From the IMG/VR virus record IMGVR_UViG_3300030108_001404, positions 7,302-50,188 of that record: a stretch of 42,887 nt of DNA, one strand, 5' to 3'. Shown in pieces: positions 1 to 42,887 of this stretch. Below the pieces are notes generated by a model. That model worked only from the letters and a program-made list of their open reading frames with translations, ran no database searches and had not been told where the DNA came from. Origin of the DNA: a virus. A program made the translations under genes and the position numbers. Each line of letters opens with the position of its first letter. Position 1 is the first letter of the stretch.

Positions 1-164
1 GTATCGTTAAATTTAGCATAAAACTCTACTATTACAGGCTTGTTTTGATTATCACCAAAAGCTTGTTTTTCATTTATCTTACTTTCAAAATTATCATCTG
101 TAATCCACTCTTGAGCATTTATATTAAATGATAATAAAAGTAATATTATATTTAAATATTTCAT
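1..164 (-). CDS. Exported thioredoxin-fold protein, 3'-truncated by window edge
   Basis: Only the first 54 codons are inside the window; the gene runs off the left edge. The start is the ATG at 164-162, which overlaps the stop of the upstream gene by one base (TAATG), a typical coupling junction here. Residues 1-18 form a signal peptide (MKYLN, a Leu/Ile-rich core, then NAQ before Glu19), a shape typical of Bacteroidota exported proteins. Residues 42-54 (KPVIVEFYAKFND) align by eye with the beta-strand and active-site entry of thioredoxins (PVlVdFwAxWCxxC). The Trp-Cys of the redox motif is replaced by Phe-Asn, so the visible part lacks the first catalytic cysteine. I infer a periplasmic thioredoxin-like protein that may not be an oxidoreductase. 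The remainder of the gene is needed to confirm the fold. Confidence 0.6.
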   Translation of the reverse strand, partial: MKYLNIILLLLSFNINAQEWITDDNFESKINEKQAFGDNQNKPVIVEFYAKFND

Positions 165-457
165 TATCTTTGTTTACTTTGTATCTCGTACAATCTTTCG
201 TCTATTTTATCGATAGTTTCTTTTATTTCTTCTACATCTTCTTGAGTATCCATAATTGTCTGACGAATCAATTCATCTTTTAAATCATACTCTATTCTAT
301 CAATAGCTGGTTCAGGTAATGTTTTCGCTTCAGCTATGTCTGCTTGTAATCCAAACCACATACCTGCTAGCGTTACTACAAAACCTACTATCATACCTAT
401 TGTTTTAAGATCTAGTGTTACTTTAGTTTCTTCTCCTATTTGTGGTGCTCCTGCCAT
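164..457 (-). CDS. Small membrane protein with C-terminal coiled coil
   Basis: A 97-residue protein with a polar N-terminus, one clear transmembrane segment at about residues 19-38 (Ile/Gly/Val/Leu-rich, ending GMWFGLQ) and a charged, probably coiled-coil tail from about residue 55 to the end (repeated Glu, Lys, Asp and Ile). The start ATG at 457 is one base after the stop of the beta-barrel gene upstream. A single TM plus coiled coil near the end of a late operon could fit a lysis accessory such as a spanin-like or holin-like protein, but no family motif decides it and the true holin candidate lies at 34766-35221. The CDS is well supported by the tight spacing; the function is unknown. Confidence 0.75.
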   Translation of the reverse strand: MAGAPQIGEETKVTLDLKTIGMIVGFVVTLAGMWFGLQADIAEAKTLPEPAIDRIEYDLKDELIRQTIMDTQEDVEEIKETIDKIDERLYEIQSKQR

Positions 458-458
458 T

Positions 459-1643
459 TTATTTAAGTGTTATATTTAAACCAACTGAACTGTTATATAT
501 CTTGCTATCCCAAAACTTAGTATATTCGCCTTCAACAAATATACCTAGGTTTTTGTTTAGCTTCCAACCAAAGACTACACCGGCTTGATAATCGTCCCAT
601 TGTTCAAGATCTGAATCTTGACGAAGACCACCGAGTCCCCAATTGTTTCTATTTAAATAACTAAAGTCTTCATCACCTTTAACATACTTGTGATATGGTA
701 ATAAATACGAACCATAAGCATGAAGCCAGAAGTTATTTTTGTAATGATAAAAGTCAAAACCGACAACAGGTGAAACTAAACCAAACTCATCTAACTCACC
801 CCAAACCTCGTTATTATAACGATTAATCAAGTTTTCAAACACTGTGTCACGAAACTGTAAATCAGTATAAGCCACTACGTTTCCTTCTGGATCATACCAA
901 TAGTAATCATATACTTGCTCGCCATCAATATCAATAGTAACCCATTGATCAGTAAAGCCATAGTTATAACCTAATTGATACCAATAGTTAACAGGCCAAC
1001 CATTTTCATCGGTTTCGTTTAACCATATTTCTATAGGATTATAACCATAAGGTCTTTGATGAGTGCGAAACATAGCGCCAGCATTTAAAGAAAATTTTTC
1101 ACCAATAGGTAGTTTAGCTCTTAGCTCTGCTGATTTATAATTAAAATTAACTCTACCTTGTTTTCTACTTTCTATCTTCGCAATATGATATTTACCGCTG
1201 TGTTTTAAGAAATATCGATGATTTTTAAATACTTCATCTCTGGATCTTTCTTTTTCAACATGTACTAGATATTCAAAACCTTTAATCGGTGAATTAGAAG
1301 CTGCTAAACCTACGTTAGATTCAGTCCCATCGTAATAGTTTTTGCCTTTAACTTCATAATCAAACCTAGCAATTTTTCTAATACCAAAACCGTAGCGATA
1401 ATCATAGTCATAATAGTCTGTACCATCAACTACAACTGGTGGTTCATATAAATTTCCACTAGGATTAGTTCTTACAAAATAATCTTTAGGTTGTTCTTTA
1501 GGATTTTGTATATCACCTGCTAAGTAAATTGTACTATACTCAAATAAATCTTCGTATATAGTTTTAAATAAACCTTTTTTATCTTGAGCGTTAGCAGAGA
1601 CCGCAAACACCGCCGCAAAGAGGACAGTTAAAATTTGTTTCAT
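459..1643 (-). CDS. Outer-membrane beta-barrel-like protein
   Basis: A 394-residue protein with a signal peptide (residues 1-19, ending ANAQ, Bacteroidota type). The body is rich in Tyr, Trp, Asn and Gly with alternating polar/hydrophobic strands, as in outer-membrane beta-barrels. The last segment alternates in the manner of a closing strand and ends in ITLK. It starts with ATG at 1643 and overlaps the upstream 77-aa gene by 4 nt (ATGA). Outer-membrane proteins are unusual cargo for phage. Possible roles are remodelling of the host surface, superinfection exclusion or uptake, but none is shown by the sequence. It sits in a cassette with two other exported proteins (1-164 and 1640-1873). The barrel call rests on composition and signal peptide, not on a recognised family. 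Confidence 0.7.
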   Translation of the reverse strand: MKQILTVLFAAVFAVSANAQDKKGLFKTIYEDLFEYSTIYLAGDIQNPKEQPKDYFVRTNPSGNLYEPPVVVDGTDYYDYDYRYGFGIRKIARFDYEVKGKNYYDGTESNVGLAASNSPIKGFEYLVHVEKERSRDEVFKNHRYFLKHSGKYHIAKIESRKQGRVNFNYKSAELRAKLPIGEKFSLNAGAMFRTHQRPYGYNPIEIWLNETDENGWPVNYWYQLGYNYGFTDQWVTIDIDGEQVYDYYWYDPEGNVVAYTDLQFRDTVFENLINRYNNEVWGELDEFGLVSPVVGFDFYHYKNNFWLHAYGSYLLPYHKYVKGDEDFSYLNRNNWGLGGLRQDSDLEQWDDYQAGVVFGWKLNKNLGIFVEGEYTKFWDSKIYNSSVGLNITLK

Positions 1644-1873
1644 TTGTCATTTTTTCTTAATTTACGTTGTTTTCTTTTTTTCTTTTCCCACTCTGTAATA
1701 ATATAAACCGCAACGTTTATTTCTTTAGGTTCTACACAGTGGTTTGTTTTAATTACTTTTACTTTATAGTTAGGTAATTTTTTTTCTTCTACTGTTACAC
1801 ATTTTTTTCTTACTTCTTGTGAAAACGTGATCATAGAAAATAATAATAATAAGATTAAAATAGAGTTTTTCAT
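1640..1873 (-). CDS. Small secreted basic protein
   Basis: A 77-residue protein with a strong signal peptide: Lys3, then an uninterrupted Ile/Leu/Phe core, then TFSQ before Glu20, the classic flavobacterial cleavage context. The mature part has two cysteines (in KKCVTVEEKK and TNHCVEP), which may form a disulphide, and ends in a very basic tail (EKKKRKQRKLRKNDK). Its stop overlaps the start of the beta-barrel gene by 4 nt, so the two are probably co-translated. The basic tail could contact lipopolysaccharide or peptidoglycan, but that is speculation. I do not recognise the family. Confidence 0.7.
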   Translation of the reverse strand: MKNSILILLLLFSMITFSQEVRKKCVTVEEKKLPNYKVKVIKTNHCVEPKEINVAVYIITEWEKKKRKQRKLRKNDK

Positions 1874-1874
1874 T

Positions 1875-1952
1875 TTATTTATAGTTTTTAAACATTAATT
1901 TATACAACAATTTGTTCCAAGCTTGCTGTAGCTTATCAATTAGTTTTTTCAT
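1875..1952 (-). CDS. Possible 25-aa microprotein
   Basis: A short ORF starting at ATG 1952-1950, overlapping the stop of the giant virion gene by 4 nt (ATGA, the junction type used repeatedly in this operon), and ending two bases (1873/1874-1875) before the next start. It encodes a 25-residue, Lys- and Leu-rich peptide beginning MKKLIDKLQQAWNKLLYK, which would form a cationic amphipathic helix. The ATGA coupling and the way the ORF exactly fills the gap support it. The length makes chance occurrence possible. No function can be assigned. Confidence 0.45.
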   Translation of the reverse strand: MKKLIDKLQQAWNKLLYKLMFKNYK

Positions 1953-4900
1953 TTTTTTGGTTTTATGTAATATTGTATTGTGCCATCAGGTCTTTCTACT
2001 TGCATAAAATCAACGCCGCTTTGACCTTCTGGTATATAATGGTTTGGTCCTGACAATGGAATTTTTTTAGTAAATCCTAAAGATTTAACTTTAGCAACAT
2101 CTTTTTTATGTTTTTCTTTAAGTTTTTCCTGCTCTTGCTCTTCTTTTTTAATAGTACTTTCTCTACCCCAATATGGTAGGTTTAAATTCCAACCGCTCCA
2201 ACCCATTATTAAAGCTATTCTTTGCCAAGTACTTGTTTCTTCATCAAACGCTTGAGCTACATTCATCATTTTTCTTAACACTCTATCTACAGGAATATTA
2301 GTGGCAGCTGAAACAAATTGAGCTACAGCTAAATAAGCAGGGTTTTCTAAACTCCAACCTCTTTTTCTAATATCACTCATATTCCACTCAAAAGTTTTAG
2401 CACCTGATTTTAATTTTCTAATCTTTGCATCTACAACTGGAGACACATTAAACACTTCATCTACAGCATCTATATATTTAGGACTTTTCTTTTCCATTTC
2501 GCTTAACACCCTCATGCCAACGTTTTTAACTGTTGAAACTAATACTCCACCAAAACCTAAACCATTTAATAGAGAGTCAAGCATACCGTTAGCTATTCTT
2601 GCGGTTCTATCTGCTTTTGTTCTATCATCTTCTTCTTCATCATCAAACGCCACTGCAAACAATGCTTGTTGTAAGCCGTTAAAAATTAAGTTTTGAACTC
2701 CTACGTAATATAAGATATTTGACATATTACTTAAATCACTTTCTTTTTGAGTCATACCAGGTTTTGTACGTCTATTATACAGATCTTGTATAGCTTTTTT
2801 AGTTTTTCTATTATACTGCATTGTAACATTTTGAAAAGCTAAAAGAATACGACCACCATAACTAGCTTGTTGAGTAGATATTTTACTAGGATTACTTGAC
2901 TGCTGTGTTTCTTCAGCTATAGCATAAAAATCATCAAACGCTTGTTCTTCTGCTTCAGCTTTAGTATATTTTTTATCTGTTTTAGGGTTTATTCTATTCT
3001 GTAAAGAATTAACTCTATTTATATAAAATGTTGCACCACCTGTAGCAATAGCTAAACTATCCATTATTCTAGTTATTACAAAACCTTTATCTAGTAAATA
3101 ACTAATCATACCTTGCAAACCATCTTTGTTTGCGGCTTCTGTTAATTCAGCTTCGCTTACATTTATTTTTAAACCATCACGTCTGTTAACAAGATAATCA
3201 GAGTTCATTAACTTTAATACAGTTGGCACATACTCTTTACTTGTAAAAGCTTTTGCAGCGTTATATATATTATTATCACCCCAATTTATAAAATTTACAT
3301 TAGATATAAGCTGTAATAAACCTGATCGCATGTTTAAGAACATAACATTACCTACAGAAGCATTTAACCAATCAAGCATTTCATTAACCTGTCTAGCACC
3401 ACTTCCAACAAATACTGGTCTATTGCTACCAGTTTTCATCCTACGTAATGAATCACGCATTGCTTCAACCCATTTACTTCCATAAACAGCTTCAAGCTTA
3501 TTCATGTTTTTATCTGAAAATATTATATCAACGTTTTCTTGCCACTCAGTTAAAAGTTGAGATCTATAAGTTGTATCTAAACCTCTTAATATATCCGACG
3601 CTATAGTTCCACCAGCCCAACCGTTTGTTGGAGCGGGGTATTGACCACCTTTTTGTACTAATAAAACATTTTCTGCAAATGGTAATAACTCTAAATCATT
3701 TTCTACAGCTGCAACTAAATCGTTTATATCTTTTTGATCAATCCCAGGTATATCCATGCCTTGTTTGTTCCAAAGCCAAACTCTAACCGCATGAGATTTA
3801 GTATATGGACCAACACCTATTTGTTCGTTTAGTGGATTTCTATTAATACCTAATACGTTTTTCTTAGATTTTAAGCTTGGAAAAGCTTTTTTAATAGCAG
3901 CTAAATCTGAAGCAACAGTAGTTTTAGCAGATAATAAAGTTTGTTCAGCTTTATTATAAGGATCTATTAAATTATCTTTTATAAACTTTAAATGTTTATC
4001 ACCTTGTCTACCTTTACCAGCTACGTCATACAGTAAACCTAAAAAATCTGCAGCTGATGGAGTTATTGTAAATTGATTTATAAATCTTCTAAATAAACCA
4101 CCGTCTTTTTTCTTACCTTCTAACCTAGCTCTTACAGCACTTACAGTTTCACCTGCTTTTCTACCTGTAACTTCTTCTATTTGCTGGTTCCACTGCTGAT
4201 CTAATGTTTTAGGTTTTTCTATAATAGCTTGTTGAACATCAGAGTTTACATCTATTTGATCTAATACGTTTTTAACTTGTTGCACGTTTAATAATGAATC
4301 ATCAGAAAAATAAAAATCATTATAACCATCTTTAGCTTTATCTAAAAACCAATCAGCTTTAGCTTGGGGATCACCATTTCCAAGAGCTGTAATATTTTTT
4401 AATGGTATATTTAAACCTATACCTTTTAAAAATGTTTGTATAGCTTCTACTGAAGCACCAGGTCTAGCTGTAACTACAAATATATCTTTTGGTCCAAACT
4501 TTTTTTGCTTTTTTCTAGCTTCATCTACCATTGGACCTTCTAGCGTAGACACATCAACATTTTCAAAATTAGTAAAATCAAATTCAGCACCTTGCGCAGT
4601 AAGCTCTTCTGCTTGCACGGCAAATTCACCTGATGTAAGTTCACCTGTAGTACCATCTGGCATTGTATATAATACTTTTTCTTTTGTTAACGCTAGTGTA
4701 TCATCAAAATCAAAAGCACTTAAACCTTTTGTTTCTTTACTTGTTTTTTGAGCTTCAACTCTAACATCTTGCGAATTAACCAATGTTTGTTTAACTTCGC
4801 TTGGACTTTGTTTAGTAGTAATAATATCACTAGCTATATTAGCGGTATTAGCTCTTGCTACGTTTTCACTTTTTAATAAATTTTTTACAACCGGACTTTC

Positions 4901-7900
4901 CATTAATTTACCAAAAGAAGCAGGATTACCTAAGTCATATTTAGATTTTACATTAGATTTTAAATTAGCAGGAACAAAAGCTAATGTAGGAGTTATATTT
5001 CCATTATTATCTGTTTTAGATCTTTTAAATCTAAAAACCATATCAACACTTCCTTGTAAAGCTGGTACATCTAAACCCAAAGGATTTTGACCCATGTAAA
5101 ATAATCCTTGTCCTTTTATATTTATATAATAAACAGGTGGTTTCTTTTTATTATAAAGTTCTACAACTACCTCAGCATCCATTTCTTGCTTAACAGTTGT
5201 TGGTATTTGTAAACCCGCGTCTTGATTATTATTCCAAGCAGTGAGAGGTATTTTTTTAGAACTTGTAGTTAAGTCAACACCTTGATCTGTAATACCTTTA
5301 GCCCAAGCTTTTAAATTAGGTTTATTTTTCTTAACTAATTTATCCATTTCTGCTTGAAGCTCTGGACTATAATAATCGTTTGTGAATTTAAACTTATTAG
5401 TTTTAAAATCATAAGTACCATTAACACTACTATATTGAGCATTTTCAAGTTTAGATTCACCTAAAAACTCTATACCATTTAATTCAAAAGCAAAATCAAA
5501 ATTTCTATATCTACCTTTTTCACTAGGTTTTTTTAGTATAACTTTTAATCCTGGATATTTTTTACTTAATTCTATAGCGTTATTTATAACTAACTGCTCA
5601 TAGGCTTTATCTCTTTTAAAACCAGTAAGCGCTGATATTTCATCTATTAAATATTGTACATCAACAGCATCGCCTTCAACGTTTTCTTGAGTAAGACCTG
5701 CTTCTTTCATTACTGGTTCAACCTCTGTTGATTTTAAACCAGTAATTTTTACAATATAATCTTTTGCAGCTTTAAAAGCTTTAGCAAATGATTTAGTTTT
5801 TTGATAAACAGTTTTAAATGTTTTTAAAGCAGTTCTAATAGTTTTTGCAATAGGAGTTATAGGATTAGCACCAAGTGTTCCTTCCATACTTTTTATATAT
5901 GAATCAACTCCTTGTATCATACTATCTAACACGTCTTCAACAACATCTAACGAAGTATCTTCTTTAACTCTTTGATCAGCATCTTTTTGAAACTGATCCA
6001 TAAATTGCTCAGCGTTTAAATCAGAACCTTTTAGTTCTAACACATCGTTAAGCTTGTTCATAAAATCAGTATCACCTTTCATTGCTTGTACTTCTTCTAC
6101 TACAGCTCCTTCTGCTAATATACTAAATAAAGACTGTGATCTTTTTTCGTTTGCTTTAAAATAATCTTTTATTTTTTGTATAGTTTCTGGAGTTGTTTTA
6201 GGTATTCTAAATACTTGCTTTTTAAAATCAGTACGTTTACCATCTCTAACGTTTTTAGTAGGTGTTCTACCTATTTCTTCTATACCAAACAATTTACCAA
6301 ATCTACCTTTAATAGTAGACAAAGGTAGTGAATTTATAAAATTTTGATTAACAACATCATCAACAAATTGATTATATTCTGGTGAGCCAAATCTACCTAT
6401 TGCACCTTTAATAACATTTCTAATTTCTTTTTCTTGAGTTTTGCTTATAATATCTTTTGCTACTACATCTGGACTAACCCCTTTGTCGTTAATAGATCTT
6501 ATTATTTCATCTTTAACTTTAGTATTTTGTGTTTCTCTTACTTCAGGTGTAAGTTTTTCTGCAACAACTTCTAGCTGAGATGGATAAACTTTAGGTCTTT
6601 GTGGAACTTCTTGTCTAGCATCAGTTTCAACTTGAGTATCAGCTACTTGTCTAGCACCTTCAACGTCTAAGCTAATACCTCTTTGACCTATACTAGCTTC
6701 AGCGTATATTTCTTGCATTTTAGGTCTTAAAGAATTTGTTACATATGTGCTCCAAGTAACTCCTTTTGCAGGATCAAAATTATTTATAATTGGACCAAGT
6801 TTAGAGTTAATAGTTTCTAACACTCTACTTCTTGGTATTGTACCTGCTTCAGTACTAAATCTAACAGCTTCTAAATATAAGTTTTGATTACTATCTATTA
6901 AAGCTTGTTGAGCTTGATTTTGAGCAGCTTGGCTAGCATTAGGATCTTTTATTGTTTCAAGTAATGTTTCATTTATACCATCAGCAGAGTCATCTACTTC
7001 TATATCTGTTTCTTGTACAGTTTCACTAGCTCTTCTAGTTGGTAAAATACTCATACCTACAACATTGTCTCTTTCAGCTTTAGCCTCTGCTGCTAATTCT
7101 ATTAACCTTGTATTTATTTCATTTACTCTTGTTGTTTCTTCTTGTGTTAAAGCAGAGTCATCAACTTGTTTTATTATATTTGTTAGTTTCTTTTTTTCTA
7201 CAACTAGAGAATTAGCCTCTGTATTATCACCTAATCCAATAGGGTTTAATTTTTGAGTAGCACCTTCTATATCTCTATATTGAGCTTTTATTTCAACAGC
7301 TTTTAATGGAGTTATTTTACCTTCAACAACACTTTGTTTTAATTTATCTTCTAAAACTGATTTAACTCTTTTATTTTGAGATAATCTTATAGCTGTTTCA
7401 GATACTTCAGTAGTAGGTTCAAAGACCGCTTCTATATCAGCGAAATTAGTGCCTTTTATTTCTTTATTTATTTGATAATTAGCAATTGTATTATCTAATT
7501 TTTTAGTTTGAAAATTTATAACTTCAGAACCAACAGTTATTGGAGCTGTACTTAATCCAGTTACAGCTTCAAAACCAATTTCAGCTACATCCATTTCTTG
7601 ATCAGCTGCTATTCTACCAGCAACTTCACCAGTACCACCACCTATTGCTTCTACTGCTAAACCAGCTGTAGTAGCTGTCGGTTTTCCTAAACCTGCTTTT
7701 ACAACTTTACCGGTAATACCTTTTGCTAATCCACCAGTTAAACCCTCTATAACACCTATAGCAATACCTCTACCTACAGCTTTCTTTTTTAAATCTTTTA
7801 ACTTTTCTGGATCTTCTAATATAGCTTTTATTTTTTCTTTATTAAGATCTTCTCCTACTTCTTCTTGCAATAATTCTGAAAATGTTAAAGCAGCTTCCAT

Positions 7901-8791
7901 ACTAGCAGCTCCACCTCCAATTAAACCAGCCATACCTCCAGTAACTGTTCCTACACCAGGTATAACACTACCTGCTGCGGCACCAGTACCACCTGCTAAA
8001 GCCGCTGCTGTACGAACTTCATCTGATCTTAATGATCCAGCTTGTGTAGCTATAGAACTTACTAGCAATGTTGGTAATATAGTGGGATTTTCAGTAACTC
8101 CTTTTAAAAAACCATAAATACCTTTACCGTTTTCTTCATATATTTTGCTAAAACTTCTCATTTCATCTGACTGCATTTGTGAAGAAGCATCTTTATTAGC
8201 ATCTAAATAAGCCTGTACATCTTCATCGCTTATGTTTCCACCATTTTTAAATAATTCAAAAACAGGATCAACAACACCAGATTGAGCATAACCTTGTTTT
8301 CCTGCTCTCCATAAATCACCTAAAAAATCTGCAACAGGATTTAATGCTGGTATATATTTATCAGTAAATTTTTCTACTTCTGTAGCGTTTAATTTGTCAA
8401 AACTTACTTTTGGTAATATTTCATTTTGAAATATACTAGCAGTTTTTAATGTTATTTCAGGTTGACTTATAGAATAATCTTCTGATTCATCATATTCTTT
8501 TTCAAGTTCTTTAGCAGCGTATTCTTGTAGTTTTAGTTTTTGTTCAGTAGTTAAATCATTAAAATCAGGTGATTTTATGTTTTGAGTAAATTCTTCTATA
8601 GAAAAAACAGGTGCTTCTTGTTCTATTGGCTCAGTAGCAGATTCAATAGTTAACTTTATAGGTTTTTCTTCTACAACTTCTTCAACTTGTGGTTGAGGAT
8701 TTTTCTTCTTCCATTCCTCCACTTTAGCATATATCTCTTCTTGAGATAAATTCTGATTCTGTAAAGAAATAACGTATTCTTGTAGAGTCAT
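1949..8791 (-). CDS. Giant multidomain virion/ejection (polyvalent-type) protein
   Basis: A 2280-residue protein, the largest gene here, following the internal virion genes. Visible parts in order: an acidic, Glu/Pro-rich N-terminus (to about 60); Gly/Ala-rich hydrophobic segments (about 240-410) like the membrane-penetrating parts of phage ejection proteins; a sigma-region-2-like stretch (about 670-693, DPAKGVTWSTYV); a PD-(D/E)xK-like signature (D1099, then E1112-S-K1114 in a FLGESK strand); a HAD-type phosphohydrolase module with motif I D1361-F-D1363-D-T1365, motif II T1441 in VVTARP, and motif IV D1497-D1498 in YFSDDS; then a long helical C-terminal half with an AFQNVTMQYNR segment near 1985. 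Large ejected proteins of podoviruses and polyvalent proteins combine such domains. The ejection role is inferred from gene order and composition; the HAD call is the firmest domain. Confidence 0.8.
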   Translation of the reverse strand: MTLQEYVISLQNQNLSQEEIYAKVEEWKKKNPQPQVEEVVEEKPIKLTIESATEPIEQEAPVFSIEEFTQNIKSPDFNDLTTEQKLKLQEYAAKELEKEYDESEDYSISQPEITLKTASIFQNEILPKVSFDKLNATEVEKFTDKYIPALNPVADFLGDLWRAGKQGYAQSGVVDPVFELFKNGGNISDEDVQAYLDANKDASSQMQSDEMRSFSKIYEENGKGIYGFLKGVTENPTILPTLLVSSIATQAGSLRSDEVRTAAALAGGTGAAAGSVIPGVGTVTGGMAGLIGGGAASMEAALTFSELLQEEVGEDLNKEKIKAILEDPEKLKDLKKKAVGRGIAIGVIEGLTGGLAKGITGKVVKAGLGKPTATTAGLAVEAIGGGTGEVAGRIAADQEMDVAEIGFEAVTGLSTAPITVGSEVINFQTKKLDNTIANYQINKEIKGTNFADIEAVFEPTTEVSETAIRLSQNKRVKSVLEDKLKQSVVEGKITPLKAVEIKAQYRDIEGATQKLNPIGLGDNTEANSLVVEKKKLTNIIKQVDDSALTQEETTRVNEINTRLIELAAEAKAERDNVVGMSILPTRRASETVQETDIEVDDSADGINETLLETIKDPNASQAAQNQAQQALIDSNQNLYLEAVRFSTEAGTIPRSRVLETINSKLGPIINNFDPAKGVTWSTYVTNSLRPKMQEIYAEASIGQRGISLDVEGARQVADTQVETDARQEVPQRPKVYPSQLEVVAEKLTPEVRETQNTKVKDEIIRSINDKGVSPDVVAKDIISKTQEKEIRNVIKGAIGRFGSPEYNQFVDDVVNQNFINSLPLSTIKGRFGKLFGIEEIGRTPTKNVRDGKRTDFKKQVFRIPKTTPETIQKIKDYFKANEKRSQSLFSILAEGAVVEEVQAMKGDTDFMNKLNDVLELKGSDLNAEQFMDQFQKDADQRVKEDTSLDVVEDVLDSMIQGVDSYIKSMEGTLGANPITPIAKTIRTALKTFKTVYQKTKSFAKAFKAAKDYIVKITGLKSTEVEPVMKEAGLTQENVEGDAVDVQYLIDEISALTGFKRDKAYEQLVINNAIELSKKYPGLKVILKKPSEKGRYRNFDFAFELNGIEFLGESKLENAQYSSVNGTYDFKTNKFKFTNDYYSPELQAEMDKLVKKNKPNLKAWAKGITDQGVDLTTSSKKIPLTAWNNNQDAGLQIPTTVKQEMDAEVVVELYNKKKPPVYYINIKGQGLFYMGQNPLGLDVPALQGSVDMVFRFKRSKTDNNGNITPTLAFVPANLKSNVKSKYDLGNPASFGKLMESPVVKNLLKSENVARANTANIASDIITTKQSPSEVKQTLVNSQDVRVEAQKTSKETKGLSAFDFDDTLALTKEKVLYTMPDGTTGELTSGEFAVQAEELTAQGAEFDFTNFENVDVSTLEGPMVDEARKKQKKFGPKDIFVVTARPGASVEAIQTFLKGIGLNIPLKNITALGNGDPQAKADWFLDKAKDGYNDFYFSDDSLLNVQQVKNVLDQIDVNSDVQQAIIEKPKTLDQQWNQQIEEVTGRKAGETVSAVRARLEGKKKDGGLFRRFINQFTITPSAADFLGLLYDVAGKGRQGDKHLKFIKDNLIDPYNKAEQTLLSAKTTVASDLAAIKKAFPSLKSKKNVLGINRNPLNEQIGVGPYTKSHAVRVWLWNKQGMDIPGIDQKDINDLVAAVENDLELLPFAENVLLVQKGGQYPAPTNGWAGGTIASDILRGLDTTYRSQLLTEWQENVDIIFSDKNMNKLEAVYGSKWVEAMRDSLRRMKTGSNRPVFVGSGARQVNEMLDWLNASVGNVMFLNMRSGLLQLISNVNFINWGDNNIYNAAKAFTSKEYVPTVLKLMNSDYLVNRRDGLKINVSEAELTEAANKDGLQGMISYLLDKGFVITRIMDSLAIATGGATFYINRVNSLQNRINPKTDKKYTKAEAEEQAFDDFYAIAEETQQSSNPSKISTQQASYGGRILLAFQNVTMQYNRKTKKAIQDLYNRRTKPGMTQKESDLSNMSNILYYVGVQNLIFNGLQQALFAVAFDDEEEDDRTKADRTARIANGMLDSLLNGLGFGGVLVSTVKNVGMRVLSEMEKKSPKYIDAVDEVFNVSPVVDAKIRKLKSGAKTFEWNMSDIRKRGWSLENPAYLAVAQFVSAATNIPVDRVLRKMMNVAQAFDEETSTWQRIALIMGWSGWNLNLPYWGRESTIKKEEQEQEKLKEKHKKDVAKVKSLGFTKKIPLSGPNHYIPEGQSGVDFMQVERPDGTIQYYIKPKK

Positions 8792-9895
8792 TTAACTTAA
8801 TTTGTTATCTTGTAAAAACTTATCTGCTTTCGCTTTTTTACCTTCTTCTAAATCAAACACAGCTGCGTCAGCTTGTACTGTAGGTATTTGATTAGTAGTA
8901 AATTGTTTTAAATAGTTGTTCATGAAATACTCTTTGTATTTTGTCATGAATAATTCTTTTTTATTCTGCTGTAGTGGTAAATCTTTTTCATAAGACCAAG
9001 CTACAAAACCAGCATTAGCATTTTGCGCCATCTGATCATCTTCAGAAACACTAGTGTCAGCACCAATAAATACGTTCCATGCTGCAACTACTGATTGTTC
9101 AGAGCTTAATAAACCAGCTACTTCAGCGTTTATAAATGGAGTTACTTTTCTTTCAATTTTATCTAAATCATATTTAAGTAAGTTTCTACCTTTACCCATA
9201 CCTATATCTATAATTTCATAATCGTAACTACCATCAGAGTTTTTTAATACAAACTCGTCTGCTATTTTAGCACCAGGCATTAATTCACCTGTTTCCGGGT
9301 TAGTTGAATTACCTGCCATTACGCCAACTTCGCTTAATAATCTTAACATGTCTGCATTTATATCTGGAGTTTCAGCTACCATATCTGTATTAGAAGCAAT
9401 TAGAGCATCTAGAGATTCACTATTTATTACAAAAGGTTGTTCTAGCATAGGACCTTCAAAAACCATCTCTTGACTTCCGTTTGAATTTAAGTGTAAAGAT
9501 ATATTATAACCATCGTTTTTTGCAAAAGTAGGTTTACCTGATAATATACTATAAGCTACAGCGTATTTATAATCTTGATTAACATCATAATAATTATCTT
9601 CTGTAACGCTTAATTGTGATCCTATGTTACTAATAAAATCCATAGATTTTTGAGGCGCATCCATTAAGTATTTTAATTGTTGATTTTCTCTATAACAAGT
9701 AGCGTCAACACAATCGTTGTTTTGTATAGCTGTTTTTAGCTTAGCGTAAACCTTACCAGTGCCTTCATAAGCGTTATCTAATAATCTAAAATTATAATCA
9801 GCTTGACTAGCAATATATTGTTTATTATAACCAAGCGCGTTACTCTTGTTTAGTTGTTTTATAAACAGATTAATTTTTATATTTTTATCTTCCAT
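8792..9895 (-). CDS. Putative internal virion/structural protein
   Basis: A 367-residue protein whose stop lies immediately next to the start of the giant ejection protein, so the two are translated in tandem. It has no signal peptide or membrane segment. It is mostly polar and helical, with two close cysteines (C62 and C67). Its place between a gp14-like protein and the giant protein is where T7-like phages keep their internal core proteins (compare T7 gp15), which suggests an ejected virion protein. I see no motif that proves this, and sequence-level similarity to gp15 is not apparent. Confidence 0.6.
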   Translation of the reverse strand: MEDKNIKINLFIKQLNKSNALGYNKQYIASQADYNFRLLDNAYEGTGKVYAKLKTAIQNNDCVDATCYRENQQLKYLMDAPQKSMDFISNIGSQLSVTEDNYYDVNQDYKYAVAYSILSGKPTFAKNDGYNISLHLNSNGSQEMVFEGPMLEQPFVINSESLDALIASNTDMVAETPDINADMLRLLSEVGVMAGNSTNPETGELMPGAKIADEFVLKNSDGSYDYEIIDIGMGKGRNLLKYDLDKIERKVTPFINAEVAGLLSSEQSVVAAWNVFIGADTSVSEDDQMAQNANAGFVAWSYEKDLPLQQNKKELFMTKYKEYFMNNYLKQFTTNQIPTVQADAAVFDLEEGKKAKADKFLQDNKLS

Positions 9896-9908
9896 TATAA
9901 TTTATTTA

Positions 9909-10571
9909 TTAATCAAAATCAGCTTCACCTAATAAACTAGCTGCTGCACCAATACCTCCTGTAAAAGCCGCTGTAGCATCTGCGCTTGCTTGAGCCGCCG
10001 CGCCTCGTAAAGCACCTATTTGATTAGCTAATCTATTTAATTGTTGCATTTCTCTTTGTTCTCTTTGAGTAAATACAAATTGATCACCAGCAACTTCTGC
10101 TTGTTGTATTCTTTGAGCTTCTGCCATTTGTTGTCTTTGTAGTGCCGCTTCGCCTTGAGCTCTTGCCTTTTCGTTTGCAACTTCTTGTGATTCAATACTA
10201 GCAGCAACACCTTTTTTAGCTTGTAAAGCAGCTTGTGCTAATGCGGTTGCACTACCAGCGCCACCACCTGTAGCTCTAATAGTATCTAAAGTGTTAGCTA
10301 AAGCTACATCTGATTGTTCTATTTGCATTTCAGCAGCTTGCGTAGCAACCGACAAGCTAGCAAAAGGATTAGACAACATTGAACTTAAATCGGTTACGTT
10401 TTCATAAGGATTTATTATTTGTTGTCTATTATTTTCTAGTCTATTTAATTTACTTTGTAATCTGCTTGCTTCACGCTCTCTACGTCTAGCTTCACGTTTA
10501 GCTCTACTTGAACCAAATATTCCGCCTACGACACTAATCGCACCGCCTATAATTGCACCTGTTGCTGACAT
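9909..10571 (-). CDS. Internal virion protein, T7 gp14-like
   Basis: A 220-residue protein with the layout of the small podoviral ejection proteins: a Gly/Ile/Val-rich hydrophobic N-terminus (residues 5-20, AIIGGAISVVGGIFG), a basic stretch (KREARRREREASR), a long Ala/Gln/Glu-rich helical middle, and a second Gly/Ala-rich hydrophobic segment at the C-terminus (about 195-215). T7 gp14 and its relatives insert into the outer membrane during DNA ejection. The position just before two larger internal proteins supports the comparison. The call is by composition and context rather than by a diagnostic motif. Confidence 0.65.
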   Translation of the reverse strand: MSATGAIIGGAISVVGGIFGSSRAKREARRREREASRLQSKLNRLENNRQQIINPYENVTDLSSMLSNPFASLSVATQAAEMQIEQSDVALANTLDTIRATGGGAGSATALAQAALQAKKGVAASIESQEVANEKARAQGEAALQRQQMAEAQRIQQAEVAGDQFVFTQREQREMQQLNRLANQIGALRGAAAQASADATAAFTGGIGAAASLLGEADFD

Positions 10572-10590
10572 AGTTTATTTTTTTATTATT

Positions 10591-12081
10591 TTATTGATAA
10601 CCATTATTTGCTATATATTCACTTCCAACAGCAAACAACTCTTTTTCACCTCCAACATCTGTTACCGAGTCTGTTGCTATTGTTACTGTTGCAAAAAATC
10701 CTTTAATACCTGACATAGATGAGCCAAAAGCTATTTCACCTGAAGCAGCGCTGCTATTGTTTATTAAATTTGCAACATATTTATTTTCTTTTCTATTAAA
10801 ACCAGCGTAGTTAAAAGGAAGCACAATCGCTGATGTACCTGTGTTTGCAGGAGTTGCTGAGTCATAAGTTCCTTGAACATAACTATATATTAAAGCGCTT
10901 GTATCTTGAAAATCAACCCAGTTGTTATTAGAGTAATTTAAATTTTTACCCGTTAAATCTGAAACAAAACTATTTATTTGCCAACCATTACTTCCTTCAT
11001 AATCAACAGTTTTAAAGTTTTTAGATATTGACACTGCTGGATTAAAAACAAACGTAATAGAACTAGGTTTTATTGAACCACCATCATTAGGATAGAACTT
11101 ATTTCTAACACCTGCTAAAGAATAATGCTCATATAAAGAACCAAATTTTACGCTATAAAACTTATTACCTAAACTAAACATGTGATCTGGTTTATAAGTA
11201 AAAAAGCTAGTCCAACCTTTAATATTTTCGTCCCATGTTAATGTTTCATAACCTTCTTCAAATGTAAATTCATTTGCTCCTGATTCTTGAGTAGATAAAA
11301 CATATTGTTTATTATAAATATCCCAACCCCCTATTATTTTACCTGGAACTCCTGCTACATTTATATCTGTTCCTAATCTGTCTCTAAAATAATCTATCAT
11401 ATTAGCTGCTGATATTTCTTGTATTTGACCACCAACTAGTTTTAATATTACATTATTATTTTTATCAGAAAAATATTTTGCTGTTCCATAAAAAGCAAAA
11501 CTCTGAGGATCTTTACTAATACCATATTTACCTGGAAAAGGAACTATTTGACCTATTACTAAGTTTTGTTGTGTAACAGCTGTTCCAGATCCTTCTGCAG
11601 AATATATAGCGTCTTTATTTATTAAAGCTTTATTTATTTTTAATTCTTGAAATATAGTTAAATTAGTATTTTCTGCATGAAGTTTTTGTATTGAACCATT
11701 TGATGGATTTAATGATTTAACTATATTATCACCAACTGAAAAAACATTTGTTTCATTAATACCTGTTCTAGAATTAAATATACCAGAGTATATCATACTA
11801 TTACCTCTTACAGAACTATTTGGCTCTTCTTCTACTAAATAAGCTTTAGCCCCAAAAGATACAGTTGTGTTGTTATAACCACCATTTATTCTTGATTCTT
11901 CAATAACCCAGTTGTTACCTATGTCTGTATTTGTAGAACTAGGATAACCACCTTTATCTGCTGGTATACCATTAGAACCGTTCCAAACAGGTATATCGCC
12001 ATAGTTTGGACTAGTTATGTTAGCATTAACTTTCTTTAGAAGGAATGTATTAAAGTATTTAACTTCTACAATAGCAGCCAT
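10591..12081 (-). CDS. Tail hub / stabilization-type structural protein
   Basis: A 496-residue beta-rich protein dominated by Asn, Gly, Ser, Tyr and aromatic strands. Segments such as WDIYNKQYVLS and LTWDENIKGWTSFF look like blades of a beta-propeller, as in the short-tail hub proteins (T7 gp12, P22 gp10 and the stabilization proteins of crAss-like phages). It follows the 1380-aa tail protein directly. An A/T-only leader with the motif shared by 40879-40895 precedes its ATG. I infer a tail hub or plug protein. It could instead be a second fibre-attachment protein. Confidence 0.55.
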   Translation of the reverse strand: MAAIVEVKYFNTFLLKKVNANITSPNYGDIPVWNGSNGIPADKGGYPSSTNTDIGNNWVIEESRINGGYNNTTVSFGAKAYLVEEEPNSSVRGNSMIYSGIFNSRTGINETNVFSVGDNIVKSLNPSNGSIQKLHAENTNLTIFQELKINKALINKDAIYSAEGSGTAVTQQNLVIGQIVPFPGKYGISKDPQSFAFYGTAKYFSDKNNNVILKLVGGQIQEISAANMIDYFRDRLGTDINVAGVPGKIIGGWDIYNKQYVLSTQESGANEFTFEEGYETLTWDENIKGWTSFFTYKPDHMFSLGNKFYSVKFGSLYEHYSLAGVRNKFYPNDGGSIKPSSITFVFNPAVSISKNFKTVDYEGSNGWQINSFVSDLTGKNLNYSNNNWVDFQDTSALIYSYVQGTYDSATPANTGTSAIVLPFNYAGFNRKENKYVANLINNSSAASGEIAFGSSMSGIKGFFATVTIATDSVTDVGGEKELFAVGSEYIANNGYQ

Positions 12082-12087
12082 ATTATT

Positions 12088-12104
12088 ATTATTACTTGTT
12101 TTTT
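12088..12104 (-). other. Recurring intergenic motif (copy at 496-aa gene leader)
   Basis: The transcript-sense sequence A6-CAAGTAATAAT lies 7-23 bases upstream of the ATG at 12081 and equals the 17-mer at 40879-40895. It sits between two tail genes and contains no coding potential. Confidence 0.4.
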
Positions 12105-12111
12105 AAAGATT

Positions 12112-15100
12112 TTAAGAACCGTTACACAGTGTTTGAGTTATTGGCTGTTGTACAAAGCCAGCAGTTATAGCAGCAGTAGACATGCTTCTAGCACAAATAG
12201 TATATATAGAGCCATTATTTATTATAGTTCCAGTTGAAGCTGTAGCATCGCCTAAACAATCAGTATAAACAAAACTACCTAAATTAGCTCCATCATTAGA
12301 TGAGTTATATAAAAACGTATAACAAAAAGTTCTATCTATAACTAAATTAAAATTACAAGTAGCTATTGCTCCTCCAGCATCTTGAACTGTTGCTACGCAT
12401 GCATATGTTCCGTCAACCATACTAACTGGAGGATTACCTCCTTGAAAATAAAATCTTCCTCGCCAGTTTAATACATTTATTCCTTGATCTATTTGTACAT
12501 CACCAGTGCCACTAGGCCCATAATCAACACCGCTTTTAGTCACTGTTATTGACCAAGTTAAATCTTTATAAGTGTTACCACCTAATGCATTAGATCCATT
12601 TTGAGCGTTTAACGCGTGGAAAGTTCCACTACCACCACCACTAGTTCCTGGCACATAAGTAGCTGGATTAACACAACTTATTATTGTTGGATTAACATTT
12701 TGAAGTGAAACTGGTCCTTGACTAACTATAGTTTCAACGCCTGAAGGGTGGTTTATTTTAAAATTAAATAAATATGTTTGATTAGTAGTGTTTTGGTTGC
12801 TATAATATAAAAAGTCTTGAGTTTTTACATTATAATTGCTAGATGCTGAATTTGTTACTAAAGCAAAGCTAGAAGTAACATCATTAGGTGGTTCATTATA
12901 ATCTAAAACACTTTCTAATTCTATTTGAGGTGGAACAGTAGCTGCATACGAAACATTGTTACCAAACTGATCAACTATTGTAAAATTAGTACTTAATATA
13001 TTGTCATTATTACCTAAACTTTCTAAAAATGTTCCTGTATAATCAAAACCACTTATACTAACTGAATCATTTATACCTCCTAAAATAGCAGTATTTAATT
13101 CACTTATTAGTCCTGTGCTTGTAGTCTCCCAAAATATATCTAAATTTGAATCTACAGCATCTGTTTCCATCACAGCTAGTTGAGGCATATTTACAATTCT
13201 AGGAACTGTAAGTGATGTTGAGTTAGCATTTCTAAAAGGTGTCGGTGAAAATGTTATAACATCGCCAGCACTTGTTGATGTTGTTGCCCCGCTTGGATTA
13301 TTTATACTTACATCAACGTTACCTGCGGCAGGAGTTAACTTAACTACAGTACAACCATCTGGGATTCCAGGACCTGAGATTTTTTGACCAGGTACTATTC
13401 CGCTTGTAGGAGAAATACTAGCATTTGTAATTTGAAATTCAAAATTAGGACCAGCTTGGTTAACACCTGTAGCTTCTGCTGTTGTTATAACTGCTTGTAT
13501 ACCAAATTTACCTGAAGGTGTATTTATTCTTGCAATTAAAGGATCTGCATCAACATTGTAAAATTCAGTTGGAGCAGAATAATTAACATTATTAACACCA
13601 TTAAACAAATCTTCATCTGTAGCTATAGCGCTTACAATAGGTGGTAATAATCCAGGATAATACTGTTTATTAGTTACGTCAGCTGTATACGGTCCAATAC
13701 CTTCGTTATTATTTAAATTTTCTACCCTACCGTGTAGTATTACACTACTTCTAAATAGTTTTTGTTCAGGACCAACCTCTGTTAAATCACGAGGCACTTT
13801 ATTTATATTATCATTTATTAATACAGCATGAGATGTTTTACCTAGTTCTTTGTTTATATTTTCTGGATAAGCAGCCATAACACCAGGTAAATACACATTG
13901 TAATATTCTTGCTCTGTTTGTTTTACTACAATTTTATAAGAATACCAACCAGTTGGATTATAATCAGCACTTGTTGTATCGCTGTTATATAAACCAGTAG
14001 TTGATCCACTTATAGGATCATTAAACAAAACTTTTAATGAGTTACCTAAAAAAGTTCTAGCAGCAACATTGCTATCAATATATGGTGAAAAAACTGTAGA
14101 ACCTAAATAATTTTTATTATTAAAACTAACTGAATTATCTGTAGATGATAAAATAACAGTAGATTGTCTTCCATATCTATCAGATAAAACTACACCTACT
14201 TGATAATTTCTATTTTGTTTTAATGAAGAATTAGGATATTCAACAGAAGATGTAGTATAACTAGTAGGATTACTATTACTAAAAGTCAAAACAGTATTAT
14301 CAGGTAGACTTTGAGTTAAATTATTACTTATAGTTAGCGTTGAGCCAATATAAGACACTACAACTGTACCTGCAGGAACACCTGGATTACTAGCAGTAAC
14401 AGTCATTCCATTATTTATAACACCTGTTATTGTGTCTATAGAAAAATTATCAACTGTTGCTCCGGTAACTCCATTGACTAGCGCACCGCCAGTACCAATA
14501 TTAAATTCTGTTTTTTCACTAACAGCTACATTATAGTTTATTGTAGAAGGCGGGTTGTGTTTATTTTGAAAATTAGCATAAACAACTCTATTGCTTATAA
14601 CTTCTTGACTTAATGCTTTTACAGGAACTACATCATAAGTTCTAGTTGTTTCACTTGATGGTAAAGTTTTAACTGGTTTAGTGCTTTGATACTCATATTC
14701 AAAAACATTTGGATTACCAAAGGTTAAAACTGTATTATCTGCTAAAGTTTGAGCAGTAGATAAAATAACTGTAGTTCCATCAAAACTTACAACAGTAGGG
14801 CTATTAACTATACCTGTGCCTGTAACTAAAGCACCAACTCTTATACCACCTGTAACAGTATCTATTGGAATATTAGTAACACCAGTAGGTGTTCCATTAA
14901 CTTGAGCAGTACCTGTTTGATTTTGTATTGTTGATATTGAAACGCTATCAATTACGTTTATATTGTTTGTATCAGACTCTTTATATAAAATATCTATTTC
15001 TTCTACTTTTAAAACACTTTGCATTTGAGTAGAGTTATAAGGTAATGGTATTCTAAGTAAAATTTTATTTACTTTGTTTTCCATAAACTCTACAGTTGTA

Positions 15101-16254
15101 GTTCTATAAGTATCTTCTTCGTCTTGTATTTCTAATATAGGTGAATTTACAGCGTTGGGAGCTGTAGTACTACTACCACTTGTATTGTTACTATTCACCT
15201 TATACATAAAATAACCATCTTGTTTTGGTATAAAACAATCTTGGGTAAATGGAGACATTATAGAATATTCACCATCAATAAATTTAAACCTATAACCAAA
15301 TCTTACAAATTTATCATGTAAAAAATCACTATCACCATTATAGTTTATTTCATAATATTCATTGTAATTAAATATAAATTGAGGATTATCAGTAGTAGTA
15401 AGCGTAGGTATAATATTAGCTAATATAGTTACATTGAAATATGTTCCACCGCTTGTAACATTACTAACAACTGCTGTAGTTTTATAAAAAACACCATCTA
15501 ATATATACGCTATAGTTGCACCTATTATTAAATCACCTTCAAATGAACTTTTTAATATTCTTAATGTAGTTGATGCAGTGCTATAATTATTAGATAAATA
15601 ACCAATACCACCATCTGGATAATGTTTACTAGCAACATCATATAGTGTTGTTTCATAATTAGTGTTAGATACTGCTACATCAGAAGCAACTCTATATAAT
15701 TCAATAGTTTTATAAGGATTATATTTAGCTACAGATATTTGATCTTCTGTAGTATAATAAGTAACTCCATTTACTAAAGCTAATGATACATTTATTTTTC
15801 TTGGTTGGTTTCTATTATCTGTAAAAAATAATAATTCTTCTAATATATTAACACCTGTTATTGGAAAAAGTGTAGAAAAATTTAAAAAATCACCTTCAAC
15901 TAATATAGAACCTACTGAACTAACAGCGTCATACATTACTATAAAAGAAGATTTATCTGCTCCAGGTGAAATTTTATAATCACTACCAGTATTATCTGTT
16001 AAAAATAAAAAAACTCTATTATTTATTTCATCAGTACAATAACCTATAGAAAATAAGTTATCATTATTACATAGCTCTCTAAAATCAAAAGATAAAATAT
16101 TTCCTAAAGTATTTTCTAGCGCACCTACATTTTGGCCTTCAGATTTACTTATCTGAGTATTAATTGCGTTTCTATATTCTCCATTAGGTATTAATCGATC
16201 ATCAAGATCTTTATTCATTCTACCTTTTAGAAAATTATTAATTACTTTTGCCAT
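12112..16254 (-). CDS. Large tail tubular/stabilization protein
   Basis: A 1380-residue structural protein. The N-terminus (KGRMNKDLDDRLIPNGEYRNAIN, then LENTLGNILS) has the look of the tail hub/stabilization proteins of short-tailed phages, whose N-terminal part attaches to the ring proteins encoded just upstream. The body is beta-rich, with SIGYCTDEINNRVFLFLTD strands typical of propeller blades. Three diverged copies of a roughly 65-residue module are inserted at about residues 445-515, 590-660 and 938-1010; each has a G-V-x-x-T turn and ends in an (L/I)TF strand. The Cys-containing C-terminus looks Ig-like. The module repeats suggest an expanded, surface-exposed tail component. Confidence 0.65.
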   Translation of the reverse strand: MAKVINNFLKGRMNKDLDDRLIPNGEYRNAINTQISKSEGQNVGALENTLGNILSFDFRELCNNDNLFSIGYCTDEINNRVFLFLTDNTGSDYKISPGADKSSFIVMYDAVSSVGSILVEGDFLNFSTLFPITGVNILEELLFFTDNRNQPRKINVSLALVNGVTYYTTEDQISVAKYNPYKTIELYRVASDVAVSNTNYETTLYDVASKHYPDGGIGYLSNNYSTASTTLRILKSSFEGDLIIGATIAYILDGVFYKTTAVVSNVTSGGTYFNVTILANIIPTLTTTDNPQFIFNYNEYYEINYNGDSDFLHDKFVRFGYRFKFIDGEYSIMSPFTQDCFIPKQDGYFMYKVNSNNTSGSSTTAPNAVNSPILEIQDEEDTYRTTTVEFMENKVNKILLRIPLPYNSTQMQSVLKVEEIDILYKESDTNNINVIDSVSISTIQNQTGTAQVNGTPTGVTNIPIDTVTGGIRVGALVTGTGIVNSPTVVSFDGTTVILSTAQTLADNTVLTFGNPNVFEYEYQSTKPVKTLPSSETTRTYDVVPVKALSQEVISNRVVYANFQNKHNPPSTINYNVAVSEKTEFNIGTGGALVNGVTGATVDNFSIDTITGVINNGMTVTASNPGVPAGTVVVSYIGSTLTISNNLTQSLPDNTVLTFSNSNPTSYTTSSVEYPNSSLKQNRNYQVGVVLSDRYGRQSTVILSSTDNSVSFNNKNYLGSTVFSPYIDSNVAARTFLGNSLKVLFNDPISGSTTGLYNSDTTSADYNPTGWYSYKIVVKQTEQEYYNVYLPGVMAAYPENINKELGKTSHAVLINDNINKVPRDLTEVGPEQKLFRSSVILHGRVENLNNNEGIGPYTADVTNKQYYPGLLPPIVSAIATDEDLFNGVNNVNYSAPTEFYNVDADPLIARINTPSGKFGIQAVITTAEATGVNQAGPNFEFQITNASISPTSGIVPGQKISGPGIPDGCTVVKLTPAAGNVDVSINNPSGATTSTSAGDVITFSPTPFRNANSTSLTVPRIVNMPQLAVMETDAVDSNLDIFWETTSTGLISELNTAILGGINDSVSISGFDYTGTFLESLGNNDNILSTNFTIVDQFGNNVSYAATVPPQIELESVLDYNEPPNDVTSSFALVTNSASSNYNVKTQDFLYYSNQNTTNQTYLFNFKINHPSGVETIVSQGPVSLQNVNPTIISCVNPATYVPGTSGGGSGTFHALNAQNGSNALGGNTYKDLTWSITVTKSGVDYGPSGTGDVQIDQGINVLNWRGRFYFQGGNPPVSMVDGTYACVATVQDAGGAIATCNFNLVIDRTFCYTFLYNSSNDGANLGSFVYTDCLGDATASTGTIINNGSIYTICARSMSTAAITAGFVQQPITQTLCNGS

Positions 16255-16260
16255 TAAATT

Positions 16261-17484
16261 TTAGTGTTTTATCCACTTAGACTTACCGCGCATAATCTGC
16301 GTAAACTCTTGTAGTTTAATATTAGATAATCTTATTTTAGCATTACGCAAAGCAGCGTATCTATCTTTTTTATATCTTTGTACTAAATATTCTGGTTGAT
16401 TAGCTCTAGTTGAAACAATATTGTATAATATGCTTTTATACATTGCTTCTTCAGCCATTTTAGGTATTTTAGTATCTAAATCATAAGCAAGTCCATCTGA
16501 TATATATTCTAATACAACCAGCTTGTCTACCAAATTACTAGAAAAAGTAAACTTACCCTCTCTTTCATTAATACCAAACCAACCATTTGCTTGTGATAAA
16601 GCTGGGTCCAAACCATATAATCTACCCCAGTTCCATGGTCCATTTAAACTATATAAGTCTGGATTAGCAAAACCGTAATAATCAAAATCACGATACCATT
16701 CACCAGTTAATAATTTAGTGTTAGCTTTTTTCCATCTTTCTTCTGTTATAGATGTTCCTTCTAAATTTTCACCAAAATTATCTTGAGTTGGAACAGAGTC
16801 ACTGTCTTGTATAAAAGTATAATAAGGATCAGTTGTTAAATTATTAGCCGGATATAAAGGTCTTTTAACACCTAATTGATCTATATAACAAAAACTTACA
16901 TAGTTAACATAATCTTGTGGTATTATTAAAGATAATGTAGATGGTATAGTAAGTTCTGATGATTTAATGCTTTTTAACGTATCATAACTAAATTCTTGCA
17001 AACTTCTTTTAGCAAAAAATACTACATCAGATTTTTTACATGTTTGTATAACTTTACCGTCACCTACATAACCAACCATAAAATTATTAATAATATCGCT
17101 TAGTTTTACATACTCATATCCACCATAGTTATCTTCTACAGCTTCACCGTAAGCATCGTTGTTACCATATTTACCACCATCTAATTTTTTTAATTGAACT
17201 ACAATAAATGCATTAGCACCTGGACTACCAGTAATAGTAATTGTATTATTGGCTATAGTATAAGCTGACACATATTCAGTAAAACTTCCTGGTAAACCTG
17301 TAGCGCTAGTATATAATTTAAAATTATTTAAAGCATAGTTTTCATTTGCAGGATCATAGTTTCCAAATACTAAATCTGTATCAAAAGTAGTAGTAAATGA
17401 TTGACCAGCTGTATTACCAGCATCACCTCTAAAGCCTTGCGCGCCTTGATAATATTGTGCGTTAGTTTCTGTTATTTGTGACAT
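16261..17484 (-). CDS. Head-tail connector / ring protein (adaptor-like)
   Basis: A 407-residue protein. An internal segment (VVFFAKRSLQEFSYDTLKSI) resembles the helical core of head-to-tail adaptor proteins (T7 gp11, P22 gp4 and crAss ring proteins), where a hydrophobic-A-x-R-x-x-Q-E-hydrophobic pattern recurs. The C-terminus is a long basic helix ending in RGKSKWIKH. The N-terminus carries a QGAQGFRGDAG collagen-like stretch and a beta region. It starts inside the stop of the 249-aa gene (TAATG). Position between capsid and tail hub genes supports a connector role. No direct proof is visible. Confidence 0.6.
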   Translation of the reverse strand: MSQITETNAQYYQGAQGFRGDAGNTAGQSFTTTFDTDLVFGNYDPANENYALNNFKLYTSATGLPGSFTEYVSAYTIANNTITITGSPGANAFIVVQLKKLDGGKYGNNDAYGEAVEDNYGGYEYVKLSDIINNFMVGYVGDGKVIQTCKKSDVVFFAKRSLQEFSYDTLKSIKSSELTIPSTLSLIIPQDYVNYVSFCYIDQLGVKRPLYPANNLTTDPYYTFIQDSDSVPTQDNFGENLEGTSITEERWKKANTKLLTGEWYRDFDYYGFANPDLYSLNGPWNWGRLYGLDPALSQANGWFGINEREGKFTFSSNLVDKLVVLEYISDGLAYDLDTKIPKMAEEAMYKSILYNIVSTRANQPEYLVQRYKKDRYAALRNAKIRLSNIKLQEFTQIMRGKSKWIKH

Positions 17485-18233
17485 TATGATTTTTCGTTTT
17501 GTTCAACTTTCATTGCTTCTTGAGTAGCTGTTTGAATTATAGTTGGATCATTTATTATTACACCGGCATATTTTAAAATACCTGTAATTATATTTGTTTG
17601 TTCTGATATATCTAATTCAAAATCTATTGATGTACCAGCGTTATAAACATATTGACCTACACTACCAAGAGTAAATTTCCACTCAGGTTCAGTAGGTTTA
17701 AACAAACAGTTTATATTTAAGTTGTTAGGTTGTGGTGATACTTTTATTAATACAGATCCTCCAGTTCCTCCTGATTTAGTAAAACATAAAGGATGTTGTT
17801 TTGTTGGCACTGTTAATTTAGATCTAGTTATTTTTTCAAAATCACTTTTACTAGTTAATTGAGTTATTGAATCAAACTGTGGCTGGCCAGTATATGTAGA
17901 TATAATTTCTCCTAACTTATAAATAGTTCCAGCGCCTGTATATTCCCAACCTAGAATACCAGCACCAGCGTTATAAGTAAAAGCAACGCTCTTTTCAAAA
18001 GGATATAATTTATATGAAATATCTTTAAAGACATTGAAGAACTCAGTGTCGTTTTGTGTGTTTTTTTGATTTTGACGGTTTACTTGATTGCCATCAGGAA
18101 AATATGAATTAAATATTTCTTCTTGCACCTGTGTAGCTAAAGCATTAAACTCAGTTGGAGTTACATAACCTCTTTGTTCTTTGTTTAATATGTACAAGAC
18201 TGTAGTGTATACTGTATTTATATTTACCGCCAT
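17484..18233 (-). CDS. Putative connector/ring protein
   Basis: A 249-residue protein with a helical N-terminus (MAVNINTVYTTVLYILNKEQ, then VTPTEFNALATQVQEEIFNS) followed by a beta-rich centre and a C-terminal helix (TATQEAMKVEQNEKS). It lies directly upstream of, and overlaps by one base with, the 407-aa adaptor-like gene. A pair of small ring proteins between capsid and tail hub is normal for podoviruses, so a connector or tail-ring role is likely. A hairpin (18255-18277) sits in its leader. I do not recognise a named family. Confidence 0.55.
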   Translation of the reverse strand: MAVNINTVYTTVLYILNKEQRGYVTPTEFNALATQVQEEIFNSYFPDGNQVNRQNQKNTQNDTEFFNVFKDISYKLYPFEKSVAFTYNAGAGILGWEYTGAGTIYKLGEIISTYTGQPQFDSITQLTSKSDFEKITRSKLTVPTKQHPLCFTKSGGTGGSVLIKVSPQPNNLNINCLFKPTEPEWKFTLGSVGQYVYNAGTSIDFELDISEQTNIITGILKYAGVIINDPTIIQTATQEAMKVEQNEKS

Positions 18234-18254
18234 TATATTTTTTTATTATAATAC

Positions 18255-18277
18255 AGAGGTGACATTATGTCACCCCT
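18255..18277 (-). other. Intergenic hairpin upstream of ring protein gene
   Basis: In the transcript sense this stretch forms a stem of GGTGAC paired with GTCACC around a 5-base loop, extended by two more pairs past one mismatch. It lies between the stop at 18294 and the start at 18233. It is followed by TCTGTATTATAAT rather than a T-run, so it is not a convincing intrinsic terminator. It could be an mRNA processing or stabilising element. Confidence 0.45.
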
Positions 18278-18293
18278 ATATTATTATCACTTG

Positions 18294-19103
18294 TTAATTT
18301 AGTTTTTTATCTATAGATTTATAGATTTCAACACCTTCATCAGTTTTTAAGAAAGATGCAAATGCCGAGTATGGATTTTCATCAAACGGCACGTTCATTA
18401 ACTTTCTATTATTTGAGCCCCAATAAAATGTTCTTTGGTCTTGAGATAAAATAATAATACCTGCTTCTTCAGCTCTAATAGCTAAGTTTCTAAGCATTAC
18501 ATTTTCATCTTTAGCTAATTCAATAAATAACTTTGGATTTCTTTTAGCAAATAAAAGTAAATCTCTTTTTATTTCTTTAGAACTCATTAAACCAACTTTT
18601 GAACCTAACTCAACTCTCATTATTGCTTCTGCTTGATCAATATCAATTGTTCTAGCAGCGTTTAAAGCATCGATTTCCCACTCAATAGTTTCAAGCTCAT
18701 CTTCTGCTTCTTTAATTGGTTTAAACTCAGTATACATTTTACCTTTTAAAGGGTGGTATAAACTTAATAGCTTTTGTAAAGCAATGTTTTTTGCTGGCAC
18801 GTCAAGTCTACCATCTTTAAATACAATATGCCCAAGAGTTGCTTCTCCATTTTGCTCGTCTGCAAATGGTGAAGACATATTAGTAGCATATCTTATTTCT
18901 CTTTGTTTTTTTGTTTTTGGATCAAACCAAAGTAAAGCATGTTTTCTTGTATGCTTACCTGGTATTGTTAATGTTAAAGGTGTTTTATTTCCTTTTAATA
19001 GATATGTTCTATCTTTTACTTCCCACTCAGGTTTTACAACCTTAGGTGTTTCTTTTTTAGGTTCAGCAACAACTGCAACCTCTTCTTTTTTCTTTTTTGT
19101 CAT
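18294..19103 (-). CDS. Head-associated protein downstream of the major capsid gene
   Basis: A 269-residue protein with a Lys/Glu-rich, probably disordered N-terminus (residues 1-30), a beta-rich domain (about 30-125), and a helical C-terminal half ending in a conserved-looking segment (TFYWGSNNRKLMNVPFDENP, then FASFLKTDEGVEIY). It is the first gene after the major capsid protein, separated from it by a terminator-like hairpin. A head accessory or head-completion role is the likeliest reading from position. The same 22-base A/T leader precedes this gene and the scaffold gene. I do not recognise the family. Confidence 0.55.
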   Translation of the reverse strand: MTKKKKEEVAVVAEPKKETPKVVKPEWEVKDRTYLLKGNKTPLTLTIPGKHTRKHALLWFDPKTKKQREIRYATNMSSPFADEQNGEATLGHIVFKDGRLDVPAKNIALQKLLSLYHPLKGKMYTEFKPIKEAEDELETIEWEIDALNAARTIDIDQAEAIMRVELGSKVGLMSSKEIKRDLLLFAKRNPKLFIELAKDENVMLRNLAIRAEEAGIIILSQDQRTFYWGSNNRKLMNVPFDENPYSAFASFLKTDEGVEIYKSIDKKLN

Positions 19104-19125
19104 GATATAATAAAATTAAATAGTT
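19101..19125 (-). promoter_or_regulatory. A/T leader shared with scaffold gene (copy 1)
   Basis: Reading upstream from the ATG at 19103, the leader contains TTAACTATTTAATT followed by TATTATAT. The same sequence with two mismatches precedes the scaffold ATG (21837-21861). There is no Shine-Dalgarno. It could be a translation-enhancing leader or a late promoter with a very short 5' UTR. It lies directly downstream of the terminator at 19127-19160. Confidence 0.45.
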
Positions 19126-19126
19126 A

Positions 19127-19160
19127 AAAGGTATATGGGCGCCGAAGCGCCCTTACCTTT
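19127..19160 (-). terminator. UUCG-tetraloop terminator after major capsid gene
   Basis: In transcript sense a perfect GGGCGC/GCGCCC stem closes on a C(UUCG)G tetraloop. It is extended by an outer 7-bp AAAGGTA/TACCTTT stem and followed by a U/A-rich tail. It begins about eight bases after the capsid stop at 19168. This is by far the most GC-rich non-coding element in the window. It fits an intrinsic terminator or an mRNA 3'-end stabiliser that would raise capsid expression relative to downstream genes. Confidence 0.8.
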
Positions 19161-19167
19161 ATAAAAA

Positions 19168-20604
19168 TTACACTCCTTTGAATAATACAAAGTTGTTAGC
19201 AGCTTGTGTTACTAAACATCTTTCTGATAGGAAGTTAATTTCCATAGCATCAAGAGTTGAAGTAAACGCGCCACCTGCAGAACCAGTCACCCAAGACTTC
19301 ATTCTTCTATCGTCAGCTTGAGAAGCTCTATATCTAACGTGTAAGAAAGGTCTTCTGATGTTAGTTCCTAAAACTTGATCGTAAACTGTAGAAGTTCCAG
19401 CTGGTATTAATACACCTTCAATTGAGTTGATACCTGTAATAGCACCTCTTGTAGAAGCGTCATTTAAGTATTTCCAATCGGTTTTGTAAAAATCATAAGA
19501 ACCTCTTCTAAATCCTGAAAATCCTAAGTTAAGCGCCATTTCTTCTGAATTTTCAAACAATCCATAAGCAACACCACCTTGACCACCAGCAGAAATACTA
19601 GCTAGCATGTCATCAAAATCTAGAGCAGTTTGTCTTTGTAAGAAAAGCATGTTTTCTTCAATAGCTCCTTGAGTATCTAGGTTTCTAAGAATTTCATCAA
19701 AATCAGAAATACCAGTTGCAGCAGTAAATCCTACTTCAACATTACCTCTTCCTTCGATTGCAGCAAATAAACCTTCAGTACCTGGTAGTTTATCAATTTG
19801 ATAATCACCAGCACCTGCAGCTGTATTCAACTCGCCTTCAATACATACCATTTCTAAATAATCTTCGAATCTTAATCTAGTTTCAGACTCAGCTTTTAAA
19901 TACCATAAGTATCCAGAAGCACCGTCTTCAGTAGCAACTTCAACCCAACCTATTTGCGCCATATCAGAACCATTTACTATATATTGGTCTCTAATAATAA
20001 CTGGTGAGTTAGAAAATTGAGTAAAAGAAGGATCAACACTTTGTCTTACTGAATCAGCAGTAGTTCCAGCAGTAGATCTTCCTTTGCTGTATGCAGAACC
20101 GTAAACAAATACTTTAAGACTTCCAGAATTAAAGTTGTTTGCAGCAGTATACTGAACACCATCCCATGCTTGTACTGTAATATCACCACCAGCACCAGGT
20201 GTTACAGCAGTAACAATTGCTTTTCCTGAAGCACCAGTACCTGTATCTAATACAACTACAGTGTCATTTACAGAAATAACCATGTCTTGACCAGCTGCAC
20301 CGCTTAATGTTAAAACAGTACCAGCACCGTTAGCAGTCATGTTGTCATATGAAATATGTAATCTATTTTGCTCAGACCAGATTACTTGGTCAGAAGTCAT
20401 TGGCATTTCTGCACCGACCATTCTTAAAAATCCAGATAACGTTCTGTTTCCATAACGCTCTACTTCAGCTTCGTAGACCTCTGGTAAATACTGTTGGATA
20501 AAATCATTAGCACCTCCAGTATTGAACTTTAAATAATTGCTATTTAAAAGCTCTTGCTTCTGAGATGGTAATATTGATCCAAACTGTGGACTTAATGTAC
20601 CCAT
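19168..20604 (-). CDS. Major capsid protein
   Basis: A 478-residue protein in the canonical slot: after portal and scaffold, before connector genes. The N-terminus (LPEVYEAEVERYGNRTLSGFLRMVGAEM) is a helical arm like that of HK97-fold capsid proteins, followed by an inserted Gly/Thr/Val beta module (about residues 90-160). The body contains long helices and strands (EGRGNVEVGFTAATGISDFDEIL, then LQRQTALDFDDML) and ends in a hydrophobic strand. Codons use more C- and G-ending choices than neighbouring genes, as expected for a very highly expressed product. A terminator-like hairpin follows the stop. The leader is A/T-only. The HK97 fold is inferred, not demonstrated. Confidence 0.85.
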   Translation of the reverse strand: MGTLSPQFGSILPSQKQELLNSNYLKFNTGGANDFIQQYLPEVYEAEVERYGNRTLSGFLRMVGAEMPMTSDQVIWSEQNRLHISYDNMTANGAGTVLTLSGAAGQDMVISVNDTVVVLDTGTGASGKAIVTAVTPGAGGDITVQAWDGVQYTAANNFNSGSLKVFVYGSAYSKGRSTAGTTADSVRQSVDPSFTQFSNSPVIIRDQYIVNGSDMAQIGWVEVATEDGASGYLWYLKAESETRLRFEDYLEMVCIEGELNTAAGAGDYQIDKLPGTEGLFAAIEGRGNVEVGFTAATGISDFDEILRNLDTQGAIEENMLFLQRQTALDFDDMLASISAGGQGGVAYGLFENSEEMALNLGFSGFRRGSYDFYKTDWKYLNDASTRGAITGINSIEGVLIPAGTSTVYDQVLGTNIRRPFLHVRYRASQADDRRMKSWVTGSAGGAFTSTLDAMEINFLSERCLVTQAANNFVLFKGV

Positions 20605-20621
20605 AATTAATAAATTTTAAA

Positions 20622-21839
20622 TTAGTTAAACTTTTTTGTTTTAATTTTAAGTCTTGTAGAGTCTGCACCACTAATCGATTTTACTTTAAAGCCACCAACG
20701 AAAACTTCACCTGTATTACCTTGTCTGGCTTTTACATCAGAAAGGTTTTTAGATTTGTTAACTACATCCTTAACGGCGTCAGCTTTGCCTTGTTCGTAAA
20801 AATGAGTAGCGATCTTATCTACGTTTTCAGCAGCATACATTGCTTTATGATAACCAGCCGGGTCTACTACACTACCATCTGCATCTAGGAACTTCCCTAT
20901 CAGATTGTTAATGTTTGATTGGTTTTCTGCAACTGCATCACGATTTTGTATGTTATACTTATACTTTTTGCCTCCAACTTCAAAATCAAAACCTTTGAAT
21001 TGATCGTTGAAAAGCTGTTTAGTACTTTGTTTAAACTGCGTGTGTAGTTGCTCAGCCTGTTCTTGCTGTTTATTATAACGATTAAAAAAGTCCATTGCTT
21101 TTTGTTGCTCTTGAGTTACACCAGGACGTAGTTTAATTTCGTCATAGTATTTATTTTTCAAGTCATCTAGATATGTTCTAGCTTTAGCAACTTCTTCTTT
21201 AAATGCTAACTTTTTCTTTCGTATGTCTTTTTCCTCATCAACATCTGCATCCCATGTAAAATCTTCTAAAATAAGATTTACATCATCAGCATCTAAATGA
21301 GGTTTATTTTTTTTATAATATTCTTTTAACAATGCTGTTTCATCAATGTTACTGTAATCAGCGTTTAATCTAGCATAATCTTCTACAGTACCACCTGTTT
21401 CTTTCATAAAGTTAATAAGTTTTTCTACATTTTCAGGTAAATCTACATTTTGTTGTTCAACTAGTTTTACCTCTGGTTGCTTTATTTCTTGCTTAACTTC
21501 TTTTTTTGTTTCTTCTTCTTCAGTTACTTCTTGGATCGGAGAAAACCCTTCAGTAGTCTCGTTGGACTCTTGTACAGGTTCTCCCACCTCTGTGCTATCT
21601 CCGGATGGTTTTTCCACAGATACCTCCTCTGTTTCTCCGATTTGAATGGCATCGTCTTCTTTTTTAATTTCTACTTTTTTAACATCAGGCTCAACTTCTA
21701 CTAAAGGTTCTTTAATACTTACCTTTGGTATTTCTTGTTCTTTATTGCCTAATTGTTTTGGTTTTTTAGGTTTTGATTTACCTTTTAAAGTAAACTCACC
21801 TTCTTGCTTTACCTCTACGGCTGCTTGTTTTTCTGACAT
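20622..21839 (-). CDS. Capsid scaffolding protein
   Basis: A 405-residue acidic, helical protein between portal and major capsid genes, the usual place for a scaffold. Residues 1-130 are a Glu/Lys/Val/Pro-rich disordered arm. Residues 135-250 contain helices (KLINFMKETGGTVEDYARLN; LLKEYYKKNKPHL; KKLAFKEEVAKARTYLDDL), and the C-terminal part is basic (TRLKIKTKKFN), as in scaffolds that bind capsid protein through a basic tail. No protease motif is visible, so a separate maturation protease may be absent or lie elsewhere. A short stretch at residues about 62-105 uses different codons (see findings). Confidence 0.75.
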   Translation of the reverse strand: MSEKQAAVEVKQEGEFTLKGKSKPKKPKQLGNKEQEIPKVSIKEPLVEVEPDVKKVEIKKEDDAIQIGETEEVSVEKPSGDSTEVGEPVQESNETTEGFSPIQEVTEEEETKKEVKQEIKQPEVKLVEQQNVDLPENVEKLINFMKETGGTVEDYARLNADYSNIDETALLKEYYKKNKPHLDADDVNLILEDFTWDADVDEEKDIRKKKLAFKEEVAKARTYLDDLKNKYYDEIKLRPGVTQEQQKAMDFFNRYNKQQEQAEQLHTQFKQSTKQLFNDQFKGFDFEVGGKKYKYNIQNRDAVAENQSNINNLIGKFLDADGSVVDPAGYHKAMYAAENVDKIATHFYEQGKADAVKDVVNKSKNLSDVKARQGNTGEVFVGGFKVKSISGADSTRLKIKTKKFN

Positions 21840-21861
21840 AATATAATATAATTAAATAGTT
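21837..21861 (-). promoter_or_regulatory. A/T leader shared with 269-aa head gene (copy 2)
   Basis: The 22 bases upstream of the scaffold ATG (21839) read TTAACTATTTAATT then ATATTATAT in transcript sense, matching the leader of the gene at 18294-19103 with two differences. The placement relative to the ATG is the same. It is likely a common expression signal for head genes. Confidence 0.45.
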
Positions 21862-21867
21862 AATAAT

Positions 21868-24243
21868 TTACACCATTGGAGGTGTTGATTGTTCAAAGTT
21901 TATAGGAAGTCCATCATTTTTTCTTTGTGAAATCATTTCACTTTGTTGAGTACCTTCCATTTTTATTCTTTTATCTTTTCTATCCTCTCTTTGTTGTTCT
22001 CTTGTATTTGTAGCATTTTGTTGCAATTGAGCTAGCTCCATATCATTTTTATGCTGTTGCATTAATTTTTGTTGATCTAATCTAGCTTGTAACTGCATAC
22101 GATCTTTTTCAAACTCACTTTTAGCTTTTTCATATTCTACGTTAGCTCCAGATATAGCTTGCTGTTTTTGTACTTCTGCCATAGCTGTTTTTTCTGCAGC
22201 AGCTGATTGAGCTTCGCTTTGAGCTTTAATATTAGCTTGTTGTGCTAATTGATCTTGTTTAGCTTTTTCTTTACGTTTTACTTTTAACATTTGATTAGCT
22301 AATTTAAGATTTTTAATTTGTCTTAAATCAATAGCATCTTCAACATCAATATTTTTAGCTTGTAAAGCTATTTGTATATTAGCTTCTAATTGTTGTTTTT
22401 CTTCTTCATCTGGCTCTAGTTCCAAGAAAATACCAAAATCATGTAAGTTAAGATTAACAACTTCGTCTAATGTTTTAACATTATATGTTGATATAGAGTT
22501 TTGCAACGCAGATCTTGTTAATGGAAACTCTAATGCATCAGCTACTTTTAAGCTAATATTTTCTGCTAATTTAAGAGTTAAAAATAAACTAGACTGTACA
22601 ATATGTCTTGTTGCTACATTTGATGCGTTAGCGGCTAGTTTCTGTAGTCCTACAAGCGTGTTACGGTCTGGTAAACTACCATCTCTAGCTTCATTTAGTC
22701 CTGTCACATCTCTTATCATCTGTAAATAGTATTGATATGTGTTTATAAGACTTTGTATTTTACCTGCGCCAGTTCCAGAATTAAGTTCTTGTATTGGAAC
22801 TTTACCTGGGTTCATATCACCTTCTTGTGTTAAACTTCTACCAACAATACTACCAGTTTGAAAATACATATTTAATGCTTCTGCTGGGTTATAATTAGTA
22901 CCATTTCCTAAATCAACTTCAGCAAGCCCGTCCATATCTAAATAAACACCATCTGGTACCATACGAGATATAACTTGTTGTAGTTTTAAATGTGTAATTT
23001 GAATCATATCGGCAAAACCAGTGCATTTACTAACTAGTGATTCTATTCTACCTTTATAAATTCTAGGCGCGCATATAGCATAATTCATTTTAACTTTAGT
23101 AGTATCAGCATAAGGTCTTGACATATTTTCAGCAAGCTCCCATTTAAGCATTGTATTAGTACCTAAAACTTTAGCACCACTATATAACACTTCAATTGAT
23201 CTTGATACTCTTTCAAACATATCATTTTCTGGCGGATTAAATGTATCTGGCTTTTCAATAGCTTTCATTAACCCTTGATCTGTTTGTTTTATTTTAAAAA
23301 CTTGATTATGATATGTTTTGTAATCAAAATATAAAACTTGAACCGTGTTTTCATCATAATCACCCCAGCCAGTAATGTAGGATTTATTACCTGGCATAGA
23401 TTGTATTCTTTTTAATTCATCTTCTGGTATATTAGGAAACTCTTTTTTAAGCTCTGATATTGTAATAGCTTTTAACTCACCTACATAATATATATCTTCA
23501 AAATTTGGATCTTCTGTGTAAGAATAAACCATGTAGGCTGGATCAACGTAATCAACTGTTATACCTTCAGCAGTATTAAAATTAGTTTTAGCAGCTGCTA
23601 TACCACAAACTGTTAAATCCATATTTAATCTACGTCTAATTAAATCATATTTGTTTTGCGCAAAAACACTTGATATAGATTCTTCTTCTGCTATTTCAAC
23701 ACTTTGTTTATAAGACAACTGCATATGAAGCTCTAGTTCTTCTTTTGTTTCAGGCATTATACCAGTGCTAGGAGTTTGATATAAATCAATACCTAACGTG
23801 TTTTTTAAATTATCTAAATATTCTTTAGATAACATGTCTTCGTATATTTTAGAAGCGTAACTAGTTCTTTTCTTTATCGACTCAGGATCTTGAGCATATG
23901 CTTTTATATCATAAGTTTTTGATGATATACCGTTTACAACTATATCTACAAATTTTGATAAAATTGGTACGGGCTTCCAGTCTAAATTTAAATATGATAA
24001 ATCACCATTAATAGCTAACTCATCTTTATACTTTTGTATAGACTGCTCACCTCTCGCGTAAGATCTTAGCATGTGGAAATTATTCCAGTTAGTTAAGTAT
24101 CTATTACCACTAGTCCTTCCTCTTTGAAACCACTCTTGCTCTATAGCTTGAGCAACTTGTTTCCCATACTCAATACTAGCTTTTTCTGCGTCACTTACTA
24201 CTTGACTTGGAAAAGGACTATTAGTGTTAGTGTATATATTCAT
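21868..24243 (-). CDS. Portal protein
   Basis: A 791-residue protein directly following TerL (stop and start are adjacent) and preceding the scaffold, the standard portal position. The N-terminal half has helices and beta strands. The centre (LVSKCTGFADMIQITHLKLQQVISRMVPDGVYLD; then NTYQYYLQMIRDVTGLNEARDGSLPDRNTLVGLQKLA) matches the long wing and stem helices of portal proteins. The C-terminal 150 residues are Gln/Lys/Ala-rich helix and coiled coil, comparable to a portal barrel or tail. Length is at the upper end of podoviral portals. The product would form the dodecameric DNA channel at the capsid vertex. Confidence 0.85.
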   Translation of the reverse strand: MNIYTNTNSPFPSQVVSDAEKASIEYGKQVAQAIEQEWFQRGRTSGNRYLTNWNNFHMLRSYARGEQSIQKYKDELAINGDLSYLNLDWKPVPILSKFVDIVVNGISSKTYDIKAYAQDPESIKKRTSYASKIYEDMLSKEYLDNLKNTLGIDLYQTPSTGIMPETKEELELHMQLSYKQSVEIAEEESISSVFAQNKYDLIRRRLNMDLTVCGIAAAKTNFNTAEGITVDYVDPAYMVYSYTEDPNFEDIYYVGELKAITISELKKEFPNIPEDELKRIQSMPGNKSYITGWGDYDENTVQVLYFDYKTYHNQVFKIKQTDQGLMKAIEKPDTFNPPENDMFERVSRSIEVLYSGAKVLGTNTMLKWELAENMSRPYADTTKVKMNYAICAPRIYKGRIESLVSKCTGFADMIQITHLKLQQVISRMVPDGVYLDMDGLAEVDLGNGTNYNPAEALNMYFQTGSIVGRSLTQEGDMNPGKVPIQELNSGTGAGKIQSLINTYQYYLQMIRDVTGLNEARDGSLPDRNTLVGLQKLAANASNVATRHIVQSSLFLTLKLAENISLKVADALEFPLTRSALQNSISTYNVKTLDEVVNLNLHDFGIFLELEPDEEEKQQLEANIQIALQAKNIDVEDAIDLRQIKNLKLANQMLKVKRKEKAKQDQLAQQANIKAQSEAQSAAAEKTAMAEVQKQQAISGANVEYEKAKSEFEKDRMQLQARLDQQKLMQQHKNDMELAQLQQNATNTREQQREDRKDKRIKMEGTQQSEMISQRKNDGLPINFEQSTPPMV

Positions 24244-26463
24244 TTAACTTATAATTTTTGATGTCGATCCTTTGTTGTTATATTTTTTAATACCTAAATC
24301 AACAGGTTTTAATTCTCTTGCAGCTACTGGGGTGTATCTATGTTTGTTACACGCCATTAAAGCTAAACCTGAACTAATCGAAGCATCATGAGTTGTTCTA
24401 TTGTTTATATTAAATTTTGCCCAATCTTCTAATGTTCTTTGAAAATACATATCTCCATATCCTGTTTCTTTTAAACCTACAAAATGTTCTATATATGTTT
24501 CAATAGCAGCTGCATGAGCTTGTTTTATATCTTCACTAGAATTAGGTATACCACCTATTTCTCTTTCTGTAACTGATAATTTATTTCTTACTTTATCAGG
24601 TCTATTCATTGCAAAACCTCTATAGCCTCTACGTTTAAAATAATATAAAAGTCTTGGTTTATTATTTTCTACAAGTATTGGCATACCATAAAAAACACAC
24701 GCCATTAATACATCTTCAAAAAATATTTCAGCTGTTTGAGGTCTAGCTATATATTCTAAGAAAAAATGATTTGGTGGAGCATTTTCCATGCTAAATTTTG
24801 TTAATCCGTGCAAAGAACCATTTGAACCTCTTTTATCTACAGTTCCTGATATATCATAAGGATCGCAACCAAAAGCACCCATATGTTCATTGCTAGGATA
24901 ATTTATACCATTTTTAATATATCTTCTGTTTTGTACGTTTATATCTGGTATCCAAGTAATAAAAAATCTTCCTTGTTTATTTGGTATAAATATAACTTTA
25001 GTATCTTGTTTACTATCTTCCCATTGAAAATTACCTTGAGTTACACTTATACTATTTTTTAAATCTTCATTAAAATCTATTTGTTCATATATTTTAGTTA
25101 GATTAAATAAAGATTGTTTTGACTCATCTCTAAAAGCATGTTTAGTTGTACGAGGAAACTGTCTATAAAATTCATTTAAAGCGTCTTGATCTTGCTTTAA
25201 ACCTTCTACTTCATTGTCCCAATATTCTATAACACCTTGCTTTATTAATACACCATGAGGGTCTTTAACTTGTTTTTTCGGTGTATCGAATACAGGTAAT
25301 CCATAAGAATCAATGTATCCTTCGTAATTCCATTCCATAGGTATGAACAAACTATATAATCCTGAGCGAGTCTGTCCATTGCTGTTTCTTTGTGTGACGT
25401 CTGAGTTATCATATAATTTTTTAAATTCTTTACCACCTTTATCTAAAGAGTTTGATGTTGAACCCATCATACACTTTCCAATAATTCTACTACCTAATCT
25501 TAATGTGGTTTTCGTAACCCTCCAGTTATTGAGGATGTTGTTTGGCTTTTCCCATTTACCGGACTCGTCGTGAACGAGAAGTTTGAGTTTCTCACCGTCA
25601 TAGGAGTTGTCACCTGTATTTTTCCAATCGATGGTTGTGTCAAGACCTTGTAATTCGTCTTGTAAGGTTTCGTCGGCTGTGGCGGTAAGCTTACGACGGG
25701 TATACTTGGTTGCGGGGACACGATAGGCAAGCTCGGTCTTTGGACGGTCCATTCCGTCCTGGGTCGGTTTGAAAAAGAAGGGATAATTAACTGATATGGG
25801 TACCACCTTATCTGTGAACATCTTCTTTGCATCAGGACCGGACTTGGATAATATACCATACCTACTGTCACTTGATATGGTTGCCAAGTTAACCACCTCT
25901 CCTGAGGCCATGAAAGAAAACCCGGAACGCCTGTTCTTAAGGTAACACATCCCATAGGATCGTGAATCTGCCTTGCAAGCTTCCCAGAAAATAAAGAATA
26001 ATCGATTTGACTCCCTAAAGTCTGGTGCCCCGACGTCAATCTTAGACCACTGCAGGTACATGTAATGAGTACCACTAATATAAGTAGGAGCATCTTTGTT
26101 ATAAAACCAAAAACCTTCTTCTCTACGGGTAAACTCGTTATCAATGTAATCATACCATCTTTCTTTAAAATCTTCTGGATATTGTTTAAAATCAAATACT
26201 GTTTTTATTTTACTTAAAACTTTAGGATATTCAAACCGGCTCCATTTATTATCTTTAAACTTATGAATACTTTTTGCTTTTGGTAAAGCTATTTTAAGAT
26301 TTTGTATTTCATATATATCACCTATTGTACCATCTTTACTAATAACAACCATATCATGTTGATCATTATAACCATACTTCCATTTTTTATGTTTATTATA
26401 TTTTTTAAGAGTACTAGGTGTAATATAATCTTTTAGTATTGTATATAAAGTTTGATTATACAT
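24244..26463 (-). CDS. terL: Terminase large subunit
   Basis: A 739-residue DNA-packaging motor. The ATPase half shows a Walker A-like loop at residues 176-183 (KNRRSGFS, lacking the classical GK[ST]) and a Walker B at about 295-300 (LLVHDE, D299-E300 catalytic pair). The nuclease half has a first acidic residue D534 in GCDPYD and a final D693 in THDASISSG, typical of the RNase H-like terminase nuclease. It overlaps the upstream 92-aa gene by one base (TAATG) and abuts the portal gene. Residues about 133-321 are encoded by DNA with sharply different GC content and codon use (AAG, ACC, CGT, GTC and CTC rather than AAA, ACT/ACA, AGA and TTA), although the frame is intact; see findings. Confidence 0.92.
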   Translation of the reverse strand: MYNQTLYTILKDYITPSTLKKYNKHKKWKYGYNDQHDMVVISKDGTIGDIYEIQNLKIALPKAKSIHKFKDNKWSRFEYPKVLSKIKTVFDFKQYPEDFKERWYDYIDNEFTRREEGFWFYNKDAPTYISGTHYMYLQWSKIDVGAPDFRESNRLFFIFWEACKADSRSYGMCYLKNRRSGFSFMASGEVVNLATISSDSRYGILSKSGPDAKKMFTDKVVPISVNYPFFFKPTQDGMDRPKTELAYRVPATKYTRRKLTATADETLQDELQGLDTTIDWKNTGDNSYDGEKLKLLVHDESGKWEKPNNILNNWRVTKTTLRLGSRIIGKCMMGSTSNSLDKGGKEFKKLYDNSDVTQRNSNGQTRSGLYSLFIPMEWNYEGYIDSYGLPVFDTPKKQVKDPHGVLIKQGVIEYWDNEVEGLKQDQDALNEFYRQFPRTTKHAFRDESKQSLFNLTKIYEQIDFNEDLKNSISVTQGNFQWEDSKQDTKVIFIPNKQGRFFITWIPDINVQNRRYIKNGINYPSNEHMGAFGCDPYDISGTVDKRGSNGSLHGLTKFSMENAPPNHFFLEYIARPQTAEIFFEDVLMACVFYGMPILVENNKPRLLYYFKRRGYRGFAMNRPDKVRNKLSVTEREIGGIPNSSEDIKQAHAAAIETYIEHFVGLKETGYGDMYFQRTLEDWAKFNINNRTTHDASISSGLALMACNKHRYTPVAARELKPVDLGIKKYNNKGSTSKIIS

Positions 26464-26741
26464 TATTTAGACCTCCCTTCTGCAAAACCTTTAAAATTTG
26501 ATTTTTTCTTTTCTTCAACTTTAGGCTTGTCTTCTAACATATTTTTTTCTTCTTCAATACGATTAAGTATTTCAAAAGCATCAAATATAGCTAGTTTTTT
26601 TGTAGCTGCAGCATTTTTAAGTCTGTCTGCGGAAATATCAGGACCATAATCTATAATAGGTTCTTTAGCAACTTTAATTAACTCTTTGACTGCTACTTGC
26701 CCAGCTTGGATTATATTCTTCTTCGTTTCCTTGGTGCTCAT
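26463..26741 (-). CDS. Candidate small terminase subunit
   Basis: A 92-residue protein whose stop overlaps the TerL start by one base, the usual spot for a small terminase. It is helical, with a well-ordered core (DISADRLKNAAATKKLAIFDA at about 35-55, then FEILNRIEEE) and a basic C-terminal tail (KKKSNFKGFAEGRSK). The only usable ATG is at 26741, so its first 68 bases overlap the end of the upstream gene in another frame. The TerS call rests on location, size and helical content. It has no clear helix-turn-helix. Confidence 0.5.
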   Translation of the reverse strand: MSTKETKKNIIQAGQVAVKELIKVAKEPIIDYGPDISADRLKNAAATKKLAIFDAFEILNRIEEEKNMLEDKPKVEEKKKSNFKGFAEGRSK

Positions 26742-27291
26742 ATTTAATTACAATATCATTTGATTCCATACAATATAAACGCTTACCGTCTACTAAAAAC
26801 TGCCACTCTCTATTTGGTTTAAAACCAACTAAATCTCCTTCGTTTATATTAAGGTTTTTTAAATTCGTATTACCGTGTTTTAATATACCTTTTAATTTTT
26901 GTTCTTTATTTGTAGTAAAATCACTCTTATCTTTTATTGGGTGCACAAAACATCTGTTTGCAAATGAATGCCAACCTTTAGAGTTTTTATATAAATATAT
27001 TTGATCTAAACTTACAAAATAAAGATTATCTTTAAACCATGATCTACTAACTTTTTTATTACCACGTATGTCATAAAAAGTTCTAAATACATTTTGATGT
27101 ATTACAATAGTATCACCTTTTTTAATTTTTGTTTTAAAAGCAATTGGTGTTTCAATTACTTTAGCTAGTCTATTTATAAAAGTCCATGATTCAATTTTAG
27201 TATTAACAACTAGTTTTTTATCACCAACTTGTATTTCATTATTGTATTTATCACCTAAAGGTTCTACAATAAAATCATATAAGCTTTTCAT
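26674..27291 (-). CDS. Protein with two GroES-like halves, next to terminase
   Basis: A 205-residue protein that reads as two consecutive GroES-like beta-barrel units. Residues 5-101 contain FIVEPLGDK, a VIETP turn, IKKGDTIVIH and a closing LYFVSLDQIYLY. Residues 113-184 contain CFVHPI, a KGILKHG segment, INEGDLVGF and a closing KRLYCMESNDIVIKY. Each half follows the GroES order: hydrophobic-P-hydrophobic start, G-D-x-V strand, then an aromatic strand ending in S/E-x-D-I. T4 gp31 and related co-chaperonins of phages are GroES-fold proteins required for capsid folding, so a role in folding head proteins is plausible. The duplication is inferred by eye. Its last 68 bases overlap the next gene. 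Confidence 0.55.
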   Translation of the reverse strand: MKSLYDFIVEPLGDKYNNEIQVGDKKLVVNTKIESWTFINRLAKVIETPIAFKTKIKKGDTIVIHQNVFRTFYDIRGNKKVSRSWFKDNLYFVSLDQIYLYKNSKGWHSFANRCFVHPIKDKSDFTTNKEQKLKGILKHGNTNLKNLNINEGDLVGFKPNREWQFLVDGKRLYCMESNDIVIKYEHQGNEEEYNPSWASSSQRVN

Positions 27292-27515
27292 TAATATTCT
27301 AAATCGTATTCAATTGATATAGCCATGTTAGAATTAAACTTTTTCCATGGCAGTACTTCATTGTTTTTCTTTATATAAATGTTATAAGAACTATCAGAAT
27401 CTTCAAATAAAACATGTGATATTTCATGGCCGCCATAAACTTGTTGGCCAACTGCGTAATGCATTGCATCATTTTTATAATCAGTTCCAATACTGATTTT
27501 TCTAATGTTATGCAT
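27291..27515 (-). CDS. Small conserved-looking protein, unknown function
   Basis: A 74-residue protein starting MHNIRKISIGTDYKNDAMHY, with a compact mix of strands and a short helix and several aromatic residues. It overlaps the coiled-coil gene upstream by 8 bases and the GroES-like gene downstream by one. Its position in the pre-terminase group suggests a late function. I do not recognise the family. Confidence 0.6.
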   Translation of the reverse strand: MHNIRKISIGTDYKNDAMHYAVGQQVYGGHEISHVLFEDSDSSYNIYIKKNNEVLPWKKFNSNMAISIEYDLEY

Positions 27516-27756
27516 CTTTTTCTTCTTCCTTTATTTCTTCATAAGTACCATTAGCTAAATTAATATTAACTTTACCGTACTCTTCTTCTAGTTCTAGTTT
27601 TGTTTTTTCAATTTCTTCACTAATATTTTTAACTTGTTGTGCTAAATTGTGTTTTTGTACTTCTAAAATACCAATATTAGTTAAGACATCATTTAATCTT
27701 TTTTGTTGATCAGTTACTTTTTTTAACTGATGATCTGTTATTTTTTTAACTTCCAT
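27508..27756 (-). CDS. Small coiled-coil protein
   Basis: An 82-residue protein with heptad-like spacing of Leu, Ile and Val over residues 5-60 (KKVTDQQKRLNDVL; LAQQVKNISEEIEKTKLELEEEYG) and a very acidic C-terminus (EEIKEEEKDA). It is likely an oligomeric helical bundle. Its ATG is preceded by an A/T leader almost identical to the groEL leader. Function unknown. Confidence 0.65.
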   Translation of the reverse strand: MEVKKITDHQLKKVTDQQKRLNDVLTNIGILEVQKHNLAQQVKNISEEIEKTKLELEEEYGKVNINLANGTYEEIKEEEKDA

Positions 27757-27779
27757 TTTATTTTAATTTAATTTAATTA
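27754..27779 (-). promoter_or_regulatory. A/T leader similar to groEL leader
   Basis: Upstream of the ATG at 27756 the transcript reads TAATTAAATTAAATTAAAA then TAAAATG, differing from the groEL leader (40507-40531) by about one substitution and one indel. There is no Shine-Dalgarno. It is consistent with Bacteroidota initiation on unstructured A/T-rich leaders. Confidence 0.4.
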
Positions 27780-27797
27780 CTATATATTTAAATAGTT

Positions 27798-27814
27798 ACA
27801 CTATTTTTTAGTGT
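27798..27814 (-). other. Weak hairpin after the 115-aa gene
   Basis: ACACTA pairs with TAGTGT around an A5 loop, starting two bases after the stop at 27816. The stem is A/T-rich and no clear U-tract follows, so termination would be weak at best. The core TAACTATTTAA that follows in transcript sense also occurs in the two head-gene leaders. Confidence 0.3.
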
Positions 27815-27815
27815 T

Positions 27816-28163
27816 TTACTCTTCTTCTTCTTCCGGTGGAGTAGGTTCTACTTCTGCAGTTATCGGCCAACCTAAAAATCCATGTACTGGATTTGTTGGA
27901 TATACTTCGTTACTACCAAAGTCTAATGTGTCAGTAGTCATAATATCATAGCACCAACCTGGATAATATACTGGATTATCTGGATCAGTTGTTTTTGATT
28001 CATCTATTACTTTACCAATGTTAACTACAGCTTGCGTACCGTTAGTATATACCATCTGAGTAACACCTTCTTCTGTTACCTCAGCCCACACACCTGCAGC
28101 TACTAATGCTGCTTTACCCACAGCTTCATCTGCAAAATTTGTTTTATAAATTTGTATACTCAT
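27816..28163 (-). CDS. Small tail-associated protein, unknown
   Basis: A 115-residue protein with a beta-rich core (TQMVYTNGTQAVVNIGKVID; NPVYYPGWCYDIM) and a Pro/Glu-only tail (VEPTPPEEEEE). It lies one base after the three tandem lectin-like genes, so it may belong to the host-recognition apparatus, for instance as a fibre accessory or assembly protein. No family recognised. Confidence 0.55.
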   Translation of the reverse strand: MSIQIYKTNFADEAVGKAALVAAGVWAEVTEEGVTQMVYTNGTQAVVNIGKVIDESKTTDPDNPVYYPGWCYDIMTTDTLDFGSNEVYPTNPVHGFLGWPITAEVEPTPPEEEEE

Positions 28164-28164
28164 T

Positions 28165-29808
28165 TTATGTTATATTATTTGTTAATTCTGCCATTTCAGA
28201 ATCTGTTAATGTTCTTCTAAATACTTTTACATCTTTAACTCTTCCGTAAAAATTATTACCTGTAGATCCATCGTATGGTATAAAACCAAATTTATCTAAT
28301 TTACCGTTAAACGTAAAAGTAGAGTTGTTTGTAAAACTTTGTGAACCATTTACAAAAGCAGTAATTTCACCTGTTTTATATCTTATAGCTACTTTAGCAA
28401 ACTTATTTAAGGTTTCTGTTGTTGTTAAGTTTATACTATTAGACATCGCGTTTACACTAGCTGCTCTTACTTGAAAACTCCAATTTGAACCACCGCCTCT
28501 AAATAATAACAACCTATTATTAGAACTACTTTCCTGCGAAATACCTATACTTGTTTGATTTGGATTTGCAAATCCTAACTCTGTAAACTCTACATACATT
28601 GTTCCTTCTTGGTTATTAAAAACCCCTCTTTGACCTGCGTTATCACACAATTCTACATTTCGAGTTACTGTAGAACCAAATGTTGGTATGTAAGATGTAG
28701 GATAACTTTGTTGTTCAAGTTGAAAACCAAATAAATACAAACCGCTAGTTCCATCTCCTTCGTAATAATAATTGTTTATAGCTTTACCCATATATACAGC
28801 AGCAAAATTATAACCACCTGAATTTGTCACTGTTTTTGTTGTTGAACATCTAAACCATCCATTACCAAAATCTTCTATTGTACTATTAGCATCACTAACT
28901 GTTCCATTGATTAAATCAAAGTTATCTGTTAAATTTGAAGTGCCATCAGCATATAAGTTTAACCTTAATAAATGTCTTTCTTTAGCTTTTGCAAAAACAC
29001 TTAAAGTATATGTTGTAGCACCTGCTGTTGGAAATATAGCTGATTTAATTGCCCCGTGTGATGCAGTGGCTGTGTTTTCCACATATAAAGCAGCGTTTTG
29101 TAACCCTTCAGGACTTGTTATTTGATTGTCTAATTTAGTTGCAGCGGTAGGATCTACATCATTACTTTTAGGAAACAAATTGGTAGACTGCGGTTCAAGT
29201 AATAAACTCGGTTTTTGTAATTCTTTTGCTTTACCTATTTCTGTAAGGTAATCTATTCTAGGTGTATTTAAATCTATTTGCTTTACTGAAACATTATCTA
29301 TTTCTATAATACGACCTGAGCTTGCTTGAAAACTAATACCTTGGCTTGAATAGTTTATATAAACAGTATGAGTTCCTACATCTAAACTACTAATATTTGT
29401 AGTGTTTCCACCCCCGTAGTTTCTAATCTGCATTACACCTATTCCATTGTTACTTTTAATTGTAAAAGTAATTTCTACTAAATTTATTATAGCAGCGTTA
29501 TTTTGTCTACACCTTGAGTATGAAACACCAAATGTACTGTCTAATTTTACAAAACCATTAGCAATAACAGCATTACTTGTTAAATTCCAATCAGTGTCAG
29601 TATCAAAATTTCCGTTAATTACTAATTCATTATTAGTAATCCCAGAATATTTTATAAAACCATTACAGTCTACATATGTAGCTAATGTGTTTCTTGTAAA
29701 ATCTAATGGCTGAGGTATAAATGTTTCATGATCTGTGAAGTCACACGAAAGAACGTTACCAGATTTTATTGCTGGTTTATTTGGTACTTCAAAATAATCT
29801 TTTAGCAT
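28165..29808 (-). CDS. LamG/ConA-like receptor-binding tail protein (copy 1)
   Basis: A 547-residue protein. The N-terminus has a phage FTRNTLATYVDCNGFIKY element (the F-x-R-x-x-x-A-T-y-v-x-x-x-G-x-I pattern of many tail proteins). A CBM-like module follows, with the NGWFRC and FQLEQQSYPTSYIPT signatures. The C-terminal 160 residues form a LamG/ConA-lectin-like sandwich (EGTMYVEF; KVAIRYKTGEITAFVNGSQ; FYGRVKDVKVFRRTLTDSEM). LamG-fold domains often bind glycans. It overlaps the next paralogue by 7 bases. The two downstream-strand neighbours share the same architecture, so this is one of three paralogues. It is likely a surface-exposed fibre or spike that contacts host polysaccharide. Confidence 0.7.
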   Translation of the reverse strand: MLKDYFEVPNKPAIKSGNVLSCDFTDHETFIPQPLDFTRNTLATYVDCNGFIKYSGITNNELVINGNFDTDTDWNLTSNAVIANGFVKLDSTFGVSYSRCRQNNAAIINLVEITFTIKSNNGIGVMQIRNYGGGNTTNISSLDVGTHTVYINYSSQGISFQASSGRIIEIDNVSVKQIDLNTPRIDYLTEIGKAKELQKPSLLLEPQSTNLFPKSNDVDPTAATKLDNQITSPEGLQNAALYVENTATASHGAIKSAIFPTAGATTYTLSVFAKAKERHLLRLNLYADGTSNLTDNFDLINGTVSDANSTIEDFGNGWFRCSTTKTVTNSGGYNFAAVYMGKAINNYYYEGDGTSGLYLFGFQLEQQSYPTSYIPTFGSTVTRNVELCDNAGQRGVFNNQEGTMYVEFTELGFANPNQTSIGISQESSSNNRLLLFRGGGSNWSFQVRAASVNAMSNSINLTTTETLNKFAKVAIRYKTGEITAFVNGSQSFTNNSTFTFNGKLDKFGFIPYDGSTGNNFYGRVKDVKVFRRTLTDSEMAELTNNIT

Positions 29809-31835
29809 GGTATTGTATAGTTTCCTAACGCTGCCACCATACCAGAGTATGCTGAGTATTGCGTTGATGTTATTGTATATAATTCTGTATCTGTAAGCGC
29901 TCTATTATAAGTAGCTAAACCTTTTACTTTTCCGTAAAATATTGTATTTCCTGAATCAAAGTTTACTTCTGTGAATGTTCCTGCTGCATTAACACTTCCA
30001 TTTGTATCTGTACCAATCTCGTTTCCATCTATCCAAAGAGCAAAATCATTAGCTTTCCATTTACAAGCAATTTTATGAAAATCTACAATGTCAAAAGTTG
30101 CAGTACCAATTCCTGCTTGAGTTGCACCACCAATTTTATATACAAACTTAATTTGATTTGAAACATTTGTATATTGTAAATATGCTCTGTTATTCGTGCC
30201 ACCATCTGAAACCGATAATATTTCATATTCTAAATCGTTAGCAAGTGCAGCTATCTCTGCATATAAAACACCTTCTTCACTATTAAACGTGTTTACATTT
30301 CCAGCGCTATTACAAGTTTCTTGAACTCTAGTTTCTTGTGATCCTGCTGTGGGTATGTAAGATGTAGCATAGTCTTGTTGTTCTAACATAGCTCCCCAAA
30401 CAAAAATAGAAGTAGTGTTTGTGCCGTTCTGTCTATCAATGTCTATTTCAAAATTACCACTTGTTCCATCTGTTGTAAATGAAAAACCTATTCTATACCA
30501 ACCATTACCATAATCTTTTAATATTTCGTTAGTTCTTGTGCCACTTGTTTGTCCCGTTGGTCCAAAAGATAATCCATTTGCACCCCATTCATAACTTTCC
30601 CTAAATAAAGTACCACCACTAACTCTAAAAGCCAATGTTGTTACACTTCCTGTAACATTAGTATCATTTTTAACAAAAACACTTATGTTATAAACAGTTG
30701 AATTGCTAACAGAAATAGTTTCTAGCACTCTGTCATTTGCATTTGTGCCTAATTTTGTAATTTTATCTGCTGTTATTTTACCATCAGGACTTGTTGTAGA
30801 ATTAGATGTTTCTGTGCTTCCGTTTTTACTCCATTGACTAAAATCCTCACTAAATGTAACAAGATTTGTAGACTGCGGTTCAAGTAAAAGATGTGGACAA
30901 GTTGGATTTGATGGATCGTAATCTAATCTTGGTTTATCGCCTAGTACTTCTACTACGCTTATACTTGATACGCTTCCCACCCCATTACCATCATTACTTC
31001 TTATAGATAAAGTTGTCCTATCAGCAGGAGGTGTCATGAAATCAGTATATATGCCTGAAGAACTCATTGCATTACCTGAAAAAGAGCCACCACCTTGAAA
31101 TTGTATTGTAAAACTACCTGATGTAATTGTTATATCAGTAACTACTTTGTATGTTTTACCACCTTCAAAACTTATACTTTGTGTTGCTGCTGTATGCCCA
31201 CTATCTCCTGCACAAGATAAAATACCATCTCCATAACTCCAACCTGTACCTAAAATCCAATCATTATCTGGATCAACTTGTTTTACTGATACGTTGTCGA
31301 TTGAGCCTGTAAAATTTGTAAAACCTTTGAATCTAAAATTTATACTTGCTCCGTTTGCTACAAAATACTGTGTAAATGTTCCGTTATTATTTCTTGTTGA
31401 CAAGTTTTGTACAGGGTTACCACCTCCTGATAATTGAGGTCTCACAGAGCCTGATACATAATTGCTAACAGTATATACTAATTTATAGGTTTTATTTGCT
31501 ATGAAAGAAATACCTGTTTGTGATAATAAATTATTCGTAACATTATTAGCAACAGCTTTACCATTGCTTATACTCCAACCATTTCCTTTAGTCCAATTAC
31601 TGTCTGTTGCAAAATCTCCGTTTGTTATTAATTCTGGTCCTAATTCACTAAAGTTTCCATTTCTAACTAACTCATCAGAAAAATATCCTACATTTTCTAT
31701 TAACCCTTGATGATTAACACGAGTTGCTGCAGAAGCTCTAGAAAATTGAAAGTCTGTATCAATTTTATTAGGAAGTATGTTATGAACGCGCGAGTCTGAT
31801 ACTGCGCTAGGTAGCATTAATAATCCTGGTTTCAT
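29802..31835 (-). CDS. LamG/ConA-like receptor-binding tail protein (copy 2)
   Basis: A 677-residue paralogue of the flanking genes. It begins with FQFSRASAATRVNHQGLIENV, the conserved N-terminal tail-protein element. Two CBM-like beta modules follow (ELITNGDFATDSNW and the GTGWSYGDG region), then a module ending WGAMLEQQDYATSYIPT. The LamG-like C-terminus has EEGVLYAEI, HKIACKWKANDFALWIDGN and FYGKVKGLATYNRALTDTEL. It starts by ATGA overlap with copy 3. Internal duplication of the CBM-like unit explains the greater length than copy 1. Confidence 0.7.
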   Translation of the reverse strand: MKPGLLMLPSAVSDSRVHNILPNKIDTDFQFSRASAATRVNHQGLIENVGYFSDELVRNGNFSELGPELITNGDFATDSNWTKGNGWSISNGKAVANNVTNNLLSQTGISFIANKTYKLVYTVSNYVSGSVRPQLSGGGNPVQNLSTRNNNGTFTQYFVANGASINFRFKGFTNFTGSIDNVSVKQVDPDNDWILGTGWSYGDGILSCAGDSGHTAATQSISFEGGKTYKVVTDITITSGSFTIQFQGGGSFSGNAMSSSGIYTDFMTPPADRTTLSIRSNDGNGVGSVSSISVVEVLGDKPRLDYDPSNPTCPHLLLEPQSTNLVTFSEDFSQWSKNGSTETSNSTTSPDGKITADKITKLGTNANDRVLETISVSNSTVYNISVFVKNDTNVTGSVTTLAFRVSGGTLFRESYEWGANGLSFGPTGQTSGTRTNEILKDYGNGWYRIGFSFTTDGTSGNFEIDIDRQNGTNTTSIFVWGAMLEQQDYATSYIPTAGSQETRVQETCNSAGNVNTFNSEEGVLYAEIAALANDLEYEILSVSDGGTNNRAYLQYTNVSNQIKFVYKIGGATQAGIGTATFDIVDFHKIACKWKANDFALWIDGNEIGTDTNGSVNAAGTFTEVNFDSGNTIFYGKVKGLATYNRALTDTELYTITSTQYSAYSGMVAALGNYTIPC

Positions 31836-34063
31836 AAAAATCTAGTTATATCGTGTTCTGTGCATTGTAATTCTTGATCAGCACCTATCATTTGCATTCT
31901 GTTTCTATATGGTATAAATAAATCATGGTTGTTATACGATGTAAGATTTGCAAGTTCTGTGTCTGTTAAAGCTGTTTTATACACTGCTATAGCATTTAAA
32001 TCACCTCTATATTCAGCTGAATTTGCATTAACTCCATTTGAAAAATGCATCCTATCTAATCCAACTGGCATTGCCACAGTATTAGCTTGTATTCTTTTAA
32101 TTCCGTCTACAAATACCGCGCAATTATTTAGTTTGTATTTAACTGCTATTTTATGTTTTTGAGTAATATCAATACCATCAACATTACCGTTTAAACCACC
32201 ACCAGCAGTACTTTGTATAAAACCTACAACTCTAGAACTTGCTGTGTTTGGGTATGATATTACAACTCTATTTTGACCATTACCAGCATTTATACTAATA
32301 CTTCTAGCAACAGCGTTATTAACTAAAGCTTTAGTTTCTATAAATAAAACACCTTCACTATCATTAAAAGTATCTGTAGTTCCTAAACCAGAATTAATAG
32401 CTTTATCTTCATTTCTTGTTACAGTTGAACCTTTTGTGTGTATTAAAGATGTTACATAGCCAGCTTGCTCTGCCTGTCTGCCATATATTAAAAACTTATC
32501 TCCTACTACACCGCTGTTAAAAGCACTTTCACTCATAGCCATCCATTTAAAGTTGCTTTTTGATGGATCAGAGCCTGTTAATATGTTACAAGTAATTCTA
32601 TACCAATTATTTTTATAAGCTATAATTTCACAATTATAAATATTTGTCGAACTACCTGATATTCCTACAAAAGTTCCTGTATTTAAATTAAATTTAGCAT
32701 ATTGATTACCTATATCTGCTTGATAAAAACCTAAGCCAAAAAAATCTCCTGTAACTTTTTTTACATAACCACTTACAGCATAAAGAGTTGCATTAGAAAC
32801 AGCAACAGATTCTACTTTTGGTTGTGAAGCAGATGTTACTTCTATTTCTTGTGCATTATTTATACCCTCAGGAGATAAATTGTTAGATGAGTTTATTTGA
32901 AGATTTGATAAAGCATTACCTCCACCATTTGATATATCATTAGATTTTATTACTAAATTTGTTCTTTGCGGCTCAGCTAAAATCGATGGACAACCACCAT
33001 ATAAAGGATAATTTAATCTTGCCAAGTTTACTCTATCAGTTGTTGGTAAATAATCTTTTACTTTATCACCTTTAACAAATTGAGCTCCCCACATAAAAAC
33101 ACCGCTGTTTAAAACACCAGTATAATTTAATTGATTATTTGGCGCATAATATAATGATCCAGTTCTTGTTCCATTTGAAGTAAAAGTTATAGAACATCTA
33201 TACCAACCACTTCCAGCAGAAGATATTTTTGCAATATGATTAGCGTTTTGAGAATCTACAGTTCCATTTGATAAGTTAAAACTAGACAAAGGATAAGTCG
33301 GTCCACCTATTCCTAGGTTTTCATATATACTAGCTGTAGTTCTTTCCGCTGCTTTAAAATAAGCGCTAGCTGTGTAAGTAACTCCATCTTCTACTTTATC
33401 ATCATGATTAACATTATGATAAGTTCCCCCAGCGCTTTCATTTATTTTATCTCCTGTTAAAGAATTATCAGGAGCTATAATTTCATTTGCAGAAACAGTA
33501 GTACCTACTTTATCCCAATCAGCATTATCAATGTCTTGACTATAAGGTATAAAATTATAAGGCACATCTTCTATATAACCATCTTCATTAATTCTAGTTC
33601 CAGTAGTAGAACGTGTAAAGTCAAAGTCAGATCCTTGAGTTACTTGTCTTATAGAAAAATGAGTTATTGTAGTAGTACCTGCTGAATTTTGTCGTATCCA
33701 CAGTCTATTATTTCCACTTATAAATCTATGAACACCAAAACCAGAGCCATATTCATTACCTCCACCACCAAAATCTCCGAGAGTAATACCATTTGAAGTT
33801 GTAGTGCCTCTAATTTCTACTTCAAAAGCTGTTCCAACTGTTAATGTAAAAGCAGCATCTTTTGATCTTATTCCTTCAAGACCACCACCTGATGTTGTAA
33901 AGGTATTTGCGTCAACAATAACGCCACCTGATGGTGCAGCTTGAAAATCTACTTGCAAATTAACTGGTTGACTAGCTAGTTCAGATCCATAAGCGCTAGG
34001 ACCACTATATAAAATACCGTCTCCATACATACTGGGAACTGTTAATACTGAAGGTGTTGCCAT
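31832..34063 (-). CDS. LamG/ConA-like receptor-binding tail protein (copy 3)
   Basis: A 743-residue paralogue, first of the three in transcription order. It has a distinct N-terminal domain (residues 1-130) before the FDFTRSTTGTRINEDGYIED element, then two CBM-like modules (the first ending FMWGAQFVKGD, the second FLIYGRQAEQAGYVTS) and the LamG-like C-terminus (EGVLFIETKALV; HKIAVKYKLNNCAVFVDGI; YRGDLNAIAVYKTALTDTEL). It is the only one with the extra N-terminal region, which may be the attachment part to the tail. The three together look like a stacked or alternative receptor-binding set. Confidence 0.7.
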   Translation of the reverse strand: MATPSVLTVPSMYGDGILYSGPSAYGSELASQPVNLQVDFQAAPSGGVIVDANTFTTSGGGLEGIRSKDAAFTLTVGTAFEVEIRGTTTSNGITLGDFGGGGNEYGSGFGVHRFISGNNRLWIRQNSAGTTTITHFSIRQVTQGSDFDFTRSTTGTRINEDGYIEDVPYNFIPYSQDIDNADWDKVGTTVSANEIIAPDNSLTGDKINESAGGTYHNVNHDDKVEDGVTYTASAYFKAAERTTASIYENLGIGGPTYPLSSFNLSNGTVDSQNANHIAKISSAGSGWYRCSITFTSNGTRTGSLYYAPNNQLNYTGVLNSGVFMWGAQFVKGDKVKDYLPTTDRVNLARLNYPLYGGCPSILAEPQRTNLVIKSNDISNGGGNALSNLQINSSNNLSPEGINNAQEIEVTSASQPKVESVAVSNATLYAVSGYVKKVTGDFFGLGFYQADIGNQYAKFNLNTGTFVGISGSSTNIYNCEIIAYKNNWYRITCNILTGSDPSKSNFKWMAMSESAFNSGVVGDKFLIYGRQAEQAGYVTSLIHTKGSTVTRNEDKAINSGLGTTDTFNDSEGVLFIETKALVNNAVARSISINAGNGQNRVVISYPNTASSRVVGFIQSTAGGGLNGNVDGIDITQKHKIAVKYKLNNCAVFVDGIKRIQANTVAMPVGLDRMHFSNGVNANSAEYRGDLNAIAVYKTALTDTELANLTSYNNHDLFIPYRNRMQMIGADQELQCTEHDITRFL

Positions 34064-34257
34064 TATATGTGTGTTGTACGGTTTACATAATTATTATAAC
34101 AGTTAATACTTTCAACTCTATTTGTTATTTCAAAATCACTTTTTGAAGAATTAGTTGAAACACTACCTGTTCTTGTTACTCTATTTCTTAGTTGAGTTAC
34201 TAAGTCGTTATAGGAATTTCCTCCACGCTGTTGCGTGACGCCTATAGATATATTCAT
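34063..34257 (-). CDS. Small protein, unknown
   Basis: A 64-residue, Asn/Ser/Thr/Arg-rich protein (MNISIGVTQQRGGNSYNDLV). Its stop overlaps the start of copy 3 of the lectin-like genes by one base. Nothing in it identifies a family. Tight junctions on both sides support it as a real gene. Confidence 0.5.
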   Translation of the reverse strand: MNISIGVTQQRGGNSYNDLVTQLRNRVTRTGSVSTNSSKSDFEITNRVESINCYNNYVNRTTHI

Positions 34258-34258
34258 A

Positions 34259-34762
34259 CTATCTTAATGCTAATAAGTTGCTAGCTGTAGTGTTTGTTGC
34301 TAATACTCTTTTTACTTGTATTGGTAAGAAAGATCCTGATACTACATTTTGAAATAAATGTTTTTCAGTACCTGTACCCGCTGTCATCATAACTTCAATA
34401 TCACCACCTGTTCCTACATATACATTTAAATCTGTACCACCAGCAGAATTATTGCTTTGGTATATTTCATATGTATTTCCTACAGCAGCCATAATAGCTG
34501 TATCTAGTGTTATTGTGTTAGCGTCAACAACTTGTAATACTTTAGCAACAGCATTTGTCGATGTGTTATAAACTACATCACCACTATTTACATTGTAACC
34601 ATTTGGATTTGTAACTGAATTTAAAAAATCATTAGATGAATCTTTTAATGTCACACCTGTAGTACCAGTAGTTGAAGTACCACTAGTTTTAATCCCTGGC
34701 TCTGGTAAATTAATATTATCGTTAGGTATTATTTTAACTGCGTTAATTGATTGATTAGCCAT
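34259..34762 (-). CDS. Beta-rich structural protein
   Basis: A 167-residue protein without signal peptide, rich in Thr, Gly, Asn and Val. It contains a strand-turn unit (AVAKVLQVVDANTITLDTAI; GNTYEIYQ) typical of small phage surface modules, and ends in a hydrophobic-Arg tail (ASNLLALR). Its location just before the receptor-binding genes suggests a head decoration or fibre-base protein. Not recognised as a named family. Confidence 0.5.
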   Translation of the reverse strand: MANQSINAVKIIPNDNINLPEPGIKTSGTSTTGTTGVTLKDSSNDFLNSVTNPNGYNVNSGDVVYNTSTNAVAKVLQVVDANTITLDTAIMAAVGNTYEIYQSNNSAGGTDLNVYVGTGGDIEVMMTAGTGTEKHLFQNVVSGSFLPIQVKRVLATNTTASNLLALR

Positions 34763-34765
34763 TTT

Positions 34766-35221
34766 TTATTTTTGTTTAAATATATTACTTGCCTTTTCTG
34801 TCGTACGTCCGCCAAAATAGGCTAAGACTACTGCCATCATTACTTTTTCAAACGTATCGTTCCATAGTTCATTTATATGAAATGGTATAGTTTCAACACT
34901 GTCTAATATTCCAGCTAATGAAAATATACATATACACCATATTAAAACTAATGGTCGTACGTTTTTTGACATCCATGAATCACTCATAGAGTCAGCTTGC
35001 CATCTTGATGTAATGGCTTCAATTTCTTTATTTTGTTGATCGTATATTAATTGTTGTAATTTTACTTTATCTTCAGCTGGTGCATCTGATTTAGTAATAG
35101 CTTCAATAGCTTCTTTTGGAGATGTTACACCTTGTAATACACTACCTAATGTAGGATTTATTGCTGATGCAGCACCGAACAATATTTGACCAACAGTTGT
35201 ATCTTTAAATTTTTTACTCAT
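34766..35221 (-). CDS. Holin, 3TM/GTA-type
   Basis: A 151-residue protein with the signature of the 3TM holin family (GTA-holin type): RWQADSMSDSWMSKNVRP at residues 73-90, directly followed by a transmembrane segment (91-107, LVLIWCICIFSLAGILD) and a second one (about 126-138, KVMMAVVLAYFGG) ending in GGRTTEKA. The N-terminal half has a weakly hydrophobic stretch (VGQILFGAASAINPTLG) that could be the third. It would permeabilise the inner membrane at lysis. It overlaps the HExxH gene by 4 bases, suggesting a lysis module. Confidence 0.8.
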   Translation of the reverse strand: MSKKFKDTTVGQILFGAASAINPTLGSVLQGVTSPKEAIEAITKSDAPAEDKVKLQQLIYDQQNKEIEAITSRWQADSMSDSWMSKNVRPLVLIWCICIFSLAGILDSVETIPFHINELWNDTFEKVMMAVVLAYFGGRTTEKASNIFKQK

Positions 35222-35526
35222 GCTTTTCTATATGCTTCTGCTTCCCAAGGTAAATTTTTAGCGCCTTCTTTCATTTGAGCTCTTGAGTATTTTTTACCTT
35301 TCCAATATACATAGTTATCATCATAATCAAGATCACCTCTACGCATTTGATCTATATGTACTTTTTCATGCGCTATAACCTCTGGTATTTGATGAGGTTT
35401 TAAATCTTTATTTAAAATGATAGTTCCATTGTTATTAGCTTTGCCCATAACACCTGCTTCCATATCTACATGATATACTGGAGTATTGTCAATTTTATAT
35501 GGAGGATTTGTTAATTTAAAAGCCAT
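35218..35526 (-). CDS. Minimal zincin-like (HExxH) protein
   Basis: A 102-residue protein with a zinc-metallopeptidase motif H53-E54-K-V-H57 in VIAHEKVHIDQM, and a downstream Glu (E95 or E97 in LPWEAEAY) positioned to be the third zinc ligand as in gluzincins. Strands precede the motif (PVYHVDMEAGVMGK; GTIILNK). It is much smaller than typical peptidases, so it is either a minimal catalytic domain or a degenerate one. It sits between a 48-aa gene and the holin, overlapping the latter by ATGA. A role in lysis or virion maturation is inference only. Confidence 0.65.
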   Translation of the reverse strand: MAFKLTNPPYKIDNTPVYHVDMEAGVMGKANNNGTIILNKDLKPHQIPEVIAHEKVHIDQMRRGDLDYDDNYVYWKGKKYSRAQMKEGAKNLPWEAEAYRKA

Positions 35527-35528
35527 AA

Positions 35529-35675
35529 CTATTTTTTATAAGGAAATATTTTATTTAACGCGTCCCTGCGTTTACCGCATCCGCAGCCACCGGGTATAGC
35601 ATCAGCTAATTTTTTAATCCCGGTAGCTTTGGTGAAGTTTTCAATTGTATCTCCTAATCCTTTAGGTTTAATCAT
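35529..35675 (-). CDS. 48-aa protein with CGC motif
   Basis: A short gene with ATG at 35675, two bases after the stop of the preceding gene, and a TAG stop (35531-35529) two bases before the zincin start. The protein ends in a compact motif: GGCGCGKRRDALNKIFPYKK (Cys31 and Cys33 followed by basic residues and L-N-x-x-F-P). The DNA over the motif is much richer in GC than its surroundings, suggesting constraint or transfer. The C-G-C pair could bind a metal, but two cysteines alone are not enough. I regard the gene as real because it fills the gap precisely. Confidence 0.7.
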   Translation of the reverse strand: MIKPKGLGDTIENFTKATGIKKLADAIPGGCGCGKRRDALNKIFPYKK

Positions 35676-35677
35676 TT

Positions 35678-35983
35678 TTACATAAATCTACTAACTACAG
35701 CAGCAGTTGCTTTAGCTGCTGAAGCAGGAATTACTACAGTAGATAAAACACCACCTGGATTAGCTATTACTGCTTTTTGAATACTTTTAGCCCAAGCAGG
35801 CGCAGATCCAGTTACTGTAAAAGTGTAATACATTCCACCTTCATCAAAAATAGTTACTTTATTAGCCTCATCAGCACCATTTTCATTTCCTTGAGCTACA
35901 GCAGTAACGTCTCCTATTAATAAATCTGTATTGCTACTTGCTATATTTATGTTTTCTTTTTTAATTTTTATAAATTTTATCAT
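35678..35983 (-). CDS. Small virion-type protein, paralogue B
   Basis: A 101-residue protein homologous to the gene immediately upstream. Shared features in order: FIKIKKENINIASSNTDLLIGDVTAV near the N-terminus, a central strand pair, then WAKSIQKAVIANPGGVLSTV. The conserved DLLIG, WAK-x-IQK and ANPGG positions make duplication clear. This copy has an Ala-rich C-terminus. Small paired beta proteins near holin and fibre genes are often structural, but the function is unknown. Confidence 0.65.
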   Translation of the reverse strand: MIKFIKIKKENINIASSNTDLLIGDVTAVAQGNENGADEANKVTIFDEGGMYYTFTVTGSAPAWAKSIQKAVIANPGGVLSTVVIPASAAKATAAVVSRFM

Positions 35984-36007
35984 TTTTTTTATCTTAAATA
36001 TTACTTG

Positions 36008-36307
36008 TTATAATTGTTTTGACGGTGTATAGTTAGTTATTTTAACTGTAGAGCTAGGTATAACTGTAGCAACCATACCACCTGGGTTAGCTGTTAAAGT
36101 TTTTTGTATATCTTTCGCCCAATCAGCAGCTGCTGCAGTTGCTGTAAGTTGGTATTGATCCATACCTACGTTTAATACAACAGTGTTAGCACCGGCTAAA
36201 GTTGAATTTGTTCCAGCCCAACATGCAGTAATATTTCCTATTAATAAATCTGAATCTGATCCAGCTATATTAACGTTTTCTTTTCTTATTCTAATGTAAT
36301 TTGCCAT
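36008..36307 (-). CDS. Small virion-type protein, paralogue A
   Basis: A 99-residue protein, the first of a tandem pair. It begins MANYIRIRKENVNIAGSDSD, continues LLIGNITACW, and includes WAKDIQKTLTANPGGMVATV. It aligns end to end with the downstream 101-aa protein at moderate identity, so the pair arose by duplication and has diverged. It contains one cysteine and no membrane segment. Function unknown; a small structural role is possible. Confidence 0.65.
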   Translation of the reverse strand: MANYIRIRKENVNIAGSDSDLLIGNITACWAGTNSTLAGANTVVLNVGMDQYQLTATAAAADWAKDIQKTLTANPGGMVATVIPSSTVKITNYTPSKQL

Positions 36308-36325
36308 AATTTATTGTTTTTTTGA

Positions 36326-36345
36326 ATGTTAATGTTAATGTTAAT
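36326..36345 (-). repeat. Tandem hexamer repeat (ATGTTA x3)
   Basis: Three perfect direct copies of ATGTTA (forward strand) followed by AT lie in the leader of the 99-aa gene, 19 to 38 bases upstream of its ATG. In transcript sense the unit is TAACAT. It could be a spacing element subject to slippage, or simple-sequence noise in AT-rich DNA. Confidence 0.6.
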
Positions 36346-36376
36346 ATTTGGCAGAGTTTTATACAGTTCTCTACTG

Positions 36377-36736
36377 TTATTTGTGATCCATTTTAGGTCT
36401 CATGTCTTCCGTTTTTTTAGGAGCAGCGTCTCTAGGTTTTCCTGATTTAAAATGTGAATCAAAAAATTTATCATCTCCAAATTTTTTACCATCGTGAGCT
36501 TCCATAGGACTGGTATGACCACTGTTCATAGGTGTACCATAATTGATATTTGATTTATAGTGTTTAGCTATCCATGGTCTATCTCCTGCAGCAGTTCTTG
36601 CTACTGGATTATCTTTCATAAGATTTTTTCTTTCTTGCTTAGCTGACTCCATATGTGGCGCACCGCTATGCATTGGCATACCGTGATTTTTCATAGGCAT
36701 ACCCTTCATTTTGTTACTTGAATCGTAATTAGGCAT
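36377..36736 (-). CDS. Met/His/Lys-rich small protein
   Basis: A 119-residue, probably disordered protein dominated by Met, His, Lys, Gly and Pro (MKGMPMKNHGMPMHSGAPH near the N-terminus; KTEDMRPKMDHK at the end). It contains GTPMNS and TSPMEA peptides resembling the S/T-P peptides of neighbouring small proteins. Met/His-rich composition can bind soft metals, but nothing else supports that. Tight gene spacing supports expression. Family not recognised. Confidence 0.6.
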   Translation of the reverse strand: MPNYDSSNKMKGMPMKNHGMPMHSGAPHMESAKQERKNLMKDNPVARTAAGDRPWIAKHYKSNINYGTPMNSGHTSPMEAHDGKKFGDDKFFDSHFKSGKPRDAAPKKTEDMRPKMDHK

Positions 36737-36757
36737 AATATTATTTTTTATTAGTTA

Positions 36758-37042
36758 TTAATTCATGCAGTGCTTTTGCGCCGCTGCGTTTCTTTTTGCT
36801 TTTCTTGCCGCTTTTTTATCAGCTGCAAAATCTTCATCATATTCATAGCTACTTTTATCCTCTCTTGGATCTATATTTTTAGCTGGTGAATCATGATCGT
36901 GTCTAAGATTTTCTAAATAATGTAATCTTGCAGACGCTTTTAAATTTTTATTATATGCTTCTTTAGCATCATAGTCTTCATCTCTTTTCTTTGAAAACTT
37001 AGAGTTTCCACTGTATTGTCCGTAATATCCTTTATGTCCCAT
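36758..37042 (-). CDS. Small basic, charged protein
   Basis: A 94-residue protein rich in Lys, Asp, Tyr and Ala, starting MGHKGYYGQYSGNSKFSKKR and ending in a Lys/Arg/Ala stretch (KKAARKAKRNAAAQKHCMN). It carries a DSPAKN peptide at residues 51-56. It is likely disordered or helical and could bind nucleic acid. It is part of a run of five small genes between the winged-helix gene and the paralogue pair. Confidence 0.6.
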   Translation of the reverse strand: MGHKGYYGQYSGNSKFSKKRDEDYDAKEAYNKNLKASARLHYLENLRHDHDSPAKNIDPREDKSSYEYDEDFAADKKAARKAKRNAAAQKHCMN

Positions 37043-37054
37043 ATTTATTTTTTA

Positions 37055-37300
37055 TTAATTACAACGTATATCTGTTGGATTTCTTTCACAAAACTTTTCG
37101 TATGCTGTTTTAATTTTATTATCTCCGTATTTAACTTCTGGTTTGTCTATTATGTTAGCGGTAGCTTTAGCTATTTTATTAAACATATCTGAATACATTT
37201 TACCTGTTGGTACATAGTAAGCGCCTTTAACATCAGCGCCACCTACATAACCTCCTTGTTTAAAAGGTGTATTACTTGCAAATTTTTCTGAAAAACTCAT
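37055..37300 (-). CDS. Small protein, unknown
   Basis: An 81-residue protein with an N-terminal NTPFKQ peptide (residues 10-15), a Gly/Tyr-rich stretch (GGYVGGADVKGAYYVPTG), a helix (MYSDMFNKIAKATANII) and two cysteines close to the C-terminus (FCERNPTDIRCN) that could form a disulphide. It starts at ATG 37300, three bases after the preceding stop. No family recognised. Confidence 0.6.
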   Translation of the reverse strand: MSFSEKFASNTPFKQGGYVGGADVKGAYYVPTGKMYSDMFNKIAKATANIIDKPEVKYGDNKIKTAYEKFCERNPTDIRCN

Positions 37301-37303
37301 GTT

Positions 37304-37522
37304 TTATTTTTTTGAACAACCAAAGTTTTTAGCATAGTTAGCCATTTTTACTACTGATGCACTATAATTATCTTTTTTAGCCATAACAGCGCTAGCTGCT
37401 TCGCATGTTGATTTACCTGGCATATTTTTCTTTACCCAAGCTGTAAATTTTCCTTTGTTCTTTTCTTTTATTTCAGGAAATTTTTCCTGTAAAAAAGGAC
37501 TATTGTATTGTAAATATCCCAT
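37304..37522 (-). CDS. Small helical protein, unknown
   Basis: A 72-residue basic protein starting MGYLQYNSPFLQEKFPEI, with NSPFLQ at residues 7-12, then a helix-turn-helix-like layout (GKFTAWVKKNMPGKSTCEAA; SAVMAKKDNYSASVVKMANYAKN). It has two cysteines. It lies two bases after the 68-aa gene. It could be a small DNA- or protein-binding module; no family assigned. Confidence 0.6.
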   Translation of the reverse strand: MGYLQYNSPFLQEKFPEIKEKNKGKFTAWVKKNMPGKSTCEAASAVMAKKDNYSASVVKMANYAKNFGCSKK

Positions 37523-37524
37523 GA

Positions 37525-37731
37525 TTATTTATATAATTTAGCTCTTTGTGAAATAGGCATAGCATCATATTTACATGGATATTTTGATACTTGCATAGGT
37601 GTTATACCTGAGCTAGAACCAACCCCCATTGGAAAACCTTCTTTACTAAGTGGTCCTTCCCATATAGCATTTTCTCCTATTTGACCTTCAAGTTTAGGAT
37701 TATTTTTAATTTTTTCTATATCGTGTCTCAT
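37525..37731 (-). CDS. Small protein, unknown
   Basis: A 68-residue protein (MRHDIEKIKNNPKLEGQIGE), with a Gly/Ser-rich middle (MGVGSSSGITPM) and a Lys/Tyr-rich end (ISQRAKLYK). It follows the 181-aa gene by seven bases. Nothing identifies its role; it belongs to the same run of small late genes. Confidence 0.55.
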   Translation of the reverse strand: MRHDIEKIKNNPKLEGQIGENAIWEGPLSKEGFPMGVGSSSGITPMQVSKYPCKYDAMPISQRAKLYK

Positions 37732-37738
37732 AATTTAT

Positions 37739-38284
37739 TTATTTATTTTCTTTAGATGGAATAGTCATATACTTTCCTTTTCTTCTTGGGTTTTCTTTAT
37801 GATAATGCTCTCCTTTATCTTCATGGTTTTTATTGTGTCCTTGACCTGCTGGCGCATTAACCTGACCTACATGGTTAGCTGGAGAACCAGATTTACAATT
37901 TGCTTCTCTATATTTTTTAATATCTTCAGCTGAATGACCAGCATCAGTTGCTATTTCATAATCAAACTCTGCAGAGCAAGGATCAACATTTGGTTCAGAA
38001 CCTAGTGCTTTTAACATTGGGCTCATCATAATACCAGAACCCATAACAGCCATATTTCTAGCGTTTTGATCACCAAAAATACCCATACCAACTTGTTGAG
38101 TCATAGGATCAAAACCGCCAGTCATTATTTGTTGAGACATATCTGGCCTAGCCATCATTGAGCTAGCTATCATTGGTTGTTGGCTTGCTATAGCGTTTGC
38201 ATTTGTTAAAGCATTGATACTTGGGTTTTGTCCCATTCTGCCAAATATACCAGATACTCCAAAGTTTAGTGGATCTTTATTCAT
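37739..38284 (-). CDS. Met-rich protein with His/Lys-rich tail
   Basis: A 181-residue protein. Residues 1-95 are Met, Gln, Gly and Ala-rich (QQPMIASSMMARPDMSQQIM; VMGSGIMMSPMLKALG). The middle has a small ordered part with two cysteines (VDPCSAEFDYEIATDAGHSA; REANCKSGSPAN). The last 45 residues are His/Lys/Asn-rich (GQGHNKNHEDKGEHYHKENP). It overlaps the winged-helix gene by ATGA. The Met-rich half may be membrane- or metal-interacting; function unknown. Confidence 0.6.
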   Translation of the reverse strand: MNKDPLNFGVSGIFGRMGQNPSINALTNANAIASQQPMIASSMMARPDMSQQIMTGGFDPMTQQVGMGIFGDQNARNMAVMGSGIMMSPMLKALGSEPNVDPCSAEFDYEIATDAGHSAEDIKKYREANCKSGSPANHVGQVNAPAGQGHNKNHEDKGEHYHKENPRRKGKYMTIPSKENK

Positions 38285-38721
38285 CTTGTTTTATCTTTGT
38301 TTAAATTATAAATTGCTTTTGTCATTACTTTATCCATATATGAAGTGCCAGTTATTATTTTATTTCTACTAGCAACGTTTATATCTTCATGACCAAGCAT
38401 TATTCTATATATGCGCTGAATTAATTGTTTACCTTTAAATGATATTTTATATATATTATATTTTTGTGTAGTTCTATTTCTATTACGCCACACAACTATC
38501 CAATCATTTTGTATTAATTTATTCCACCTACGATTATTCCAACTGTACGTATATGTACCAGCTTTAAAATCTTTTATTGTAAACAAATCAATGCAATCAA
38601 GGTATATTAATAATTCTAAATCACTATCGGTTAAATTATTGTTTTTGCAAGCCCATTTGCGTATTACTCGATAGTGTTTCATTAAGTTTAAATCCTTAAT
38701 ATCTTTTGCACTTAATCTCAT
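38281..38721 (-). CDS. Winged-helix-like (MarR-type) small protein
   Basis: A 146-residue basic protein. Residues about 20-105 follow a winged-helix order: a helix and turn (NNLTDSDLELLIYLDCIDLFTIKDF), a recognition-type helix (NNRRWNKLIQNDWIVVWRNR), then a beta hairpin and helix (YNIYKISFKGKQLIQRIYR). This pattern is common to MarR-like regulators. The C-terminus is a basic extension. It overlaps the groES stop by 4 nt (ATGA). It may regulate late transcription or bind DNA in another context. The fold call is by pattern, without a diagnostic motif. Confidence 0.6.
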   Translation of the reverse strand: MRLSAKDIKDLNLMKHYRVIRKWACKNNNLTDSDLELLIYLDCIDLFTIKDFKAGTYTYSWNNRRWNKLIQNDWIVVWRNRNRTTQKYNIYKISFKGKQLIQRIYRIMLGHEDINVASRNKIITGTSYMDKVMTKAIYNLNKDKTR

Positions 38722-38978
38722 AAAACAACTACAATATCTTGAGCTTTAATTACACGATAAGATTTTTTATCAATTTCTATTTTATGACCAGCATGACGAT
38801 CAAAATATATTTTATCATCTTGTTTTAATCCTACAACTTCATCACCTACTGAAACTATACTAGCTTCAACATATCTAATGTCTTCACGTTGGTTTTCTGC
38901 AAGAAGTAAACCACCTTTTGTTTTAGTAGTTCCTTCTTTTATTATATTTATTATTAAATTTTTACCTACTGCTTTCAT
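38718..38978 (-). CDS. groS: Co-chaperonin GroES
   Basis: An 86-residue protein from the ATG at 38978; a TTG three bases further upstream is possible but less likely. It has the GroES order: KAVGKNLIINI start, a mobile loop (about residues 15-26, ending GGLLL in place of the usual G-G-I-V-L), VEASIVSVGDEV, LKQDDKIYF, HAGHKIEIDKKSYRVIKAQDIVVVL. Slightly shorter than bacterial GroES (about 97). It overlaps the end of groEL by 17 bases and follows it, the reverse of the bacterial groES-groEL order. It would cap the phage GroEL or the host's. Codon use is as AT-rich as its neighbours. Confidence 0.9.
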   Translation of the reverse strand: MKAVGKNLIINIIKEGTTKTKGGLLLAENQREDIRYVEASIVSVGDEVVGLKQDDKIYFDRHAGHKIEIDKKSYRVIKAQDIVVVL

Positions 38979-40509
38979 CAACTCTAATATTATTAATTAC
39001 ACAATCTGTTGATAAAATAGTAGTTGCCACTGAAGCTGCATTTTGAAGAGCGCTTTTTGTAACTAACAGTGGATCAATAATACCACTATTAATCATCTTT
39101 ACCATATTTCCTGTAACAACATCAATACCTTCACCATCTGAACCTGATATTCTATATTCTTCATATCCAGCATTAGCTAGTATTGTTTTATAAGGAGATA
39201 ATATAGCTCTACCTAAAACTTCTTCACCTACATTTTTTTCTTTTATTTTTAATGCAGCGTTTAGCAAAGCAACACCACCGCCGGGAACAATCCCTTCTTT
39301 TATTGCAGCTTTAGTAGCACATATAGCGTCTTCAACTCTATCTTGTTTTTCTTTCAATTCAATATCAGAGTTAGCGCCTACTTTTACTATTGCTATTTTG
39401 GCAGCTAACATAGCAAGTCTTTTTTCTAACTTAACTACTTCGTTTGCTGTATTTTTTTTGTTTAATTTATTTTTAATTTCGTGTATTACTTCTTTTACTT
39501 CATCAGAAGTATTTTTTACTTGTAATATAGTTTCTTTTTCAGTAGTAATGCTTTTTACACATTTACCTAAATACTCAACTTTAATTAAATCTAAATCATC
39601 ACCTAAGTCTTCATTTATAATTGTAGCGCCAGTTAGTAAAGATAAATCGTCAAGTAATTGTTTTCTATTAACACCATATGTTGGCGCGTCAACTACATTG
39701 ATCTTAATATTACCTTTTATTTTATTCATAGCTAGAGCCGATAAAACACCTTTTTCTAAGTCGCCAATAATAAGCAAAGGTTTATTGTTTTTTATTACGT
39801 ACTCTAGCACTGTTTGAATTTGTCTTATAGAATCTATTTTTGATTCTACTAACAGCACTAATGGATTTTCTAATTCAGCTGACTGATTTTCAGCGTTAGT
39901 TATAAAATGCCTATTAGTTAATCCTTTTTCATATTGTGCGCCTTCAACTAGTTTTATTTCTGTTTTACCAATAGCTGACGGCTCCATCATTACTACACCT
40001 GTAAGATCTACAGCTCTAAATGCATCAGCAATTAATTTTCCAAGTTCTGGGTCATTGTTTGTTGATATTGTAGCAATGTGATCGATCATATCTCCTTCTA
40101 CTGAAACAGATATTGATTCTAAATATTTTACAACTTTTTCAACAGCAGAGTTTATACCTTCTTTTAATACTCTTGAATTTGTTTTATCAGCAACTTTATA
40201 TGCTTCTTGTAATATAGCATGTGCTAAGACTGTTGCAGTGGTAGTACCATCTCCTGCTTGTTGAACTGTTTTACGTGCTGCTTCTTTTAAAAGCGTAGCA
40301 CCCATGTTTTCTACTGGATCTAACAAAATTACTGAGTCAGCTACTGTTACACCATCTTTTGTAATAATTGGTTTACCTGTTGCATCTTCAAGTAATACAC
40401 ACTTGCCGCTAGCCCCAAGCGTGGAGCTAACAGCTTGTGTAAGTTTTGTTATACCCTTAAATACTTGTTCTCTGGCTGTATCGCCAAAGTTAAGATTTTT
40501 AACTATCAT
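38962..40509 (-). CDS. groL: Chaperonin GroEL
   Basis: A 515-residue group I chaperonin, about 30 residues shorter than bacterial GroEL. ATP-site elements are intact: TKDGVTVADS, D87 in GDGTTTATVLA (the same number as in E. coli GroEL), and D394 (equivalent to the catalytic D398) in VEDAICATKAAIKEG, followed by VPGGGVALL. The apical segment that contacts GroES and substrate (YLSPYF in E. coli) reads LTNRHFI here, so binding specificity may differ. The C-terminal GGM tail is absent; the protein ends NNIRVDESSR. Phage-encoded chaperonins are known, including in virioplankton. Probable role: folding of phage structural proteins. Confidence 0.95.
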   Translation of the reverse strand: MIVKNLNFGDTAREQVFKGITKLTQAVSSTLGASGKCVLLEDATGKPIITKDGVTVADSVILLDPVENMGATLLKEAARKTVQQAGDGTTTATVLAHAILQEAYKVADKTNSRVLKEGINSAVEKVVKYLESISVSVEGDMIDHIATISTNNDPELGKLIADAFRAVDLTGVVMMEPSAIGKTEIKLVEGAQYEKGLTNRHFITNAENQSAELENPLVLLVESKIDSIRQIQTVLEYVIKNNKPLLIIGDLEKGVLSALAMNKIKGNIKINVVDAPTYGVNRKQLLDDLSLLTGATIINEDLGDDLDLIKVEYLGKCVKSITTEKETILQVKNTSDEVKEVIHEIKNKLNKKNTANEVVKLEKRLAMLAAKIAIVKVGANSDIELKEKQDRVEDAICATKAAIKEGIVPGGGVALLNAALKIKEKNVGEEVLGRAILSPYKTILANAGYEEYRISGSDGEGIDVVTGNMVKMINSGIIDPLLVTKSALQNAASVATTILSTDCVINNIRVDESSR

Positions 40510-40531
40510 TTTATTTGATTTAATTTAATTA
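40507..40531 (-). promoter_or_regulatory. A/T-only groEL leader
   Basis: The leader immediately before the groEL ATG reads TAATTAAATTAAATC then AAATAAAATG. It has no Shine-Dalgarno and is nearly identical to the leader at 27754-27779. It lies between the stop of the 95-aa gene (40532) and the groEL start, so it cannot be coding. Confidence 0.4.
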
Positions 40532-40819
40532 TTATTTAAAGGTTTTTACGACTTTTGGTCCTTTCAAAAAATCTACTTTTTTAGCATAATGCTCTACTGA
40601 ACCATCAATAGCTTGCTCTGCTCCTTCAATAGTTTCTCTACGGGTTACGTCGTGCCAAGTATCTTCATTTGGATCTTGGTATTCAGTTTGATAAAAACCG
40701 TTAGGTAATTGGGTTATTCTCCAGTTTTTCTTTTCTGCGAGATGTTTCCAAAGGTTAATGGTTTCTTCTGAAATTTGTGGTTGACTATTCCACGATCTAG
40801 TCTGGTAATAAAACGTCAT
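40532..40819 (-). CDS. Small conserved-looking protein upstream of groEL
   Basis: A 95-residue protein with ordered features: a helix (EETINLWKHLAEKKN), then strands (WRITQLPNGFYQTEYQDPNE; DTWHDVTRRETIEGAEQAID) and a Lys-rich end. Its length, Trp/Tyr content and single compact domain suggest a real folded protein. It precedes groEL with a 22-base A/T leader between them and may share its operon. Family not recognised. Confidence 0.65.
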   Translation of the reverse strand: MTFYYQTRSWNSQPQISEETINLWKHLAEKKNWRITQLPNGFYQTEYQDPNEDTWHDVTRRETIEGAEQAIDGSVEHYAKKVDFLKGPKVVKTFK

Positions 40820-40878
40820 AGTTTTAGGTTTTAAGTTTATATTTGGTTTTACGCTCTTAACCGAGCAGGTATATTTCT

Positions 40879-40895
40879 ATTATTACTTGTTTTTT
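40879..40895 (-). other. Recurring intergenic motif (copy at tail-fibre/95-aa junction)
   Basis: In transcript sense the stretch reads AACAAGTAATAAT preceded by a run of A. Identical 17-mers lie here and at 12088-12104, and close variants at the junctions near 18279-18297 and 36000-36010. All are intergenic. No known motif name; see findings. Confidence 0.4.
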
Positions 40896-40902
40896 TTATT
40901 TT

Positions 40903-42887
40903 TTACGTAACAGTTAAATTACCAGAGTTATCTACTGTTACTGTATATACTGTTCCGTTTGGAGAAACTAACTGTAATCCATCGCCGGCTGTTGGTATTT
41001 TAATACCTGTATTATTAGTTTCAACTTTAATACTGTTTAAATAATATAGTTTTACACCTTGATCATTAAACCTAGCTTGTGGATTAGTTGATCCTTTTAT
41101 CCAAGTGTCATCTACTGCTTTTATTATTAAATCACCAGTTCCAGTTTCATCAATATAAGAATCACTACCGTCGTGATATATTTTTAAATCACCACCAGTA
41201 CCTAACGATATTTTAGCATCATCTGGTAAAGATAATTTTTCACTAGGACTATCAGTTCCAATACCTACGTTACCTGAATTATCAACATATAATTGTCCAG
41301 TATTATTAGTTTTCAAAAATAGTTTTTCAGTACTACTATTATATGAAACACCAGCAATATCATTATCGGAAGTTCCACCAAGTTCTAATTGTGCTGTTCC
41401 AGTATTTGCACTTGTAATAGCTATTGAGGCAATTCCTGATGTATCTTTAACTTGTAATAGTCTACTAGGACTAGTAGTTCCAATACCTATTTTGCCATTA
41501 TAATTTATTCGCATTCGTTCTGAATTACCAGCTAAAAAACTAACATAACCTCCGGATCCAGAAGAATTTAAAAATAAATTTTGATCACCTACTGATTTTA
41601 ATTCAGTAAAATTACCGGCTGATACTATTTTAAAATATTTACCAGCTTGATCACTTTGCATTTGAAAATCAGTATCTACAACTCCACTTGCTCCAAGTTC
41701 TAAAGTTGTACTAGGACTAGTAGTTCCAATACCTATATTACCAGATAAAGATTGTGTAAAAGCTGTCGGATCAGTAGAAGGCCCAATAAAAAAAGTACCC
41801 GCAGCATCTTTAAATATTCTATGACTTGTTGCGTTAGAAGAAGTAAGAGCAACACCATCATTCGAAGTATCTCCTTTTTGCCTAACTAAAAACGTACCTC
41901 CAGTACTAGCAACACCTATTCCTCCATTAACCTCTAATTTAGTAGCGGGACTAGTAGTTCCAATACCTACGTTACCCAAATTATTAATACGCATTCTTTC
42001 AGTACCACCAGAAGCGCCGCTAGTTTTAAAAGTTATAAGATTATCAGATGAAATAGCCAGTTGTCCATTATTGGCTACAGTTAATCTAGATGATCCGGGG
42101 TTTCCAACAGCTGTTGTTCTTTCAATTTCTATACTAGCATTACCATCTTGTGCTATATGCAGCTTTTGACCAGGACTAGTAGTCCCAATACCTAATCTTT
42201 TATTTGCATTATCCCAATATAGATCATTATCACCTGTAACAGAGTTTATACCGTTCCAGAAACTAACTTGACCAGTAGCACCTGCACCTTGTACAAATGT
42301 TTGATCTATCTTATCCCATTTATCAACACCACCAACTTCTACAAATACAGCCCAGTCACCAACTTCCCAGTCGGTAATACCATCTAAGTTTGTATTACCA
42401 GCTACAGATACTACATAGTAATTACCTACAGTACCTGTTCCCGATGCTAATGCTGGAGTATTAGTGCTAGCGTTCCAATTGCCTTGAAACACAAGACCTG
42501 CTGGTATACTTGCTATTTGTTGATCAACATATTGTTTTGATGTAGCATGTGCGTTTATAGTAGGAACAAGAGGTATTTCTACTTGACCTTGAAATAACGA
42601 TGGTAATACAGATTTTGAATTTATTGCCCTTGCTGTACCATTTACAGTAGGCATAGTATCATTTTGTATCTGAAGATAAGAGAAGTCATTTGTTACAGTT
42701 CCACCTGTACCATCAAAATCTAATAAATTAACAATAACATCTACAGCGGTACCATTTGTTAATTCTACACTGGTGTGCTGACCTTGCAGGTTTGTTGCTG
42801 TAACGTTTGCGCTTTCAACTTTGGCTTGTGTGTTTGCACCAATCATATAACTTACGGTTCCATTAGCTGCAGACGTTGCTCTAGCTA
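40903..42887 (-). CDS. Tail fibre protein, 5' end beyond window
   Basis: An open frame continues without a stop through the right edge, so the ATG at 42846 is probably internal; 661 residues are visible. Upstream codons read RATSAANGTVSYMIGANTQ, in keeping with a fibre shaft. The centre has an SKQYVDQQIASIPAG segment and a GNWNASTNTPALASGTG domain, widely found in fibre and base proteins. Five GIGT(T/D)SP turns spaced by about 70-80 residues follow (RLGIGTTSP, NVGIGTTSP, NIGIGTTSP, KIGIGTTSP, NVGIGTDSP), the triple-stranded beta-helix-like repeats of phage fibres. The C-terminus ends in a PNGTVYTVTVDNSGNLTVT strand without a recognisable peptidase S74 chaperone. It is likely a receptor-binding fibre. 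Confidence 0.75.
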   Translation of the reverse strand, partial: ARATSAANGTVSYMIGANTQAKVESANVTATNLQGQHTSVELTNGTAVDVIVNLLDFDGTGGTVTNDFSYLQIQNDTMPTVNGTARAINSKSVLPSLFQGQVEIPLVPTINAHATSKQYVDQQIASIPAGLVFQGNWNASTNTPALASGTGTVGNYYVVSVAGNTNLDGITDWEVGDWAVFVEVGGVDKWDKIDQTFVQGAGATGQVSFWNGINSVTGDNDLYWDNANKRLGIGTTSPGQKLHIAQDGNASIEIERTTAVGNPGSSRLTVANNGQLAISSDNLITFKTSGASGGTERMRINNLGNVGIGTTSPATKLEVNGGIGVASTGGTFLVRQKGDTSNDGVALTSSNATSHRIFKDAAGTFFIGPSTDPTAFTQSLSGNIGIGTTSPSTTLELGASGVVDTDFQMQSDQAGKYFKIVSAGNFTELKSVGDQNLFLNSSGSGGYVSFLAGNSERMRINYNGKIGIGTTSPSRLLQVKDTSGIASIAITSANTGTAQLELGGTSDNDIAGVSYNSSTEKLFLKTNNTGQLYVDNSGNVGIGTDSPSEKLSLPDDAKISLGTGGDLKIYHDGSDSYIDETGTGDLIIKAVDDTWIKGSTNPQARFNDQGVKLYYLNSIKVETNNTGIKIPTAGDGLQLVSPNGTVYTVTVDNSGNLTVT
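41245..42193 (-). repeat. Five imperfect direct repeats coding GIGTTSP turns
   Basis: Repeat copies of about 22 bases (forward AGGACTAGTAGTTCCAATAC and close variants) are at 41245-41266, 41467-41488, 41713-41734, 41947-41968 and 42172-42193. They encode the GIGTTSP beta turns. Spacing is 215-245 bases. Near-identical DNA copies could recombine to add or remove fibre units. Confidence 0.8.

What the first reader, a model, noticed from the sequence alone, without database searches (positions are those of the whole stretch)
25500..26065. Sharp codon-usage and GC island confined to the TerL ATPase core
Within an intact terL frame, the segment coding residues about 133-321 abruptly changes to higher GC and codons AAG, ACC, CGT, GTC and CTC, while flanks use AAA, ACT/ACA, AGA and TTA. 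The boundaries are abrupt and bracket the Walker A-like and Walker B motifs (K176 to E300). Nothing else over 500 bp in the window looks like this. Explanations include recombination with a related phage of different codon bias, co-conversion left by a lost intron or homing endonuclease, selection on the DNA itself, or chimeric assembly.
Basis: seen in the sequence. Interest (0 to 1): 0.7.

Follow-up and report, generated by a model that had tools for sequence, protein, structure and literature searches.

The report
Hidden lipoprotein gene inside phage terL
The odd GC-rich patch inside this phage's DNA-packaging motor gene is the footprint of a second, unannotated gene read in another frame of the same DNA, probably encoding a membrane-anchored lipoprotein, and it recurs in about 150 related environmental phage sequences.

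Summary
In detail: terL codons 134-319 (window 25507-26064) have 53% GC3 against 13% in the rest of the gene, the strongest such run in the window. The listed causes miss the main one. The patch lies inside a 217-codon open frame in the +1 phase of the same strand (25500-26153). In 80 IMG/VR homologues that frame is open in every patch-bearing sequence and broken in every other. Where it stops at codon ~290 instead of ~320, the patch ends there too. An 81-sequence sister clade has the frame broken everywhere, even at GC3 0.64. Silent terL codon choices conserve a hydrophobic stretch and lipobox-like motif (LLxLLVLxxCTC-SG), followed by a basic, Pro/Ser/Thr-rich, apparently disordered tail. I conclude that terL has been overprinted by a lipoprotein gene. 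Chimeric assembly is excluded; I found no evidence for an intron or homing endonuclease. I found no report of such a gene in the papers searched. Function is inferred: a periplasm-facing lipoprotein, most likely an o-spanin-like lysis protein, only about one in three.

The parts
24244..26463 (-). terL, large terminase subunit, 739 aa: the ancestral, outer frame
   Evidence: phrog_6681 terminase large subunit, E 2.5e-163; present in all relatives including clades without the second frame
25507..26064 (-). GC3/codon-usage patch within terL (codons 134-319)
25500..26153 (-). overprinted gene in the +1 frame of terL, 217 aa from the ATG at TerL codon 104 (other possible starts: TTG at 26195, ATG at 26093)
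   Evidence: ATG at codon 104 in 90 of 149 open-frame loci, an ATG somewhere upstream of the hydrophobic segment in 144 of 149
26158..26166 (-). purine-rich tract AAAGAAAGA 5-13 bases before the ATG, a possible ribosome binding site (inferred; also dictated by TerL residues K-E-R)
   Evidence: sequence read
26046..26096 (-). second frame: hydrophobic segment and lipobox-like motif KMLLLILVVLITCTCSG (TerL codons 123-139)
   Evidence: columns conserved through silent terL changes; hydropathy test; predicted helix
26052..26054 (-). proposed lipidated Cys of the second frame (over TerL Leu137, written xTG in 54 of 54 full-length carriers)
   Evidence: C-x-C motif found in 122 of 144 open-frame loci and the IGSC/TGSC form in 17 more
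25713..26051 (-). second frame: first part of the mature protein (TerL codons 138-250), silent sites nearly frozen in some close pairs
25503..25712 (-). second frame: fast-changing Pro/Ser/Thr/Arg-rich tail (TerL codons 251-321)
   Evidence: disordered in the model
34766..35221 (-). holin-like protein (context for the lysis hypothesis)
   Evidence: phrog_3427 holin, E 1.3e-17
35218..35526 (-). metallo-protease-like protein next to the holin (context only)
   Evidence: weak match to phrog_87 metallo-protease, E 5.7e-5

Best explanation
The patch is the trace of a second protein-coding gene overprinted on terL in the +1 frame of the same strand. Keeping that frame free of stops and rich in Ser, Thr, Pro, Arg, Gly and Cys requires C or G at many second-frame middle positions, which are the silent third positions of terL; hence the GC3 rise. 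The product is most likely made by internal initiation on the terL mRNA (inferred) and begins with a lysine-containing stretch, a hydrophobic segment and a lipobox-like Cys, so it should be exported and lipid-anchored (well supported, not shown). The mature part is basic (pI 10.4) and probably unstructured; it lacks the acidic surface-export signal of Bacteroidota lipoproteins and should therefore face the periplasm (inferred). My leading function is an outer-membrane-disrupting, o-spanin-like lysis protein made late with the head genes (about 0.35). The gene arose on top of terL, is present in some lineages and missing in others, and the segment appears to be exchanged between lineages by homologous recombination. 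The confidence given is for the overprinted gene; for the lipoprotein reading I would say 0.8.
For: Frame open 158-224 codons in all 59 patch-bearing of 80 homologues, broken (32-91 codons) in all 21 others. Patch end tracks the second-frame stop: long type GC3 0.60-0.73 over codons 291-320, short type (stop ~290) 0.21-0.29. Synonymous shuffles of the window expect 5.2 stops, observed 0 (p < 0.0002); the +2 frame shows no depletion. Sister clade of 81 never open although GC3 reaches 0.64. Second-frame Leu at codons 126, 127, 129, 130, 132 conserved in 49-53 of 54; Thr136 and Cys137 in 54 of 54 through silent choices that non-carriers do not share (TAT in 16 of 21; A-ending Leu in 17 of 21); at codons 126 and 129 the second-frame residue is better conserved than TerL's own. 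Hydropathy of second-frame residues 104-140, a test on which loci were not selected: 2.97 observed against 1.73 expected, combined p 2e-51; sister clade p 0.79. A divergent clade (65-68% TerL identity) has a more canonical lipobox (IGSC/TGSC) 16 codons earlier. The only lipoprotein-like ORF in the window. 138 of 139 loci have no acidic residue in the six positions after the Cys, unlike surface-exported lipoproteins (PMC5080379).
Against: No expression data. The protein resembles nothing in Pfam, NCBIfam, PADLOC or PDB, and PHROGs gives one weak hit (E 0.17); the model is mostly low confidence (mean pLDDT 44). Outside the signal region silent sites are not on average slower than in the flanks (0.181 against 0.156), so the mature sequence is weakly conserved, and much apparent similarity of the second frame is forced by TerL (non-carriers score E 1e-67 or better with 7-16 stops). 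Start codons vary; five loci have only TTG. Open-frame loci were classed by openness, so the pooled stop test is partly circular. Function as a spanin rests on analogy; no i-spanin was identified in the window.
Confidence: 0.93

Rival explanations
1. The patch is simply a terL segment imported by homologous recombination from a phage of GC-richer codon bias; the open second frame is a by-product of high GC3.
For: The core does move between lineages: L031 core is 90% identical to L030 but its flank sister is L043, which lacks the frame; silent-site divergence of core against flank varies strongly between close pairs.
Against: GC3-rich sister-clade terL genes (0.5-0.64) have a broken +1 frame; shuffles that keep island codon usage still give 3-7 stops; all carriers have AT-rich flanks, with no GC-rich donor seen; the patch end follows the frame's stop.
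Confidence: 0.03
2. Selection on the DNA or RNA itself (packaging signal, structured RNA, protein binding) keeps the core GC-rich.
For: Position within the packaging gene; third positions are the only free ones.
Against: Specific +1-frame stop avoidance and conserved hydrophobic/lipobox residues are coding signatures; silent bases in the tail change quickly while composition is kept. I did not run an RNA-structure test on the segment.
Confidence: 0.02
3. The second frame is a real gene but its product is a superinfection-exclusion or other envelope-modifying protein rather than a lysis protein.
For: Patchy presence, recombination of alleles and a fast-changing tail suit a host-interaction role; lipoproteins of this role are known (e.g. 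Ltp, PMC3952083).
Against: No Bacteroidota surface-export motif after the Cys (PMC5080379); nested within a presumably late gene.
Confidence: 0.3
4. The second frame is made by programmed +1 frameshifting, giving a TerL N-terminus fused to the lipoprotein-like part.
For: In many loci the frame is open some way upstream of the ATG.
Against: Many carriers have a +1-frame stop at codon ~98 or ~108, just before the start region; a signal peptide must be N-terminal to work.
Confidence: 0.04

Closest known systems
Rz1 and other embedded o-spanins (lambda, T7)
   Same: Small Pro-rich lipoprotein encoded entirely inside another phage gene, often in its +1 frame, and usually missed by annotation (PMC6139136).
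   Different: The host gene here is terL, not an i-spanin gene; the product is longer (184 aa mature); no i-spanin partner identified; lysis function untested.
De novo overprinted viral genes (e.g. Rex over Tax; PMC3744397)
   Same: New frame laid over a conserved ancestral gene; the codon-usage disturbance reveals it; product rich in disorder-promoting residues.
   Different: Lies in a tailed-phage hallmark enzyme; polymorphic and apparently exchanged by recombination; disturbance seen as a GC3 rise in the ancestral frame.
Phage superinfection-exclusion lipoproteins (Ltp, PMC3952083)
   Same: Phage-encoded lipoprotein.
   Different: Those are free-standing and host surface-exposed; this one lacks the known surface-export motif and is nested in terL.
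Flavobacterium phage elemo group and MW202828 (closest annotated TerL, 43% and 62% identity)
   Same: Same terL family and small gene(s)-terL-portal order.
   Different: No long +1 frame in their terL.

Membership tests
Overprinted (overlapping) protein-coding gene | Second frame open far longer than expected given the first protein and its codon usage | tested here: met
Overprinted (overlapping) protein-coding gene | Frame kept open across diverged relatives, and lost as a unit in others | tested here: met
Overprinted (overlapping) protein-coding gene | Selection on the amino-acid sequence of the second frame | tested here: met
   met for the signal region; not detectable on average in the mature part
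Overprinted (overlapping) protein-coding gene | Product is translated | not testable with these tools
   no expression data held
Bacterial-type lipoprotein (signal peptidase II substrate) | Positive n-region, hydrophobic h-region, lipobox Cys near the N-terminus | tested here: met
   Met by pattern in 139 of 144 loci; lipobox of the window type (I/T-C-T-C) is non-canonical, that of the L179 clade (IGSC/TGSC) closer to consensus. No signal-peptide predictor was available.
Two-component o-spanin | Outer-membrane lipoprotein signal | tested here: inconclusive
   lipoprotein-like signal present; sorting to the outer membrane not testable
Two-component o-spanin | Paired i-spanin (inner-membrane protein with periplasmic coiled coil), usually overlapping or adjacent | tested here: not met
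   none recognised among window ORFs by reading them; a distant one cannot be excluded. Therefore not filed as an o-spanin.
Two-component o-spanin | Needed for outer-membrane disruption at lysis | not testable with these tools
   needs a lysis assay
Surface-exposed Bacteroidota lipoprotein (LES) | Acidic residues just after the +1 Cys (PMC5080379) | tested here: not met
   138 of 139 loci have none at +2..+7
Intron / homing-endonuclease co-conversion tract | Homologues with an intron or endonuclease gene at the patch ends | tested here: inconclusive
   none seen among 306 terL loci aligned as one tblastn segment across the core; split genes were not searched for specifically

The most novel reading that the evidence does not exclude
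A family of lipoproteins born de novo inside the terminase ATPase core of Bacteroidota phages acts as a lysis (o-spanin-like) or superinfection factor that lineages gain and lose as a swappable allele of terL, with lineages lacking it using a free-standing lipoprotein gene instead (4 of 4 near-complete non-carrier records have one, 0 of 3 near-complete carriers; 4 of 13 against 0 of 14 overall).
Probability: 0.3. Interest if true: 0.85.

Novelty: new variant of a known kind. Interest (0 to 1): 0.74.

Why it matters
terL is the hallmark gene of tailed phages, used to build trees and classify metagenomic phages, and its ATPase core is the most conserved part. A ~650-base gene hidden inside that core in about two thirds of the sampled members of a widespread aquatic phage clade means that silent sites of a standard marker are under second-frame selection, that terL trees can be distorted by exchange of this segment, and that standard annotation misses a gene. 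It also offers a natural test of de novo gene birth: carriers, non-carriers and apparently decaying forms exist side by side.

Tried and rejected
Chimeric assembly: rejected, patch present in dozens of independent contigs. GC3 as cause of the open frame: rejected. Antisense overlap: antisense frames are not consistently open. Simple slow-down of silent sites over the whole overlap: not found on average; some pairs slow, some fast, which I read as recombination rather than a uniform constraint. Homologues of the product in families, PDB or annotated phages: none significant. Fold search: not run because the model is mostly below pLDDT 50. Free-standing homologue of the product in non-carriers: none in the virus records searched; each has one match, the degenerate terL place (the two MAG assemblies hold further phage contigs). 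Cultured relatives (Cellulophaga phi13:2 and Calle_2, Tenacibaculum Gundel_1, Flavobacterium elemo): +1 frame broken. Papers on a gene overlapping the terL core: none found, in an open-access library only.

Full report
WHAT WAS CLAIMED AND WHAT IS THERE. The window is an AT-rich (31.9% GC) phage contig whose own record is a 50,188-base virus record. On the minus strand at 24244-26463 lies a 739-codon terL (phrog_6681, E 2.5e-163). A scan for the best-scoring GC3 segment in terL returns codons 134-319, window 25507-26064: GC3 0.527 inside, 0.128 outside. Of 1,170 windows of 60 codons across the window's genes (mean 0.142, SD 0.076) the highest all lie here.

THE OVERLOOKED FRAME. The ORF list contains a second open frame on the same strand, 25500-26195 (231 aa from a TTG), in the +1 phase of terL. 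From the ATG at 26153 it codes 217 residues: MITLITSLPVEKKVFGFITKMLLLILVVLITCTCSGLRLTSGHQ... A purine-rich AAAGAAAGA precedes this ATG. Among 34 window genes and five alternative frames each, this is the only frame significantly longer than synonymous shuffles allow (0 of 500).

IS IT A GENE? FOUR LINES OF EVIDENCE. (1) Presence/absence: of the 80 nearest IMG/VR homologues, all 59 with raised core GC3 have the frame open for 158-224 codons within the tested stretch; all 21 without have it broken at 32-91 codons. (2) Boundaries: 34 sequences of the long type (stop near codon 320) keep GC3 0.60-0.73 to codon 320 and drop to 0.09; 20 of the short type (stop near 290) drop to 0.21-0.29 right after 290; non-carriers show nothing. 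Taken alone this could run the other way (once GC3 falls, stops appear), so (3): shuffling synonymous codons inside the island, which keeps its GC3, predicts 3.2-6.9 stops where none occur (p <= 0.0066 in eight loci tested, <= 0.0002 in five), while the +2 frame has no deficit. The 81 sister-clade sequences around MW202828 never have the frame open even at GC3 0.5-0.64. (4) Protein-level conservation through silent terL choices: second-frame leucines at codons 126, 127, 129, 130 and 132; Thr136 and Cys137 in 54 of 54 carriers although TerL Tyr136 is TAT in 16 of 21 non-carriers and Leu137 ends in A in 17 of 21; Ser138 51 of 54; Ser278 51 of 54. At codons 126 and 129 the second-frame Leu (53 of 54) is better conserved than TerL's own residue. 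A hydropathy test on which loci were not selected gives 2.97 observed against 1.73 expected in 92 dereplicated carriers (combined p 2e-51), 1.89 against 1.67 in non-carriers (p 0.005), and no excess in the sister clade (p 0.79). The pooled stop test is partly circular because carriers were defined by openness, and I do not lean on it.

WHAT THE PRODUCT LOOKS LIKE. After a Lys-containing start comes a hydrophobic segment and C-T-C-S-G. The invariance of Thr136 and Cys137 suggests that Cys137 is the lipidated residue, with Thr at -1; Cys135 is dictated by TerL Met135. One locus (L282) keeps Cys137 without Cys135; three (L223, L237, L254) keep only Cys135. In a divergent clade (65-68% TerL identity: L179, L194-L203 and others) the signal sits about 16 codons earlier with IGSC or TGSC, so two branches hold a lipobox at different places; I cannot tell a shift from two origins. 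No family or structure matches significantly. The AlphaFold model with 83 sequences has one helix over the signal region (residues 3-36, pLDDT about 79 at 21-30) and is otherwise mostly below 50. The mature part is basic (pI 10.4; 19 K/R against 4 D/E) with 34% Pro+Ser+Thr.

EVOLUTION. terL is the ancestral frame: it is in all relatives, the second frame only in this clade (149 of 228 tree rows). On a flank-only FastTree the trait changes 29 times by parsimony, at least 16 of them forced by well-supported branches, and sister pairs that differ in it are similar in silent flank sites (0.68-0.80 in most) but not in the core (0.32-0.49), where each matches its own type in other lineages. Close carrier pairs are heterogeneous: WIN/L303 7 of 105 core silent differences against 79 of 443 in flanks, L015/L019 46 of 98 against 107 of 430. 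I read this as exchange of the segment by homologous recombination, plus loss; non-carriers still have mildly fewer stops than expected (6.7 against 8.6), as relics would. No formal recombination test was run.

FUNCTION (INFERRED). A lipoprotein nested in a presumably late gene, Pro-rich, in the +1 frame, without the acidic surface-export motif (138 of 139 loci; motif from PMC5080379), recalls embedded o-spanins (PMC6139136). The window has a holin-like gene (34766-35221) and no other lipoprotein-like ORF, but also no recognisable i-spanin. Near-complete non-carrier records each have a free-standing lipoprotein gene, in G002 beside a peptidase-like gene and GroEL and in G006 beside small membrane proteins and GroEL; near-complete carriers have none by the strict scan, but overall counts are 4 of 13 against 0 of 14 (leaving out the nested frame itself), and a looser scan finds one in carrier G020. 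This is a lead, not a result. Bacteroidota hosts are likely from cultured relatives and several host bins, but bins are unreliable for phage contigs.

VERDICT. A real, conserved, previously unannotated overprinted gene; probable lipoprotein; function open. Literature searches in an open-access library found no account of it, which does not prove absence.

Noticed in passing
window 38718-40509 and 26674-27291: The phage carries GroEL (515 aa) and GroES (87 aa) genes, and a second, larger GroES-like gene (205 aa, phrog_13932) just upstream of terL.
   Followed up: no
L312:9004-9441, L313:18841-19203, L319:17438-17926, L323:14579-17442: Free-standing lipoprotein genes in four near-complete relatives that lack the nested frame; in L313 next to a peptidase-like gene and coiled-coil membrane proteins, a plausible lysis cassette.
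   Followed up: partly
L194-L203, L261, L262, L179, L177: Divergent clade in which the second frame has its lipobox (IGSC/TGSC) at TerL codon ~121 instead of 137.
   Followed up: partly
L223, L237, L254 and other loci with core GC3 0.29-0.38: Carriers with intermediate GC3 and shorter frames, some with the second Cys lost: possibly decaying or shortened versions.
   Followed up: no
window 28165-34063: Three consecutive proteins share phrog_5939 and phrog_34853 matches at different positions, suggesting tandem duplication of tail or adhesin-like genes.
   Followed up: no
L198 and L200; L229 and L268: Identical or nearly identical terL flanks from different metagenome records, useful for dating exchange of the core segment.
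   Followed up: no
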